From contig NZ_JTDV01000001.1 of assembly GCF_000943555.1 (NCBI RefSeq), positions 620,001-684,000 of the forward strand: a stretch of 64,000 bases of DNA, read 5' to 3'. The DNA comes from Neotamlana nanhaiensis (GTDB taxonomy: Bacteria; Bacteroidota; Bacteroidia; Flavobacteriales; Flavobacteriaceae). The notes below the pieces were generated by a model. That model saw only the letters and a list, made by a program, of their open reading frames with translations. It did no database searches and was not told where the DNA came from. Below are positions 1-64,000 of the stretch, in pieces; within the stretch, counting starts at the first letter, position 1, and the number at the start of each line of letters is the position of its first letter. The position numbers were made by a program, and so were the translations under genes.

Positions 1-1
1 T

Positions 2-2170
2 TGCTACACCATAGTTGCATTTGAAGTCATTGTAAATACACTTCCCGATTTCCCCGAAATTAGTAACTATCAGATATGTGAAGACGACGGCGATGCCTTT
101 GCCGATTTTTTACTTTCTGAAAAAGATGAAGAAATTTTAAATGGACAAACAGGAAAAGAAGTTTTTTATTTTGAAGATGCCGCATTAACTATTCCTATAG
201 ATAAAAATACCATTTATAGAAACCATTCGAGCCCGCAACCTATTTATGTTAGAGTAGAAAATATTACAGACCCTAGTTGCTATGGTATTAACTCCTTTAT
301 TTTACAGGTTTCGCCCGATCCGGTTTACAATCCTATAATTGATTACCTTATATGTGATGACGATAGTAATGATGGTATCCATAATTTTGATTTGAGTGAA
401 AAAGTAACCCAAATATCGCAAGGTTCGCCCGATAATTTAAATATTTCCTTTCATGCCAACCGCATTGATGCCGAAAATAGCGATAATCCGTTACCGCATA
501 ATTATACTAATACCGCCAACCCACAAAGTTTATATGTGCGCATTGAAAGTGAAGACTCGCTATGTTTTGTGGTAGAAGAATTAGGTATTAATATTATTTC
601 TACACCAGATATTACCCCAGTTACAGCACCACTTGTTGCTTGTGATGCCGATTATGATGGTGAAACCATTTTCGATTTAACCACTGCCGATTATGAAATT
701 TTAGATCGCGTACAAAGTAATTTAACTATTAATTATTTCGAAAATTTTGAAGACATTAACCCAAACGATGGCTTAGATAACTCGAACGAAATACCCGATC
801 CTACGTCATTTAGCTCGGTTGCTAAAACAGTTTACATTAAGGTTGCCAATGTATTAACCGGTTGTTATAGCCTTAATACCGTGGAATTAATTGTAAATTT
901 ACCACCACCAACCAATCAAATTGCACCTATTCAAATTTGTGATAACGACACTGATACTTTCGATTTATCGCAAGTAAATAATATGTTGGTTAACGATACA
1001 TCAGCAGTTACTATAAGTTATCACAGTAATTTTACCGATGCAGAAAACAACGAATCGCCCATTGATAGCACATACAATTATACAGCAAGTACTCACGATA
1101 TTTTTTACCGAATAACCAATCCAAATAATGGCTGCCATATTACCATTCCAGTAATCTTACAAATAAATGAAAACCCACAACCCAATGCTCCAAATGCACT
1201 GATAGACTGTGATGATGATTTTGATGGCGAACTACAATTCGATTTAACGAGTCAAAATTCAAGTATTTTAAATGGATTAAACCCTTCGGAATATACGATT
1301 ACTTATTACAATAATTTAGATGATGCGAATACCGCAAGTAATGCAGTAAATACTAATTATACCGCTTTTAATGGCGAAACTATTTTTGTGCGCTTACAAA
1401 ATAACCAAACAAGTTGTTATGGCACCACACAATTTAACACCTATGTTGATGCTTTACCCGAAGTTACTATAAATGATATTGTACCATTATGCGTTAACGA
1501 TTTACCGTTAATATTAAACGCTTCAACAGGAAACCCTAACGATACCTTTTTATGGTCTACTGGAGAAACAACTCCGGAAATACAACTAAACGACCCAAGT
1601 CGTGTGGGCGATTATTGGGTAACGGCAACCACAACACATACAAACTCCAATGTATGTACTTTTACAAAAGCCTTCACTGTTGTAGAATCGGAAGCTGCAA
1701 ATCTAGAATTTACTACAAAGGTAGATTTTGAAGATCCCAATAGTATTACAGTACATGTTAATGGTATTGGAAATTATGTATTTATTTTAGATGATGGTGA
1801 ACCCCAAACATCAAACGTATTTCAAAATGTGACCTACGGTCCGCATATTGTAACCATAAGAGATATTTATGGCTGCGACGATGTAACCACTGAAGTTATG
1901 GTAATTGACATTCCTAAGTACTTTACACCGAATAACGATAGCTATAATGATACTTGGCATATTATAGGTATTAGTGAAATTCCAGGAACTGTGGTTTATG
2001 TGTTTAACAGATATGGCAAACTTATTAAAACTCTAATGGATACTTCAAATGGTTGGGATGGTACATTTAACGGACAAAACATGCCCGCCGATGATTATTG
2101 GTATGTTGCCAAAATAATTCAAAATGGTGAAAACTTTGAGCTAAAAGGCCATTTTACACTAAAACGCTAG
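2..2170 (+). CDS. T9SS type B sorting domain protein, repetitive surface protein (3' part only)
   Basis: The frame is open from base 2, so the gene starts outside the window and only about 720 C-terminal residues are seen. The visible part contains five copies of a roughly 95-residue repeat. Each copy opens with a Cys-Asp-x-Asp-rich motif (such as ICDDDSND or LIDCDDDFDG) followed by FDL and then an Ig-like stretch with FVRL/YVRV; copies begin near bases 77, 350, 640, 940 and 1207. After an Ig-like linker, the last ~85 residues (from IPKYFTPNNDSYNDTW) match the gliding-motility-associated C-terminal (CHU_C) type B sorting domain, including the conserved FTPNNDxxNDxW and FNRYGKLI segments. Proteins of this family are exported by the type IX system and held at the cell surface, where they usually act as adhesins. 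The ligand cannot be told from sequence. Confidence 0.9.
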   Translation, partial: CYTIVAFEVIVNTLPDFPEISNYQICEDDGDAFADFLLSEKDEEILNGQTGKEVFYFEDAALTIPIDKNTIYRNHSSPQPIYVRVENITDPSCYGINSFILQVSPDPVYNPIIDYLICDDDSNDGIHNFDLSEKVTQISQGSPDNLNISFHANRIDAENSDNPLPHNYTNTANPQSLYVRIESEDSLCFVVEELGINIISTPDITPVTAPLVACDADYDGETIFDLTTADYEILDRVQSNLTINYFENFEDINPNDGLDNSNEIPDPTSFSSVAKTVYIKVANVLTGCYSLNTVELIVNLPPPTNQIAPIQICDNDTDTFDLSQVNNMLVNDTSAVTISYHSNFTDAENNESPIDSTYNYTASTHDIFYRITNPNNGCHITIPVILQINENPQPNAPNALIDCDDDFDGELQFDLTSQNSSILNGLNPSEYTITYYNNLDDANTASNAVNTNYTAFNGETIFVRLQNNQTSCYGTTQFNTYVDALPEVTINDIVPLCVNDLPLILNASTGNPNDTFLWSTGETTPEIQLNDPSRVGDYWVTATTTHTNSNVCTFTKAFTVVESEAANLEFTTKVDFEDPNSITVHVNGIGNYVFILDDGEPQTSNVFQNVTYGPHIVTIRDIYGCDDVTTEVMVIDIPKYFTPNNDSYNDTWHIIGISEIPGTVVYVFNRYGKLIKTLMDTSNGWDGTFNGQNMPADDYWYVAKIIQNGENFELKGHFTLKR

Positions 2171-3468
2171 GATATACTTTTAAAATACTTTGTTTTAATT
2201 TTAGAGTATCCACTGTTTTTTCAACAAAATCTAAAATTCCTTTTTTAGACAGCTCTTTTTCGTCACCTTCTAAAATACCAGCACTCACAGCAATTATTGG
2301 AATGTTATAACTTTGTATTTCTCGTATTTTTTTGTCGCCATATACCCATTTAAAACGGGCATTTGTATGTCCATTAAAATAATATCGGGATTTACTTCTG
2401 TAAACATATCGACACAAACATCAGAAAACTGAATAATTTCATTTACATTTTTTTCAATTTTACTAATTTCTAATAATAGCTTAATTATTTTGGCGCGTAT
2501 ATCAATTTTTTCTTTTTGGGTAGAATTTTTGTCCGCAACTCTTAATAGTTGTTCTGCCTCTTTAAGCTCTCCTTCTTTAAATGCAATTAAACCTTCAATA
2601 TAATAAGCTTGCGAAATAAAGGTATTATTTTCTTTAAACTCGGGGGTTAGTTTACCAATAGCCTCTTTCGCAATAGCAATACTATCTTGCTCAACATTAG
2701 CCATAGCCTTATCTACATAAAGTTGACTTAAATGGTAACCAGGATTATAGTCCTTATTATCGCCAAGTGCAATAAACTTTGCTTCAGCTTTATTAAAATA
2801 ATAATTAGCACTATCTAAAACATTTTGGAACCCATAAACCCTTCCCATAAAATTACAGGTTTCACCCAGTTGTCGTCTCAAATTTCCTTCAATATAAATT
2901 TGTTCTAGCTATTGTAAATTTTCAATGGAACGTTGGTAGTTTTTTAAATCGATATATATATCGATTAATTCCTTATTAGCCATGTAATCGTAACGCAAAC
3001 TTTTATCTTCAGACAAGGCAAAATTTTTCTTGGCTTCCTGTACAAATCTAAACGCGCTCATATATTCTCCTCTAATTCTAGCTGTTAATGCCAATTTACA
3101 GTTTATAATACCTGAATTTTTCTTTTCTTTTAAATGGCTATACTTGGCTAACATCTCCAAATACATAGCATGAACTCCGTCGTAATCGCCCTTTATAAAT
3201 TTATGACGTGCCCAATTCATTCGTAATTGGTACGATTCTTTTACATAATTAATAGAATCGGCCAACTTTAACCCACCATTGGTGGCTATTTCTAAAGAAT
3301 CTGTATTTTTACCAATAAAATGCCCTTGAGAATACCGTAAAGAATCTACCTTTTTTTTTTATGCTATCAATTTGTTTTTTTATTGGTTTGCTCTTGCCAT
3401 GTATAAGTAAATTGCACCGCACTAAAAAGCACCATTATAAAAAGTAGATATTTAATTTTTAACAGCAT
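2154..3468 (-). pseudogene. Degraded TPR histidine kinase/response-regulator gene, kinase core deleted
   Basis: Reading leftward from the ATG at 3468, a signal-peptide-like start (MLLKIKYLLFIMVLFSAV) runs into a TPR-like helical repeat region and ends in the C-terminal two thirds of a response-regulator receiver domain (DIILMDIQMPVLNG, then PIIAVSAG). The frame is broken at a 7-A run near 3379, at a 10-A run at 3351-3360, by an in-frame TAG at 2909-2911, and at a 7-A run near 2334. The TPR part passes directly into the middle of the receiver domain near 2420. The HisKA and HATPase domains and the phosphoacceptor-side N-terminus of the receiver domain are therefore absent. It resembles Flavobacteriaceae TPR hybrid sensor kinases. 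Because there are several independent lesions plus an internal deletion, I call it a pseudogene rather than a sequencing artefact. Its last bases overlap the convergent upstream gene by 17 nt. Confidence 0.8.
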
Positions 3469-3512
3469 TTAGAAAGCCCGTATTTTCTTATAGCTAATAT
3501 AATATAAAAACT

Positions 3513-5516
3513 ATGTATTTTAAACTAAACTCTGATTTTCATCCAACTGGCGACCAACCGCAAGCCATAAAACAGCTTGCAAACGGTATTAATCAAGATG
3601 AAAAACACCAAACTTTACTTGGGGTTACAGGTTCTGGTAAAACCTTTACCGTAGCTAATGTTATACAAGAAGTTCAAAGACCTACATTAGTTTTAGCGCA
3701 TAATAAAACCTTAGCAGCCCAGTTATATTCAGAGTTTAAACAATTTTTTCCAGATAATGCGGTTGAGTATTTTGTATCGTACTACGATTATTACCAACCA
3801 GAGGCTTATATTCCTGTTTCTGGAGTTTATATTGAAAAAGATTTATCGATAAACGAAGAAATCGAGAAAATGCGACTTAGTACCACCTCTTCCCTACTAT
3901 CTGGAAGGCGCGATGTGCTTGTAGTAGCCTCAGTATCGTGCTTATACGGTATTGGCAACCCCATTGAATTTCAAAAAAACGTGATCACCTTAAAACGCGA
4001 CCAAGAAATATCGCGTACCCAATTGCTACATAAACTTGTACAAAGTTTATATTCGAGAACCGAAGCCGAATTTAACCACGGTAATTTTAGAATTAAAGGT
4101 GACACGGTTGATATTTTCCCGAGTTATGCCGATGATGCCTTTCGTATTCATTTTTTTGGAGATGAAATTGAAGACATTGAATCGTTTAACATACAAACCA
4201 ACGAAATAATTGAAAAATACGATAGATTAAATATATATCCGGCAAATATGTTTGTAACCTCGCCCGAAGTATTACAAAACGCCATAAAAGATATTCAAGA
4301 CGATCTAGTAAAACAACACGATTATTTTAAAGACATAGGTAAACATCTTGAAGCCAAACGCTTAAAAGAACGTACCGAATTTGATTTAGAAATGATTCGC
4401 GAACTCGGGTATTGTTCGGGTATCGAGAACTATTCGAGGTACTTAGATGGCAGACAACCAGGTACGCGCCCATTCTGTTTACTAGATTATTTTCCAGACG
4501 ATTATTTAATGGTTGTAGACGAAAGTCATGTTACCGTTTCGCAAGTACACGCCATGTATGGTGGCGATAGAAGCCGAAAAGAAAATTTGGTTGAATATGG
4601 TTTTAGGTTACCTGCAGCTATGGATAACCGTCCACTAAAATTTGAAGAGTTTGTAGCCTTGCAAAATCAAGTTATTTACGTTAGTGCCACACCTGCAGAT
4701 TACGAATTGCAAAAATCGGATGGCGTTTATGTAGAACAAATTATTCGCCCCACAGGATTGTTGGATCCTATTATTGAGGTGCGCCCTAGTTTAAATCAAA
4801 TTGATGATTTAATTGAAGAAATTCAACAGCGGGTTGAAAAAGATGAACGCACCTTAGTAACCACACTTACCAAACGTATGGCAGAAGAATTGACTAAATA
4901 TTTAGATAGAATTCAAATTCGATGCCGCTACATACATAGCGATGTAGATACTTTAGAGCGCGTAGAAATTATGCAGGATTTACGAAAAGGTTTGTTTGAT
5001 GTTTTGGTTGGCGTAAACCTTCTTCGTGAAGGTTTAGATTTACCCGAAGTATCGCTAGTGGCTATTTTAGATGCCGATAAAGAAGGCTTTTTACGATCTA
5101 CACGTTCGCTTACACAAACTGTTGGTAGAGCCGCTAGAAACTTAAATGGAATGGCTATTATGTATGCCGATAAAATTACCAAAAGCATGCAACAAACCAT
5201 TGATGAAACTAATTACAGGCGCGAAAAACAAATAAACTATAACACCAAACATAATTTAAAACCCAAAGCGCTTAATAAAAGTTTAGACAATGCGCTAAGC
5301 AAAAATTCGGTAAGTACTTACCATTACGAATTAGAAGCAGCAAAGGCTGCCGAACCTGAAAGCGAATACTTAAGCAAACCGCAACTCGAGAAGAAAATTA
5401 AGGAAAAACGTAAACTTATGGAAGAAGCTGCCAAAGCTTTAGACTTTATTGTGGCTGCCAAACTTCGTGACGAAATTAAAATTTACCAAGATAAAATAGA
5501 AAAGCTAAAAGTATAA
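3513..5516 (+). CDS. uvrB: UvrABC excinuclease subunit B
   Basis: This is the full-length (667 aa) DNA-damage recognition helicase-like subunit of nucleotide excision repair. It is loaded by UvrA and recruits UvrC for dual incision in the cytoplasm. Visible motifs are Walker A GVTGSGKT at residues 37-44, the beta-hairpin strand-separating segment YYDYYQPEAYIP near residue 90, DESHVT as the DEAD-like Walker B, helicase motif VGRAARN, and the C-terminal UVR coiled-coil (LEKKIKEKRKLMEEAAKALDF region) that contacts UvrC. The ATG at 3513 gives the canonical MYFKLNSDFHPTGDQPQAI start. Its promoter must lie in the 5' end of the neighbouring divergent pseudogene. Confidence 0.98.
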   Translation: MYFKLNSDFHPTGDQPQAIKQLANGINQDEKHQTLLGVTGSGKTFTVANVIQEVQRPTLVLAHNKTLAAQLYSEFKQFFPDNAVEYFVSYYDYYQPEAYIPVSGVYIEKDLSINEEIEKMRLSTTSSLLSGRRDVLVVASVSCLYGIGNPIEFQKNVITLKRDQEISRTQLLHKLVQSLYSRTEAEFNHGNFRIKGDTVDIFPSYADDAFRIHFFGDEIEDIESFNIQTNEIIEKYDRLNIYPANMFVTSPEVLQNAIKDIQDDLVKQHDYFKDIGKHLEAKRLKERTEFDLEMIRELGYCSGIENYSRYLDGRQPGTRPFCLLDYFPDDYLMVVDESHVTVSQVHAMYGGDRSRKENLVEYGFRLPAAMDNRPLKFEEFVALQNQVIYVSATPADYELQKSDGVYVEQIIRPTGLLDPIIEVRPSLNQIDDLIEEIQQRVEKDERTLVTTLTKRMAEELTKYLDRIQIRCRYIHSDVDTLERVEIMQDLRKGLFDVLVGVNLLREGLDLPEVSLVAILDADKEGFLRSTRSLTQTVGRAARNLNGMAIMYADKITKSMQQTIDETNYRREKQINYNTKHNLKPKALNKSLDNALSKNSVSTYHYELEAAKAAEPESEYLSKPQLEKKIKEKRKLMEEAAKALDFIVAAKLRDEIKIYQDKIEKLKV

Positions 5517-5529
5517 ACCCTTAGCTTTT
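5500..5529 (+). terminator. Possible stem-loop terminator after uvrB
   Basis: The arms AAAAGCTAA (5500-5508) and TTAGCTTTT (5521-5529) pair around a 12-nt loop that contains the uvrB stop codon. Only a weak T-rich tail follows, so termination is uncertain. Confidence 0.4.
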
Positions 5530-5612
5530 AGTTATTTATTGTCGATAAATTTAATTAATTAACACTTAAATTTAACTTAATACAAGATATATGTGAGAGA
5601 CAACGCGCTTGG

Positions 5613-6026
5613 TTAGTTATATTGCGTTTTAAATATATCTATGAGTACATCTGGTGGTACAATTTTATTTGGAAAACTTTCCATTAAATATAATACTTTA
5701 GTTATTGATTCGTGACTTAAGCCCATACGTAACCCAAAGTTATAAAGTTTTGCAACGCTTTTATTATCATCAATATCGCTATGCTCCTGTTCAATATTCA
5801 TTAATAATACCAATCTATGAAATTGTACAATACGTTCGCTATGCGATTTTAAATGTGTGTAAGTCACAGGATATTCAATTAAATAATCAAAATCCTCTCT
5901 CGAAATTCCGAGTTGTTTTGCTACACCCAACAAAAAATTATATTCAATATTTTGTATGTCTTTATCATGTTTAGCAAATGCTATCATTTCAGATAAAAGA
6001 CTCAATTTTTCTATTCTATTAACCAT
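5613..6026 (-). CDS. TerB-like small helical protein
   Basis: The product is a 137-residue, leucine-rich cytosolic protein with no signal peptide. The opening segment (EKLSLLSEMIAFAKHDKDIQNIEYNFL) followed by LGISREDF resembles TerB/DjlA-type helical domains, where an acidic 'D..I...E...L' pattern is conserved and metal binding has been proposed. Such genes are often annotated 'TerB family tellurite resistance protein' next to uvrB in Flavobacteriaceae, but nothing here shows a link to tellurite. It converges on uvrB with a 96-nt gap. The family assignment is by pattern only. Confidence 0.6.
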   Translation of the reverse strand: MVNRIEKLSLLSEMIAFAKHDKDIQNIEYNFLLGVAKQLGISREDFDYLIEYPVTYTHLKSHSERIVQFHRLVLLMNIEQEHSDIDDNKSVAKLYNFGLRMGLSHESITKVLYLMESFPNKIVPPDVLIDIFKTQYN

Positions 6027-6383
6027 AATACGGGGGACGATTTAATTACATTATAAATTTAAGCAGAAAGGCCATAAATTAATCCCGCATAAAAGGCATC
6101 TCATCGAAAACCGCATGGTAGTTAATCGTAAATATTAATAAGTTCATCAAGCAACTCGAAGCAATGAACCAAAAAAAGTGCTTTTCATCTTAATTAACCT
6201 GCTTTTAAAAAGCAAAAAACTACGACACAAATAACTCAAAATCAATTAATTAACTTATTGACATTTATTAAAAATAGATTTTTTTTATAAAGATTGATTT
6301 TTTGATATTAAAAAACGCTAATTTAGGTATACCCAATATTAAAAATCGATGAAATGCACGGGCTAAAGTGCCCTATAATTAAT
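6027..6383. other. Intergenic region, divergent promoters expected
   Basis: This 357-nt AT-rich gap separates the divergent TerB-like and DUF1456 genes. No ORF with family resemblance, tRNA or strong hairpin is seen. TAAATTTA at 6056-6063 (minus strand) is a near match to the -7 box TAnnTTTG for the left gene. TAATTTAG near 6318 is a weaker candidate for the right gene. Confidence 0.4.
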
Positions 6384-6662
6384 ATGACAAACAACGATAT
6401 TTTTAAGAAGCTAAGAGTCGCCTTAAAATTAAGAGACGACGATATTGTAAACATACTCGCTTTGGTAGATTTTAGAATTTCTAAAAGTGAGCTAGGTGCG
6501 TTTTTTAGACGAGAAGATCACCCAAAATATGTGGAGTGCGGCGACCAAATTTTACGTAATTTTTTAAATGGTTTGGTTATTCACCTTAGAGGACCAATGC
6601 CTAAAAAAGGTGAAAAGTCAAAACACAAACCTCAAATAAAGCCACAAAAAAAGAGCAACTAA
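6384..6662 (+). CDS. DUF1456 (YehS-like) protein, single-domain form
   Basis: Starting at the ATG at 6384, the product is 92 residues. It begins MTNNDIFKKLRVALKLRDDD and continues with ELGAFFRREDHPKYVECGDQ and LRNFLNGLVIHLRG, the hallmark segments of DUF1456. An upstream in-frame ATG at 6354 would add ten residues that do not fit the family, so I reject it. E. coli YehS-type proteins usually have two copies of this ~70-residue unit; only one is present here, followed by a short Lys-rich tail. The function is unknown. Its stop codon lies inside the terminator stem shared with sucC. Confidence 0.85.
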   Translation: MTNNDIFKKLRVALKLRDDDIVNILALVDFRISKSELGAFFRREDHPKYVECGDQILRNFLNGLVIHLRGPMPKKGEKSKHKPQIKPQKKSN

Positions 6663-6680
6663 AACAATTAGTTGCTCTTT
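6650..6680. terminator. Bidirectional rho-independent terminator (DUF1456 / sucC)
   Basis: This is a perfect 13-bp inverted repeat, AAAGAGCAACTAA / TTAGTTGCTCTTT, with a 5-nt loop. It is flanked by A-runs on the left and T-rich sequence on the right. It sits between convergent genes and contains the DUF1456 stop codon, so it can serve both strands. Confidence 0.9.
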
Positions 6681-6703
6681 ATATTATAAGTAAGAAGTAT
6701 TTA

Positions 6704-7894
6704 TTACGCTAACACTTCTTGAACTTTATCGGCAGCTTCTTGAAACTCAGTAGCACTTAATACAGCTAATCCTGAATTGTCAATTAATTCTTTAGCGATA
6801 TCGGCATTAGTACCTTGTAAACGTACAATAATTGGCACTTCAATATTACCCATGTTTTTGTAAGCATCAATAACACCTTGCGCTACACGATCGCAACGTA
6901 CAATACCTCCAAAAATGTTAATTAAAATAGCTTTTACAGCTGGATCTTTTAAAATAATTTTAAAAGCAGCTTCTACACGAGCAGCATCAGCAGTACCACC
7001 AACATCTAAAAAATTTGCTGGCTCTCCACCAGAATGCTTAATTAAATCCATGGTACCCATTGCTAAACCAGCACCATTTACCATACAACCTACGTTACCA
7101 TCTAAATCTACATAGTTTAAACCTACTTCTTTAGCTTCAACCTCAATTGGGTTTTCTTCACGTAAATCTCTTAAAGCTTCGTAATCTTTATGACGGTATA
7201 ATGCGTTATCATCTATAGTTACTTTAGCATCAACAGCTAAAATTTTATCATCACTAGTTTTTAAAACAGGATTAATTTCAAATAAAGAAGAATCAGACTT
7301 TACATAAGCCGTATATAAAGACATAACAAATTTTGTCATTTCTTTAAATGCTAATCCAGATAATCCTAAATTAAAGGCTACACGTCGTGCTTGAAAAGGT
7401 AATAAACCAACAGCAGGATCTACTTCTTCTGTAAAAATTAAATGTGGCGTTTCTTCTGCAACAGTTTCAATATCCATACCACCTTCGGTAGAATACATAA
7501 TCATGTTACGACCTGTACCACGGTTTAATAATACAGACATATAAAATTCGTCTGGTTCACTATCACCTGGATAATATACATCTTCGGCTACTAAAACTTG
7601 GTGTACACGTTTCCCTTCGGCTGAAGTTTGAGGTGTAACCAAATCCATTCCTATAATTTGTCCAGCAATGGTTTTAACCTCATCTAAGTTTTTAGCGAGC
7701 TTAACACCGCCACCTTTACCACGACCACCAGCGTGAACTTGTGCTTTTATTACGTGCCATCCTGTTCCGGTTTCTTCGGTTAATTTTTTTGCAGCTTCTA
7801 CTGCTTCGTCTACGTTTTGGGCTACAATTCCGCGTTGTACACGCACTCCAAAACCTGCTAGTATATCTTTTCCTTGATATTCGTGTAAATTCAT
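6704..7894 (-). CDS. sucC: Succinyl-CoA synthetase (ADP-forming) beta subunit
   Basis: This 396-residue, full-length TCA-cycle enzyme subunit pairs with SucD to convert succinyl-CoA, ADP and phosphate to succinate and ATP. The N-terminal ATP-grasp region starts MNLHEYQGKDIL and contains the nucleotide-binding loop GGRGKGGGVKLA. FEINPVL and the metal-contacting DAKVTID follow. The C-terminal CoA-ligase domain has the power-helix/phosphohistidine region VNGAGLAMGTMDLI, GGTAD and NIFGGIVRCD. sucD is not adjacent, so the two subunits are unlinked here, which is common in Bacteroidota. A good -7/-33 promoter lies just upstream. Confidence 0.98.
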   Translation of the reverse strand: MNLHEYQGKDILAGFGVRVQRGIVAQNVDEAVEAAKKLTEETGTGWHVIKAQVHAGGRGKGGGVKLAKNLDEVKTIAGQIIGMDLVTPQTSAEGKRVHQVLVAEDVYYPGDSEPDEFYMSVLLNRGTGRNMIMYSTEGGMDIETVAEETPHLIFTEEVDPAVGLLPFQARRVAFNLGLSGLAFKEMTKFVMSLYTAYVKSDSSLFEINPVLKTSDDKILAVDAKVTIDDNALYRHKDYEALRDLREENPIEVEAKEVGLNYVDLDGNVGCMVNGAGLAMGTMDLIKHSGGEPANFLDVGGTADAARVEAAFKIILKDPAVKAILINIFGGIVRCDRVAQGVIDAYKNMGNIEVPIIVRLQGTNADIAKELIDNSGLAVLSATEFQEAADKVQEVLA

Positions 7895-7920
7895 AATGAC
7901 ATTATATAGTTAAAGTATGG

Positions 7921-7951
7921 CAAATGTAATTAATAGGGTTTACTTACCCAA
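7921..7951 (-). promoter_or_regulatory. sucC promoter (Bacteroidota -7/-33)
   Basis: On the minus strand the -7 box TACATTTG (7921-7928) matches TAnnTTTG exactly, and a TTG at 7949-7951 lies 20 nt upstream. The -7 box ends 27 nt before the sucC ATG. Confidence 0.65.
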
Positions 7952-8067
7952 TTTTACCATTGAAAATATTATAATATTTATAACTAATTTTACATTGTTA
8001 AATAATTAACTCATTGTTTAATTTTACTAATAATTGATATTTTTATTTTTAATATCACTTAAAGGAA

Positions 8068-8075
8068 TATATTTG
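8068..8075 (+). promoter_or_regulatory. lysA -7 promoter box
   Basis: TATATTTG matches the TAnnTTTG consensus 16 nt upstream of the chosen lysA start. No convincing -33 TTG is seen at normal spacing. Its position supports the ATG at 8091 over the upstream in-frame start at 8034. Confidence 0.45.
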
Positions 8076-8090
8076 CGCAAAATTAAAGTT

Positions 8091-9326
8091 ATGACCAATA
8101 ATCAATTACTTAAAGCTGTTGAAGAATTTGGCAGCCCAGTGTACGTTTACGACGCCGAAAAAATTGAGTTTCAATATAAAAGACTTACAAACGCTTTTAA
8201 AAGTGTAAAAAACTTAAAAATAAGTTATGCTGTTAAAGCATTATCGAACATTTCTGTTTTAAAACTATTAAATAGTTTAGGTTCTGGCGTAGATACCGTT
8301 TCTATACAGGAAGTACAATTAGGTTTAGCCGCTGGATTTAGTCCAGACCAAATTATTTTTACACCAAACGGTGTATCGCTAAGCGAAATTGAAGAAGCTG
8401 CGAAACTTGGTGTAAAAATTAATATAGATAACTTAGCTATTTTAGAGCAGTTTGGTACTAAGTACCCAAAAACACCGGTTTGTATACGTATTAACCCTCA
8501 TGTTATGGCGGGTGGAAACAGTAAAATATCGGTAGGACACATCGATTCTAAATTTGGTATTTCTATCCATCAAATTCCTCATATTCTTCGCATTGTTGAA
8601 AATACTAAAATGACTATTAACGGTATACACATGCATACTGGTAGCGATATTTTAGATATTGAAGTATTTTTATACGCTAGCGAAATTTTATTTGAAACCG
8701 CTAAACAATTTAAAAACCTAGATTTTATCGATTTTGGTTCTGGTTTTAAAGTACCTTACAAAGCTGGTGATATTGAAACTAATATTGAAGAATTAGGTAA
8801 AAAATTAGGAGATCGTTTTAACGATTTCTGTAAAGAATACGGTAAAGATTTAACCTTAGCTTTCGAACCTGGGAAATTTTTGGTTAGCGAAGCAGGTAGC
8901 TTTTTAGTAAAAGTAAATGCCGTGAAACAAACAACATCAACTGTTTTTGCTCAAATTGACTCTGGCTTAAACCATTTAATTCGCCCAATGTTTTATGGAT
9001 CGCATCATGATATTGTAAATATTTCGAATCCTGAAGGCCGTGAGCGTTTTTATACAGTTGTTGGCTACATTTGCGAAACTGATACTTTTGGAAGTAATCG
9101 ACGTATTAATGAAATTAATGAAGGTGACGTGTTATGCTTTAAAAATGCAGGTGCTTACTGTTTTTCTATGGCAAGTAACTATAACTCAAGATTTAGACCT
9201 GCCGAAGTTTTATGGTACAATAACAAACTGCATTTAATTAGAGAAAGAGAAACTTTTGAAGATTTAACCAGAAACCAAATTGAAGTAGATTTTTCGGTTA
9301 AACCTAAAAAAGCACTAGCAAAATAA
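8091..9326 (+). CDS. lysA: Diaminopimelate decarboxylase
   Basis: This is a PLP-dependent fold-III decarboxylase of 411 residues, which makes L-lysine from meso-diaminopimelate in the last step of lysine synthesis. The PLP-binding lysine is K49 in SYAVKALSN. Other family signatures are HMHTGSDI, the glycine-rich phosphate-binding FGSGFKVPY, EPGKFLVSEAG, and CETDTFG carrying the active-site cysteine of the partner subunit. I chose the ATG at 8091 because the 19 residues encoded from 8034 overlap the promoter and do not match the family. The gene is divergent from sucC and single-standing. Confidence 0.95.
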   Translation: MTNNQLLKAVEEFGSPVYVYDAEKIEFQYKRLTNAFKSVKNLKISYAVKALSNISVLKLLNSLGSGVDTVSIQEVQLGLAAGFSPDQIIFTPNGVSLSEIEEAAKLGVKINIDNLAILEQFGTKYPKTPVCIRINPHVMAGGNSKISVGHIDSKFGISIHQIPHILRIVENTKMTINGIHMHTGSDILDIEVFLYASEILFETAKQFKNLDFIDFGSGFKVPYKAGDIETNIEELGKKLGDRFNDFCKEYGKDLTLAFEPGKFLVSEAGSFLVKVNAVKQTTSTVFAQIDSGLNHLIRPMFYGSHHDIVNISNPEGRERFYTVVGYICETDTFGSNRRINEINEGDVLCFKNAGAYCFSMASNYNSRFRPAEVLWYNNKLHLIRERETFEDLTRNQIEVDFSVKPKKALAK

Positions 9327-9346
9327 ACGATTTACATCTTAGTTAT

Positions 9347-9383
9347 AAAAAAAGCTCAACAAATTATTTTGTTGAGCTTTTTT
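9347..9383 (+). terminator. Rho-independent terminator after lysA
   Basis: The arms GCTCAACAAA (9354-9363) and TTTGTTGAGC (9368-9377) enclose a 4-nt loop. An A-run precedes and a T-run follows, 20 nt past the lysA stop. Confidence 0.9.
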
Positions 9384-9480
9384 ATTCAACACAACATAAA
9401 AACCTGCAAATCAGTTTTTTAGTTATTTTTTAACTATATTTAGAATCATAATCACTTAATTTTAAATACTTGTTAAAAAA

Positions 9481-10662
9481 ATGACAAACCATAAATCCAC
9501 CCGTATAGAATCAATAGACATTTTAAGAGGCGTTGTTATGGTAATTATGGCATTAGATCATGTTCGCGCTTACTTTCATTACGGTTCGTTTTTTTCTAAT
9601 CCTACAGATTTAGAAACTACAACACCAATTCTATTTTTTACACGATTTATTACACATTATTGTGCGCCTGTATTTATATTTTTGGCAGGAACTTCAGCTT
9701 TTTTATATGGCTCTAAAAAAACAAGAAGTCAGCTTTTTAAGTTTTTAATTACTCGCGGAGTATGGCTAATTATACTTTCAGTAGTAATCAATAATTTTCT
9801 TTGGCAATTCGATATTACTTATAGCTTCATAATTTTACAAGTTATTTGGGCTATTGGGTTGTGCATGATTTTATTATCGGTCATCATCTTTTTACCCATA
9901 AAATATATTTTAATAATAGGGGCTGTTTTAGTGGCAGGACATAATACTTTAGATGGTATAACCATGCAAGGCAATAGCTTTAAAGCTATTGTTTGGTATA
10001 TTTTACATCAACAGCAATTTATTCAAATAGGAAATACGCTTTTTGCATTTTTTTACCCTATAATTCCTTGGTTTGGGCTTATTTGTTTGGGCTATTGTTT
10101 TGGCATTTTGTATAAGAAAGATTTCAATAAAAGTATTAGAAAAAAGTACTTGTTAATACTAGGTATTGGTGCTACAGTTGCATTTTTTATTATTCGTGGA
10201 TTAAATATTTATGGCGATTTAGTGCCATGGGAAACACAAGATACAATGGCAAAAACCATCATGTCGTTTTTTAAAGTTTCTAAATATCCACCTTCGTTAT
10301 GCTTTTTATTGATAACATTAGGGCCAGCACTTTTATTTTTGTATGCTATAGAATCGGTTAAAAATAAAACAACTAACTTCTTTTTGGTTTTCGGCCGCGT
10401 CCCGTTGTTTTATTACTTTTCGCACATCTTTTTAATTCATGTTTTAGCAATTATCGGCATTTTAATTTTTGGCGGAAATTGGCAGCATATGATATTAAAC
10501 TCTGATGTATTTTTAAATGCTAAACTTATAAATTACGGCTATTCTCTTTTTGTGGTTTACTTGGTTTGGATTGCTATAATTATTCTACTTTATTTCCCTA
10601 GTAAAATGTACATGAAGTACAAAACCCAAAATAAAGAGAAATGGTGGTTAAGCTATTTGTAA
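9481..10662 (+). CDS. DUF1624 / HGSNAT-like acyltransferase membrane protein
   Basis: The product is a 393-residue polytopic inner-membrane protein with about ten hydrophobic segments. Its first transmembrane region carries the family signature RIESIDILRGVVMVIMALDHVR, seen in DUF1624 and in the catalytic domain of heparan-alpha-glucosaminide N-acetyltransferase (HGSNAT). The second segment has HYCAPVFIFLAGTSAF. A histidine-containing region near residue 320 (FYYFSHIFLIHVLA) is also typical. These proteins are thought to move acyl groups across the membrane, but the substrate is not known here. It stands alone and converges with the DinB-like gene. Confidence 0.8.
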   Translation: MTNHKSTRIESIDILRGVVMVIMALDHVRAYFHYGSFFSNPTDLETTTPILFFTRFITHYCAPVFIFLAGTSAFLYGSKKTRSQLFKFLITRGVWLIILSVVINNFLWQFDITYSFIILQVIWAIGLCMILLSVIIFLPIKYILIIGAVLVAGHNTLDGITMQGNSFKAIVWYILHQQQFIQIGNTLFAFFYPIIPWFGLICLGYCFGILYKKDFNKSIRKKYLLILGIGATVAFFIIRGLNIYGDLVPWETQDTMAKTIMSFFKVSKYPPSLCFLLITLGPALLFLYAIESVKNKTTNFFLVFGRVPLFYYFSHIFLIHVLAIIGILIFGGNWQHMILNSDVFLNAKLINYGYSLFVVYLVWIAIIILLYFPSKMYMKYKTQNKEKWWLSYL

Positions 10663-10681
10663 TTACATAACTTAGTTTAGC

Positions 10682-11230
10682 TTATTTCTTAAGCCTCCCG
10701 GTAAACAAATTCACATTTGATGTAAACGGATTTCCCGAAGCTCGTCGTAAAGTCACGAGTTGTCCACAATGCCAAATCGCATCTGCAATTGGGCCATTTA
10801 TTATGTTCCAGAACGGGAATTTATCGTTATCAAATTTTGAAATGTCTTCGGTGGCGTTTAAAATATCTGACGCTTTTTTTAAATTCCATAACGTTTGACT
10901 TCGTTTAGCTTCAAATGTCGTTAAGGTCTTTACATCTACAATAGTTTCATCTGAAACACTTTTTAAAATCACGTTGGTCAAAGCCAAAATATGATCGATA
11001 GTTTCTCCACTTGTTCTAGCACTTTCTGCAGCTTTATAACTTAAATCTTCAGCTCGTAATCCTTCACTTGCCCAATAATATCGAAAGCCTAAACCATCAA
11101 CCATACGCGCAGCAATGCTTCCTGCGGTATAACTTTTGGCAGGATCTGGAATTTCATAATACGGTAATTTATCTTGAGCCATACTTAAAACTGAAACCAT
11201 TAAGGTTAGTGCAAACAATAACTTTTTCAT
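10682..11230 (-). CDS. Secreted DinB-like protein
   Basis: From the ATG at 11230 the product is 182 residues with a signal peptide MKKLLFALTLMVSVLSMAQ; an in-frame start 18 nt upstream would spoil it. The mature part is helical (AARMVDGLGFRYYWASEGLRAEDL, SGETIDHILALTNVIL, DAIWHCGQLVTLRRASGNP). It resembles the four-helix DinB/YfiT superfamily, in which histidines on helices bind a metal; H80 and H149 lie in the expected helices. It lies 23 nt after the M28 peptidase gene on the same strand and is probably co-transcribed. Its function is not known. Confidence 0.65.
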   Translation of the reverse strand: MKKLLFALTLMVSVLSMAQDKLPYYEIPDPAKSYTAGSIAARMVDGLGFRYYWASEGLRAEDLSYKAAESARTSGETIDHILALTNVILKSVSDETIVDVKTLTTFEAKRSQTLWNLKKASDILNATEDISKFDNDKFPFWNIINGPIADAIWHCGQLVTLRRASGNPFTSNVNLFTGRLKK

Positions 11231-11253
11231 AGGATTTTTTTTGTACAAATAGA

Positions 11254-12657
11254 TTAATCTTTTAATTCTGAAGGATTTGAAATTGGATTAACCCCATATT
11301 TATCAAATAAATACACAAGTGAAGTCATGGTGGCTGCACCAAGTTCCAATTCGCGCTTGTTTATCGCATCGAAGGTATCGTTACTTGCATGATGATGATC
11401 GAAATAGCGTTGCGAATCTGGTCTTAAACCGCAAAGTACATTACTGTCTGTTTTTAACGGACCAACATCGGCACCACTTCCACCCTTTTCGAAAAAGTGA
11501 ATTAAATATGGTTTAAAAAGTTTTTGCCAACTCAACACTTGCTCGAAAGCCGCATCAGTACAATCGAAACTAAAACCACGTGGCGTGAATCCACCTGCAT
11601 CGCTTTCTAAAGCAAAAATGTGATTTTCGCCTTTCTGCTTAGCAACTTCGGCATATTTATTTCCGCCTCGCAATCCGTTTTCTTCGTTCATAAACAACAC
11701 CACACGAATACTTCGCTTTGGTTTTATGCCCGATTCTTTTAGTAATCGTAACACATCCATTGATTGTACAACACCAGCACCATCGTCGTGAGAGCCATCA
11801 CCTAAATCCCAAGAATCTAAATGTCCGCCAACAATCATGTATTCATTAGGAAATTCGCTTCCTGTAATTTCTCCAATAACATTATACGATTGCACATCGG
11901 CCAATTGCTTACAACTTTGTTTGAAATAAAACTGAATATTTTTATTAAGCGTAAGCATGGTACTTAACAATTCGGCATCGTTAGTACTTATTGCTGCTGA
12001 AGGAATGCGTTTGTTTGCAGGAAGATCGCCATAAGTCATACTTCCTGTGTGTGGTAAATCGTCAAGTCGTAAATTCATAGAACGTACAATAACGCCAACA
12101 GCACCATACTTTGCCGCTTCTAAAGCTCCGGCGTAACGTTGATTTACACAACCGCCATAAGCATTAAACGTTTGAATTAAATCGGCTTGCATTGGTCGAT
12201 TGTAAAACACAATTTTACCTTCAATATTTTCTTTTCCTAATTTCTCTAATTCTTCAAAATTATGAACCTCAACCACATTTGCCTTTAAACCTAAAGCAGG
12301 TGTTGCAATAGAGCCACCAAGCGCACAAATATTTACATCGGTGGTTTTTCCTGGTTTGCTTTCAATAAAGGCGTATTCTTTAGCACCACGAATCCAACGC
12401 GGTACCATTACGGGTTGTAACCACACTTTATCTAATCCCAGTTTTTCAAGTTCTTCTTTGGTGTAAGCCACCGCTTTTTCGGCACCTAATGAGCCTGATA
12501 AACGGCTTCCTATTTGATTAGAAAGATGATTTAACCAATCGTAACTTTTTCCGTTGGTTAATGATTGTGTGTAAATGGTTCGTAAAACGGTTTCGTCGGT
12601 TTGCGAAAACCCTAAAATTGAAGCGAATACTAATGTTAGTAAGGTTAGTTTTTTCAT
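11254..12657 (-). CDS. Secreted M28 family metallopeptidase with PA domain
   Basis: This zinc aminopeptidase-type enzyme is exported by a signal peptide (MKKLTLLTLVFASILGFSQ; start at 12657, with a longer start possible at 12666). Numbered from the 12666 start, a PA-like insert occupies roughly residues 125-245. The di-zinc site is recognisable: H282 and D284 in GGHLDSWD, D294/D295 in SHDDGAG, E328/E329 in NEENGLRGG, D354 in ESDAGGF, and H in HHHASNDTFD. This is the carboxypeptidase Q/aminopeptidase-like arrangement. It probably trims peptides in the periplasm. It is followed closely by the DinB-like gene. Confidence 0.9.
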   Translation of the reverse strand: MKKLTLLTLVFASILGFSQTDETVLRTIYTQSLTNGKSYDWLNHLSNQIGSRLSGSLGAEKAVAYTKEELEKLGLDKVWLQPVMVPRWIRGAKEYAFIESKPGKTTDVNICALGGSIATPALGLKANVVEVHNFEELEKLGKENIEGKIVFYNRPMQADLIQTFNAYGGCVNQRYAGALEAAKYGAVGVIVRSMNLRLDDLPHTGSMTYGDLPANKRIPSAAISTNDAELLSTMLTLNKNIQFYFKQSCKQLADVQSYNVIGEITGSEFPNEYMIVGGHLDSWDLGDGSHDDGAGVVQSMDVLRLLKESGIKPKRSIRVVLFMNEENGLRGGNKYAEVAKQKGENHIFALESDAGGFTPRGFSFDCTDAAFEQVLSWQKLFKPYLIHFFEKGGSGADVGPLKTDSNVLCGLRPDSQRYFDHHHASNDTFDAINKRELELGAATMTSLVYLFDKYGVNPISNPSELKD

Positions 12658-12913
12658 TTTTACCATATTAAACTTTAAAAATAATATTTCTGTGGATTCT
12701 ATATGGAAACACCATGCTTAAAATTGTGTTAAGACTTTTATTTTGAAAACGCTAATTCGCGCTAACGATTGCAGCGGCATCCTTTATGTAAAATCTAAAA
12801 CCCTAAAACACAGTTTTAAAACCAAATGTATTTTATAGTTCACAGCACATTATGATTAACCTCTCTTTTTACATAAAGATATAGCGGAAAGCGTGTTAAA
12901 GCGCCCAAAAGAA

Positions 12914-13765
12914 TTATTCGCTACTGAGCTGTTTTTTGTAAGCTTCGAGGTTGGCTTTGATGTCGTCGTCTAGCTCAGGCTCAACAATATCGGTGTATTT
13001 CATGAGCTCGTCGTAGATGGTTTTTGCGACAATATATCTGGCTGTAGGTTTGTCGTCGGCAGGAATGACGTACCACGGCGCATGCGGTTTCGAGGTTTTG
13101 TTGATGGCATCCTCGTAGCAATCTTGATAGGCATCCCAAAGTTTGCGCTCCTTTAAATCGCTTGGTGAAAATTTCCAGTTTTTTTCCTGTTTTTCAAGTC
13201 GACGTAATAATCGGTTTTTCTGTTCATCTTTTGATAAGTTTAGGAAGAATTTGAAAATGATGGTACCGTTTTGCGCAATGTGTTTTTCGAAATTATTAAT
13301 CTGTTCGAAACGCTGTTCCCAAAAGGCTTCGTTAACATCTTCCACCGTGTTTACATCAGGTAAATTTTCACCTAAAATGTACTCGGGATGCACGCGCGTT
13401 ACCAACACATTTTCGTAATGCGTACGGTTAAAAACGCCAAATTTACCGCGAGCTGGTAAAGCAATGTAGTGACGCCAAAGATAATCGTGATCGCGTTCTA
13501 AATCGGTTGGTACTTTAAAACTTTGCACCTCAATTCCGCGCACGTTAAACTCCTTAAAAACCTCGCGAATTAGGCTATCTTTTCCTGCCGTATCCATGCC
13601 TTGTAAACAAACCAAAACCGCATATTTATTGTGCGCATACATGGTGTTTTGCCAATCGCCAAGGTCTTTACGAACGTCTTTCAGCTTTTTCTTGGCGTCG
13701 TCTATAACAACTTTGGTTTCAAAATCCTTTAAGGCTATGGGTTTGGATACTTTGTAATCGCTCAT
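12914..13765 (-). CDS. ppk2: Polyphosphate kinase 2 family protein
   Basis: This 283-residue cytosolic enzyme transfers phosphate between polyphosphate and nucleotides. The Walker A loop is GMDTAGKD (residues 56-63). The lid and Walker B region is visible as GVFNRTHYENVLVTRVHPEY, and ALPARGKFGVF and LRRLEKQEKNWKFSPSDLKER are typical of the group annotated as polyphosphate:nucleotide phosphotransferase. The preference for AMP, ADP or GDP cannot be decided from sequence. It is 54 nt downstream of the haloperoxidase operon and codes in the same direction, but its housekeeping role suggests separate transcription. Confidence 0.93.
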   Translation of the reverse strand: MSDYKVSKPIALKDFETKVVIDDAKKKLKDVRKDLGDWQNTMYAHNKYAVLVCLQGMDTAGKDSLIREVFKEFNVRGIEVQSFKVPTDLERDHDYLWRHYIALPARGKFGVFNRTHYENVLVTRVHPEYILGENLPDVNTVEDVNEAFWEQRFEQINNFEKHIAQNGTIIFKFFLNLSKDEQKNRLLRRLEKQEKNWKFSPSDLKERKLWDAYQDCYEDAINKTSKPHAPWYVIPADDKPTARYIVAKTIYDELMKYTDIVEPELDDDIKANLEAYKKQLSSE

Positions 13766-13819
13766 GTTTGTTTTTATTGCTAAAGATAAGCAAACTGATT
13801 TGGCTATAAAAACGATTTG

Positions 13820-16800
13820 TTAATTGCCTAAAACCACAATTTTACTAAACTTGCTATCTATTTTTAAAATATAAATTCCTGAAGCGGTGCCTTGCGGAAG
13901 ACTAACTGTTGATGACTTTGTGTTTTCGTTGAAGTTGTTTTTCAAATCTTGAAGCAATCCGCCGTTGGCATCGAAAAGCTGAATTTGAGTGGTTTCTGAA
14001 GTGTTAGTGATACTCAACTCTTGATGTGTTGCAATTGGATTTGGATAAATTTTAACTTCGGAAGTATTGGGTTTCGGATTTTCATTTCCGTTTGAAGCTT
14101 TAAAATAAGCGGAAGCAAACGCGAAAGCTTCTTTACCAATTTTTTCGCCAATTATGCGTCCTTGAATATCATCGGCTGGTGGATGAATGCCACCCCAAAT
14201 TCGTGATAAACTACATTGATCGGAAGCATCTTGATAAGTTGCCCATTGTAATTTCACATCAACCGATGGCCCTTCTTCAAACACTAAAAACTCATTTTGT
14301 TTGGCAATAAATTCGCCCATTCCTCCTGGAAAATATTTGGTTCCTGTAATAGCAGTTAACACTTCTGCCGCCGCTCTAGAATAAGTAGAATGCCCTGACA
14401 CAAACCCTGCAAACGGTGGTGTTACGAAGGTTGGACGCTGATATGGCCACCAGTTTTCGGCTAAAATCCACCCTACTCCTGCTTGATCGGTTTCTGGGTT
14501 AAAAATTCCGCTATGTCCTAACCAGGTGTAGAGTTTTATTTTACCTACATGCTCGTTATTTTCGGCTGCCAAAGCATCGTTTTCAGTTATAACTTCAATA
14601 TAACCTTCATCTAAAGGAACTCCATTAGGGTGATAATTTGATAGCGAAGGATTTGAACTCTGACCGATTTCCGCCATATAACGAATTGCCGAAATTGGGC
14701 GAATATAATCATACCAACCTTTGATGCTCCAAGCCGAAATAGCCGCATCATGCATCGCTCCTCCTAAAATAAAATAGGACTTTACATCCCATTCTAAATT
14801 AGAAATAATAGCGCCTTCCCCTGCAAAACGTTTTTCAAACTGTTCGTGGTCGTTTACATAATTTAAAATGGTAAACCAATGTCCTGGAGGTGTTTCGGAA
14901 TCTGGACCGTCTGCCCAAAATTCGGCTAAAACTCTGGTATAATCGCCTCTAGGAACCATTTGCGATTCGTAAGGATGTTGGGTTACAGGGTTTAGGTTGT
15001 AACCCGTTCCTATATCGCCGCCTTCGTATTCATTGTAAAAATCAGGATAATCGTTGTATGATTGTGGTAATGCTTCCAATGAAATATTACCCATAGATTT
15101 TGGCGAAATATCCCAAACAACACCATCGTTTGGTGTATGATGCGATGCCCATTTTGAGACTAATGCAAATCCCCATTTGTAGTTGTCGTCTTCTATGGTT
15201 GGTGGTGCTTCGGGGTTGTGATAGACGTGATAGTTATTTCCGTTTCTAGTGAATGTTGTTTTATCGGTTTCTGTAAGTGAAAAGGGCTCAACATTACCCC
15301 ATTCTGGACTTAAAAAGTCTGGTGTAACACCACCTATTACGTTTCCTGCCTGATCGATAAACGTATTAAAACTTAATGGTTGCCAACGATTCGGATTAAT
15401 TTCAAGCATGCTTGATGGTGTGTCGAGTAACAAAGCCTCATTTACGGGTTGATAATAATCATTATTATATTCATTTGCTTCGTTTGCGCCATCTTGCAAA
15501 CCATAAGCTATAATTTGTTCGGCGATATAATTCCCAAGCGCTATTGGATCTCCTATGGTATAATTGGTATTGGTTATCGTGGTATCATAACCCAATTGTT
15601 GCATTGCTTCATCTAAAATACTTTTAGACAAAGTTGGGTTTGGTGCATTTTTAAACCGAGAGACCAACAAACGATACATGGCGTAACTTATGGTTTTATC
15701 GATTGCTTCTTCCTTGGGTTCTGTGGTTTCAAAACCTTCAAAATTACTATTAAAATCGTGTACCTCATTTCCAATTAAATATGGTTGCGATGATTCATTA
15801 TAAATCGCCCAAGCATCGTACATGGTCACACTAGAATGAAATAAATTACGAGCGTGAACCGTTGGTCGCGCATAATCCTTTCGGATGAGTTCTAATAACG
15901 TCTCATTCCAAATTCTCGCAATGGAGTGTGTTTCGATAACCCTATCTTCTTCAAAAAGCGTCACATCCAAAATTACTGGCGAACTGGTGCAGTTTTCATT
16001 ATTTGCAATGAGACTTACTTGTCCGTTTTCACCATTTCCCCATTGTACCACAATGGTATTATTGTTTTCTTCAAGAACTTCACCACCAGTAACCATCCAA
16101 GTTAATTCAATTTCGGAATCGAATGTATATGTGTAACTTTCAATACTATTTTTATACACTTGATTTACACCGGAAATAGCAGCGGTACTTAAAAAATTGC
16201 AATCTCCCGTGCTAATTGTTGCATAAGGATTATAATTACAAGCACTCGCATTAGTGCAACCATACACCTTTTTACTTGGCTCAGGATTGATTACTTGGTA
16301 TCCGTTATTTTCAATAGCCAAAATATTGGTATTAGCCGCAATATTGTTATGGGTTTCCACAATTCCTGAAGGCCATTTTATGGTAAGTTCTAATATTTCG
16401 GTATCGGCTCCTAAACCAAAATGTACCGGTTTTAAATGTTGCGATAAAAAGCCTTTTCCTGTGTAAAACCGGTGTAATGTACCGCTTGCCGTAGTTACAG
16501 AAACTGTTGTTCCTACTGCATCACGGTTTGAGGTTGTACCTTGTAACTTTACTTTAAACCAATTTACAATGGGATTTGGTTGTGTAAAATCCGTTGTTTT
16601 ATTTTCGTAGAAAAACGAGGTTCTATCATTATTGGTTACAAATATGTCGAGGTCGCCATCGTTATCATAATCGAAAACAGCTTCGGTAACACTTATCGCT
16701 TCATCGTTTAAACCGGTAGCTTCAGAACTGTTTTTAAAACCTTCGCTTCCTAATTCTAATAAGTTTTCGAAATACACATTGTGTCTGTCGCCCGAATTTG

Positions 16801-17845
16801 GGTAATCAAATCCATTGACTATAAATAAATCTTCATCGCGATCTAAATCGAAATCAGAAAAAGACACATCCCAAGCCCAACCTGCATTGTAAATATTAAA
16901 GGTTCGTGCCATCTCCTCAAAACTATTATTTTCGGTTTGCTTCATGAGCACATTATCTCCAATGGTTGTCACATAAATATCGAATTTACCATCGTTGTTA
17001 TAATCGCCAATGGTAACACCCATATCGCCTTTAGAAGTATCTAAACCGTAACCTGCGGCGTGTTCGGTAAAGCTTTCACCTTGGTTATTAATGAAAAGTT
17101 CGTTTGGCCCAGGAATAAAATCGTTTGCGAGATACAAATCTAACCAACCATCATTATTAAAATCGAATGGAATACTTTGGTAAGAATGCTTGCTATCCAC
17201 ATTTTGGATGATGCGACTTTCGTTTGAAAACGTGCCATTACCATTGTTTTTATACAATCTATTTCCTTCGCAATCGCTGTCCCAATCGGCAACGAAAATA
17301 TCTAGAAGTCCGTCGTTATTATAATCAAACCACGTGGCACCTGTATTGATGCAATCGTTGTATTTTTTAAAACCCGCTTGCGTCGTTACTTCGGTAAATG
17401 TGCCATCTTGATTATTATGAAACAACTGCATTTTATTGGTATGCGTGAAGAAAATATCGGGAAAACCATCGTTATCATAATCGCCCCAAAACGCCCCAAA
17501 TTTAAACCCCGTAAATGCAATAGACACCTCGCCTGTTTCTTCCTCGGGAAATAAATTTTCGAGTCCAGAACCTTCCGTCACGTTTGTAAAAGTACCATCG
17601 TTGTTGTTTTGGAATAACTTGCTATGCGTTACCTTAACATTTGCAACATCTTGCGCTTTGGCAACCACAAACATATCGATATCGCCATCGGCATCAAAAT
17701 CGGCCACAGCAACACCATTATTTTGTTCCACAAGGCTTAATCCTGCATAGTTTTCGATGCGTTGGAATGTTTGCGCTGTTAATTTGCGTACACTGCACAC
17801 AACAAGCACCACAATTACAGGAATTATAAAAAGTTTCTTTTTCAT
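13820..17845 (-). CDS. FG-GAP/ASPIC + vanadium haloperoxidase-like fusion, T9SS type A (copy 2)
   Basis: This is a secreted ~1341-residue protein. In order it has: a signal peptide; FG-GAP/VCBS repeats to about residue 430 with many DxDxDGxxD calcium loops (DFDADGDIDMF, DYDNDGFPDIF); an ASPIC/UnbV domain (~445-515, FGLGADTEILELTIKWPSG); a short GCTNASACNYNPYA element; an Ig-like domain (~560-650); and a vanadium haloperoxidase/PAP2 helical domain (~660-1250). Vanadate-pocket motifs are present: YDYIRPISAIRY, FVSGHSTYSRAA and SRIWGGIHPPADD. It ends in a T9SS type A sorting domain (KIYPNPI...). The ATG at 17845 is preferred over 17872 because it begins the signal peptide directly. It is a tandem paralogue of its upstream neighbour, 16 nt away, and the last gene of a four-gene operon. 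Whether it is a haloperoxidase or an acid phosphatase is not decided by sequence. Confidence 0.88.
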   Translation of the reverse strand: MKKKLFIIPVIVVLVVCSVRKLTAQTFQRIENYAGLSLVEQNNGVAVADFDADGDIDMFVVAKAQDVANVKVTHSKLFQNNNDGTFTNVTEGSGLENLFPEEETGEVSIAFTGFKFGAFWGDYDNDGFPDIFFTHTNKMQLFHNNQDGTFTEVTTQAGFKKYNDCINTGATWFDYNNDGLLDIFVADWDSDCEGNRLYKNNGNGTFSNESRIIQNVDSKHSYQSIPFDFNNDGWLDLYLANDFIPGPNELFINNQGESFTEHAAGYGLDTSKGDMGVTIGDYNNDGKFDIYVTTIGDNVLMKQTENNSFEEMARTFNIYNAGWAWDVSFSDFDLDRDEDLFIVNGFDYPNSGDRHNVYFENLLELGSEGFKNSSEATGLNDEAISVTEAVFDYDNDGDLDIFVTNNDRTSFFYENKTTDFTQPNPIVNWFKVKLQGTTSNRDAVGTTVSVTTASGTLHRFYTGKGFLSQHLKPVHFGLGADTEILELTIKWPSGIVETHNNIAANTNILAIENNGYQVINPEPSKKVYGCTNASACNYNPYATISTGDCNFLSTAAISGVNQVYKNSIESYTYTFDSEIELTWMVTGGEVLEENNNTIVVQWGNGENGQVSLIANNENCTSSPVILDVTLFEEDRVIETHSIARIWNETLLELIRKDYARPTVHARNLFHSSVTMYDAWAIYNESSQPYLIGNEVHDFNSNFEGFETTEPKEEAIDKTISYAMYRLLVSRFKNAPNPTLSKSILDEAMQQLGYDTTITNTNYTIGDPIALGNYIAEQIIAYGLQDGANEANEYNNDYYQPVNEALLLDTPSSMLEINPNRWQPLSFNTFIDQAGNVIGGVTPDFLSPEWGNVEPFSLTETDKTTFTRNGNNYHVYHNPEAPPTIEDDNYKWGFALVSKWASHHTPNDGVVWDISPKSMGNISLEALPQSYNDYPDFYNEYEGGDIGTGYNLNPVTQHPYESQMVPRGDYTRVLAEFWADGPDSETPPGHWFTILNYVNDHEQFEKRFAGEGAIISNLEWDVKSYFILGGAMHDAAISAWSIKGWYDYIRPISAIRYMAEIGQSSNPSLSNYHPNGVPLDEGYIEVITENDALAAENNEHVGKIKLYTWLGHSGIFNPETDQAGVGWILAENWWPYQRPTFVTPPFAGFVSGHSTYSRAAAEVLTAITGTKYFPGGMGEFIAKQNEFLVFEEGPSVDVKLQWATYQDASDQCSLSRIWGGIHPPADDIQGRIIGEKIGKEAFAFASAYFKASNGNENPKPNTSEVKIYPNPIATHQELSITNTSETTQIQLFDANGGLLQDLKNNFNENTKSSTVSLPQGTASGIYILKIDSKFSKIVVLGN

Positions 17846-17861
17846 ATAAAAACCAACTCGG

Positions 17862-20800
17862 TTACTTTTCAATAATTACGATTTTATCGGATTGATTATT
17901 GGTTTTCAATATATAAATTCCTGCCGACAATGTTTTAGAAAAATTCAATTCTGTAATTCGGTTAGATTCTGAATAGGTCTTAACAGGAATTTGCAATAAT
18001 CTTCCGTTTAAATCGAATATTTTAAATTCATCATTAGCGTTGGTATTTGATACGAATAATTTATTTGACGCCAATAGCGGATTTGGATAAACAATCCGTT
18101 TCATTGAAGGTTCCTCTTGAATATTTTCGGACTTTGAAAAATATTGCGTTGCAAAATGAAACGCTTCAATCCCCACTTTTTCTCCAATTTTTCTACCCGG
18201 AATATCATCGGCAGGAGGATGAATACCGCCCCAAATTCGTGATAAACTACATTGATCTGATGCATCTCGATAGGTTGCCCATTGTAATTTTACATCAACC
18301 GATGGGCCTTTTTCAAAAACTAAAAAATCATCTTTTTTGGCCACAAATTCTCCCATACCTCCAGGAAAATAAGCGCTTCCAGTAAGCAAAGTTAAAACTT
18401 CGGCCGCAGCTCTAGAAAATGTAGAGTGCCCAGAAACATAACCCGCAAATGGTGGTGTTACAAAGGTTGGGCGTTGGTATGGCCACCAGTTTTCGGCTAA
18501 AATCCAACCCACACCAGCAACATCTTCGTCAGGATTATCAATAAAATTATGACCTCTCCATGCGTAGAGTTTAATTTTTCCAACATGCTCGTTATTTACA
18601 CCTGCTAAAACATCATTTTCGCCTACAATCTCAACCAAACCATGCTGTAAATGAATTCCAGATGTACTGTAATTTGGCAAACTAGTATCGGTACACTGCC
18701 CCATTTCGCACATATAGCGAATGGCCGAAATTGGCCTAATATAATCATACCAACCTTTAACGCCCCAGGCAGCTACAGCGGCATCGTGCATGGCGCCACC
18801 TAAAATAAAATATGATTTAACGTCCCATTCCAAATCGCTTAAAATATCGCCTTCTCCTTCAAAACGTTTCTGCAATAATTCATGATCGTTTACATAATTT
18901 AAAATAGTAAACCAATGCCCTGGTGGTGTTTCGGAGTCTGGTCCATCTGCCCAAAATTCGGCTAGAATTCTTGTATAATCACCTCTTGGAACGACTTGCT
19001 CTTGATAAGGCAATAAGGTTATTGGGTTAATATCATGTCCTTTTCCTATGTCGCCACCTTCAATTTCATTGTAGAATGAAGGATAATCATTGAATGATTC
19101 TGGGAAATCATTACTACTGATATTCCCCATAGATTTTGGTGAGATATCCCATAACACACCATCATCAGGATTTAATTGCGCACTCCACTTAGAAACCAGT
19201 GAAAAGCCCCATTTATAATCGTTAGAATCGTTGTAAGGCGGTTCGCCTGGGTTGTGATAAACTTGGTAGTTATGACCAGATCGATTAAAAGTGGTTTTAT
19301 CATCTTTTGATAAAGAAAAAGGCTGCACATTCCCCCATTCTGGACCTAAAAAATCTGGCGTAACACCACCAATAACATTGCCGCTTTGGTCGATAAAATT
19401 ATTAAAGCTCAATGGTTGCCAACGATTGGGATTGATATTTTCAATAGCTTCTGGATAAGACAAGCTCAATGCTTCGTTTACCGGTTGATAGTATTTATTT
19501 TGATACTGATTAGCTTCATTACTACCATCTTGCATACCAAACGTAATAATTTGAGAAGCAATGTAATTTCCTAGTGCTGCTGGATCTCCTGTACTGTAAT
19601 CTGTGGTTGTGATAGAAATATCGTAACCCAATGCTGCCATAATTTCATCTAAGATGTTTTGGGCAAGCGCAGGATTAGGCGCATGTTTAAATCGATGTGA
19701 TAACAACGTGTAAGCTGCGTAACTAATGGTTTGCTTTTCGGCTTTAGCTTTTGTTTCTTCCGTAGTAAAACCTTCAAAATCGGATTGAAAAGCACCTACA
19801 TTTTGCCCTAGAATATACGGTGATGCATTATCGTTGTAAACCGCCCAAGCATCGTACATAGCCACACTGGTATGAAACAAATTTCGGGCGTGTACTGTTG
19901 GCCGCGCGTAATCTTTTCTTATTAATTCTAATAAAACTTCATTCCATAATCGTGCTACCGATTGCTCTCTGAAATCGACATCATATTCGGATAGCTTTAC
20001 AGTTAAATCGACCGATTTACTAATACATTTTGAATTTTTAACAACCACTGAAACTTTACCCGTACTGCCTCTTCCCCATTTTACAATGATGGAACCATTA
20101 TTCTGCTCCTCTAAAATCTCTCCACCGGTTACCTGCCATGTAAGCGATTCGTTCTCAGAAAACGGATAACTATACGACTCTACACTACCATAAAAAGCCT
20201 TAACAGTTCCTGTTATTTTCTTCGTTTTTAAATAATTGCATTTGCCTGTACTTGTGGTTGCAAAAGGATTATAATTACATGAATTCTCATCGGTGCAACC
20301 ATAAGGTTTCACACTTGGTTCAATATCTAATATTTGAAAACCATTACCTTCAATGGCTAAAATGGTATTGTTTGCAGCAATATTTTTGTGAGTTTCAATT
20401 AAACCTGAAGGCCATGTAATGGTAAGTTCTAAAATTTCATTGTCTGTACCTAAACCAAAATGCACGGGTTTTAAATGTTGACCTAAAAAGCCTTTCCCAG
20501 TATAAAATCGCGTTAAAAAACCAGTTGCAGTCTTTATAAAAACTTTTGTACCAATGGCATCTCGATTTGATGTTGTTCCTTGCAGTTTTACTTTAAACCA
20601 ATTTAAGTTTTCTGCAGGTTGAACAAAATCGGTGATTTTATTTTCGTAGAGGTAAGATGGTCCATCGTTATTGGTTACAAAAACATCTAAATCGCCATCG
20701 TTATCAAAATCGAAAACGGCTTCACTAACGCTAATTGTTGCTTCTCCTAAACCAACCGCTTCAGAACTATTTACAAGCGTAGATTTAAAATTTTCTAATT

Positions 20801-21899
20801 GATTTTTATAATAAGTGTTTACATATTTTCCAGAACTCCCAAACTCGAAACCATTGAGTACCAATAAATCTTCATCACGATCTAAATCGAAATCAGCAAA
20901 ACGTGCATCCCAAGCCCAACCTGTATTGTAAACTCCTAACGATCGGCCTAAATTAACATAAGTATTATTACCTTGATTTTCGAATAACTGATTGTCGCCA
21001 ATAGCGGTTACGTAAAAATCGAACGCACCATCTCCATTGTAATCGCCAATAGCAATGCCCATGTCGTCTTTGGCATAATCTAAACCATAACTCGCAGCGC
21101 TTTCGGTAAAACCATTACCTTGATTGTTGATGTATAAATCGTTGGTTTCATCGGAATAATCGTTAGCAACATACAAATCCATCCATCCGTCGCCATTAAA
21201 ATCGAATGGTATACTTTGGTAAGAATGTTTGTTTTTTGTTACTCCCGAAATGATACTCGTAACATTGGTAAAAGTACCGTTTTGATTATTTCTGAAGAGT
21301 CGATTACCATCATAATCTGATCCCCAGTCTGACATGTAAATATCTAAAAAGCCATCATTATTATAATCGAACCAGGTTGCGCCAGTATTAATATTTCTGT
21401 TGAATTTACTGAAACCCGCTTGAAGGGTAACATCTTTAAACGTACCGTTTTTTTCGTTGTGAAAAAGTTGAATTTTAAAGGTATTTGTTAGGAATAAATC
21501 AGGATAACCATCATTATCATAATCGCCCCAGAATGCACCAAATTTGTGGCCATTTAAAGCATCTGTATACTCGGATTCTTCGGTTGTTGGAAATAAATTT
21601 ACTAAACCTGAATTTGCCGTAATGTCGGTAAAAGTACCGTCATTATTATTTCTAAATAATTTACTCTGTGTTTTTTCACTAGTGCTTTGGTCTTGAGCTT
21701 TGGCAACAACAAATAAATCTAAATCGCCATCGGCATCAAAATCGGCAAGTGCACAACCGTTGTTTTCTTGTAAAAGATTTAATCCCGCATAAGCCTCAAC
21801 GCGATCAAATTTTTGGGCATACAAAACGCTGTTGGCTCCTAAGATTAGAAAGCCAATAAATAAGGTGGTGGTGAGTAATGCCTTATTTTTAGCCCACAT
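17862..21899 (-). CDS. FG-GAP/ASPIC + vanadium haloperoxidase-like fusion, T9SS type A (copy 1)
   Basis: At 1345 residues, this has the same architecture as the next gene: signal peptide (ending SVLYAQ), FG-GAP calcium-loop repeats (DFDADGDLDLF, DYDNDGYPDLF), ASPIC/UnbV (HFGLGTDNEILELTITWPSG), GCTDENSCNYNPFA, Ig-like domain, haloperoxidase/PAP2 domain with YDYIRPISAIRY, YVSGHSTFSRAA and SRIWGGIHPPADD, and type A sorting domain (RIVYPNPLL). The catalytic halves are nearly identical between the copies while the linkers differ, indicating an old tandem duplication under selection. It starts 6 nt after DUF2264 ends, so it is in the same operon as polysaccharide-active genes. In known family members vanadate enzymes halogenate or dephosphorylate; the partner substrate here is unknown. 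Confidence 0.88.
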   Translation of the reverse strand: MWAKNKALLTTTLFIGFLILGANSVLYAQKFDRVEAYAGLNLLQENNGCALADFDADGDLDLFVVAKAQDQSTSEKTQSKLFRNNNDGTFTDITANSGLVNLFPTTEESEYTDALNGHKFGAFWGDYDNDGYPDLFLTNTFKIQLFHNEKNGTFKDVTLQAGFSKFNRNINTGATWFDYNNDGFLDIYMSDWGSDYDGNRLFRNNQNGTFTNVTSIISGVTKNKHSYQSIPFDFNGDGWMDLYVANDYSDETNDLYINNQGNGFTESAASYGLDYAKDDMGIAIGDYNGDGAFDFYVTAIGDNQLFENQGNNTYVNLGRSLGVYNTGWAWDARFADFDLDRDEDLLVLNGFEFGSSGKYVNTYYKNQLENFKSTLVNSSEAVGLGEATISVSEAVFDFDNDGDLDVFVTNNDGPSYLYENKITDFVQPAENLNWFKVKLQGTTSNRDAIGTKVFIKTATGFLTRFYTGKGFLGQHLKPVHFGLGTDNEILELTITWPSGLIETHKNIAANNTILAIEGNGFQILDIEPSVKPYGCTDENSCNYNPFATTSTGKCNYLKTKKITGTVKAFYGSVESYSYPFSENESLTWQVTGGEILEEQNNGSIIVKWGRGSTGKVSVVVKNSKCISKSVDLTVKLSEYDVDFREQSVARLWNEVLLELIRKDYARPTVHARNLFHTSVAMYDAWAVYNDNASPYILGQNVGAFQSDFEGFTTEETKAKAEKQTISYAAYTLLSHRFKHAPNPALAQNILDEIMAALGYDISITTTDYSTGDPAALGNYIASQIITFGMQDGSNEANQYQNKYYQPVNEALSLSYPEAIENINPNRWQPLSFNNFIDQSGNVIGGVTPDFLGPEWGNVQPFSLSKDDKTTFNRSGHNYQVYHNPGEPPYNDSNDYKWGFSLVSKWSAQLNPDDGVLWDISPKSMGNISSNDFPESFNDYPSFYNEIEGGDIGKGHDINPITLLPYQEQVVPRGDYTRILAEFWADGPDSETPPGHWFTILNYVNDHELLQKRFEGEGDILSDLEWDVKSYFILGGAMHDAAVAAWGVKGWYDYIRPISAIRYMCEMGQCTDTSLPNYSTSGIHLQHGLVEIVGENDVLAGVNNEHVGKIKLYAWRGHNFIDNPDEDVAGVGWILAENWWPYQRPTFVTPPFAGYVSGHSTFSRAAAEVLTLLTGSAYFPGGMGEFVAKKDDFLVFEKGPSVDVKLQWATYRDASDQCSLSRIWGGIHPPADDIPGRKIGEKVGIEAFHFATQYFSKSENIQEEPSMKRIVYPNPLLASNKLFVSNTNANDEFKIFDLNGRLLQIPVKTYSESNRITELNFSKTLSAGIYILKTNNQSDKIVIIEK

Positions 21900-21905
21900 C
21901 GTGGT

Positions 21906-23915
21906 TTAAAAATTAATAGTTTTAGTTAGTTGGTTCTTAAAATTAATATATATTGCGTTATCGCCCAATATTTCGATATTTTTTAATGGAAAAAGGTCGT
22001 TTTTAGTCCATTTTTCACCAGATTTTTTCCAAAGCATCAATGTGGCGTACACTTTGTTTGCATCGCTATCAGTTTCGGATTTTGTAACGTTAATTACAGC
22101 GCTTTCGTTACTTTCTGGATGCAAACCTGTTGTGAGTACAACTTCGGTTTTATCCCAACCTAATACTGGAATCATCGCTAATTGATAACTTCCATTATCG
22201 ATTATTGTAGCTTCATAACCTTTAACCTTTTTCGTGGTTACTTTTATACCTGCTTCAAATTTTGGCAAAGCGTAATGCCCTAAGCGTATATCTAATGGTT
22301 TATCACTTACATTTCTATCGACTCTTAAAATACCATTTGCTAAAGGAATATCTACAAGGTTAAATTTGATGGACTCATCAGTTTCTAAAACAACATCACG
22401 GAAATACATGCCATCTTCAAAACGTTTAAAATCGTATAGCCTAAATGCTTCCCACGCTTTATTTTTGTTTTTAATGAGATAGTTCATAGCTACTTCTCCA
22501 TCTTCGCCATCAGCCTGCCAAGGAAACGCACTGTTGTATGACAGACGATTATAATTTTCGGTAGAACGGAATTTTTGCCAATCATCTTTAACCTTTTCGT
22601 GGCACCACGCTCTAATTTCTGAAGCACCAATATTAGGATAATCGGTTATTAAAATTTCTGAAGCCTCTTGGAATTTATTGTAAACGTTATCTTTTTTAAG
22701 CTCATCTTCCCATGCGCCGTTATTTTCGGTGGCTGTCCAAAATGGATTATCATCTGGCACTAACAAACCTAAAAAGGCTTTTCCCATCCAATATACACTT
22801 CCGCGGCAGCTGTAATTTTGCACTGCGGGTTCGAACGCGCCATAAAACCCTAAGGTTGGCACGTTATCTTTTATAAAATCGGGATGCGTAAAAAATTGTT
22901 TAATGACGCCTGACGAAATACGTCGCATCCAACCGTAATTGATCGTATCATCATCTTGAAAGCCCATTAAAGGAAACGGAATTACAGAACCTATACGGTA
23001 GCTTATACTGCGCCCATACATAATCATTTTTCCATCTTTACTGAATAAATACGGGTAATTATCTTTTAAATCCTCAAAATTGTTAATGAATTTTTCTGCG
23101 ATTTCTGGATAGTATTTTTTACCAAAATATTCCGACCACACCATGCCATACATTTGGAATGCCCACATGCTGTAATAATCGTAGGCAGGACTATCGTTGT
23201 ACCAACCTTGTCCGCGATAATGTGTTAAAGAACGCTCTAAATACTCAACCAACAATTTTTCGTTGACTTTGTAACCTTGCTCTTTAAAAAAACTTAAAAC
23301 GAAAATATTGAAGAATTTCCAGTTAGAATCTACCGTTGGCCCATCGCCATAACTCAGCATAATTTTTGATAAAGCCGCCTTTTGATCGTCTGGTAACGGG
23401 TGCCACAACACCTCTGGATTGATTAACATCGATACGGCTAATGCCCCAAACTCTACTAAGTTTTGACTTGGCCCACCATTTTTTGATCGTGGTACTATGT
23501 ACGAAGGACTTTCAGGATTTGCCAACAACCCGATTTGATAACGGTAATAATCAGCAACCTTAATATTGTTTATGGTTAAATCTGGATTTTCCTTTAACAA
23601 TGGCGCCGCCACAAATAACGTTCTGCATAAACCTTCTAATTTTTCTGTCGGTACTCTGCCCTCATCATGCGGATAACTTTTACCAGGTTGCTTCGGAAAC
23701 TTCATTGGGTCATCCAAAGTATTTATGTAACTAAAAGCACCTTTTAATAAATACATTGCGGCATCTTCCCAGTGCTGCTTCGTCATTCCTGTGTGCGGAC
23801 TTAACTTATAATCGGGATTGTTTATTTGAAAGGGCTCTAATTCCTTTTGAGCAAATCCATAAAAATTCACGCTAAGTAATACCAATAAAAAAAGTAGGTT
23901 CTTGTTTAAATTCAT
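21906..23915 (-). CDS. DUF2264 domain protein (possible family GH154-type glycosidase)
   Basis: The product has 669 residues with a cleavable signal peptide (NLLFLLVLLSVNFYGFAQ). The first ~370 residues form the DUF2264 (alpha/alpha)6-type domain: HWEDAAMYLLKGAF, EGRVPTEKLEGLCRTLFVAAPLL, NLVEFGALAVSML, GWYNDSPAYDYYSMWAFQMYG and YGRSISYRIGSVIPFPLMG. The C-terminal ~270 residues are beta-rich. DUF2264 proteins recur in polysaccharide loci, and I recall a link to CAZy family GH154 (glucuronidase activity), but I am not certain of that mapping. It sits 8 nt after the upstream hydrolase and 6 nt before the haloperoxidase fusions, clearly in one operon. There is no sorting domain, so a periplasmic location is likely. 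Confidence 0.8.
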   Translation of the reverse strand: MNLNKNLLFLLVLLSVNFYGFAQKELEPFQINNPDYKLSPHTGMTKQHWEDAAMYLLKGAFSYINTLDDPMKFPKQPGKSYPHDEGRVPTEKLEGLCRTLFVAAPLLKENPDLTINNIKVADYYRYQIGLLANPESPSYIVPRSKNGGPSQNLVEFGALAVSMLINPEVLWHPLPDDQKAALSKIMLSYGDGPTVDSNWKFFNIFVLSFFKEQGYKVNEKLLVEYLERSLTHYRGQGWYNDSPAYDYYSMWAFQMYGMVWSEYFGKKYYPEIAEKFINNFEDLKDNYPYLFSKDGKMIMYGRSISYRIGSVIPFPLMGFQDDDTINYGWMRRISSGVIKQFFTHPDFIKDNVPTLGFYGAFEPAVQNYSCRGSVYWMGKAFLGLLVPDDNPFWTATENNGAWEDELKKDNVYNKFQEASEILITDYPNIGASEIRAWCHEKVKDDWQKFRSTENYNRLSYNSAFPWQADGEDGEVAMNYLIKNKNKAWEAFRLYDFKRFEDGMYFRDVVLETDESIKFNLVDIPLANGILRVDRNVSDKPLDIRLGHYALPKFEAGIKVTTKKVKGYEATIIDNGSYQLAMIPVLGWDKTEVVLTTGLHPESNESAVINVTKSETDSDANKVYATLMLWKKSGEKWTKNDLFPLKNIEILGDNAIYINFKNQLTKTINF

Positions 23916-23923
23916 GTTTTTGA

Positions 23924-26716
23924 TTAATGTTTAACTACAAATTTCTTTTTAACGGAAACACCTTTATTTTCAATTTCTAAAACGTAGATGCCCGATGACA
24001 TTTGCGCAGTATTCACTACAAAATGATCAGAATTTGTAATTTTTGTTTCTTGTAATTTTACACCTCTAATATCGGTAATTTTAATATTAACCGTATTTAA
24101 TTTTAAGTTTGATTTATTTATTTTAACATGTAAAGCATCATCTGAAGGCACAGGGTAAACACCAATAGCATCTTCCAACTTAGTAGTATTTACAGATAAA
24201 GTTCCTGCTGCCAATGCTTCCACTTGTGCTGGAGATAAAGCGTAGTTATATACTCTAAAATCGTCTACACTACCATTTAATAACGGATCTGGAAATTGAC
24301 TTCGACCAATATAATTTAATGCTGGTTTAATATTTAATGGGCTACCAAAAGCACTGGTAGATTGCGCTACTTGCTGACCATTTACATATAAAACCACACC
24401 GCTAGTACTAATGGTTACAGCCACATGTGTCCACTCGCCTGTTGGTAATACCGACGACTCTATAAACTGTTCGCCGCTGCCTATTTTCATGCCAAAGCGT
24501 AAAGTTCCAGCTCCAGAACTTGGTGTTAAAAATAAATATTCGTTCGTGTTATTACCAAAATCGAAAATGCGTTGCCACGCGCCGCCGCCATTCCAATTTA
24601 CCCACGTTGCCATTGTTAGTTCCTGGTGGCTTGCAATATCTGGCGGTAATTGCACAAAAGCATCAGAACCATTAAGTGTTATAGCTTGCGATTCGTTTTC
24701 GCTAGTTTCAAAAGATATAGTTCCTGCAGTTGCCGCATGATTTAAGTTTGTAGATGCATCTTGTGTATTGTTTTCAAAATTAAACTGAGCAACCAAACTT
24801 TGCGCTCCAGAAGCAGTTCCCGACGTGACATTTGAATATTCCGAACGGTTTAAAGAACCATCGATAGCCTTAATTTTATAAAAATAGTTTATACCTGAAA
24901 GTGCGGTATTATCTATAAACGCGGTGTTAGTAACCGTTCTTGCAATGGTATTGTACGCGCCGTTTTCAGCTTCCGCTCTATAAATATGATAACCTGCAAC
25001 ATCGGTTTCGGGGCTTGCATCCCAATCTAATCTTACAGAAGTGGGTTGTACCGTAGCCTCTAAATTAGTTGGTGCACTTGGCGCATCAAATTCTATAGGT
25101 GCATCAACTGGTAAAAAACGCCATTCTTGGTTGGCTCCTCCATTTTTTTCCCACTGAACAATATTTGCACCTGCATTTGTTCCTGCTTGATAAACGTCAA
25201 TACAATGCGAACTTTCTCGGCTTCTTATTAAAAACCAGCCATCAGATTGGTAATCGAGATACCATTGTTGGTTTCCGCCATTGGCTTGCGTCCATAAATG
25301 AATGTTTCCACCGTTATCTAAGGAAAAGTTATTGACATCTAACGATCGATTGGCATCCGAAAGCACCTTAATTCTGTAATAACTAAAATCGCCACCAATA
25401 TCAATCGGTACAGGTACGACGGTAAATTTTTGACTGCTTGAACCTACGTAATTATTTTGACGAACGTTAGCGCCATCACCAGATCCGCTAACCTCCATGA
25501 CCAAGCCACTATTTTTGTTTACGATTTTGTATTCGCCATTTATTTCTGGCTGAACATCTTCGCCCCAAGATATATTTACCACACGTTCTGCATTTCGTTG
25601 AAGTGCTGTTTGGTAAGCTCCATTTGGGTCTGCTGGTAACTCCATAACATATTCTCGCTGTGGCCCAACACCATCGTAATACACCACTCTATCTTTCGAT
25701 AAAAAAGTATAATTTGTTGGTCTTGCTTGCCTTTCGGAAGTACCACCAAAAGCTTGTACTTTTCCATTTGTATGACGATATACCGAAGCGGAAGTCCAAT
25801 TTGGACGATGTTCGGCATACCCTAAACGAACGCCATCACTAGCTTTTACAAACTCACCACGAGCAAGTTCTGCAGTGCCCCACCAAATACCTGTTTGTAA
25901 ACCGTACTCTACACCAACCATGGCTTCCATAACATTATGAAGCTCGTCGTTAGTAGCATGATTACCATCTGAACTTACCGTTTGAAAAAAGTTGGCGTAA
26001 TTATCGAAACTTCCTGCTAATTGATGGGTATTGCCTTCATCTAACCGAGTTTTTAAATAATTATACCAATTTAAGGCTTCATCTGTATTAAGTGTATTAC
26101 CTCCAGAAACTCTAATATTATCGAAGTACGAATTACTTTTTAACTGCCCGCAAATATTATAAAAATCTTGCATGGTTCCTTGTCCCGTATTTGTAAAATC
26201 TGGTTCGTTAAAAGGAGATACTGTAACAATATTAAAGCCTTCGGCTTCATGCATTTGTGCTGTAACCTCAATTAATTTCGCCCAATTTGCCGCATTACCT
26301 TTAAAATAATCGTTAACACTTGGATGATCGGAATTTAAAACCACATTTGTTCCAGCGCCCAAATTATTTTTAATAATGTCTATTCTTAAATTTGTATTTG
26401 TTAAAGCATCACCTTGAAGTGTCTCATCATTTAATAAAGGTTGTGTTGGCATAAATGATGAACGGATAACATCCACATTATTGGCCTCCATAAAAGCCAT
26501 ACCACGAATAATATTTCTCTCGGATAACCATGCTAAATCTAAACCCCAAGTAATTGGTTTTGCAATACCTGTAGCTTCTACATTAAACACTATGGAACGG
26601 TCTGAAATAGGTTGAGCCTTTAAATTATCGCTTGCGCTCGACACTTGCGAATAGCTTGATTTCATCACAAAAGTTAAAGCCATAAAAAGCAAAGTTGCTT
26701 TAAAATGAATATTCAT
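23924..26716 (-). CDS. Multimodular secreted clan-A-like glycoside hydrolase (ricin, FN3, LamG, T9SS type A)
   Basis: This 930-residue protein is the first gene of its operon. After a signal peptide, residues ~35-390 look like a TIM-barrel hydrolase: VSPFNEPDF places E171 as a candidate acid/base in the NEP motif, with E264 or E270 (NVMEAMVGVEYG) as candidate nucleophiles. The fold and motif recall GH30/GH5-like enzymes, but I cannot assign a family. Then follow a ricin-type beta-trefoil (~395-535, QW repeats), an FN3 domain (~545-635), a LamG/concanavalin-like domain (~640-835), and a T9SS type A sorting domain (VYPVPSDDAL onward). Several binding modules suggest action on insoluble or branched glycan. 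The promoter region carries the direct repeats, the -7 box and the palindrome described separately. Confidence 0.75.
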   Translation of the reverse strand: MNIHFKATLLFMALTFVMKSSYSQVSSASDNLKAQPISDRSIVFNVEATGIAKPITWGLDLAWLSERNIIRGMAFMEANNVDVIRSSFMPTQPLLNDETLQGDALTNTNLRIDIIKNNLGAGTNVVLNSDHPSVNDYFKGNAANWAKLIEVTAQMHEAEGFNIVTVSPFNEPDFTNTGQGTMQDFYNICGQLKSNSYFDNIRVSGGNTLNTDEALNWYNYLKTRLDEGNTHQLAGSFDNYANFFQTVSSDGNHATNDELHNVMEAMVGVEYGLQTGIWWGTAELARGEFVKASDGVRLGYAEHRPNWTSASVYRHTNGKVQAFGGTSERQARPTNYTFLSKDRVVYYDGVGPQREYVMELPADPNGAYQTALQRNAERVVNISWGEDVQPEINGEYKIVNKNSGLVMEVSGSGDGANVRQNNYVGSSSQKFTVVPVPIDIGGDFSYYRIKVLSDANRSLDVNNFSLDNGGNIHLWTQANGGNQQWYLDYQSDGWFLIRSRESSHCIDVYQAGTNAGANIVQWEKNGGANQEWRFLPVDAPIEFDAPSAPTNLEATVQPTSVRLDWDASPETDVAGYHIYRAEAENGAYNTIARTVTNTAFIDNTALSGINYFYKIKAIDGSLNRSEYSNVTSGTASGAQSLVAQFNFENNTQDASTNLNHAATAGTISFETSENESQAITLNGSDAFVQLPPDIASHQELTMATWVNWNGGGAWQRIFDFGNNTNEYLFLTPSSGAGTLRFGMKIGSGEQFIESSVLPTGEWTHVAVTISTSGVVLYVNGQQVAQSTSAFGSPLNIKPALNYIGRSQFPDPLLNGSVDDFRVYNYALSPAQVEALAAGTLSVNTTKLEDAIGVYPVPSDDALHVKINKSNLKLNTVNIKITDIRGVKLQETKITNSDHFVVNTAQMSSGIYVLEIENKGVSVKKKFVVKH

Positions 26717-26747
26717 AATAAGATTAGTTTTAGTCTAGTTTAAATAA

Positions 26748-26766
26748 AAGTGTAAATAACACACTT
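26748..26766. promoter_or_regulatory. Palindromic operator AAGTGT-N7-ACACTT, copy 1
   Basis: The two perfect 6-nt arms flank AAATAAC. It lies 32-50 nt upstream of the ATG at 26716 and just downstream of the -7 box at 26779-26786. It could be a repressor site or a 5'-UTR hairpin. Confidence 0.65.
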
Positions 26767-26778
26767 GTTTGGTAAATA

Positions 26779-26786
26779 CAAATTTA
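26779..26786 (-). promoter_or_regulatory. -7 box of the hydrolase/DUF2264/haloperoxidase operon
   Basis: On the minus strand TAAATTTG matches TAnnTTTG, 62 nt before the ATG. It lies about 22 nt downstream of the proximal direct repeat, as expected for an activator-dependent promoter. Confidence 0.5.
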
Positions 26787-26801
26787 TAAAATTGAAGCCT
26801 T

Positions 26802-26842
26802 AAAAACAGGGGAAATATTATCCAAAAACAGGGTATAAAATG
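26802..26842 (-). promoter_or_regulatory. Paired direct repeats (activator-type site), left promoter
   Basis: On the plus strand AAAAACAGGG occurs at 26802-26811 and 26824-26833, exactly 22 bp apart; the second continues into TATAAAATG. Read on the gene strand, the distal copy is CATTTTATACCCTG, as at two other promoters in this locus. The spacing equals two helical turns. Confidence 0.55.
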
Positions 26843-26950
26843 CCTGAATCCTAAAAAACACATAAAAATTGTAAAACATTTAAATGTTTAGTGAATCATC
26901 ACATCAGTTTAAATTTAAAAATAAGTTTTAAAGTGTGAAAAAATAAAAGT

Positions 26951-26985
26951 CATTTTATACCCGTAAAAAATCATTTTATAACCCT
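26951..26985 (+). promoter_or_regulatory. Paired direct repeats (activator-type site), right promoter
   Basis: CATTTTATACCC (26951) and CATTTTATAACCC (26972) are 21 bp apart. The second ends about 21 nt before the -7 box at 27006, the same geometry as the divergent promoter. Confidence 0.6.
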
Positions 26986-27005
26986 CCTAAATCTCTAATA
27001 ATCTT

Positions 27006-27013
27006 TATATTTG
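27006..27013 (+). promoter_or_regulatory. -7 box of the LamG/binding-protein gene
   Basis: TATATTTG matches TAnnTTTG, 59 nt upstream of the ATG at 27073. No -33 TTG is present, consistent with activator-dependent use. Confidence 0.55.
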
Positions 27014-27017
27014 GTAA

Positions 27018-27036
27018 AAGTGTATAACCAACACTT
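27018..27036. promoter_or_regulatory. Palindromic operator AAGTGT-N7-ACACTT, copy 2
   Basis: The perfect arms flank ATAACCA, 36-55 nt upstream of the ATG at 27073 and starting 4 nt after the -7 box, so it should overlap the transcription start. Confidence 0.65.
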
Positions 27037-27072
27037 ATAATTAATTAAATTAACTAAACTTTTATTTAAGAC

Positions 27073-28788
27073 ATGAAAAAACTATTACATTCAAAAACTA
27101 GAAAAAACTATTTTTTAAAATTTGCGTTAGTACCGCTCTTGTTATTCGCATTTGCAACTATATCGAATGCACAAACTTTAATGCATTCGTACACATTTAA
27201 TGGAAACGCTAACGATGGAACTGGTTCGGCTAATGGCTCACTATCTGCTACCGGAGCAACATTTTCTCCAGATGGAAAAATCAACCTAAATGATGGCTAT
27301 TTAACTTTTGATGCAGGAGTTATTGATGTTCCTTCTTATACGAGTATTACTTTTGAAGTTGTATTTAATCAAACTGCAGGACAAACAGGGTTTCATACAT
27401 TACTTGCTTTTGGTACTCAAGGAAGCTTAGGTTCAGATTATGTACAGCTACAACCCGCTAGAGCCGATGATGTTTTAAGAGCCGCAATATCTTGTAACAA
27501 CACCACAAACCCTTGGGCGACAGAAACAGGTATTAATGACACTTCTGAAATAACAGATGAAGATGTACACCATTCCGTAATTACTATTACGGCTGATGAA
27601 ATGGCCTTATATCTAGATGGTACATTAATTGGAACAACGGCCCTTGCGGGAGACAATGTATTATCTAACATTGGAAACACATTTGCATCATTAGGTTATT
27701 CCACTTACATGAATGATCCATTATGGAGCGGTTCTATAGATGAATTTAATATTTATAGCGGTGCTATGGATGCCACAACAGTAAGCTCAAGAGCTGCCTC
27801 TTTTTTGGGTGGTACAAATGCTAATTTAGCGACTTTAACAGTTAGCCCAGGTACTTTAACTCCAACATTTGATGCTGGAGTTATATCTTACGGTGTCTCT
27901 GTACCTGCAGGAACAACTTCGGTTAATATTAGTGCAACCACTGAAGATGGAAGCGCAACAATTAACTCAGGTGTTGGTACTTTGACATTAACCGATGGAG
28001 AAGGAACTGCCAGTATTTCTGTGACAGCTTCTGATGGTATAACAACTAAAACCTATAATTTAAGCATACAAGAAGAGTGCTTTATGCCACTTGGTGCAAA
28101 CAACCTTGTACCAGACCCTTATTGCGCAGATAGATCTGTTTACCAAGGATGGGGAAGCGTTAGTGTTACGAATGATTTAGCAGAAACATACTGTGGAGGA
28201 GCTTCATTAAAATTAGGTAATGGAGGTAGTGGTTGTGATGCTGCATTAGATATTAACCCTGCGACATTTTTACAACCAGAAACTACCTACCGTGTTAGAG
28301 TAATGGTTAAAACTGTAGATGGAAATATTGGCTTTAGAGTAAGTGCTGCTGATCCAACGTTTGATTATTCTATTGATACAAATGGCGTATGGGAATTACA
28401 AGACTTTACATTTACTACTGGTGCAGGAGCAACAACCGACGGATTTATTTCATTTAATAAATGTGATTCTGCTTCAAATGCGACTTACACTTATATAGAC
28501 AATTTTGAAATTTACGATATGTCTACCTTAAGTGCCGATGATTTTGAATTAAATAATGTTGCTTTCAAATTATATCCTAACCCTTCAACTAACAATGTTT
28601 TTAAAATTGCATTAAACGATTTTGACAGTGCTGTTAACGTTAAAGTATTTAACCTTTTAGGCAAAGAAGTAATAAATAAAGATTTTGTTTCAAACTCTAA
28701 AACTATTGAAGTAAACCATAAACTAAATGCTGGAATTTATATTGTAAAAATTAACGATTCGGCTACTTCAAAACTTATTGTAAAATAA
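27073..28788 (+). CDS. Secreted LamG / cadherin-like / four-cysteine binding-module protein, T9SS type A
   Basis: The product has 571 residues and no recognisable catalytic domain. After a signal peptide ending FATISNAQ come a LamG/concanavalin domain (~35-240), a cadherin-like beta-sandwich domain (~252-335, NANLATLTVSPGTLTPTF), and a ~135-residue beta module (~338-475). This module has paired cysteines (CFMPL, YCGGAS, GCDAALDINP, NKCDS) and is also found twice in the GH128-like protein. The protein ends in a type A sorting domain (KLYPNPSTNN). The YRVRVMVKTV and FTFTTGAG segments resemble CBM4/9/CBM_4_9-type jelly rolls. It is probably a surface glycan-binding protein. It is transcribed divergently from the 26716 operon and shares its regulatory motifs. 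Confidence 0.85.
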   Translation: MKKLLHSKTRKNYFLKFALVPLLLFAFATISNAQTLMHSYTFNGNANDGTGSANGSLSATGATFSPDGKINLNDGYLTFDAGVIDVPSYTSITFEVVFNQTAGQTGFHTLLAFGTQGSLGSDYVQLQPARADDVLRAAISCNNTTNPWATETGINDTSEITDEDVHHSVITITADEMALYLDGTLIGTTALAGDNVLSNIGNTFASLGYSTYMNDPLWSGSIDEFNIYSGAMDATTVSSRAASFLGGTNANLATLTVSPGTLTPTFDAGVISYGVSVPAGTTSVNISATTEDGSATINSGVGTLTLTDGEGTASISVTASDGITTKTYNLSIQEECFMPLGANNLVPDPYCADRSVYQGWGSVSVTNDLAETYCGGASLKLGNGGSGCDAALDINPATFLQPETTYRVRVMVKTVDGNIGFRVSAADPTFDYSIDTNGVWELQDFTFTTGAGATTDGFISFNKCDSASNATYTYIDNFEIYDMSTLSADDFELNNVAFKLYPNPSTNNVFKIALNDFDSAVNVKVFNLLGKEVINKDFVSNSKTIEVNHKLNAGIYIVKINDSATSKLIVK

Positions 28789-28858
28789 CAACCATGATTA
28801 ATAGCCATGTTAGAATATTTATTTGGAACTATGGCTTCAATTAATTCATTCTAATTTT

Positions 28859-28962
28859 AAGAGGCTGTCTTAAAAGTTATAAAATCTAAAATGCTATTCC
28901 GTATATTTTCGGAAAGATTACAGTATTAAACTCGCTAGATTTTCACTTTTAAGACGCCTCTT
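28859..28962. terminator. 104-nt nested inverted repeat between convergent genes
   Basis: The outer arms AAGAGGCTGTCTTAAAAGT (28859-28877) and ACTTTTAAGACGCCTCTT (28945-28962) pair with one bulged base. Inner arms AAAATCTA (28881-28888) / TAGATTTT (28936-28943) and a central TTCCG / CGGAA hairpin add two more stems. A T-run follows on the right. It separates convergent genes, so a two-way terminator is likely. Its size and nested form also fit a small MITE-like element, but I see no target duplication. Confidence 0.6.
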
Positions 28963-28990
28963 TTTTTATTCATATTCTTTTAAAAGAAAC

Positions 28991-31660
28991 TTAATTCACC
29001 ATCATTTTAATAACCGATGTTGTTTTAGCGCCTTGTAATTCGCAAAAATATATACCGCTTTTTATATTACTCGTTTCCCAATTAAACTCATTTAAACCTT
29101 CATTTAAATAACCAGTGGCAATTGTTTTCACCACTCTTCCTGTAATATCCACTATTTGTAAATTAGCTTGAAAGCCTTCTTTTAAACGGATTATTATTTT
29201 GGTTTTATTTTGAAATGGATTGGGCACATTTTTAAAGGTTATTAACTTACTATTTAATGCTTGTGTACTTAAAGCTTCATCTTTTTTTACCATAACAACA
29301 TTTGCCGAATATGCCGGTGCTGTAAACGAAATGTTCTGATTATTTACCATGGCTTCAAGTGTAGAAACTCCAATTTTATTAGGCTGTAAAAAGGTATTTT
29401 CATCATAAATTGAAGCTGAAGCAACACTTTTTACGCTTGCCATTTCTGGAACAAATTCATTATTTACAACCAAGTTAATATTGGTATTAGAAGCCGCAGT
29501 GTTAACGACTTTAAAATACATGGTATTACCATCATCGCTAAGTGTAGCAACCGCATCTAAATTATTATTAAAGCCTCCAGTTTTTATATAATTAGGCGCA
29601 TAATACTCTCGCCATAATTTCATAACCACATAATTTGGGGCTGCAAACCAGTCGGAATTATTAAAGTTTATAAAGGCATTATTCCAAGCATTTGCCGATG
29701 TATGTCTTAACCACAATGCTGGCCCACCAAGGGTAAATTTTTCACCTTGTCGTTCAAACATGTTTAGCATACCTCCAGCATATAAACCGATACGCCAATC
29801 TATTGGTCCCCATAAATTCCATTCGGACATATAAATTTCTACATTTGGATTTGATGAATTACTAATACTATTAGATAAATTTTCTATGAATGTTTCATAA
29901 GTAGCCACACCTGTTTTAAAATTATTCTCGTTTTCATAATGATGCACACTTATATAATCGATTAAATGCGCGCATTCGTTTAATAAGGTTTCATTCCAAT
30001 TATAATCGTAACCACCACTTCCGCAAGCAATAATTTTAATATCTGGATATTTGGTACGCATTGCAGGAGCAAACTCCTTAACTATATCTACATAAGCGTT
30101 AATACCCGCACTCCAAGTTTCATTATCAATTTCCCAAAAGGTTACATTATAAGGCTCTGGATGACCATTTGCCGCTCTTACAGCACCCCAAGTGGTGGTT
30201 GCGTCGCCGTTGCAATATTCCATCCAATCGAGTGCATCTTGCAAGTATTGTTCTGGCGTCAATTTTTTAGGAATGGTAACACCACAAGTTCTATCTAAAA
30301 CACCAGCATTAACCACAATTAAAGGTTCTGAACCTGTCATTTTACACATGGTCATAAATTCGTCGGTACCATAGGAATTCACATCGGCATCGTTCCATAA
30401 TTCCATGGGATAAACAACCCTATTATCTTGCGACCCAATAGCATCTTTCCAGAAATAAGCCGATACGTAACAACCACCAGGCCATCTAATAATTGGAGCT
30501 TGTAAGTCATCTACAGCTTGAAATAAATCGGGTCTAAACCCATTATTATCTAAAGCATCTTGTCCCATCAAACTCACCTGATCGATTAATACGGTTCCAG
30601 TATTTGATGTTCTAATTTTTAAACTTCCGTTTGTTGTTGAAGTTACCGAATTCAACTCAAAATTTAATTTTTCCCAATCGTTGCTCGCTGTGATAACCGT
30701 AGTTTGATCTAGCACCGAATTTCCGTTGTTTAATGATACCGATAAAGATGTACCTGATGCTCCTTTTGCCCAAATTGAGCCTTCGTACTTTTGAGGAATA
30801 ATATTAAAATCGTGTTGCTGAATATAGGCTTCGGAAGCTTCATTATTGGTTAATTGTAAAGCAAAATTACTATTTAAAGCATCTTGAGTTTTATAAATAG
30901 TTGCATTTGCTGATTTTTCCCAGTTAGCAAATGCAGCTTCACCAATTTCAGGTAATTGGTTATAGATTGTGTTCCCACTTGGAATTTCTGACACCACAAT
31001 ATTTCTATAACTAGCCGAAGTAGCCCAAGTACCAATTCCGGCTTGCCCCGTTAAATGTGCGTTGTTATCTATAAAATCGAAAAGAAGTGTACCGTCAAAC
31101 CACACTTGAAAATGATTGCCTTCACAACGAATTCTTATATCGTACCAAACGTTATTCACTATACTTCCTGGGCTAGTTAAATTGTTATAAACGCTCCAAC
31201 GACCACCTCCAACGTTACCTTTTTCAATGGCGTGTTGCGTATTTCCCCAACCTGCTATATTTAACCAATAAAAATTATCTCCGTTAGCCCTAAACATTAC
31301 CAAGAAACCTTCGTTACCTCCTGTTTTTTTTGCTTGTAAATTAATTTCATAATCTTGCCAAACGACATCTCCAAAAGTCAATCGTACATTTTCATTTAAA
31401 GAATTTTGAATAATTTCATTTTCCGAAATATGCCAATCACCACTAGTGCCACTTAAACGTTCAAAACTTCTATTCCAAACCATATCGCCCCACAAACCAT
31501 TGTTTGCTGAATTGTAAATATGCTCTAAAAACTGTCCGTAAACGTTGATGTCTATTTGATGTTCTACCTGTTCGGTATCAATGCTATAAGTTACTTGCGA
31601 AACTACTAGATTACAAGAAACAAATAAGCATACGGTTATTATTTTTAAAAATGTTTTCAT
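28991..31660 (-). CDS. GH51 alpha-L-arabinofuranosidase, T9SS type A
   Basis: This 889-residue secreted enzyme should remove arabinofuranosyl side chains. After the signal peptide the N-terminal GH51 portion is visible (INVYGQFLEHIYNSANNGLWGDMVWNRSFE) and is interrupted by a concanavalin-like insert (~75-225). A CBM4-like jelly roll (~245-365) follows, then the TIM barrel. Catalytic residues are E514 in WEIDNETW (acid/base) and E613 in YMSEWNLWG (nucleophile); RWPGGCYVS is another family mark. The C-terminal ~80 residues are a type A sorting domain (NVPNPFQNKTKI). It follows the GH128-like gene on the same strand but a terminator lies between them. Confidence 0.93.
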   Translation of the reverse strand: MKTFLKIITVCLFVSCNLVVSQVTYSIDTEQVEHQIDINVYGQFLEHIYNSANNGLWGDMVWNRSFERLSGTSGDWHISENEIIQNSLNENVRLTFGDVVWQDYEINLQAKKTGGNEGFLVMFRANGDNFYWLNIAGWGNTQHAIEKGNVGGGRWSVYNNLTSPGSIVNNVWYDIRIRCEGNHFQVWFDGTLLFDFIDNNAHLTGQAGIGTWATSASYRNIVVSEIPSGNTIYNQLPEIGEAAFANWEKSANATIYKTQDALNSNFALQLTNNEASEAYIQQHDFNIIPQKYEGSIWAKGASGTSLSVSLNNGNSVLDQTTVITASNDWEKLNFELNSVTSTTNGSLKIRTSNTGTVLIDQVSLMGQDALDNNGFRPDLFQAVDDLQAPIIRWPGGCYVSAYFWKDAIGSQDNRVVYPMELWNDADVNSYGTDEFMTMCKMTGSEPLIVVNAGVLDRTCGVTIPKKLTPEQYLQDALDWMEYCNGDATTTWGAVRAANGHPEPYNVTFWEIDNETWSAGINAYVDIVKEFAPAMRTKYPDIKIIACGSGGYDYNWNETLLNECAHLIDYISVHHYENENNFKTGVATYETFIENLSNSISNSSNPNVEIYMSEWNLWGPIDWRIGLYAGGMLNMFERQGEKFTLGGPALWLRHTSANAWNNAFINFNNSDWFAAPNYVVMKLWREYYAPNYIKTGGFNNNLDAVATLSDDGNTMYFKVVNTAASNTNINLVVNNEFVPEMASVKSVASASIYDENTFLQPNKIGVSTLEAMVNNQNISFTAPAYSANVVMVKKDEALSTQALNSKLITFKNVPNPFQNKTKIIIRLKEGFQANLQIVDITGRVVKTIATGYLNEGLNEFNWETSNIKSGIYFCELQGAKTTSVIKMMVN

Positions 31661-31687
31661 AATAAATTTGTTTTACGTTTAAAACAA

Positions 31688-31720
31688 AAAAAGCAACTAA
31701 CATGATGTTGTAGTTGCTTT
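31688..31720 (-). terminator. Rho-independent terminator after the GH128-like gene
   Basis: AAAAGCAACTA (31688-31698) and TAGTTGCTTTT (31710-31720) form an 11-bp stem with an 11-nt loop. On the minus strand the stem is followed by a T-run. It ends the GH128-like transcript before GH51. Confidence 0.8.
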
Positions 31721-31753
31721 TAAATGTGGTTTATTCTTATTTAGTTTTGCGCA

Positions 31754-34700
31754 TTATTTCACTATTAATTTCACTGCTTTTTGACCGTTATTGGTTTTTA
31801 AAACCGCAATCCATAGTCCTGATTTAAAACTAAAATGTGTATCGGTTTTTGTATTTACAGATTTAACTAAAGCTCCTGACAAACTATATAATTTTAGTTC
31901 GGTTTTTGCTGTTACATTAGTAATATATACATTATCGCCAATGGCTTTAACTTGGGTTTCTGTAGAAAACGCAACATCATTTACGCCCAAAATCGTGTCA
32001 GTTCTGTAAAGTTGGTAATCGTCAATCCAAACTTCGGTACCACTAGGAGAACCATCGCAACCGTTAAAAGAAATGAAACTTGCCGACGGATTAGCTCCTG
32101 TTGCAAAGGTAAAATCTATTAATTGCCATGCGCCACCAGTATCAAAAGTTTCAACCAATGTTGGGTCTACATTATTTGCCATAAACCCAATACTACCTCC
32201 AATGGTTTTAATATATACGTGTAAACGATAAGTCGCATTTGGCGCCCAATTTATTGGGTTAATATCGAGTGCAGCGTTACAGCCATTGGTAGTTAATTTA
32301 ATATAATCGCCACAATGCGCATCAACATTATCGGTTACCACTTCTCTATTTCCCCAACCTTGCCATAAACTTAAATCGTCGCAAGCGCGGTTAGGAGCTA
32401 AATTTTGTTCGCCATCGTATAAAGGCACAAAACTACAATCTTCGTTATTATCGATCACAACTGCATTTCCTATGTTATACAATTCGTAATTATCTATTAA
32501 AATTTGTGTTGCTGTTTCCGATTCGCAACTATTAATAAAAATGAGACCAGATGAAGCATTTGCTCCCGTTGTAAAGGTGTAATCTACAATATCCCAATCG
32601 GAATTATTAAACACATAAGCATCGGCTCCATCGGTGTTTGTAAACCCAACTTTTGCAGTTCCTCCAACTGTTTTTGCTGCAAATTTTACACGATAAACAG
32701 TATTAGCTTCCCAATTTACAGCAACATCGAGCGAGGTAGAACATCTGCCGTTTAATCTCATGGCATTAGCACCACAATAAACATCGGCCGTTTCCAATAC
32801 TTGATTTGAAGCTCCCCAACCTTGATACGAATTAAAAGCATTCATTTCTGGATCGGGTGTTAAGTTTGTTTTATCGGAATACAATAACGTAAACGGACAT
32901 TCTTCTGGAACCGACACATCTTCACCATATAAACTGGTAACTTCAGCAGCACTTAAGGCTCGATTATAAATTCTAAACTCATCAAGTGATGCATCTAAAA
33001 TAGGGTCTGGATATTGTGATTTTCCAATATAATTTTGAGTAGTTTCGCCTAAAATTGAAGGCGTTAAAGTAAAATCTTCTTTTCGTCCCACTTCTACCCC
33101 ATCAATATACATTATACCAACATTTCCATTCATGGTTATGGCAACATGTGTCCAAACATCTAGTGTTGGCGCTACTGAAGACTCTATGCGTTCCTCCGTA
33201 CCATTGTTATATTTAATTGCAAAACGATAATTTCCTGTACTTCCGTTTTGTGGTGTTAAAAACATATTGGTTGCCGAACCAGATCCAAAATCGAAAATAC
33301 GCATCCAATTAGAACTTGAATTTAATTTTACCCAAGTTGCTATAGTAAAATCGGTTAAACTACTAACTACGCCATTTTCTATTTGCATGTAAGAGTCGTC
33401 GTCTCCTGTGAAATTAATACCGCTACCACCTTTGCCTGTACCACCACTAACGGCTGGATAAAGTGTGCTTTGATAAACACCCCATCGGTCGTACGGATTT
33501 GTACTAAAGCCTTCATTAAAATCGTAATACAAATGTTGTCCTGTATTTGGCGCCGAAACTACGGTACTAGAATCGGATCCCGATCCTGCATCGTTAAAAG
33601 GCGTGATAACATAATAATATGCCGTTCCATTTACGGTTGTTTGGTCTGTATATTCATTTTCTTCAAAACCGGTTGTACCCACAGAAACAAAGGGTCCAAC
33701 AGCCGACGTAGATCGTTTAACATCAAATTGAGCATCGGGAATTATATCCCATTTTAATTTTACTTGATTATCGCCAGAACCTACCAAAATATTTTGAACT
33801 GTGGCATTAGGTGCATTTAATGAAAATGTTGTTGCCATAGCTTCAGGTGAAGAAAAACCACTTTCACCACCAGCATTTACAGGCCAGATTTTGTAATAGT
33901 AAGTTGTATTCGGACTTAAATTTGTGTCTTGATAATTTGTATCTGAAACTTCTGAGGCTACAAGCGTGTAAGTCCCTCCAGAAGATGTTGCACGTCTAAT
34001 ATTATAAGACACTGCATTTTCAACCGCTGTCCAATCTAATTCTATTTTTTTAGCTGAAGTCGCTTTGGCTTCAATTAAAGATGATAACGATATAGCTATT
34101 TGCGGCGAGGTTGTTTCAGCATTGTCTTTACCTACTGTTTTTAATTGATAGAGCGCATAAGTTGGTATAGCATCGGATGCTGATAATACCGTATAATCTG
34201 GTGAATCGTAAAATGAAGACCAAGTAGACTCGCCACTTAATCGACGCTCTACAACATAATTATTAACCAATTCGCCATTACGACCTTCCCAGTGTAAAAC
34301 CACATTTTGAAAATCTTCGGAAATGGTATAGCTTAAAGTTTCGGTGTAAGGTGTCCAAGTAGGAATATATTCGGTAGCTGGATTAAACGCTTTAGCCGAA
34401 TTTTTGTTACGTAAATACTCTCCTGCTGGCGTGAGTACTTTAGTATTTTCTCCGCAGCCATCTGTCCATGTGGAAATTACATAAGCATCATCTAACCAAG
34501 TATAATTTTCCCAATCGGGGTTATTTGCTTTCCAACAATCATTTATAATTAAAACGGCTGCTCTACAATCTTCAACTGCATTGTAAAACGAATAACGCTC
34601 AACATAAGGTTTACTTTCTAAAAGGTCAACAATATATGTAATATCTTCTAGTTGCTTTTGCACATTAGCATCGGTAGCTAAACGATTTCCACTAGGCCAA

Positions 34701-35545
34701 GCTTCGGTAGTCCAGTTAGCACCGTTATTCCACTCGGTAATCCAAATAGGACGTTGATAAGCGTTCCAAACATTATCTAAACGCCACGACCAATCTTGTT
34801 GATCGCGCGACCAGTACGAATGTATTGCAATAAAATCAACACGATAATTATTAGCTTCAGCTTCTGCCATAAATCCGGAAAGACCGTTATAAGGATCGGA
34901 ATGTGCAGGTGATCCTAAACGCAATCCGCTATTCATAAAATACTTCCAGTTATCAATTACAACTTCATTTTCAAGATTAGATTGATCTGGTCTATCGGGT
35001 TCATTATAACCCAACACATGAGTAACATTGGCTTTATTTTCAATTTCGCCCCACCCTGGCCAACCCAAGTTCTGCTTAATAGGAACATATTCAAGATTAG
35101 TGCTAGAATTACCTCCTGCCGACCAATCGTAGCGCCATGACGCATTTATTGCGGTCCATTCATCTTGAATCCAACCGGCCCATCCTTTTTTGGTTACAAA
35201 ATCGTTTAAAGCCATCACTCTTATAAATGATATGGTTTCATTTAAATACGGCGACTCTGTTTGTAGGCTAGCAATTTCTAAATCGGCATCATCCGCTCTA
35301 AATACACGGCTATATCCCGTACCATCGGTACTTGTGGCCAAAGTTACCATATAACCTTGTTGTAGCGTAAACGATTTAATGTTATTATCGAAAACACCTA
35401 AATTATAGTGTCTTGTAAAGATGGCATAGGTTTGCGAGTCTCCAGAGTAATTATCTTCGGTGTAAACCGTTAATGGAGATTGCGCTTGTAAAAAATAAAT
35501 ACAGAATAACTGAAGAGTTAAAAATAGCGAGTAGTTTTTTTTCAT
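31754..35545 (-). CDS. GH128-like hydrolase with crystallin-like, FN3, LamG and duplicated binding modules, T9SS type A
   Basis: The product has 1263 residues. After the signal peptide come a beta/gamma-crystallin-like domain (~25-108, VYTEDNYSGDSQTY) and a 'glycosyl hydrolase catalytic core' domain (~110-385). E182 lies in VLGYNEPDRPDQSN and E271 in PIWITEWN, matching the acid/base and nucleophile of GH128-type beta-1,3-glucanases. Three FN3 domains (~405-690) and a LamG domain (~700-890) follow. Next are two copies (~905-1050 and ~1055-1190) of the four-cysteine module shared with the 27073 gene, then a type A sorting domain. The family is clear, but a beta-1,3-glucan substrate is not proven given the arabinose/galactose-oriented neighbours. 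Paired repeats and a palindrome lie upstream. Confidence 0.82.
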   Translation of the reverse strand: MKKNYSLFLTLQLFCIYFLQAQSPLTVYTEDNYSGDSQTYAIFTRHYNLGVFDNNIKSFTLQQGYMVTLATSTDGTGYSRVFRADDADLEIASLQTESPYLNETISFIRVMALNDFVTKKGWAGWIQDEWTAINASWRYDWSAGGNSSTNLEYVPIKQNLGWPGWGEIENKANVTHVLGYNEPDRPDQSNLENEVVIDNWKYFMNSGLRLGSPAHSDPYNGLSGFMAEAEANNYRVDFIAIHSYWSRDQQDWSWRLDNVWNAYQRPIWITEWNNGANWTTEAWPSGNRLATDANVQKQLEDITYIVDLLESKPYVERYSFYNAVEDCRAAVLIINDCWKANNPDWENYTWLDDAYVISTWTDGCGENTKVLTPAGEYLRNKNSAKAFNPATEYIPTWTPYTETLSYTISEDFQNVVLHWEGRNGELVNNYVVERRLSGESTWSSFYDSPDYTVLSASDAIPTYALYQLKTVGKDNAETTSPQIAISLSSLIEAKATSAKKIELDWTAVENAVSYNIRRATSSGGTYTLVASEVSDTNYQDTNLSPNTTYYYKIWPVNAGGESGFSSPEAMATTFSLNAPNATVQNILVGSGDNQVKLKWDIIPDAQFDVKRSTSAVGPFVSVGTTGFEENEYTDQTTVNGTAYYYVITPFNDAGSGSDSSTVVSAPNTGQHLYYDFNEGFSTNPYDRWGVYQSTLYPAVSGGTGKGGSGINFTGDDDSYMQIENGVVSSLTDFTIATWVKLNSSSNWMRIFDFGSGSATNMFLTPQNGSTGNYRFAIKYNNGTEERIESSVAPTLDVWTHVAITMNGNVGIMYIDGVEVGRKEDFTLTPSILGETTQNYIGKSQYPDPILDASLDEFRIYNRALSAAEVTSLYGEDVSVPEECPFTLLYSDKTNLTPDPEMNAFNSYQGWGASNQVLETADVYCGANAMRLNGRCSTSLDVAVNWEANTVYRVKFAAKTVGGTAKVGFTNTDGADAYVFNNSDWDIVDYTFTTGANASSGLIFINSCESETATQILIDNYELYNIGNAVVIDNNEDCSFVPLYDGEQNLAPNRACDDLSLWQGWGNREVVTDNVDAHCGDYIKLTTNGCNAALDINPINWAPNATYRLHVYIKTIGGSIGFMANNVDPTLVETFDTGGAWQLIDFTFATGANPSASFISFNGCDGSPSGTEVWIDDYQLYRTDTILGVNDVAFSTETQVKAIGDNVYITNVTAKTELKLYSLSGALVKSVNTKTDTHFSFKSGLWIAVLKTNNGQKAVKLIVK

Positions 35546-35573
35546 TTTATAGTTTCAATTGGTTTAATTCTAT

Positions 35574-35592
35574 AAGTGTACAATAAACACTT
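35574..35592. promoter_or_regulatory. Palindromic operator AAGTGT-N7-ACACTT, copy 3
   Basis: The perfect arms flank ACAATAA, 29-47 nt upstream of the ATG at 35545, on the minus-strand GH128-like gene side of the divergent intergenic region. Confidence 0.65.
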
Positions 35593-35630
35593 AATGGTTT
35601 TATAAAATTCTTAAAACTATTTGGCAGTAA

Positions 35631-35666
35631 CAGGGTACAAAATGGTATTTATACAGGGAATAAATG
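35631..35666 (-). promoter_or_regulatory. Paired direct repeats upstream of the GH128-like gene
   Basis: On the plus strand CAGGGTACAAAATG (35631) and CAGGGAATAAATG (35654) are 23 bp apart. On the gene strand they read CATTTTGTACCCTG and CATTTATTCCCTG, the same motif and orientation as at the 26716 and 27073 promoters. The -7 box here is degenerate. Confidence 0.5.
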
Positions 35667-35753
35667 TCCAAATTTTAAAATGAAGACTTGCTGTACAATA
35701 AAATTATTAATATTGTTAAAACGACCACTTTACAACTAAAAAAAGACATTACT

Positions 35754-38700
35754 GTGACCTATTTTTTCACTACAAAAAGCAGACAATATTTTTGTTCAAT
35801 CAGCTTATTTTTTTCAATTTTTATTGGTGCGCAAACACCTAAATTAGCTCAATTTGATTTTGATTCTACGCAAGATACCTCTAACACATTTACGGGAAGC
35901 TTACAAAACGGTGCTACTTTATTACCGTATGAAGGTCATCATGTTTTGGCTTTAGGAGATAACGATGGGTATTTCGATTTTTCTTCAAATTTTGGAAGCA
36001 TTATAGCTCAATTAGACAATTTTAGTATTTCTACAAACTTGTACATTTCGAGCTCTTATAACATTAGCAACTTTGGTAATTTTGTATGGACGTTTGCCAA
36101 TTCAACAAACATGGCTGCCACTGCTAATGGTAATATTTTTTTTGGTGCCATAAGCTCCAGATATGCCATAAGTACAACCCATTGGCAAACCGAAGAAGCC
36201 GTAGATTTAAACCAAACTTTACCACAAGGACGCTGGATAAACCTTATTTACACACAGCTTAACGGTAATGGAAAAATCTATATTGATGGCAATCTTATGG
36301 CTCAGGCCAATGTTAATTTAACACCGAGCAATATTGGGGCTACACCTTTTAATTTTTTAGGACGCTCTTGTTATAATACCGATAAATATTTAAAAACAGC
36401 ACAATATGATAACTTTATTGTATACGACGGTGCTTTAACCAATAATGAAATTGATGCCTTAGCTGAAACTATAACGCCTTTAAACAACACCCTAAATTCG
36501 TTATTACTTAACGACGCTGCAAATGCATTAACGATTGAAAATGCAGATGCCATAAAATCGAATTTAATTTTACCAACACAACTTGCTCACGGTATTTCGG
36601 TTAGTTGGGCATCTTCAAATAGTAATACCATTTCATCAAGCGGTATTGTAACCAGACCTCCTGTAGGCTCAAATCCTGTAAGCTTAACACTTACGGCAAC
36701 CTTACAATTAAATGGCGTTACCGTAACCAAAACATTTAACGTTACGGTGCTTCCATTATATTCGGATATTGAAAGCCTTCAAATAGATCTGGATAATTTA
36801 ACACTAAGTGGTAATACTACAAATATTCGCGATGCCATTCATTTACCAACAACTACTCAAGAAGGTTCGATGGTGGTTTGGTCATCAAATGAACCTAATT
36901 ATTTAAACAATGTTGGAAAAGTGCAGCAATTATCGGCTTACGGTAATGGCAAAAAACAGGTTATGCTAACCGCAACACTTATAAAAAACAATGAAAAAGG
37001 CACTAAAACCTTTACCGTTTGGGTCGCCGAAAAAGAAAACAGAGACGCTTATCTATTTTCATATTTTACTGGTAACGATGCCAATGGTGAACAAATTAGG
37101 TTTGCCGTGAGCAACGATGGCTACCATTATACACCTTTAAACAATGGGCAACCTATAATAAGTTCCGATACCATTTCTATTAAAAAAGGGGTTCGCGATC
37201 CGCATATTTTACGAGGTGAAGATGGGGAAACCTTTTATATGGTTGTTACCGATATGAAATCTGCCGAAGGTTGGAGTAGCAACCGAGGCATGGTTTTATT
37301 AAAATCGAACGATTTAGTTAATTGGACGCATTCAACGGTGCATTTCCCAACAAAATGGCCAACCGAATGGGGTAATGTATTACGTGTTTGGGCACCACAA
37401 ACCATTTACGACCCAGTTGAACAAAAATATATGGTTTATTTCTCACTGTGGAGCAATGACAGTAATGCTCCTTACGACAGAATTTACTACTGCTATGCCA
37501 ATGAAGATTTTACCGATTTAATTGGAACACCTAAAATACTTTTTGATAGAGGTACATCAACCATTGATGGCGATATTGTATTTAACGAACAAGATAATTT
37601 ATACCACATGTTCTTTAAAAATGAAGCATTAGGCGGTATAAGTAAAGTCACGTCGACAACACTTACAGCGCCATTAGGACAAGAAGGCACACAATGGAGT
37701 AACCCTTCGCCACCAGTACAACAAACCAATAAAGCCGTTGAGGGTTCTGGTGTTTTCAGGTTAATCGATACCAATAATTGGATTTTAATGTACGATTGCT
37801 ATTCTAATGGTCACTATCAGTTTTGTAGCAGTACAAACTTAACCGATTTTAGCTTTGTAAGAGATAATTACGACATGGATGCACGCCACGGAACAACCAT
37901 TGCCATAACTCGCGAAGAAGCTGCTCGATTAACTACAAAGTGGCCAAGTGCAGCCCTTAACCCAACACCCGAAGGCGCAAAAAATAAAGCTATTAAAAAA
38001 TACGGATTTGATTTAGATACCTCGAACCAAACCATAAATATTGCTGTGAATTACGGCACAGATATAACAAATTTTAATCCTGAATTATTTGCAGCACCAG
38101 GAACAATTATTTCGCCAACTGGCGAACAAGATTTTAGTTCGGGATCTGTAAATTATCAATGTTCTATAAACGGAAATACTGTAAATTATACGGTTTCTGT
38201 AACCGTTGAAGTTAATGCTGTACTTGAAGGGTTTAAAGCAGATCCAGAAATACTTTACTCCGAAAAAACAGGTCGTTTTTACATCTATCCAACTAACGAT
38301 GGTTTTCCTGGTTGGGGTAGTTATACCTTTAATGCGTTTTCGTCACCAGATTTGGTGCATTGGACCAATGAAGGTGAAATACTCGATTTAAGCAGCAACC
38401 AAGTTTCTTGGGCTTACGGAAACGCTTGGGCACCTGCCATCATTGAAAAAAAGATTAATGGTGACTATAAATACTTCTATTATTTTAGTGGCGATACTGG
38501 AAGCACCAAAAATATAGGGGTTGCCGTTGCTAACAGTCCAACAGGACCATTTGTAGATTCGGGTGCGCCATTAATTTCGCAATTGCCAACTGGTGCGAAC
38601 GGACAACTTATTGATGGTGACGTTTTTGAAGACCCTGTTTCTGGGAAAACCTATTTTTATTACGGAAACGGATTTTTGGCTGTTGCCGAACTAAATGATG

Positions 38701-39350
38701 ATATGGTTTCTATTAAACCGAATACGACATCTGTTATTACACCAGCTGGAGGAAACCTGAGCACTTACGATTATCGTGAAGCAGCTTACGTATTTTATAG
38801 AAATGGTTTGTATTACTTTCTTTGGTCTGTTGATGATACAGGTTCTGCCAATTACCACGTCGCTTACGGTACGTCTACGTCACCAACAGGTCCTATAAAT
38901 GTTGCAAGTGAACCAATTGTCATCATTCAAGATCCAACGAATAAAATTTATGGAACAGGTCACAACTCCGTATTACAAATTCCGGGTAAAGATGAATGGT
39001 ACCTTGTGTATCATCGCATTAATGCTGAATATATTAACTCTGATCCTGGAACACATAGAGAAGTATGCATTGACAAATTAGAGTTTAATCCCGATGGTAC
39101 TATAAAACCTGTAACACCAACCAGACAAGGTATTACTCCCGTTATTTTAGATCATGTTGCAAATGCATTAAGTGTTTCAGAAATTGATAACAATACTAAT
39201 CTCAAACTTTTAAAAAGAGAGATTTATAATTTCTCTGGGCAATTTTTAGGAAATAGTTTAAAACCACTTAAAAAAGGGTTCTACATTATAAAGGCATTTT
39301 ATGAAAACGGAACGATCTCTACAAGAAAAATATATAAAAACACCCCTTAA
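35754..39350 (+). CDS. LamG + Ig-like + double GH43 glycosidase, degenerate T9SS C-terminus
   Basis: This is a secreted enzyme of about 1198 residues. No ATG fits the frame. The GTG at 35754 places a signal peptide (SRQYFCSISLFFSIFIGAQ) at the N-terminus; a TTG at 35688 would add 22 unlikely residues. In residues from 35688, a LamG domain spans ~53-265 and two atrophied bacterial Ig-like domains ~270-450. The first GH43 five-blade domain (~452-790) has GVRDPHIL, STIDGDIV and AVEGSGVF. The second GH43 (~845-1165) has ADPEILYSE, LIDGDVFED and YREAAYVF. Each triplet supplies the expected Asp, Asp and Glu. The tail (KLLKREIYNFSGQFLG) looks like a decayed type A sorting domain. Arabinofuranosidase or galactanase activity is likely. 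The 57291 protein is its lipoprotein counterpart. Confidence 0.85.
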   Translation: MTYFFTTKSRQYFCSISLFFSIFIGAQTPKLAQFDFDSTQDTSNTFTGSLQNGATLLPYEGHHVLALGDNDGYFDFSSNFGSIIAQLDNFSISTNLYISSSYNISNFGNFVWTFANSTNMAATANGNIFFGAISSRYAISTTHWQTEEAVDLNQTLPQGRWINLIYTQLNGNGKIYIDGNLMAQANVNLTPSNIGATPFNFLGRSCYNTDKYLKTAQYDNFIVYDGALTNNEIDALAETITPLNNTLNSLLLNDAANALTIENADAIKSNLILPTQLAHGISVSWASSNSNTISSSGIVTRPPVGSNPVSLTLTATLQLNGVTVTKTFNVTVLPLYSDIESLQIDLDNLTLSGNTTNIRDAIHLPTTTQEGSMVVWSSNEPNYLNNVGKVQQLSAYGNGKKQVMLTATLIKNNEKGTKTFTVWVAEKENRDAYLFSYFTGNDANGEQIRFAVSNDGYHYTPLNNGQPIISSDTISIKKGVRDPHILRGEDGETFYMVVTDMKSAEGWSSNRGMVLLKSNDLVNWTHSTVHFPTKWPTEWGNVLRVWAPQTIYDPVEQKYMVYFSLWSNDSNAPYDRIYYCYANEDFTDLIGTPKILFDRGTSTIDGDIVFNEQDNLYHMFFKNEALGGISKVTSTTLTAPLGQEGTQWSNPSPPVQQTNKAVEGSGVFRLIDTNNWILMYDCYSNGHYQFCSSTNLTDFSFVRDNYDMDARHGTTIAITREEAARLTTKWPSAALNPTPEGAKNKAIKKYGFDLDTSNQTINIAVNYGTDITNFNPELFAAPGTIISPTGEQDFSSGSVNYQCSINGNTVNYTVSVTVEVNAVLEGFKADPEILYSEKTGRFYIYPTNDGFPGWGSYTFNAFSSPDLVHWTNEGEILDLSSNQVSWAYGNAWAPAIIEKKINGDYKYFYYFSGDTGSTKNIGVAVANSPTGPFVDSGAPLISQLPTGANGQLIDGDVFEDPVSGKTYFYYGNGFLAVAELNDDMVSIKPNTTSVITPAGGNLSTYDYREAAYVFYRNGLYYFLWSVDDTGSANYHVAYGTSTSPTGPINVASEPIVIIQDPTNKIYGTGHNSVLQIPGKDEWYLVYHRINAEYINSDPGTHREVCIDKLEFNPDGTIKPVTPTRQGITPVILDHVANALSVSEIDNNTNLKLLKREIYNFSGQFLGNSLKPLKKGFYIIKAFYENGTISTRKIYKNTP

Positions 39351-39497
39351 TTGGATAATAAAAAGTTTGAAATCTTATCATTGCCAATGTATTTATATTT
39401 TAAGTGTTTCCACCTATGCGATATATTGATGATTGAGCCTATCCTACCATACTCATTTGATAAATTAACACAAAAAATATCCTAAATTTAAGTTAGA

Positions 39498-41759
39498 ATG
39501 AAACATATTCTTTTCGCAGTCTTTATTGGAGCCTTTTTTATTTCATGTGCAAAAAAGAAAGAAAAACAAAACTCAACTTTAACCTATAAACTTGAACCTA
39601 TTCCTGATGTTCCTGAATTACTAGACGAAAACTCCGTAGACATGGCAGACGCATCCCTTTTTAAAGAAGTGAAATTGGACTTACCTGTTTCGGAAGGTCC
39701 ATTCGACCCTACTTGGGAGTCTATAGAAACTAATTATCCAGGCACACCAGAATGGCTTCGGGAGGCTAAACTCGGTTTGTGGGTACATTTTGGCCCTCAG
39801 TCAGTTGGCGAAAGTGGAGATTGGTATGCTCGAAGACTTTATGTTCCTGGAACTAATGCCTACAAAAACCACCTTAAAAATTACGGTCATCCATCAACAA
39901 TAGGCTATAAAGAAGTACTTCGTGACTGGAATCCCGATAAGCTAAACCCAGAAAAATTGGTTAAAATCTATAAAGATGCCGGGATACGATACCTTATTAT
40001 TCAAGGTGTCCATCATGATCAATTCGATATGTGGGACTCAAAATACCAACCCTGGAATTCTACGAATCTCGGCCCCAAGCGCGACTTGGTTGGAGAATGG
40101 CAAAAAGCCGCTCGAGAAGCTAATATACGTTTTGGCATCACTTTTCATCATGAATATTCTTGGTGGTGGTGGCAAACAGCTTTTCAAAGTGATACCACTG
40201 GTAATTTAGCTAGTATTCCTTATGACGGCAATTTAACCTTGGCCGATGGTAAAGGACTATGGTGGGAAGGCATGGACCCCCGTTACCTGTATGGCGTTAA
40301 CTTACGCGAATACAAAGGGGTGGCAGCAGCAGCTAATTCGCCTTGGTCGCCTCCTCCTGCAGGCATATTTAAAAACCACTTAAAATTTTCTAATTGGTAT
40401 GCCAAGTGGTGGGCCTTACGGATGATGGATGCCGTTGATAAATACCAACCCGATTTTATTTATACCGATGGTACCGACCAACAACCTTTTAGCGGTTTTG
40501 GAACCGGAACTGGCTATAAAAGTGATGCCATTCAACGTGTTATCGCCGATTACTATAACAAAACACTTGCGCGTCGTGGCGAGATAGATGTGTTCAGCAT
40601 TATTAAATTTAGAAACAAAACCAATGGAACCGTAAACACCCAAGAAGGAGGTATTCCCGGAGACATAAAAACAGACCAGGATTGGATAGCCGAAACTCCC
40701 GTTGGAGACTGGTTCTACGGTCCAGGTTTTAATTATAGTTCAGATGCTGTAGTTCGGTACCTTCTGGAAGAAGTATCTCGCGATGGTAATATTGGTATCT
40801 GTGTTTCCTTGTTACCTGATGGTTCTTTAGACAAAGGCAGCACAAAAATGCTCAAGGAAATTGGAGCGTGGATGAAAATAAACGGAGAAGGTATTTACGG
40901 TAGTCATGCTTGGGAAAAACTGGGTGAAGGTATCAATGGTCAATTAAATGTTTTACCAGGCGGCAAAATTGGAGATAGGCAAGCCAACCACCCATTTTCA
41001 ACTTCCGACATTCGTTTTACCGTTGGCAAAGACGGCTCTCTATATGCTTGGGTTATGAGCGTTCCGAAAACAAGAGAGGTAGTCAAAATAACCTCGCTTG
41101 GCCTCAATGAAAATAGATTGACAGAGCCTATCTCATCACTTACTCTTTTGGGCTATGAAAGCGATGTAAATTGGGAACAAAAAGAAGACGCTCTTCATAT
41201 TACTTTTCCAGAGAACACGAATTTAAAAACAGCTATAGGTTTTAAAATAGGGCCTGCATCAATTGTTAGACCTAAAGCCCCGCTGGATGTGAAAGCAAAC
41301 AACAAAGAGGGCTCCATAGGTCTTAGTTGGGCGTCCTACCAAAATGCAGACTATTATATTGTTAAGAGAGCAGAGCACAAAGATGGACCTTATAAAACAG
41401 TGGCAGACCATCTAAAAACCCCCGAATGGAAAGACTCAATTGCAGAGCAGGGAAAATTATATTACTACACCATTACAGCCAAAGTAGGACAACATTTTTC
41501 TAGCCTCTCTGAACCCGTAGCCGCTCTATTGTCAAATGAAAACCACAATTGGAATACGGCCAATATTGGAGACGTTCGCCTAAACGGAAATATTACCCAA
41601 TCTAAAAACACCGTTTTAATGAAAGGCGCCGGAAACGATATTTGGAGCACAAAGGATGCTTTTTATTTTGCATACAGCAACCTATCTGGTGACGGTAGCA
41701 TAATTACAAAAGTAGAAGCATGGATAATACGTCTTCATGGGCTAAAGCTGGTGTTATGA
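39498..41759 (+). CDS. GH29 alpha-L-fucosidase-like lipoprotein, frameshifted near its 3' end
   Basis: The product is a lipoprotein (lipobox ending at C17, FFISCAKK). The GH29 barrel covers ~75-460: KLGLWVHFGPQSVG, GVHHDQFDMWDSK (H172-H173-D174) and the nucleophile D324 in DFIYTDGTDQ. A beta domain follows (~480-590), then an FN3-like domain (~595-680). The frame then enters the first 40 residues of a DUF1349-like domain and is lost: after ITKVEA the sense continues in another frame at 41720. One deleted base near 41719 explains this. The catalytic part is whole, so activity may persist. GH29 enzymes release fucose; the strongly aromatic run SWWWW near the barrel suggests an unusual pocket. 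GH31 follows on the same strand. Confidence 0.88.
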   Translation: MKHILFAVFIGAFFISCAKKKEKQNSTLTYKLEPIPDVPELLDENSVDMADASLFKEVKLDLPVSEGPFDPTWESIETNYPGTPEWLREAKLGLWVHFGPQSVGESGDWYARRLYVPGTNAYKNHLKNYGHPSTIGYKEVLRDWNPDKLNPEKLVKIYKDAGIRYLIIQGVHHDQFDMWDSKYQPWNSTNLGPKRDLVGEWQKAAREANIRFGITFHHEYSWWWWQTAFQSDTTGNLASIPYDGNLTLADGKGLWWEGMDPRYLYGVNLREYKGVAAAANSPWSPPPAGIFKNHLKFSNWYAKWWALRMMDAVDKYQPDFIYTDGTDQQPFSGFGTGTGYKSDAIQRVIADYYNKTLARRGEIDVFSIIKFRNKTNGTVNTQEGGIPGDIKTDQDWIAETPVGDWFYGPGFNYSSDAVVRYLLEEVSRDGNIGICVSLLPDGSLDKGSTKMLKEIGAWMKINGEGIYGSHAWEKLGEGINGQLNVLPGGKIGDRQANHPFSTSDIRFTVGKDGSLYAWVMSVPKTREVVKITSLGLNENRLTEPISSLTLLGYESDVNWEQKEDALHITFPENTNLKTAIGFKIGPASIVRPKAPLDVKANNKEGSIGLSWASYQNADYYIVKRAEHKDGPYKTVADHLKTPEWKDSIAEQGKLYYYTITAKVGQHFSSLSEPVAALLSNENHNWNTANIGDVRLNGNITQSKNTVLMKGAGNDIWSTKDAFYFAYSNLSGDGSIITKVEAWIIRLHGLKLVL

Positions 41760-42091
41760 TTCGCGAAACACTCAATCCAGAATCCAGTCACCTCATAGCT
41801 TTTGTCACACCTAGCGAGGGTGTTGCCCTACAAGGACGAAAAACAAAGTTTGGACAATCAGAAGGTTTCGCACAAACGCATAAGATAAGCGCACCAAGAT
41901 GGATTAAATTAGAAAGAAAAGGAAATACATTTACAGCCTTTCAATCTGAAGATGGACAGCATTGGATGCTGGTAGGTTCTACCACAGCAGAACTCGCTTC
42001 CAATGTAAAAATAGGTTTAGCCGTTTGCAGCCATAATGAAGATAAATTTTGTAATGTTCTCTTCAAAAACGTTATTATTAATCAAAACTAG
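41720..42091 (+). pseudogene. Detached DUF1349-like C-terminal domain of the GH29 protein
   Basis: This frame continues the GH29 product after a one-base deletion. It encodes MDNTSSWAKAGVMIRETLNP, SHLIAFVTPSEGVALQG, RWIKLERKGNTFTAFQSEDG and KIGLAVCSHNE, the recognisable DUF1349/concanavalin-like pattern. The upstream half of this domain (GDGSIITKVEA) is in the GH29 frame, so it is one broken domain rather than a separate gene. It has no signal peptide or promoter of its own. Confidence 0.8.
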
Positions 42092-42101
42092 AAAAAGTAA
42101 G

Positions 42102-44720
42102 ATGATAAAAAAATTGTTTGCCTTACTGGCAATCATACCCTTTATAAGTTGGGGGCAGGCTATAAAAGGCTACCAAAAAACCCAAGAAAAAGTAATACTT
42201 CAACTTAATGAAGGTCAATTACAACTAACCCCTTTATCAAATAATGCTGTTAGGGTACAATTCAGCAAAGGCACCGTGCCTAAAATTGACGAATTAGTTC
42301 TAACTTCTGAAAAAAAACCAATCAAATTTAAAACGGTCAAATCTGATTCTTCCTTAACAGTAATAATGCCAAAATTAAAAGTTTTGGTAAACAAAGCAAA
42401 TGGTGTTTTAAGCTACTACAATGCCAACAATAAAGTAATCTTAAAAGAAAAAGTTGATAGTAGAATTTTAAAAGAAAGTAGTGTTCAGGGTGAAGCATGT
42501 TATATTGCAGCACAAAGTTTCCACGCCCCTGAGGATGAATTTATATACGGAACCGGACAGTTCCAAGATGGCTACCTAAATATTAAAGGCTTGCCCAGAA
42601 GACTTACACAAGTTAACAGCCAAATTTCAATACCTTTTATATTATCTAACAAAGGATATGGGTTACTTTGGCACAACTATGGTCTTACCGACTTTAACCC
42701 TGCCACTAAAGCAATTAATTTAAAATCATTAGGAACGGAAGGGGAAGCTGTAACTCTTGAAGTCACAACTACCGAAGGAACAAAAACAGAAAAACGGCAA
42801 GATGGTGTATTTACAGGTATGCTGAATATTAATAAAGCTGGAAAATATGCTTTTTTCATAGATGTTGGACAAAAAATGGCGCGAAAATGGCAGCTAACAA
42901 TCAACGGGGAAGATGTTATAAATTTTAAAAACCATTGGTTGCCACCAACAACTAGCATTATCGTTGATTTGAAGAAAGGAGTACACAATATTGTGCTTAA
43001 AGGCGAAAAGAACGATAAGCCAAGTCTGTATTTTCAAAAAGTAAAAAATGAAACCGTTTTTAGTTCTCCCGTAGCCAAGGTGTTGGACTATGTTGTTTTT
43101 GCCGGAAACGCAGATGACGTGATATCTACCTATCGAGACTTAACCGGAAAAGCTCCTATGATGCCAATCTGGTCATTGGGTTATATTCACTGTCGGGAAA
43201 GGTATCATAGCCAAGTAGAACTGCTTGAAAATGCATCGGAATTTAGACAAAGAAACATACCTTTAGACCTAATTGTACAAGACTGGCAATATTGGGGCAA
43301 ACACGGCTGGAACTCAATGAAATTTGATGAAGACCATTACCCCGACCCAGCAAAGATGGTTCGCGAATTACATGATATGGACATACGCCTAATGCTATCA
43401 GTGTGGTCTAAAATAGACAAGGCATCTGAACTTGGCAAAGCTTTTAACGACAAAAATTACTACATACCAAATACGCAATGGGTCGACTTTTTCAATCCTG
43501 AGGCCTCAAAGTTTTATTGGGAAAACTTTAGTAACAAACTACTAAAACCGTATCAAATTGATGGATGGTGGCAAGATGCAACAGAACCTGAAAACGACGA
43601 CCTTGTTGGGCGAAGAATTAACAATAACACCCTTGCAGGCGAATGGATGCGTAACGTATATCCTCTATTCGTAACTAAAACGGTATATGAAGGTTTACGT
43701 AAAGACGCTCCAGATAAACGAGCTTTTATTCTTACTAGAAGTGGGTTTTCAGGTCAACAAAAGTATGCAGCTGCATTATGGACTGGCGATATAGGAAACA
43801 ATTGGCAAACTCTACGGCGACAAGTTACTGCAGGACTAAACACCTCTATAACTGGTATACCGTGGTGGACCTTCGATGCCGGCGGTTTTTTCCGCCCTGG
43901 AAAAAGTCAGTACACAGATAAAGATTTTCATGAAAGATTTTTGCGCTGGCTTCAATTTGCAACTTTTTCACCTTTACAAAGAGTGCATGGTTACCAAACA
44001 AACACTGAATTTTGGCGCTATGGATCTGAGGTAGAAAAACTTTCGCTTAAATATTTAAATTTAAGATACCGTTTGCTTCCATATATTTATTCGCAAGCTG
44101 CAAATGTTACTTTAAAAAACGGCACCATAATGCGTCCATTGGTAATGGATTTCGCTTACGATAAACAAGCACTCGAACAGCTCCACATATACATGTTTGG
44201 CCCTTCTTTTTTAGTGGCGCCTGTTTTAGAAAAAGGTGTTGAAAATTGGCCTGTTTACTTACCAAATCATCAAGCTGGCTGGTTTAACTTTTGGACGGGA
44301 AAACATTATTCAGGAAATCAAACGATCAAGACGGAAGCCTCCATTTCAACTCTGCCACTATACGTAAAAGCGGGGTCAATCGTAGCAATGGGAGAACAGG
44401 TTCAGAACACTGAAGAAATACAAGTTAAGCCCATTGAAATTCGGATTTATACCGGGGCTAGTTGTTCCTTCGAATTATATGAGGATGAAGGAACCAATTA
44501 TAACTATGAAAAAGGAGCATATAGCATTATTCCTTTTAAATGGAATGAAGACAAAAAAACATTAGAAATTGGCAAACGAAAAGGTAGCTATAAAGGCATG
44601 TTAAATGAAAAAACCTTCAAAATTGTGTGGGTAAATGAGCACAACGGAATTGGCCTAGAGCAAGGAACCGTTAATAAGCTTGTGAAATATGATGGCAAGA
44701 AAAAAATAATTGTTCAATAA
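42102..44720 (+). CDS. GH31 alpha-xylosidase/alpha-glucosidase with PA14 insert
   Basis: The ATG at 42102 gives a signal peptide (MIKKLFALLAIIPFISWGQ) and 872 residues, starting 10 nt after the GH29 reading ends; the longer start at 42036 overlaps GH29. A GH31 N-terminal beta-sandwich is split by a PA14-like domain (~210-325, GKYAFFIDVGQKMARKWQLTINGE). The barrel carries the nucleophile D492 in GWWQDATEPE and acid/base D563 in WTGDIGNNW. GIPWWTFDAGGFFRPG and the C-terminal beta domains are also typical. A PA14-bearing GH31 occurs in Bacteroidota xyloglucan loci as alpha-xylosidase, so alpha-xylose is a candidate, but the rest of the locus is not xyloglucan-like. Confidence 0.92.
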   Translation: MIKKLFALLAIIPFISWGQAIKGYQKTQEKVILQLNEGQLQLTPLSNNAVRVQFSKGTVPKIDELVLTSEKKPIKFKTVKSDSSLTVIMPKLKVLVNKANGVLSYYNANNKVILKEKVDSRILKESSVQGEACYIAAQSFHAPEDEFIYGTGQFQDGYLNIKGLPRRLTQVNSQISIPFILSNKGYGLLWHNYGLTDFNPATKAINLKSLGTEGEAVTLEVTTTEGTKTEKRQDGVFTGMLNINKAGKYAFFIDVGQKMARKWQLTINGEDVINFKNHWLPPTTSIIVDLKKGVHNIVLKGEKNDKPSLYFQKVKNETVFSSPVAKVLDYVVFAGNADDVISTYRDLTGKAPMMPIWSLGYIHCRERYHSQVELLENASEFRQRNIPLDLIVQDWQYWGKHGWNSMKFDEDHYPDPAKMVRELHDMDIRLMLSVWSKIDKASELGKAFNDKNYYIPNTQWVDFFNPEASKFYWENFSNKLLKPYQIDGWWQDATEPENDDLVGRRINNNTLAGEWMRNVYPLFVTKTVYEGLRKDAPDKRAFILTRSGFSGQQKYAAALWTGDIGNNWQTLRRQVTAGLNTSITGIPWWTFDAGGFFRPGKSQYTDKDFHERFLRWLQFATFSPLQRVHGYQTNTEFWRYGSEVEKLSLKYLNLRYRLLPYIYSQAANVTLKNGTIMRPLVMDFAYDKQALEQLHIYMFGPSFLVAPVLEKGVENWPVYLPNHQAGWFNFWTGKHYSGNQTIKTEASISTLPLYVKAGSIVAMGEQVQNTEEIQVKPIEIRIYTGASCSFELYEDEGTNYNYEKGAYSIIPFKWNEDKKTLEIGKRKGSYKGMLNEKTFKIVWVNEHNGIGLEQGTVNKLVKYDGKKKIIVQ

Positions 44721-44767
44721 GACAATTTTAAAAGGCTTGTTTTATGCAACATACAATATTAAAATAT

Positions 44768-44807
44768 AAAAAAAGGGTTTAGCAGAATTAAGCGAGACCC
44801 TTTTTTT
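44768..44807. terminator. Terminator between convergent GH31 and GH2 genes
   Basis: An A-run followed by GGGTTT pairs (with G-T pairs) to AGACCC followed by a T-run, around a 14-nt loop. It can serve both converging genes. Confidence 0.7.
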
Positions 44808-44844
44808 ATATACCCTACTCACTTTACGCTAACACTTCTCATTT

Positions 44845-47304
44845 TTAATACTTAGAAAGTATATTAATGGTTTCGGCTACTATACCTTCCGAAGAAACTT
44901 CGAGTTGAATATTCCCTTCTTTGCGACCACTTTTAACAATAACCAAAGCACGACCATGCCATGCATTTCTGGTGTTCGAGTAGTAAGAATTTGTGTCTTT
45001 TAAATCGGCATTATCAACGCCTATAATTTCACCAGGACCAGAAATTAAAAAGTCAAGTTTATTGGCTGCTGTTGGGTTTAAAACACCATTCTCATCGGTA
45101 ATTTCAACGGTTATGTATGCTAAATCTTGTCCGTTAGCTCGTATCGCTTTTCTATCTGCTGTTAATTTAATTTTCGATGCTGCTTCTGCCGTTTTTAAAA
45201 TAGTTGATTCCTTTTCTTTTCCTGTTTTCGATACCGCTACTGCTTTTAAAATTCCAGGTTTGTAAGGTAATTTAAAGGTGGCTTTAAATTCTTGTGCAAC
45301 CGTTGTGGATTTTTCTCCTACAAGTTGATCATTTAAATAAAGTCTTACTTTCGGGTATTTTGAGTACACCTCAACATCAATAAGCTTACCCTCATGATTT
45401 GGCCACGTCCAACTTTCCCAAGTAGGCCATACCGCCCAAGACGTTGTTTTTATTTCACCATTTTCAGGGTTTGGTTCTTTTACTGCCATATACAACATTT
45501 CTGTATCGTTATACAACATACTTCTGTAATGCGAAATGGGTTTACGCCAACCTATTAAATCGACATCGCCACAATAGGCACCGTGCCAAGGATATAAATT
45601 AGCTTGCCAATGCTCGCCATCGGGTTCGCCTGGGTAATAATAACGCCCGATACCCGATTCGCCCAAATAATCCATAGCTGTCCACACAAAATCACCAATT
45701 ATGTAATTATTTTTATTGACTAAATTCCAGATAAAAAATGCATTTTTAGGATACGATTCGGTATTTACAATAATGCGCGAAGGTACGCGCTCGTGGTCAT
45801 TTTCAGCATGTTGTAATTGGTAATTGTAACCCGCAACATCATGCGCTGCCATCAACGGATCGAAAATATCCCAACCTTGTCCCCAACTGGTCATTGCTGA
45901 AGTTACTGGCCGTGTGGCATCAATTTCTTTTACAGCATCCGATAACATTTTAGCGGTTTCAACGGCTTCAGGTTTGGTTCGTTCTATAATTTCGTTACCA
46001 ATACTCCACATAATGATACTTGGGTGATTTTTATCGCGTTTTACCATGGCTTGCAAATCGTGTTTCCACCATTTATCAAAAATGGAAGCATAATCGTGGG
46101 TTATTGGCGAAATGGTCGTTTTCATTTCACGCCAACCATCAAAAGCTTCATCAACAACCAGCATTCCTAAACTATCGCAGGCATTTAAAAAGGCTTCCGA
46201 TGGTGGATTGTGAGACGTTCTCAAAGCATTAAAACCTGCGGCTTTCATTAATGCTACTTTTCGCACTTCAGCTCTATCATACGCAGCAGCACCTAAGGCT
46301 CCGTTGTCGTGATGTACGCAACCGCCGTTTATTAATGTTTTCTTTCCGTTGAGAACAAAACCATCTTCCGAAGAAAATTCAATAGTTCGTATCCCATGGG
46401 ATAAGGACAGGCTATCAATTTTAGTATTATCACCTCCATTTTCGTATAAATTTATGTTTAAATCATACAAATTAGGATGCACTGGCGACCATAAATATGG
46501 GTTCTGAATCGTTATTATTTGGTTTACCTCAACCTGAGACTTTGCCTTTATAGACACAACTTCTTCTTTTAAAATTGATTGATAAATGCGCTTTCCGTTT
46601 TTAAAAGTTTTGTTGAACAGAAAGTCAGCTTCAACCAGAACTACTTTATCTTCATTCGTTTCGTTTTTAATAATGGTTTTTACGGCAACTTCGGCAACAT
46701 TATCGACAACCGATTTTGTAACCGCCGTAACGCCCCATTGTTCTATTCGTAATGGTTCGGTTACCATAAGCCAAACGTTACGATATATACCAGACCCCGT
46801 GTACCAACGACTGTTTTTTTGTTGAGAATTATCAACACGAACTGCAATGGTGTTTTCTGCATCTATATTTAGATAAGAACTTAAATCAAACGAAAATGAA
46901 GTGTAGCCATAAGGTTGATCACCTAAACGTTTGCCATTAATAAACACTTTGGCATTCATGTAAACACCTTCAAAATAAATAGAAACTTTTTTATTTTTTA
47001 ATGCTTTTGATACATGAAAGGTTTTACGATACCACGCTGTTCCTGTTGGGAAAAATCCACCATCTACCCCACTCACATTGTCTTTTTCTGGCTTACCTTC
47101 AATACTCCAGTCGTGAGGCAGATTTAAATTTCTCCAATCTTCATCATTAAAATTTGCTTGACTAAATTCTTCAGAATCATCTAACTTAAATTTCCAATCG
47201 AAATTAAAGCGTTGTTTTCTGTTATAAGTTTCTTCTTTAGAAAAGGTCTCATAACTAGAATTAATAAGAAAAGCTGTAAATAAAACTAATATAATCTTGT
47301 TCAT
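44845..47304 (-). CDS. GH2 beta-galactosidase family enzyme
   Basis: This 819-residue exported enzyme has the GH2 three-domain N-terminal half (sugar-binding jelly roll with LPHDWSIEG and GVYMNAKVFINGKRLG; immunoglobulin-like middle) and a TIM barrel. Catalytic residues are E438 in MWSIGNEII (acid/base) and E516 in IVNTESYP (nucleophile); RTSHNPPS and DEAFDGW are standard. The C-terminal ~200 residues contain a DUF4982-like and an Ig-like invasin-type domain (AYITVEITDENG). There is no sorting domain, so it is probably periplasmic. Beta-galactosidase is the commonest activity of this subgroup, but glucuronidases share the fold. It stands alone, divergent from DUF1593. Confidence 0.93.
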   Translation of the reverse strand: MNKIILVLFTAFLINSSYETFSKEETYNRKQRFNFDWKFKLDDSEEFSQANFNDEDWRNLNLPHDWSIEGKPEKDNVSGVDGGFFPTGTAWYRKTFHVSKALKNKKVSIYFEGVYMNAKVFINGKRLGDQPYGYTSFSFDLSSYLNIDAENTIAVRVDNSQQKNSRWYTGSGIYRNVWLMVTEPLRIEQWGVTAVTKSVVDNVAEVAVKTIIKNETNEDKVVLVEADFLFNKTFKNGKRIYQSILKEEVVSIKAKSQVEVNQIITIQNPYLWSPVHPNLYDLNINLYENGGDNTKIDSLSLSHGIRTIEFSSEDGFVLNGKKTLINGGCVHHDNGALGAAAYDRAEVRKVALMKAAGFNALRTSHNPPSEAFLNACDSLGMLVVDEAFDGWREMKTTISPITHDYASIFDKWWKHDLQAMVKRDKNHPSIIMWSIGNEIIERTKPEAVETAKMLSDAVKEIDATRPVTSAMTSWGQGWDIFDPLMAAHDVAGYNYQLQHAENDHERVPSRIIVNTESYPKNAFFIWNLVNKNNYIIGDFVWTAMDYLGESGIGRYYYPGEPDGEHWQANLYPWHGAYCGDVDLIGWRKPISHYRSMLYNDTEMLYMAVKEPNPENGEIKTTSWAVWPTWESWTWPNHEGKLIDVEVYSKYPKVRLYLNDQLVGEKSTTVAQEFKATFKLPYKPGILKAVAVSKTGKEKESTILKTAEAASKIKLTADRKAIRANGQDLAYITVEITDENGVLNPTAANKLDFLISGPGEIIGVDNADLKDTNSYYSNTRNAWHGRALVIVKSGRKEGNIQLEVSSEGIVAETINILSKY

Positions 47305-47571
47305 GTAAATTTAGTTGGTTTAGTTGTTGTTTTAATGTCTTCTAAATCTCTCAGAAATTGTCAAATTACAAAATCAAAAACCCAAATAAGGGTTATAAAT
47401 TATACAAAAAGAGATACAAATTACCTAACAGGTTTAAATTAGGAAAAAAATTACGAGGTTCCATAAAAAGCAAACTTATAAACTCCACAAAAAAAGTTGA
47501 TTTACCCCCTAACTCTTGATAAAATTTTAAATAACTTAGCTTCAAGAACCAATAAATTATTGCGCTAAAAA

Positions 47572-48993
47572 ATGAAATTACCCAAACTCTTAATTTTAAT
47601 TATTTTTTTAATACTTGCTAACACCTCTGTGCAAGGTCAAACTAATAAACCCAGAGTAATTATAACTACTGATGGAGAAGCCGATGATAGAGCCTCAATG
47701 GTTCGGTTTTTATTAAGCACCAATGAATTTGATGTGGAAGCTATAATAAATAGTAGTTCGCAATTTCATTGGGTTGGAGGTGAAGGTTGGCATGCCTTTC
47801 ACCCAGTAGAATGGGTTGAAGAATACATTGGATACTATGCCGAAGTATTTGATAATTTAAAAATTCACGACAATAATTATCCTTCGCCTGAATATTTATT
47901 GAGTAAATGGAAAGTTGGGAATATAAATGCTATTGGTGAAGATGAAATAAGAACGGAAGGCGCCGAATTTATTGCTGAGATTCTTCTAGATGAAGATGAT
48001 AATCGCCCAATTTGGATTCAGACTTGGGGTGGTTGCAATACTATTTCCAGAGCTTTAAAAATAATTGAAGAAGATTATCCCGAAAAAATGTCTGAAGTAG
48101 CGAAAAAAATGCGACTTTTTCTAATTTGGGAGCAAGATGAAACTTACCAAGAATACATACGCCCAAATTGGGAAAAGTTTAATATTCCTACCATAATTTC
48201 AGATCAATTTGATTGTATGGCATACATTTGGCCTAAAGTGCTTCCAGAGCATATTAAACCCTACTTTGAAAGTGAATGGATGACAAAAAATATCATAAAT
48301 AATCATGGTAAATTATGTTCGGTTTATGAAAATAACCATGGTGCCTTTAATGCTGAAGGCGATACACCTTCGTTTCTTTATAACATCCCAAACGGATTAA
48401 GAAGTATGGAATTGCCTAGTAACGGTGGTTGGGGCGGTCGTTATGTTAAAGTAAGACAAAATGTTTGGATGGATCCTGTTCCAGACTCAACTTACACTCA
48501 TCCTAAAGGACAATGGGGATTTCATAACAGTTGGTCTAAAAAAATGGAAAACGATACCGATGAATACAAAAAAAGTATTCGAACCAATTATTTTAAACCT
48601 ATTTGGCGCTGGCTAGATGATCTTCAAAACGATTTTGCTGCCCGTGCCGATTGGTGTGTTAAAGATTATGAATCAGCAAATCATCATCCTGAAATTCATT
48701 TAAAAAACACCCCTTTAAATATTGAAGCTAAAGCAGGTTCAACAATTAAATTAAATGCTAGCAAAACTACCGATCCTGACGGTGATAAACTGTATTTTAA
48801 ATGGTGGCATTACAATGAAGCAGATGCTTATAAAGGCACTACACTAAATTCTTCGAATAAATCAAAAACAAAAATTGCCATTCCTAAAGATGCTAAAATT
48901 GGAGATACCATTCATATTGTTTGTGAAGTATCAGATTCTGGAACACCTAGTTTAACGCGGTATCAACGTATTATAATAACTATAATAGGCTAA
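47572..48993 (+). CDS. DUF1593 nucleoside-hydrolase-like secreted protein
   Basis: The product has 473 residues with a signal peptide ending SVQGQ. RVIITTDGEADDRASMVRFLLSTNEFDVEAI is the nucleoside-hydrolase-like Asp-rich calcium pocket of DUF1593 (DGEADD). TWGGCNTISRAL, SDQFDCMAYIWP and FLYNIPNGLRS are other family segments. The C-terminal ~90 residues form an Ig-like domain (ASKTTDPDGDKLYFKWWHY). DUF1593 proteins recur in plant and algal polysaccharide loci, where their exact bond specificity is not settled as far as I know. It converges with the following GH43, overlapping by 4 nt. Confidence 0.85.
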   Translation: MKLPKLLILIIFLILANTSVQGQTNKPRVIITTDGEADDRASMVRFLLSTNEFDVEAIINSSSQFHWVGGEGWHAFHPVEWVEEYIGYYAEVFDNLKIHDNNYPSPEYLLSKWKVGNINAIGEDEIRTEGAEFIAEILLDEDDNRPIWIQTWGGCNTISRALKIIEEDYPEKMSEVAKKMRLFLIWEQDETYQEYIRPNWEKFNIPTIISDQFDCMAYIWPKVLPEHIKPYFESEWMTKNIINNHGKLCSVYENNHGAFNAEGDTPSFLYNIPNGLRSMELPSNGGWGGRYVKVRQNVWMDPVPDSTYTHPKGQWGFHNSWSKKMENDTDEYKKSIRTNYFKPIWRWLDDLQNDFAARADWCVKDYESANHHPEIHLKNTPLNIEAKAGSTIKLNASKTTDPDGDKLYFKWWHYNEADAYKGTTLNSSNKSKTKIAIPKDAKIGDTIHIVCEVSDSGTPSLTRYQRIIITIIG

Positions 48994-50006
48994 GGTTTGT
49001 ATGGTTTAACAACCTTCAACCTATCGCCAGATAAGTCAATCTCAAACAAATGCGGGATACGATGATAGCGTCCATCTACTTTTTTATGACTATGAACCGA
49101 CATAAGTGTTTTACCTTCAAAAGTTTTAAACAACATACCATGACCAAAATTAGGAGGTGTAATAATGTCTTTTTCGTGTTCCCACGGGCCATCTAGCATG
49201 CCACTTTTAGAATACGCCACACCTTGTACGTACACATCGTATTGCCAACTGGTCCAAATCATGCCCAAGCGCCCTGTTTTGGTTTTAAAAAGATATGGAC
49301 CATCGGTAACTTTATGAGCTTTTTCATTACCGTTGCTGTCTTTCTCTTTACTCCAAGGTGATTCGCTTGCTTTAAATAATAATTTTCCCTTGCCAACAGA
49401 ACCACTTAAATCAGATTTTAACTCAATTTTTTCCATGGTGCCGTTATTATTCTGAAGCCATTCGTAACAATAAATCATATAAGGTTTTCCATCGGTATCA
49501 ATCCAAAAAGTGCCATCAAGGGTTGGTTTAGCTTCAGGCAAATAAATGTCATCTTGCATAGGTTTGTATGGCCCTTCAGCTTTATCGCTTACCAAGATAT
49601 GACTCGCACGTCGCTCAATTACATTACCGTAGGCCGTATCGATTTTCACCTCGCGATTAGTAAACGTAGCGAAATAGTAATATTTGTTTTTATATTGATG
49701 CAATTCTGCTGCCCAAATCATGGGTTTTGGCCCCATCCAAGAATTAGGATTTGTTTCGGCAACGGTAAATGGACCTGTCCATAATTTTAAATCCTTACTC
49801 TTCCAAAGCTTGCCGCCAGTACCAGTCATGTAATACGTATTTGTGGCTTTATCGGCTAAAATAGCTGGATCGCTTAATACAATTGAATCTAACGGAATGT
49901 TCTTTTTAATTCTATTTCTGTTTTGGCTAAGGCATGGAACAATAACAAAACATGTAAAACCGAAAAAAAAAGCCACTTTTAAGCGGCTAAATATGTTGTT
50001 TCTCAT
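48990..50006 (-). CDS. GH43 family glycosidase (TDGP variant)
   Basis: The product has 338 residues with a signal peptide ending VPCLSQ and a single five-bladed GH43 domain. The base Asp lies in IVLSDPAILAD and the modulating Asp in TLDGTFWID. The position of the usual catalytic Glu reads HKVTDGPYLF, an Asp. This TDGP form also occurs in other Bacteroidota GH43 proteins, so it marks a subfamily rather than a dead enzyme, but activity is less certain. It is the last gene of the 53482-48990 operon, 64 nt after the repeat lipoprotein. There is no sorting domain; a periplasmic exo-acting enzyme is likely. Confidence 0.85.
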   Translation of the reverse strand: MRNNIFSRLKVAFFFGFTCFVIVPCLSQNRNRIKKNIPLDSIVLSDPAILADKATNTYYMTGTGGKLWKSKDLKLWTGPFTVAETNPNSWMGPKPMIWAAELHQYKNKYYYFATFTNREVKIDTAYGNVIERRASHILVSDKAEGPYKPMQDDIYLPEAKPTLDGTFWIDTDGKPYMIYCYEWLQNNNGTMEKIELKSDLSGSVGKGKLLFKASESPWSKEKDSNGNEKAHKVTDGPYLFKTKTGRLGMIWTSWQYDVYVQGVAYSKSGMLDGPWEHEKDIITPPNFGHGMLFKTFEGKTLMSVHSHKKVDGRYHRIPHLFEIDLSGDRLKVVKPYKP

Positions 50007-50070
50007 AGTTTAAAGTTGTATTCTGTGGTTGGTATACTAACACAGTTTATTGCATTTACTAAAAAAATAT

Positions 50071-50604
50071 TTATGTTTTTAAATTCGATAAATGATTAAT
50101 GGCTTCTTTCTTTATTTCAGCATCTTCATCAAATTTTATAATATGAGATAGCGTACTTACAGATTTTATTTTACTTATTGCCAATAATTTCACTTTAGAA
50201 GATTCATCAAAAAAAGCAACATGTCTTAAATATGCCTCTGAGTTTATTCTGTTTACAGCAGCACATCTAACAGCTTCTTCCTCATCAAAATAAGCGATAT
50301 GTTTAAGATACACTTCGTTAGTTATTTTATTGGTTGCCAACATTCTTACCGAAACAATAGAATCGAAATACGCTACATGCTTTAAAGTTGGTTCATCATT
50401 AAGATTTTTAACGGCCTGCAACCTAACCAAAGAGTCTTTATCGAAAAAAGCGGTATGTCTCAAAGCAGCATTTACCTCTTCATTTGTTACCAAGTTTTTT
50501 GATTGTTCTATTTTCGATATAACTACAACTTCTTTATGGTTTGAACAAGAAACAATAAGAAGTAAAAAAGCAACGTAAAATACAACGTGTTTAATGGCTT
50601 TCAT
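50071..50604 (-). CDS. Lipoprotein made of five 26-residue HEAT-like repeats
   Basis: The product has 177 residues with a lipobox at C20 (LLLIVSCSN). From residue 48 to the very end, the protein is five tandem repeats of exactly 26 residues. Each begins L-[RKS]-H-[VTI]-[AI]-[FYK]-F-D and continues with V+xxAxxxI. The period is shorter than normal HEAT units, but the two-helix pattern and the VR..A.. motif recall HEAT/PBS-lyase repeats. No enzyme motif is seen. Lying between GH27 (36 nt upstream) and GH43 (64 nt downstream) in one operon, it may be a scaffold or binding lipoprotein of this locus. I do not recognise a named family. Confidence 0.75.
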   Translation of the reverse strand: MKAIKHVVFYVAFLLLIVSCSNHKEVVVISKIEQSKNLVTNEEVNAALRHTAFFDKDSLVRLQAVKNLNDEPTLKHVAYFDSIVSVRMLATNKITNEVYLKHIAYFDEEEAVRCAAVNRINSEAYLRHVAFFDESSKVKLLAISKIKSVSTLSHIIKFDEDAEIKKEAINHLSNLKT

Positions 50605-50640
50605 AAACTAATTTTTATTGGTTTAATAGTTCATTTTTAA

Positions 50641-52482
50641 TTATTTAGTTTGCGGCGATATACGGTACAATCCTGCTCCGTGATAATTGATTACTGGCTT
50701 AAACTCTGAACCTGAGAATGTCCCCAAATCTTTTTTATTCCATAAATCGCGAATGGTACATGCTCCTGTAACACCTAATTCTTCAAGATTTACAGGTATT
50801 TCGGTTGGTGCTTCGTTGGAAGGTGTTGGATCTTCGGTTGAAAGCATGAACTCTACTGTTGTTCCTTCTTTAGTGTTGGTTCCAGCGATATCCAAGCCTG
50901 CAAAAGCTGTAAATCGTGTACTATTTTCAGGAATTTTATAATGAATTATAGACTGCGAGTGTGTACCAATACCATTGTTGTAAACGGTTCCTTTTACATT
51001 TAATTCGCCACCAGAAATACTTTTATTAATGCCTATTTTTCCCCAACCTGCAACAGCTTTTTCCCAAGTTAAATCGGTTAATTTAACGGTTTTTCCATTT
51101 TCTAAATGAATCGTTGGGTTAATCCAATTCGCATGATCCCAACTGTAACCGTCGCCACCATCATTTACAATTAAATATAAATCGGTGCTGCCTTCAGGTA
51201 ACTCTACATCAATATCTTTGCCAAAACCATCGGTTAAATGAGACACCGTTCCGCTGCGGTACAACAAGTTTTTAGTGGTTACAAAACCATCACCTGCACT
51301 GTTAAAAACGGCAACAAATTTATCTTCAGAATCAGGATCATCAGCCGTCCAGCCAATAACATCGCCTGTATTAAACCATTCTTTGTTATTAATAGATTTG
51401 CTATGAACTTCTAAAACTTCGGTATTCGTTAAAAGTGTATTTGTAAAATCGTCGTTATCGGGTAAATTTCCACCAAACATTAATGGCGATTTAAACATCG
51501 TCCACAAGGTCATCAACGTGTATTGCTCATCCTTTGTAAATTTAGTGTAACGGTTTGTAGCACGTTCACCACGAATAAACTTACCCAACGGTAACATATC
51601 GGCATCTGGCCATACGCCTTGAGTGATGTACGGCGCCCATTCGGCACATTTCTCGAAAGAATAATTTAATTGCGCCCAGTTATCCCAAAAATCGTCAATA
51701 GTGCGCCACATATTAGCGTTTGCGGTAGCATGTTCGTGCTCATCAATTGGCGTCGCTCCTGGCGACATACTTAGCACGATTGGTCTTTTAGTTTGATCGA
51801 TGGCTGTACGAAGCATTTCAATTTCATCTGTGTGATATGGTCTCGAAAGGTTATCAACTTTTATAAAATCCACACCCCATTCTGCATATAAATCGAGCAT
51901 AGAATTGTAGTATTCTTGCGCTCCAGGTTTATCCTTTAAAACGGTATAATTGTCTTGTAACCATGTACATTCAAAATCGGTTGAATAAATATCGGCAGCA
52001 GTTTTATCAGAATTTTTTATCGGCATTTTATTAAACACAGCTTCTTTTGGTACACCACGCATAATATGAATACCAAATTTTAATCCTAAGCTGTGTACAT
52101 AATCTGCTAATGGTTTAAAACCAGCACCATTTACCGATGATGGAAAACGTGTTGGTGATGGCATATAACGGCCATATTCATCTAAAATAAAATCCGATTT
52201 ATCATAAGCATTATAATGCCCTGTAGTTTGATTATCGACATACCAACGGATATCGACTACAATGTATTCCCAACCAAAATCTTTAAGGTGTTTTGCTATG
52301 TAATCGGCATTAGCCTTTACTTCATCTTCAACCACCGATGGACCAAAACAATCCCAACTATTCCAACCCATTGGTGGCGTTTTTGCCCAATTTTTAAAAT
52401 TTGGATCGTATTTTTCTTTGCTGTTACAAGCCACTATAACTAGGGCAAGACATGCTATTTTGATAACTGATTTTAGTGTCAT
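50641..52482 (-). CDS. GH27 alpha-galactosidase / beta-L-arabinopyranosidase-type lipoprotein
   Basis: The product is a 613-residue lipoprotein (C19, LVIVACNSK). The GH27 barrel starts KTPPMGWNSWDCFG and has VVDIRWYVD, the nucleophile D210 in DFIKVDNLSRP and acid/base D263 or D264 in WRTIDDFWDNW. A beta-sandwich and an NPCBM-like domain follow (VAGWGKIGINKSISGGELNVKG..., with NGIGTHSQSIIHY). GH27 members cleave alpha-galactose or beta-L-arabinopyranose; both decorate arabinogalactans. It is the second gene of its operon, 10 nt after GH43 and 36 nt before the repeat lipoprotein. Confidence 0.93.
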   Translation of the reverse strand: MTLKSVIKIACLALVIVACNSKEKYDPNFKNWAKTPPMGWNSWDCFGPSVVEDEVKANADYIAKHLKDFGWEYIVVDIRWYVDNQTTGHYNAYDKSDFILDEYGRYMPSPTRFPSSVNGAGFKPLADYVHSLGLKFGIHIMRGVPKEAVFNKMPIKNSDKTAADIYSTDFECTWLQDNYTVLKDKPGAQEYYNSMLDLYAEWGVDFIKVDNLSRPYHTDEIEMLRTAIDQTKRPIVLSMSPGATPIDEHEHATANANMWRTIDDFWDNWAQLNYSFEKCAEWAPYITQGVWPDADMLPLGKFIRGERATNRYTKFTKDEQYTLMTLWTMFKSPLMFGGNLPDNDDFTNTLLTNTEVLEVHSKSINNKEWFNTGDVIGWTADDPDSEDKFVAVFNSAGDGFVTTKNLLYRSGTVSHLTDGFGKDIDVELPEGSTDLYLIVNDGGDGYSWDHANWINPTIHLENGKTVKLTDLTWEKAVAGWGKIGINKSISGGELNVKGTVYNNGIGTHSQSIIHYKIPENSTRFTAFAGLDIAGTNTKEGTTVEFMLSTEDPTPSNEAPTEIPVNLEELGVTGACTIRDLWNKKDLGTFSGSEFKPVINYHGAGLYRISPQTK

Positions 52483-52492
52483 AGATTATGAA

Positions 52493-53482
52493 TTATTTTT
52501 TGAAAACACCCGTGGTGGTCATGATTATTGGTTTGATAGTTCCGTCGTCGTTATACTCTAATTTATCAATACAGATTGAACGACTAAAGCTTCCGCCATC
52601 GGTTTGGATGCCACCATTGTGATAAATAAAATACGATTCGCCTTTAAAATCGATAAGCGCCTGATGATTAGTGTTACTATTTCCTGCAATTTCATTTATA
52701 ATGCCTTTGTATTCGTAAGGGCCTTCAGGTTTGTCGCTCATGGCATAGGCAATGCGCTCTGGGAAACCTATGGCAAAAGACAACAAGTATTTTCCGTTGC
52801 GTTTTTGAATCCAAGGTGCTTCGGTAAATGGGAAATCCATTTCGCCTTTAATATCAATCATTTTAATACCGTAGTCTTCGTCATACGAGACCATATCGTC
52901 GTTTAATTTTGCTACCCAACAGGCTCCATTTCCCCAGTAAATCCAAGCCTGACCATCGTCATCAATAAAAACACTCGGGTCAATAGTTCGCCAGCTGTGT
53001 GTTTTACCAAAGCTATCTTCGTTTGTAAAAAGCGGCTTGCCAATGGCATCTTTATACGGACCTTCTGGCCTATCGGAAACCGCTATACCAATACCCGTAG
53101 TTTGCGAACTCGTGTACCAGTAAAATTTACCATTACGCTCTATAACTTGACTTGCCCAAGCTGCATTTTTTTCACCCCAAGCAAAATCGGTGGCTTTTAA
53201 TGGTGTTTTATATTCCCAAAAGGTTTTCATATCGGTGGTTGCAAACACGCACCAATTTAAAATATTGTATCGTTTTTGCCCGCCCTCAAAATCTTCACCT
53301 GTGTAAATGTATAAGGTATCGTTATGCACTAAGGCTGCAGCATCGGCCGTATATTTATGTGTTACAACTGGGTTTCCTGTTGGCTTCCAAGTATGAATGA
53401 TTTTATCGTTTTGGGCTTCAATAGTGAAAGTTGAAGCTAAGGCGATAACTAAAGTGGATTGAAATACTTTTTTTAACCTCAT
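52493..53482 (-). CDS. GH43 family glycosidase
   Basis: The product has 329 residues with a signal peptide ending STFTIEAQ. The base Asp is in YTADAAALV (the usual DP is DA here), the modulating Asp in TIDPSVFIDDDG and the acid Glu in FTEAPWIQKR. It closely resembles the C-terminal half of the double GH43 at 54331 (SKHK-YTADPAAIV, SFTEAPW, GGIQTDG), so it is a single-domain paralogue. Alpha-arabinofuranosidase or beta-xylosidase are the usual activities of this group. It is the first gene of a four-gene operon with GH27, the repeat lipoprotein and another GH43. Confidence 0.9.
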   Translation of the reverse strand: MRLKKVFQSTLVIALASTFTIEAQNDKIIHTWKPTGNPVVTHKYTADAAALVHNDTLYIYTGEDFEGGQKRYNILNWCVFATTDMKTFWEYKTPLKATDFAWGEKNAAWASQVIERNGKFYWYTSSQTTGIGIAVSDRPEGPYKDAIGKPLFTNEDSFGKTHSWRTIDPSVFIDDDGQAWIYWGNGACWVAKLNDDMVSYDEDYGIKMIDIKGEMDFPFTEAPWIQKRNGKYLLSFAIGFPERIAYAMSDKPEGPYEYKGIINEIAGNSNTNHQALIDFKGESYFIYHNGGIQTDGGSFSRSICIDKLEYNDDGTIKPIIMTTTGVFKK

Positions 53483-53657
53483 GAGTGATTTTATTATTTT
53501 AGTTTAATTGATTCCTTTTTCCTGAAATGCATATTTAAAGTCTAGAACAAATTCCTTGTATTTTAAATTGACAATATTAAATCAACCTAAAGGGAAATAT
53601 TTATTGAAATGGTCTAATCAATATTAAGCTCCAATTCTTAGAATGATTCTCCAAAAT

Positions 53658-54200
53658 TTACTGATATCCTTTCCAATATTTTTCAATTAACCATAGAGGA
53701 GAATCAATAAGCCCTTTTTGAATTTCATAAATCACTTTTTCATATTGTTCCGAATTGAATTTAGACCAAGCAATTTTTTTATAATCATTCCAAAATTTTC
53801 TATTAGCATTAAAATCTACTTCCGCAAGTTCACCTAATAGAACTCTATCTATTGGCGGATGTATAAACTTTGCTTTCGGATGATTATAATAACCACCACA
53901 AATTATGATTGATTTTAAATAAACATTAATTAATTTTGCGCTAACTCCATGCGTAAAATTAAATCCCTCTTTTGTCGCTAAATCGATAATTTCTAACCTC
54001 CAATTCCTGTGTTCCAAATTAAATTCTTCCCTATTATTTGGCAACAAATCTGGGTTCATAATAAAACTTTTAACTTTTGAACTACTAAGTAATTTTTGTC
54101 CAATCTCTACCCTAAACCTACTACCTTGAACGCTCGAAGCTCTTCCTGCAGCCCAACTTGAAAACAGATGTATGTGTTGTTCGATTTTATATTCGTTCAT
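53658..54200 (-). CDS. Unrecognised 180-residue cytosolic protein
   Basis: No family is recognised. The product is soluble, with no signal peptide or membrane segment, and is rich in aromatic and basic residues. Notable segments are HIHLFSSWAAGRASSVQG near the N-terminus, FTHGVSAKLINVYLKSIII, HPPIDRVLLGEL and a C-terminal WLIEKYWKGY. The central alpha-helical stretch and HPPIDR could be a small nucleic-acid or nucleotide protein, but this is guesswork. It breaks the run of exported glycosidases, with gaps of 175 and 130 nt, and looks inserted between two related GH43 operons. A palindromic operator copy lies 40-58 nt before its start, so its expression may follow that of the locus. Confidence 0.6.
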   Translation of the reverse strand: MNEYKIEQHIHLFSSWAAGRASSVQGSRFRVEIGQKLLSSSKVKSFIMNPDLLPNNREEFNLEHRNWRLEIIDLATKEGFNFTHGVSAKLINVYLKSIIICGGYYNHPKAKFIHPPIDRVLLGELAEVDFNANRKFWNDYKKIAWSKFNSEQYEKVIYEIQKGLIDSPLWLIEKYWKGYQ

Positions 54201-54239
54201 TCTAAAACTTTTTAACCTAGTGGATCTTGCAATAGAAGT

Positions 54240-54258
54240 AAGTGTGAAATATACACTT
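54240..54258. promoter_or_regulatory. Palindromic operator AAGTGT-N7-ACACTT, copy 4
   Basis: The perfect arms flank GAAATAT, 40-58 nt upstream of the unknown gene's ATG at 54200. No paired CATTTTATACCC repeats accompany this copy. Confidence 0.6.
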
Positions 54259-54330
54259 AAAATACATAAATAAAAAATAGACTCTCAAAAACTTATGCGT
54301 TTGAGCTATTTAGCAATTAAACCAATGCTT

Positions 54331-56220
54331 TTACTTTGATGCTGAAATGCCTTTTGAGGTCATGATGATTGGTTTAATGGTGCCGTCACTATTATACTCT
54401 AATTTATCAATACACACCGAGCGACTGTAACTACTGCCATCGGTTTGAATACCACCGTTATGATAAATAAAATAGTCCTTCCCTTTAAAAGTAGCAACGG
54501 CTTGATGATTGGTATTACTATTACCTGCTATTTCGTTTAAAATACCTTTGTACTCGTATGGTCCTTCAACAGTATCTGCCATGGCATAGGCTATTTTTTC
54601 AGGGAAACCAGTTGCATAAGTTAGGTAATATTTGTTCTTGCGTTTGTGTACCCAAGGTGCTTCGGTAAAGCTAAAACCATCAAAATTTATTTGCTTGATA
54701 TCGCCATCAATTTCAATCATGTTATCCTTTAACTTGGCATAATAACATTGGCCATTGCCCCAGAAAATCCACGGTTGCCCATCATCATCTACAAAAATAG
54801 CTGGATCGATGCACGCCCAAGCGTGAGTTGAAGCAAAACAATCATCGTTTGTTAACAATGGTTTTCCAAGTGCATCTTTAAACGGGCCTTCAGGTTTATC
54901 GGCCACGGCCACACCAATACCATTCCAGTTTGTACTAATGTACCAATAATATTTGCCGTTTCGTTTTGCCACATGACCTGCATACGCGTCACCACTTGTT
55001 GCCCACGTAAAATCGGTTATTTTTAAAGGTACCGGATGCTCTGTCCAAGTTTTCATATCATTCGTTGAAAACACCAACCAATCTTTCATATTGTAACCTT
55101 TTTGTCCGCCTGCATAATCGTGCCCTGTATATAACCATAAGGTTTTACCATCTACAATAGCGGCAGGATCTGCGGTGTATTTATGCGTAAAAATAGGATT
55201 GCCAGTAGGCACAAACGTTTTGGGTTTATTACCCCAATTTTTTTTTAGTCTATTCATCTCCTTTTTGGTAATACCTATAACACTACCATGTCTGGGATGA
55301 AAATCTTTGGTAAACGATTCTGGTGTTTTTGTAAAGTTGAACAAATCCGTAGAGCGTTGAAACTCATAGCGTCCGCTTGAATACAAATCGTACATTAAAA
55401 TATACTCGTCGCTGTTATTTAGTTTAAAAACTGAAGAACCTTCAACCGTTGTTTTTTTATCCGCGTAAAAGTCTAAATATTCAAAATGCTCTTCCCAAGG
55501 GCCTTGAAGTGATTTGCTTGTTGCTTGCTTGATGCCATTTTCAAATTCTTTACCATTTTCATCTTTGGTATTCCCTTTAAAAAACATGTGAAACAAACCA
55601 TCTTTATAAATAATATCACCATCGATAGCGCCATGTTTTGCTGAAAACATAAGTGTTGGCGTTGCTTCGAAGCCTGTAAAATCTTTATTGGCATAAGCAC
55701 TGTAAAAATCTAATTTATCATCGTCTTTAAACTTAACCGTAAAATAGATAAGGTACTTTTTTGCTTCCGGATCGAAAATGGTTTGTGGTGCCCAAACCCA
55801 ATACGCATTAGCGAATTTCCCTGGGTAATCTTTTGATAAATTGATGCTCTTATGTTTCCAATCCATTAAGTTTTTAGAGGATAACAGCACTATTCCTGGG
55901 TTTTCTTTCCAGCCGTTTGCGGCAGTAGACATATCGGTTGCAACCATGTAAAAATGATTGTCTTCGCCTCGTAAAATATGCGGATCGCGAATGCCTCCAG
56001 ATTGTGAAATCTTATCAGAATTTAATATAGGTTCGTTGTTATTTAAGGCTTTCCAATTCACGGCATCGTCGCTTACTGCAAAACGCAGTTGCTCTTCTTG
56101 TTTTCTGTTTTGTAAATCACCTTCAAAATAGGCAAACAAATAACCTTCAAACGATTTTTTCTGTGCATGAATGGATACCGAAATAACACCAATAAATACT
56201 AAAGTGATAAGCGGTTTCAT
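54331..56220 (-). CDS. Double GH43 glycosidase (two fused catalytic domains)
   Basis: The product has 629 residues with a signal peptide ending VSIHAQ. The first GH43 domain (~25-320) has GIRDPHIL, AIDGDIIYK and TVEGSSVF. The second (~325-629) has YTADPAAIVDG, CIDPAIFVDDDG and FTEAPWVHK. Both catalytic triads look complete. The first half belongs to the same subgroup as the 56223, 57291 and 35754 N-terminal domains; the second is close to the 52493 enzyme. Two GH43 domains in one chain suggest consecutive removal of two linked sugars. It begins 2 nt after the 56223 gene ends and is the last gene of the 61907-54331 operon. Confidence 0.92.
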   Translation of the reverse strand: MKPLITLVFIGVISVSIHAQKKSFEGYLFAYFEGDLQNRKQEEQLRFAVSDDAVNWKALNNNEPILNSDKISQSGGIRDPHILRGEDNHFYMVATDMSTAANGWKENPGIVLLSSKNLMDWKHKSINLSKDYPGKFANAYWVWAPQTIFDPEAKKYLIYFTVKFKDDDKLDFYSAYANKDFTGFEATPTLMFSAKHGAIDGDIIYKDGLFHMFFKGNTKDENGKEFENGIKQATSKSLQGPWEEHFEYLDFYADKKTTVEGSSVFKLNNSDEYILMYDLYSSGRYEFQRSTDLFNFTKTPESFTKDFHPRHGSVIGITKKEMNRLKKNWGNKPKTFVPTGNPIFTHKYTADPAAIVDGKTLWLYTGHDYAGGQKGYNMKDWLVFSTNDMKTWTEHPVPLKITDFTWATSGDAYAGHVAKRNGKYYWYISTNWNGIGVAVADKPEGPFKDALGKPLLTNDDCFASTHAWACIDPAIFVDDDGQPWIFWGNGQCYYAKLKDNMIEIDGDIKQINFDGFSFTEAPWVHKRKNKYYLTYATGFPEKIAYAMADTVEGPYEYKGILNEIAGNSNTNHQAVATFKGKDYFIYHNGGIQTDGSSYSRSVCIDKLEYNSDGTIKPIIMTSKGISASK

Positions 56221-56222
56221 GA

Positions 56223-57281
56223 TTAAAACTCAATATTATAATTGTAATGTTTAGCTAATTTCAAGGCTTCACTTTTGGTTAAATGAATTATAGCGCCGTG
56301 TTTTGGCGAGGTGAAATTAGTGGTTTTCATGTCGCCTTCGTTAAAATGACCAATAGAGGTAAAGGTTTTAAAATCGGAAGTTTCTACAAATCCAAAATTA
56401 TGCGGATTGATACTATAAATATCATACATCAACACCCATTTATCGCTATTTAAGCGTTTCCAAACATTTGGAGCTTCACACGATCCTGGTTCTTTATCGA
56501 CCCATGCATCATTGTATTCGTAACCTTTATTCACATGGTTTGAAAATGCCATTTTTATACCAATTGGTCGTTCTTGCGCGACATACATCATGCAGAATCT
56601 GCCATCTGGTAATGGTGTGATATCCGCATCCAAAATTTGAATTTTCTCATCGGGATATTCAAACAACGGTTCTGGTTTGGTTGTGAGTTTCGTAAAATCA
56701 TCATCAGCATAAGCGTAATACAATTTGGTTAACCCATGCCCCATGCGCATGGTAAAATACACCATCATTTTTTTAGCCTCAGGATCGTAAATGGTTTGTG
56801 GTGCCCAAGCGCAACCAATTTCGTCAAAGCCCTCATACCCTTCATCAAACAAAAAATTACTGTGTGTCCAGTTTATTAAATCGTACGATTTCATAAGTAC
56901 AAAACCACGGTTATTTCCCCAATCGTATTTTTCACCAGGGCGTTCCCACTCGGTTTCACGATAACCTTTTTGTTTTGCAAAAATGTGCAAATCGGTCATA
57001 GCCACATAAAATGCGCCATCTGGCCCACGAGTAATGTGCGGATCGCGAATACCTTTTTGGCTCGCAATAGTATCGCCCGCCACAACGGCATTGCCTTTAT
57101 TAACATCGGTAAAACTTTTTCCGTCTGTACTTAACGCTAAATGCAAACTGTGGTCACTATCTTTAAAATACACCATTACGTAGGCGCTTAAATCTTCTTT
57201 ATTCATAGATTTTTTGGTACCACAACTCGTTACAAGCACGGTTGCAACCAATAAAATGGCGGTTTTAAAAGTAGTTGTCAT
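56223..57281 (-). CDS. GH43-like lipoprotein
   Basis: The product is a 352-residue lipoprotein (C20, VLVTSCGTK) with a single GH43 domain: GIRDPHITRG with the base Asp, QILDADITPL and CEAPNVWKRL with the acid Glu. DLINWTH, WAPQTIYDPEAKKMMVYFTMR and SPKHGAIIHLT are shared with the N-terminal halves of its neighbours. It is longer in the loop after YDWGNNRGFVLM. Its operon place (9 nt after 57291, 2 nt before 54331) points to a role in the same degradation path, anchored in the outer membrane or periplasmic leaflet. Confidence 0.9.
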   Translation of the reverse strand: MTTTFKTAILLVATVLVTSCGTKKSMNKEDLSAYVMVYFKDSDHSLHLALSTDGKSFTDVNKGNAVVAGDTIASQKGIRDPHITRGPDGAFYVAMTDLHIFAKQKGYRETEWERPGEKYDWGNNRGFVLMKSYDLINWTHSNFLFDEGYEGFDEIGCAWAPQTIYDPEAKKMMVYFTMRMGHGLTKLYYAYADDDFTKLTTKPEPLFEYPDEKIQILDADITPLPDGRFCMMYVAQERPIGIKMAFSNHVNKGYEYNDAWVDKEPGSCEAPNVWKRLNSDKWVLMYDIYSINPHNFGFVETSDFKTFTSIGHFNEGDMKTTNFTSPKHGAIIHLTKSEALKLAKHYNYNIEF

Positions 57282-57290
57282 TTTTTATAT

Positions 57291-59450
57291 TTATTTAGTT
57301 ATTGTAATTCCTGAAACTGTTGGTGTTACTGGTTTTATGCTACCGTCTTCGTTAAATTCCATTTTATCAATACAAACTTCTCTATGAAATCCAGCATCGC
57401 CACCCATTGTAATACCTTTTGGTCGGTTAAAACGGTGATAAACAATATACCATTCGTCGGTATTGGGAACTTGAATTACACTGTTATGTCCTGTACCGTA
57501 AATACCTAATTCTGGCTTTTTCTCTAAAATTAAGTTGTTTTCAGGAATATTAAGCGGTCCGGTTGGTGAATTTGAAGTCGCATAACGCACACGATAATTA
57601 GGACTTCTGGTATCATCTTCAGACCATAAAAAATAATAGGTTCCGTTTCTGTAAAACACTTCGGTACCTTCTCTAAAGGTATGGTCTGGACGTAGTCGTT
57701 TAAAGCTATCCTCCTTTACCGTTACCATATCGTTGTTTAACTCATAAACCCCCATATAACCATTTCCCCAATATAAATAACTTTTACCAGTTTTAGGATC
57801 GGTAAAAATATCTGGATCAATCTCTTGTCCGCGGTTGATGCCTTCCGGTTTTTTTCCTATAATTGGTTTCCCAGAATCTACAAATGGCCCTGTTGGATTA
57901 TCGGCCACAGCTACACCTATTTTTTGAGCTGCCGTGAAGTAGTAATAATATTTATACTCACCGTTAACTTCTTTCTCGATTGCACAAGGCGCCCACGCAT
58001 TGCGATCTGCCCAACTTACATCGGTTAGTAAATCTAAGATCTTGCCTTCTGGTGTCCAGTTTACTAAATCTGGCGATGAAAAAGTTTCAAAATAGGTTCC
58101 TGACCAACCATGAAAACCATCGCTCGTTGGATATAAATAGTATTTTTTATCTTTTTTAGAATAGATGATTTCAGGATCGGCATAGAAACCGTTTAATACC
58201 GGATTGTTAACTTTTTCAACTGAAACCTGATAAGTTTTTTCCTTATCTCCTGATGAAATTGTTAAAGGCAAACTTCCTTTTGAAAAATCTTTAGCTCCCG
58301 AAAACGTTGATGATACCCATGGCACTGTTTTAAAATCGATATCTAAATTAGATACATCGGTGTTTAAGTTTACAGGAATTGTTATGGTATTCTCTTCATC
58401 ATTTACATCAACATTTATTTTTTTAATGTTTTCGTTATTAAAACTTAAAAACGACGCTTTGTCTAAAGTTCCCCATTTGCTCAGTAAAGCATCGGTTTCG
58501 CTTTGTGTGATTGGAATGACACACCCGTGTCGTGGATGAAAATTCATCGTGATTTCATCATCAACCACAGAGAAGTTCTCTAAATCGGTTGATTTTGTAA
58601 ACTGATATTTCCCTGAAGTGTACATATCGTACATTAAAATGTATTCATCAGAATTTATAAGTTTAAACGTTCCTGCACCCTCAACGGCCGCATCGGTTTG
58701 ATCATAAAATCCTTCTTGTTGCTCGTAACCTTCTGTCAATTTATCTGAAACTGCCTTTTTTATACCACCGCCATGACTCTCATTTTTAAAGAATAAATGG
58801 TATTTGCCTTCATAATACACAATATCTCCATCTATACAAGCACTGTTCGCTGGGCTAAAAAATAACTGTTTTGGCACAGTTTCAAGCGCTGTAAAATCTT
58901 TGTTTGCATACGCATAATAGATGATATCTGGACCTTTATCGCCTAACATAGACCAATAAATCATGTATTTATCGGTTTTTTCGTCGTAAAAAGTTTGTGG
59001 TGCCCAAACGCGTTTCACATCGCCAAATTCATCTGGATAAGTTTCTGGAATATTGATTTTTGATGATGTCCAGTTTATTAGATCAGTCGATTTCATTAAA
59101 ACCATAGCAAAATTATTCCAACCTTGTTCTGGCACGTACAAATCGGTTGCTACCATGTAAAAGGTTTTGCCATCATTAGCACGTAAAATGTGAGGATCGC
59201 GTAAACCACCCGACGTACTTACGGTTTTAGAATCTAAAATAGCTTCGTTGTTGTTAAGTGCGTAGTAGTTAAATCCGTCGCTACTAATAGCATAACGAAT
59301 GGCTTCTTCACCTGGACCATTTCCTGTAAAATATGAAAACAGATAGTTTTTATATTCTGGTTTTGCGCTTCCGCAACCTAAAAGACATAAGGCTAGTAAA
59401 GCGGCCGACAAATGTTTGAAATGGCGATTGATTTTGATTTTGATTTTCAT
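57291..59450 (-). CDS. Double GH43 lipoprotein glycosidase
   Basis: The product is a 719-residue lipoprotein (C26, LCLLGCGSAK). The first GH43 domain (~30-345) has GLRDPHIL, CIDGDIVY and AVEGAGTF. A short Ig-like linker (~350-430, VEKVNN) follows, then a second GH43 (~432-719) with GFYADPEIIYS, EIDPDIFTDP and FREGTEVFYRN. It is the closest relative of the 35754 protein but lacks its LamG, Ig-like and sorting parts. The pair may be surface-secreted and lipid-anchored versions of one activity. It starts 24 nt after GH2. Confidence 0.92.
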   Translation of the reverse strand: MKIKIKINRHFKHLSAALLALCLLGCGSAKPEYKNYLFSYFTGNGPGEEAIRYAISSDGFNYYALNNNEAILDSKTVSTSGGLRDPHILRANDGKTFYMVATDLYVPEQGWNNFAMVLMKSTDLINWTSSKINIPETYPDEFGDVKRVWAPQTFYDEKTDKYMIYWSMLGDKGPDIIYYAYANKDFTALETVPKQLFFSPANSACIDGDIVYYEGKYHLFFKNESHGGGIKKAVSDKLTEGYEQQEGFYDQTDAAVEGAGTFKLINSDEYILMYDMYTSGKYQFTKSTDLENFSVVDDEITMNFHPRHGCVIPITQSETDALLSKWGTLDKASFLSFNNENIKKINVDVNDEENTITIPVNLNTDVSNLDIDFKTVPWVSSTFSGAKDFSKGSLPLTISSGDKEKTYQVSVEKVNNPVLNGFYADPEIIYSKKDKKYYLYPTSDGFHGWSGTYFETFSSPDLVNWTPEGKILDLLTDVSWADRNAWAPCAIEKEVNGEYKYYYYFTAAQKIGVAVADNPTGPFVDSGKPIIGKKPEGINRGQEIDPDIFTDPKTGKSYLYWGNGYMGVYELNNDMVTVKEDSFKRLRPDHTFREGTEVFYRNGTYYFLWSEDDTRSPNYRVRYATSNSPTGPLNIPENNLILEKKPELGIYGTGHNSVIQVPNTDEWYIVYHRFNRPKGITMGGDAGFHREVCIDKMEFNEDGSIKPVTPTVSGITITK

Positions 59451-59474
59451 AAGACTAATATCGTATTTTTGGTT

Positions 59475-61907
59475 TTATTTTAATTTAAGTTGAATGGTTG
59501 CTGACTCTAACCACGGACTTGAAAACTCAATATCAATAGTGTCGTTTTCGTTTCCTGAAGCTTCAATGTAAGCGCTAATTTTTCCTTTGAAAACACGCTG
59601 ATGATTATCGGTATAATCTGTCATATCACTATTATTTCCAGCTTCTAAGCCTAACAATTTACCTGCACCGCGCACTCGACATGTAATTTCGTTATCCGAT
59701 ATTTTTACTGGCACGCCATCTTCATCTAAAATTTCAACATGAATTTGTTTTACACCTCTATTTTTGTTGATTAATTCGTCATCAACCGAAGCGCTTATTT
59801 TAAACGGTCGTTTTGAAGATTTGATGCTATAACGTGCTACTTCTTTTTTGTTCTCATCGTAAGCTACGGCTTCTAAATCGCCTTCAGAAAACGGAATGTC
59901 CCAATGAATGATACCCGTTTTTGCATCGTAAGGCTTTAATTTGCCAACTTCATTTCCATTTAATTGCAGTTTTGCATAAGCGGCATTGGTGTAACACACC
60001 ACGCGAATCGTTTTATTTGGCTCGTAATTCCATAAAGGCCATGCATCTTTCGAGAGGTTGTTTCTGTTCCAATTGCGTACTTCGTACGTTCCTAAAAACA
60101 CCATAGGTTTACTTGCCCAAAGCGATTGCCTAAAATAACCACGAGGTTTAATTTGACCAGAAAAATCGACTAATCCTGAATAAAACCCACGTGATGGCCA
60201 TCGGCCAGATTCACCTAAATAATCGATACCTGTCCATAAAAATTGCCCGAAAATATGCTCGTTTTCCGTTACCGCTTGCCACGCTTCGATATCGTGTCTG
60301 TTTTCACTTCCAAAAATTACGCGGTTTGGATATTTCTCATGGTCGGTTTGGTATTTACTTTCGGTATAATTATATCCTGTAATGTCTAAAGCACCAGGAT
60401 ATTCGGTTTCGTTAGACATGGCTACACCTGCTAAACCAGCCGTTGTAGGTCGCGATTTATCGTATTTTTTAACCGCAGCTACTAAGCGTTTTGCGATATC
60501 GCCTAATCGCATAGCATCGGGAGCATCTTTTTTGTAACCACCATAAATAGCCTGTGAAAAACCAGTATCTGCACCACCTAAAACAGGATGCGAATATGGA
60601 TCGTTTGGATAATCAACCTCGTTACCAATACTCCAAGCAAATACGGAAACATGATTGCGATCGCGACGTACAAAATCTTCGATATCGGTTTCAGACCAAT
60701 CTTTAAAAATATCATAGCTACCTTCAAAACCTGGAGTGCCTACATTCCACCCTTCTAACCACTTGCGTTTAGGGAATTCCCACTCATCGTAAGCTTCGTT
60801 TAAAACCAACAGCCCGATTTCATCACATAAATCGTATAAATCTGGCGCTTGCGGGTTATGACTGGTACGAATGGCATTTACGCCGATTTCTTTTAGGGTT
60901 TGCAATCTGCTTTTCCAAACCTCTTTGGGTACGGCAGATCCCAAAACTCCAGCATCATGATGTAAACACACGCCTTTTATTTTCATCCACTCGCCATTTA
61001 AAGCAAAACCTTTATTGGGGTTAAATGTAAAAGTTCTGAATCCCGTGGTCGTTACTGTTTCATCAATAAGAATACTACCTTTGTAAACTGAAGTTTTTAG
61101 AGTATATAAATTAGGATTTTCAACCTGCCATAACTTTGGCTTTTTTACTTTTAAAACGGTATTTATAGAACCATTTGAAGCTGAATTAACCTGAATAGCA
61201 TTTGAAGATTTTGCTACAGTTTTTCCGTTAGCATCCATTAATTCATTTACCACAGAAATTTTAGCATTTAAAGCTGTTTCATTTTTTACAGCAACCTCAA
61301 CGTGTAACGACCCTCGGTTATTTTTAACTTCAGGATACGCATAAACGCCCCATTGTTCTATATGTATTGGATTCGCGTATACCAACCAAACGTTTCGGTA
61401 TATACCCGACCCCGTGTACCAACGCGAATCGGCACTTTGGCTATGATCGACCTTTACCGAAATGATGTTAGTTTCTCCAAATTTAACGTGCTCGGTGGCA
61501 TCAAAAGCAAATGAGATATAACCATTAGGTCTTGCGCCTAATAATTGTCCGTTGATGTAAACTTCACTTCTATTGTAAACACCTTCAAAATATAAAAAGA
61601 CCTTTTCGCCTTGTTTAGTTTCAGGTACGTCTAACTGTTTTCTATACCATCCAATACCTCCTGGTAAATAACCTGTTGCACTTGCTAATGTTGGGCTTAA
61701 ATCGCCTTTTACACTCCAGTCGTGAGGTAAATTAACCGTTTGCCATTTTTGGTCATCTACCTCTGGGTTTTTAAATGACACATCATCGCGAAGCGTAAAT
61801 TTCCAATTGGTGTTTATTTTTTCTGGTTTGCCAAATGAAATTTGACCAAAAGAGAGCGCATTAACCGAAATAAAAGCAGCTAATACAAGTTTTTTTAATG
61901 ATTGCAT
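59475..61907 (-). CDS. GH2 beta-galactosidase family enzyme
   Basis: From the ATG at 61907 (signal peptide MQSLKKLVLAAFISVNALSFGQ; the start at 61970 would add 21 unlikely residues) the product has 810 residues. GH2 signatures are LPHDWSVKGD, FEGVYNRSEVYINGQ, CLHHDAGVLG and RTSHNPQ. The acid/base is E430 in WSIGNEVDY and the nucleophile is E535 in IFGSENRHD. The C-terminal part contains a DUF4982-like and an Ig-like domain (IHVEILDEDG). It differs from the 44845 GH2 in its loops, so probably in specificity. It leads a four-gene operon of GH43 enzymes with a -7 box upstream. Confidence 0.92.
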   Translation of the reverse strand: MQSLKKLVLAAFISVNALSFGQISFGKPEKINTNWKFTLRDDVSFKNPEVDDQKWQTVNLPHDWSVKGDLSPTLASATGYLPGGIGWYRKQLDVPETKQGEKVFLYFEGVYNRSEVYINGQLLGARPNGYISFAFDATEHVKFGETNIISVKVDHSQSADSRWYTGSGIYRNVWLVYANPIHIEQWGVYAYPEVKNNRGSLHVEVAVKNETALNAKISVVNELMDANGKTVAKSSNAIQVNSASNGSINTVLKVKKPKLWQVENPNLYTLKTSVYKGSILIDETVTTTGFRTFTFNPNKGFALNGEWMKIKGVCLHHDAGVLGSAVPKEVWKSRLQTLKEIGVNAIRTSHNPQAPDLYDLCDEIGLLVLNEAYDEWEFPKRKWLEGWNVGTPGFEGSYDIFKDWSETDIEDFVRRDRNHVSVFAWSIGNEVDYPNDPYSHPVLGGADTGFSQAIYGGYKKDAPDAMRLGDIAKRLVAAVKKYDKSRPTTAGLAGVAMSNETEYPGALDITGYNYTESKYQTDHEKYPNRVIFGSENRHDIEAWQAVTENEHIFGQFLWTGIDYLGESGRWPSRGFYSGLVDFSGQIKPRGYFRQSLWASKPMVFLGTYEVRNWNRNNLSKDAWPLWNYEPNKTIRVVCYTNAAYAKLQLNGNEVGKLKPYDAKTGIIHWDIPFSEGDLEAVAYDENKKEVARYSIKSSKRPFKISASVDDELINKNRGVKQIHVEILDEDGVPVKISDNEITCRVRGAGKLLGLEAGNNSDMTDYTDNHQRVFKGKISAYIEASGNENDTIDIEFSSPWLESATIQLKLK

Positions 61908-61926
61908 GAATTTTGTTTGTTGAAAG

Positions 61927-61934
61927 CAAAAATA
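61927..61934 (-). promoter_or_regulatory. -7 box of the GH2/GH43 operon
   Basis: On the minus strand TATTTTTG matches TAnnTTTG, 19 nt upstream of the chosen GH2 start. No -33 TTG is seen at normal spacing. No palindrome or paired repeat accompanies it. Confidence 0.4.
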
Positions 61935-62015
61935 TGTTTTATTAGTATTTTTATATATGGATTTTGACACCTATTTTATGTACTATTCTAGCATTTTAGG
62001 ATGAACGACTGAAAT

Positions 62016-63233
62016 TTAGTTACTTGGCAAACCATCTTGTTTCATCCCTTGAATGATTAGTGCATGTGTGATGTAAAGACTTTCGCTCCCATCGTCTTCG
62101 TGAGCGCCATTAATGCCATAAGGCCAAAAATGTGTGCCATCGCCTCGAACGGTAGCAGAAGCATCATCTGTAATCATTTGTAAAATTTCGTTCGCTCGAC
62201 TCCCTTCCCAAGTTCCTTGCATAAGTTCCCAATATTTTGAGTGTGTACCAACACCAACCGTATGTGCCATTTCGTGCATTGCTGTACCAGTGCGTTGGTA
62301 ACTGGCATTAGGCCCCATGTTTATCCAACCATCAAAATTAGCATCGGCAGTTGGCGTACCAGTATTGTAATTTACATTAACATGTTTAACAATAGATGTA
62401 AAGTTATTATAATACCAAGTGGCTTCGTCAAATGCATCACGAATTCTGTCGAAAGCTGCTTTGGTTTCTGCATCGGCATTATCGTCTTCCCACCAAAAAG
62501 ACCAAGTAAAATTACCTGCTTTTATAGTGCTAATTGCAAATTCATCGCCATACGTAATAGCGTTTTCTGTAATGGCATAAGGTTTAAAATAATATAGGGT
62601 TTCCTCATCTAAACCTGTAATACGTTGTTTAAAATTGGTAATTGCGACGTTGGTTGTTATTTTATTATCATCAACCGTTGGGTTAGAACTTGCGCTATAA
62701 ACTAATCCTAATTCGGTGAAATTTAAATCGCCTCTTTGTGCTTCAACATCTAACCAAATATCGTGTACAGCTGCTACTTTTATATCACCAAATTTAAGTG
62801 TAGGCGGAATAATTGCCGTTGTAATAAAACTAACTTGAGTACCGTAGCCAACTCCTGCACTATTTACCGCATAAGCCCTTGCATAATAAACTTTCCCAGC
62901 TTCTAAATTGGAAATATTTACTGAAAATTGACCCGAACCACTAACCGAAGATGCTAAAGATTTTGTATCGGCATATGTTGGATTTTCTTGTTGACTAAAA
63001 CAAATACCACGTTCGGTAACACTTTCGCCTCCATTATCTAAAACTTTTCCTGAAATGGCGGCCGAAGTAGATTCTATATTTGTGGCATCGTAGGTTTCTA
63101 AAGTTGGAATACTAATAACTACTTTTGGTTCTTCTTCATCAGGTTCATCTGTTGTTTCACTTGATGAACAAGCATAAAATATCGCTATTAATAGTACAAA
63201 AATGCTCCAGTAAATTTTATTTATTTTAGTCAT
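62016..63233 (-). CDS. Zincin-motif lipoprotein with FN3-like domains
   Basis: The product is a 405-residue lipoprotein (C22, AIFYACSSS). Two FN3-like domains of the Bacteroidota type follow (~35-240; VLDNGGESVTERGICFS and the VYYARAYAVNSAG, FKPYAITENA strands). The C-terminal domain contains HEMAHTVGVGTH at residues 320-331, an extended HExxHxxGxxH zinc motif as in metzincins, preceded by YQRTGTAM. Thus it may be a metallopeptidase, or a glycan-binding zincin that has lost peptidase function. It is co-oriented with GH16 (15 nt apart) and probably in its operon. The N-terminal sensor-like FN3 pair suggests cell-surface exposure. Confidence 0.8.
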   Translation of the reverse strand: MTKINKIYWSIFVLLIAIFYACSSSETTDEPDEEEPKVVISIPTLETYDATNIESTSAAISGKVLDNGGESVTERGICFSQQENPTYADTKSLASSVSGSGQFSVNISNLEAGKVYYARAYAVNSAGVGYGTQVSFITTAIIPPTLKFGDIKVAAVHDIWLDVEAQRGDLNFTELGLVYSASSNPTVDDNKITTNVAITNFKQRITGLDEETLYYFKPYAITENAITYGDEFAISTIKAGNFTWSFWWEDDNADAETKAAFDRIRDAFDEATWYYNNFTSIVKHVNVNYNTGTPTADANFDGWINMGPNASYQRTGTAMHEMAHTVGVGTHSKYWELMQGTWEGSRANEILQMITDDASATVRGDGTHFWPYGINGAHEDDGSESLYITHALIIQGMKQDGLPSN

Positions 63234-63248
63234 TTTTAGTGTTGTTTG

Positions 63249-64000
63249 TTAAGGTTTTATTTTAGTTTTTCCTGCTACGTAGATGTTTTTTGTATAAAAA
63301 TATTGCGGTTCTTTTTTTACTATGGCATTTTCGTTTGTGCGTCCACTAGCACCTTCCATTTGCATATTTATAATGAGCCAGAAAGGTTTGTTTGTAAAGT
63401 CTTTTACTTCTTTAGACTTTAATTCATCATCTATAAACATGAGTACTTCGGTATTTATACTATCTATTTTTTTTATGATGAGTTTGTAGTTATGCCATTT
63501 TGTATGGGCATCGGTTACTGTTGTTGTTTCAGTCGTCCAAATAGTATTTCGCCAATCGGGGCCTGTAACTGTATTCTGAAGACAGGTTGTATTTCCTTTA
63601 AACTCAAGGATATCGATTTCTGGCGGCCAAGAATTAGCCCCTGTAATCCAAAATGCAGGCCATGAACCATAGGCTATTGGTGCTTTAAAATCGGCACTAA
63701 TTTCCCAATAAGGTAAACTATCATTGACTACTATTTGCTCTTTTAAATGAACTGCTCCAGAGCGAAAATTAATTTTTAAATACGGATTGTGTTTACTCGT
63801 GCCATCGTCTGCTCCTTGATTGTATTCCGATTTAATGGTTAAAACTCCATTTTTTACGTTTACATTTTCAGGAAACATTTTCGCCGAACCATTATGTTCG
63901 GCACCCCAAGGATAAAGCATGTTCCATTTGGAGTGAAATTGCTCTTTTGAAGAAAAACTTGTAGCATCGGCATAAACCACAGTTTTTATGGTATTCGATT
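63249..64000 (-). CDS. GH16 glycoside hydrolase (5' end outside window)
   Basis: The frame is open to the right edge. About 250 C-terminal residues are seen. The catalytic motif is EIDILEFKG (WPPEIDILEF, nucleophile and acid/base Glu around the central Asp), with YWEISADFKAPIAYGSWPAFWI before it and a jelly-roll pattern throughout. GH16 enzymes are endo-acting on beta-1,3/1,4 galactans or glucans. In an arabinogalactan setting an endo-beta-1,3-galactanase would fit, but laminarinase or others are not excluded. The GTG at 63980 is not the true start because the reading extends upstream. Confidence 0.9.
   Translation of the reverse strand, partial: SNTIKTVVYADATSFSSKEQFHSKWNMLYPWGAEHNGSAKMFPENVNVKNGVLTIKSEYNQGADDGTSKHNPYLKINFRSGAVHLKEQIVVNDSLPYWEISADFKAPIAYGSWPAFWITGANSWPPEIDILEFKGNTTCLQNTVTGPDWRNTIWTTETTTVTDAHTKWHNYKLIIKKIDSINTEVLMFIDDELKSKEVKDFTNKPFWLIINMQMEGASGRTNENAIVKKEPQYFYTKNIYVAGKTKIKP

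Follow-up and report, generated by a model that had tools for sequence, protein, structure and literature searches.

Two adjacent genes, A and B, surrounded by polysaccharide genes in Neotamlana nanhaiensis, each encode a protein that fuses a CRTAC1-like propeller and ASPIC/UnbV domain to a predicted vanadium-dependent haloperoxidase (VHPO). The explanation we favor, which we regard as an even call, is that they are surface-displayed, oxidant-making VHPOs aimed by a variable propeller and recruited into a glycan locus.

Both genes are minus-strand open reading frames in the 64-kb window (the whole stretch of DNA analyzed; Table 1), and B starts 6 nt after a DUF2264 gene, as the first-pass annotation had it. 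Their domain order is the same: FG-GAP propeller, ASPIC/UnbV, Cys/Ig linker, VHPO and T9SS tail. FG-GAP_3, UnbV_ASPIC, DUF6851, VCPO_2nd and Por_Secre_tail all exceed Pfam cut-offs in both proteins, and TIGR04183, likewise above cut-off in both, is a sorting-tail model and the sole NCBIfam match, confirming the two long fusions first described. By these sequence models both are T9SS type A cargo with a C-terminal Por_Secre_tail (PF18962), and because their N-termini are hydrophobic, we infer a signal peptide in each. No further full copies were found in this genome, in which A and B hold the only two ASPIC domains found. Chance or mis-annotation can be rejected, because the reading frames are complete and full-length orthologues occur in many genomes.

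Table 1. Positions of genes A and B, their domains and their upstream neighbors in the window.
Feature	Position	Strand	Remarks
Gene A, second fusion	13820..17872	-	1350 aa from TTG; 1341 aa if ATG at 17845
A T9SS sorting tail	13823..14077	-	
A VHPO domain	14078..15937	-	
A vanadate motif 3	14171..14206	-	
A vanadate motif 2	14390..14401	-	
A vanadate motif 1	14696..14722	-	
A Cys linker + Ig-like domain	15938..16300	-	bounds set by neighboring domains
A ASPIC/UnbV domain	16301..16540	-	
A propeller	16541..17773	-	seven DxDxDGxxD-type motifs
Gene B, FG-GAP/ASPIC-Ig-VHPO fusion	17862..21899	-	1345 aa, ATG start
B T9SS type A sorting tail	17865..18113	-	Pfam and TIGR04183
B VHPO domain	18114..19973	-	aa 643-1262
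B vanadate motif 3, SRIWGGIHPPAD	18207..18242	-	R1221, H1227
B vanadate motif 2, VSGH	18426..18437	-	S1156, G1157, H1158
B vanadate motif 1, KGWYDYIRP	18732..18758	-	K1048, R1055
B Cys-rich linker + Ig/PKD-like domain	19974..20339	-	aa 521-642; Ig/PKD is our label, no Pfam match
B ASPIC/UnbV domain	20340..20579	-	aa 441-520
B FG-GAP propeller	20580..21815	-	aa 29-440; seven-bladed, seven DxDxDGxxD-type motifs
DUF2264 gene	21906..23915	-	directly upstream of B; same neighbor in L033, L038, L142
Ricin-B/LamG gene with T9SS tail	23924..26716	-	second gene upstream of B; lies upstream of the fusion in L139 and L142 too

An AlphaFold2 model of the VHPO domain (pLDDT 87.7) takes the VHPO fold over its whole length. 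Its best matches are XhnO11 (9l8x; VIA Z 30.0, rmsd 2.8, 427 residues aligned), NapH1 (3w35, Z 29.9) and the Zobellia iodoperoxidase (4usz, Z 28.9). Almost the entire domain shares the fold of these bacterial VHPOs (including entries 3w36 and 4cit; Z 28.8-30.0), but A and B share only 21-25% identity with these best solved matches, have a longer VHPO domain, and add the propeller, ASPIC, Ig-like domain and sorting tail. More distant members of the superfamily are Curvularia chloroperoxidase (Z ~23) and the algal bromoperoxidases (Z ~10-11, aligning over part of the domain), both lacking propeller and ASPIC. The fold match to NapH3, whose title describes a VHPO homolog catalyzing a rearrangement, is equally close.

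The vanadate site is complete. Its residues K, R, S-G-H, R and H are intact in all 43 aligned sequences, except that the position of R1221 reads X in one, and the motif stretches align in sequence with 4cit. Beyond the equivalents of Curvularia Lys353, Arg360, Arg490 and His496, we take the remaining positions to be active-site residues too. The Trp and Phe next to the motifs are invariant in all 43 sequences. A title in the reference list of PMC11871015 gives those four Curvularia residues as part of the active site. The vanadate part of the originally proposed vanadate/PAP2 domain is thus borne out by fold and site, while PAP2 gives way to DUF6851 and VCPO_2nd, the curated families of VHPOs. 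Predicted fold and vanadate residues together support a vanadium-dependent haloperoxidase, which would turn H2O2 and a halide into hypohalite.

In its model, the N-terminal half is a CRTAC1-like propeller that matches CRTAC1 (9etn) with Z 40.8 across 453 residues. Its FG-GAP propeller followed by a UnbV_ASPIC domain places A and B in the CRTAC1/ASPIC family. The arrangement is alike at 20% identity, but in A and B this half is covalently joined to a VHPO, and elsewhere it is sometimes encoded beside one. Its calcium motifs are conserved and its loops variable. ASPIC/CRTAC1-type proteins are found from bacteria to mammals, and to our knowledge little is known of their function.

Many glycoside hydrolases lie in the region, and GH43, GH2, GH27-like, GH29 and lectin-like genes stand beside A and B. 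SusD and SusC lie outside the window, ~45-50 kb upstream with glycoside hydrolase genes in between, as does a hybrid sensor that accompanies them (~45-60 kb from A/B). The region thus resembles SusC/SusD polysaccharide utilization loci in gene content, but holds two predicted oxidant-making enzymes and has its SusC/SusD ~45 kb away. In genome G608, SusD/SusC lie about 9-14 kb upstream of tandem fusion genes, and polysaccharide-type neighbors recur in L033 (identical in sequence to L141), L038, L139, L142, L143, L144 and L150, examples whose whole-genome loci were picked by interest.

This co-location does not extend to the family. Of the 34 named fused loci, 14 share a housekeeping block, or 16 under a less strict rule, and a SusD match was found in the fetched flanks of at least three of 35. 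We therefore reject glycan context as a general rule. The polysaccharide operon context claimed at first stands here and in the window's subclade, where neighbors recur and a glycan-locus role is supported; loss of neighbors in other genomes, named at the outset as evidence against it, is half realized. Scans for promoter-like sites (59 against 51.3, sd 5.6, in shuffles) and terminator-like sites (9 against 12.6, sd 3.6) were uninformative.

The fusion is no oddity of one genome: 48 of 397 genomes of the family carry it, by a manual tally, later repeated, of rows whose match extends from residue 199 or before into the tail. Three further species sampled from the genus lack A/B-type genes. Matches on plasmids numbered six, all below 60% identity, and phages gave none. 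In other Bacteroidota the two halves are separate genes. Fused genes fall in one clade of the VHPO tree (SH-aLRT 98), within which two single VHPOs, L075 and L119 (G088), are nested; L091 is split into two frames, and L051 counts as single only as its contig starts inside the gene.

The ASPIC tree unites 36 of 37 fused N-halves with 14 separate ASPICs of VHPO-bearing genomes, fetched partly for high scores, in one clade (98). Outside it fall the seven tested ASPICs of VHPO-less genomes (seven of eight loci; L030 failed a length or score limit). One ASPIC subfamily occurs in our sample only in VHPO-bearing genomes, among them 10 of the 20 non-fused ones. Every non-fused genome with a best ASPIC half above 190 bits (10 genomes) has a VHPO, and the top VHPO-less genome reaches 182 (hypergeometric 8.6e-15, ignoring kinship and with the cut-off chosen after seeing the data). 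An ASPIC lies within 3 kb of a VHPO in five of the 20 non-fused genomes against 0.23 expected, and L073 and L083 share the gene order SusC-SusD-ASPIC-VHPO. The partnership is nevertheless loose, because 10 of the 20 lack the paired subfamily and the ASPICs near VHPOs in L083, L065, L061, L105, L103 (identical to L118) and L087 are of other lineages. Several sets of loci were chosen for their interest, and their gene maps should not be read as unbiased counts. The simplest course would be a single fusion of two separate, paired genes, followed in the lineage of A and B by recruitment into a polysaccharide locus.

A and B are 64% identical overall: 78% in ASPIC, 71% in the VHPO halves, 63% in the propeller, 58% in the Cys linker, 47% in Ig and 30% in the sorting tail. 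At 71%, their catalytic halves are not near-identical, as had been claimed, and present gene conversion is not seen. The phrase is literally true of the G608 tandem pair, whose copies, as assembled, are nucleotide-identical over ~900 codons (a 2.7-kb stretch) yet 66% identical in the propeller. A propeller identity deficit appears in three of 11 close comparisons, two of them involving G608, and the other eight show no exchange; the identical G435/L044 is left out, G608 copies 1 and 2 against G774 count once, and G711, cut by a contig end, is omitted from one analysis. From the G608 pair and these deficits, the propeller looks exchangeable while the catalytic half stays nearly constant. Between G608 and G774, the only same-genus pair checked for synteny, divergence of the N-half is accompanied by divergence of SusC, SusD and the gene that follows, and three glycoside hydrolase genes stay 86-92% identical. 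L033 has the look of a mosaic that resembles A as far as about B residue 400 and B from there on. AU tests support placing its N-half with A (p < 0.01 for the alternatives), but they do not reject the alternatives to grouping its VHPO with B (p 0.07 and 0.10). The functional division of tandem copies suggested earlier gains indirect support from the G608 pair, since its catalytic halves are near-identical; its seat would be the propeller instead of the linker.

In the explanation we favor, each protein would be exported by the T9SS, displayed or released, and have two working parts, a hypohalite-making C-half and an N-half that aims or docks it on a target such as a glycan, glycoprotein or outer-membrane partner. 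Pairing with VHPOs, SusC/SusD links and propeller exchange suggest that role, and the tandem pair would let one chemistry reach two targets. Weighing against it are the low identity to solved enzymes and the equally close fold match to NapH3, the rearrangement homolog, the many fused genes outside glycan loci, the comparisons lacking propeller exchange, the loose partnership and the species of the genus without these genes.

A general oxidative or halide defense is less probable, though with a real chance of being right. A surface VHPO would consume H2O2 from algae or rivals and make hypohalite that kills microbes or modifies signals. The glycan locus would then be no more than a handy place for induction, with the propeller acting just as an anchor or shield that varies under attack by phage or others. 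The housekeeping setting of many fused loci fits this, as does the upregulation of Zobellia vIPO3 with Ascophyllum reported in PMC9296495, and surface parts exposed to attack would be expected to show the joint divergence of SusC, SusD and N-half seen beside conserved glycoside hydrolases; however, glycan-locus and SusC/SusD linkage recurs within the window's subclade and among some non-fused pairs. Hypohalite made near the cell might instead cut or modify glycans or phenolics for use, in keeping with the adjacent carbohydrate genes, but a few text searches found no precedent and the context is not general, making such depolymerization improbable. We give equally little credence to an enzyme of the VHPO fold that does not halogenate, such as a phosphatase, and whose substrates are phosphorylated glycans or metabolites. 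The core can be aligned with acid phosphatases (Z ~13 across ~200 residues) and PDB 3bb0 is an apo-chloroperoxidase with a trapped phosphate intermediate, but the whole-domain matches are VHPOs at far higher scores (Z 23-30 across 382-437 residues), and the Trp and Phe beside the motifs never vary.

Text searches, with subscription literature mostly outside, found no paper joining haloperoxidase with FG-GAP or with CRTAC1, and 'unbv' was absent among the matches listed for a multi-term search. Word-starts of haloperoxidase and ASPIC matched PMC11758815 and PMC8203638, whose titles point to a review of metal ions and a study of mouse lactoperoxidase. As far as the retrieved passages go, matches for vanadium haloperoxidase with polysaccharide utilization, or haloperoxidase with SusD, do not concern one locus; PMC12188728 matched only in a reference line. 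PMC11433219 had no match to Bacteroidota-type terms, and text searches found no paper on DUF2264 and no description of a modular propeller-VHPO surface system.

Such a system is a broader idea that we put forward tentatively, as possible but doubtful: in Bacteroidota, a CRTAC1-like propeller, either fused to a VHPO or paired with one and sometimes encoded with SusC/SusD, may target local hypohalite chemistry. Recombination would swap the propeller between copies or strains and gene conversion could hold the catalyst constant, so that one oxidant generator serves many targets. The evolutionary link between ASPIC/CRTAC1 and haloperoxidase offers a concrete, testable lead on ASPIC function. If true, marine glycan degraders would carry targeted halogen chemistry on their surface, with a binding cassette exchanged on a fixed oxidant-making enzyme.

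Genes A and B are adjacent fusions in which an N-terminal half, made of an FG-GAP propeller and an ASPIC/UnbV domain, is joined through a Cys linker and an Ig-like domain to a vanadium-dependent haloperoxidase (VHPO) domain. Both proteins pass the Pfam cut-offs for FG-GAP repeats, UnbV_ASPIC, DUF6851, VCPO_2nd and the T9SS sorting tail. B starts 6 nt behind a DUF2264 gene, which itself lies 8 nt behind a ricin-B/LamG gene with a T9SS tail. If A starts at a TTG, it shares 11 nt with B; if it starts at the ATG at 17845, it begins 16 nt behind B. The proteins are 64% identical overall (ASPIC 78%, VHPO 71%, propeller 63%, Cys linker 58%, Ig-like 47%, tail 30%). A search of the same genome returned no further full fusion copy and no ASPIC domain besides those of A and B. 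A PPK2 polyphosphate kinase gene lies 54 nt behind A.

Coordinates of the fusion genes, of other VHPO joins and of nearby genes
Feature	Location	Strand	Description
Gene B	window:17862-21899	minus	fusion, ~1340 aa
Gene A	window:13820-17872	minus	fusion, ~1340 aa; adjoins B
PPK2 gene	window:12914-13765	minus	polyphosphate kinase
Saprospiraceae fusion	L109:8561-13780		1740 aa open frame, FG-GAP repeats and VHPO
LRR/Ig fusion	L093:8651-12142		LRR and Ig domains joined to VHPO
MopE-type fusion	L095:9893-13069		MopE-type metal-binding repeats joined to VHPO
MopE-type fusion	L137:6922-9660		MopE-type metal-binding repeats joined to VHPO
VHPO pair of G045	L136:6656-14359		two adjacent VHPOs, 1080 and 1302 aa
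Genes behind a fused VHPO	L034:12098-14491		AhpC/thioredoxin-like gene and second gene of the same cluster

The predicted structure of the N-half (pLDDT 92.6) aligns with CRTAC1 (9etn) at Z 40.8 and an rmsd of 2.5 over 453 residues, and seven Ca-type motifs mark the seven blades of its propeller. The VHPO model (pLDDT 87.7) matches XhnO11 (Z 30.0), NapH1 (29.9), NapH3 (29.6) and the Zobellia iodoperoxidase (28.9); Z is about 23 against the Curvularia chloroperoxidase and about 13, over a span of about 200 residues, against acid phosphatases. Vanadate-site residues are kept in 43 of 43 aligned sequences, A and B themselves included, with one arginine read as X in one sequence.

Close, full-length VHPOs occur in 22 of 395 genomes of the phylum, and 9 more have nothing but remote ones; the fusion is in two (G000 and G226). 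Among 397 genomes of the family, 108 give matches at 1e-100 or better, and a hand count of the listed rows puts the fusion in 48 of them, as 54 genes. Going by the named loci, the phylum is Bacteroidota and the family Flavobacteriaceae. Six of the 48 have two copies, a lower bound like all copy numbers from this search, which scored at most two candidates per genome; a third copy was found in both G608 and G412. Tandem pairs occur in G000 and G608 of this sample, and none of the three other sampled species of the genus gave a match. From at least 580 relatives, 80 named loci were kept (34 fused, 46 single). The sequence of L033 is also in G691.

In a midpoint-rooted tree of 89 VHPO domains (37 fused, 52 single), all fused rows fall in one clade (SH-aLRT 98) that includes three single rows; the remaining 49 rows are all single. 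A tree of 73 N-halves groups 36 of the 37 fused rows (support 95), and their sister is a set of 14 ASPIC proteins encoded separately in genomes that carry a VHPO (support 98; joint clade 98). The N-half of L034 sits on a long branch immediately outside, and the seven ASPICs of VHPO-less genomes also fall outside. Ten non-fused genomes among the 395 have an ASPIC half scoring above 190 bits; every one of them has the VHPO, and the best ASPIC half in any VHPO-less genome scores 182 bits; the cut-off was chosen once scores had been seen, and the hypergeometric value of 8.6e-15 ignores kinship. However, the other 10 of the 20 non-fused VHPO genomes lack such a half, which counts against a strict partnership. 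In five of the 20 (G077, G093, G158, G191, G231) the VHPO has an ASPIC domain on its own strand no more than 3 kb away, against 0.23 expected (P about 1.4e-6); all but one of these cases had been noticed prior to the test. Because the ASPICs near the VHPO belong to other ASPIC lineages in six loci (L083, L065, L061, L105, L103, L087), the tree suggests that the two kinds of gene were brought together repeatedly.

VHPOs have also been joined to other domains. In the Saprospiraceae protein, FG-GAP repeats with no ASPIC match precede a VHPO that belongs to the single clade, apparently an independent join; LRR/Ig and MopE-type fusions are listed in the table. The paired VHPOs of G045 have long extensions ahead of the sorting tail, with no other Pfam match above cut-off, and a third VHPO lies elsewhere in that genome.

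In some comparisons the propeller looks exchangeable. The tandem copies of G608 are nucleotide-identical over codons 361-1263 (B numbering; 0 differing codons); across residues 29-360 the proteins share 66% identity, the change falling abruptly at codon 360/361. This identical stretch may be an assembly artefact. G774, of the same genus, has one fusion copy in a similar locus: against G608 its VHPO is 89% identical and its propeller 63-64%, with the junction at the VHPO domain start. Neighbouring genes of these loci (L150 and L139) are 86% (GH43), 86% (GH43) and 92% (GH2) identical, and SusC, SusD and the next gene 60%, 51% and 42%. Of 11 close comparisons (VHPO identity 79% or more), three show a propeller deficit above 20 points (the G608 pair, G608/G774 and G226/G716; two involve G608), and in eight the propeller is within 9 points of the VHPO. 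A shows the reverse pattern against L033 and G506, at 80% in the propeller and only 69-70% in the VHPO. Across 30 fused N-halves, with loop bounds that we set from the predicted model, conservation is 0.80 for Ca motifs, about 0.58 for strands and 0.48 for the CD loop, and lowest for the BC (0.38) and DA (0.33) loops.

The window region holds GH43, GH2, GH16-like, GH27-like, GH29, GH31 and GH51-like genes; SusD, SusC and a hybrid sensor are encoded outside the window. L033 (Aestuariibaculum marinum) has contiguous GH43, GH27-like, GH43, DUF2264 and fusion genes, and G608 reads SusC-SusD-...-GH43-GH43-ricin/LamG-fusion-fusion-GH2-GH29, with labels assigned from resemblance to proteins of the window. 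Genes of pyruvate-dehydrogenase type, M28 peptidase, SDR and related kinds form a block shared by 14 of the 34 named fused loci (16 by a looser rule) and by none of the 46 single loci. In the fetched flanks, SusD was matched at only 3 of 35 fused loci and at 4 of 52 single ones, both lower bounds, since the queries derive from the window locus, L034 and L037; an ASPIC gene is present at each of these four single loci. The order SusC-SusD-ASPIC-VHPO recurs in L073 and L083, and more loosely in L105 and L065. In L041 (a Seonamhaeicola MAG), SusC, SusD and a 596 aa gene lie between two fused VHPO genes, each truncated at an end of the locus. The two L034 genes in the table lie directly behind a fused VHPO whose propeller is highly divergent.

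There are three published leads. Zobellia vIPO3 is induced with Ascophyllum (PMC9296495). Iodine uptake by Arenibacter C-21 required glucose, oxygen and calcium, a haloperoxidase was proposed, and the genome of this strain encodes five or more relatives of the Zobellia enzyme (PMC5064120). Among VCBS-type propellers are fungal lectins that bind sugars (PMC8023676).

Our reading is that members of this family are surface haloperoxidases equipped with an aiming module. Haloperoxidase chemistry is predicted from the VHPO fold and vanadate site, and the N-half would do the aiming, as the repeated ASPIC-VHPO pairing, the SusC/SusD links and the apparent propeller exchange suggest.
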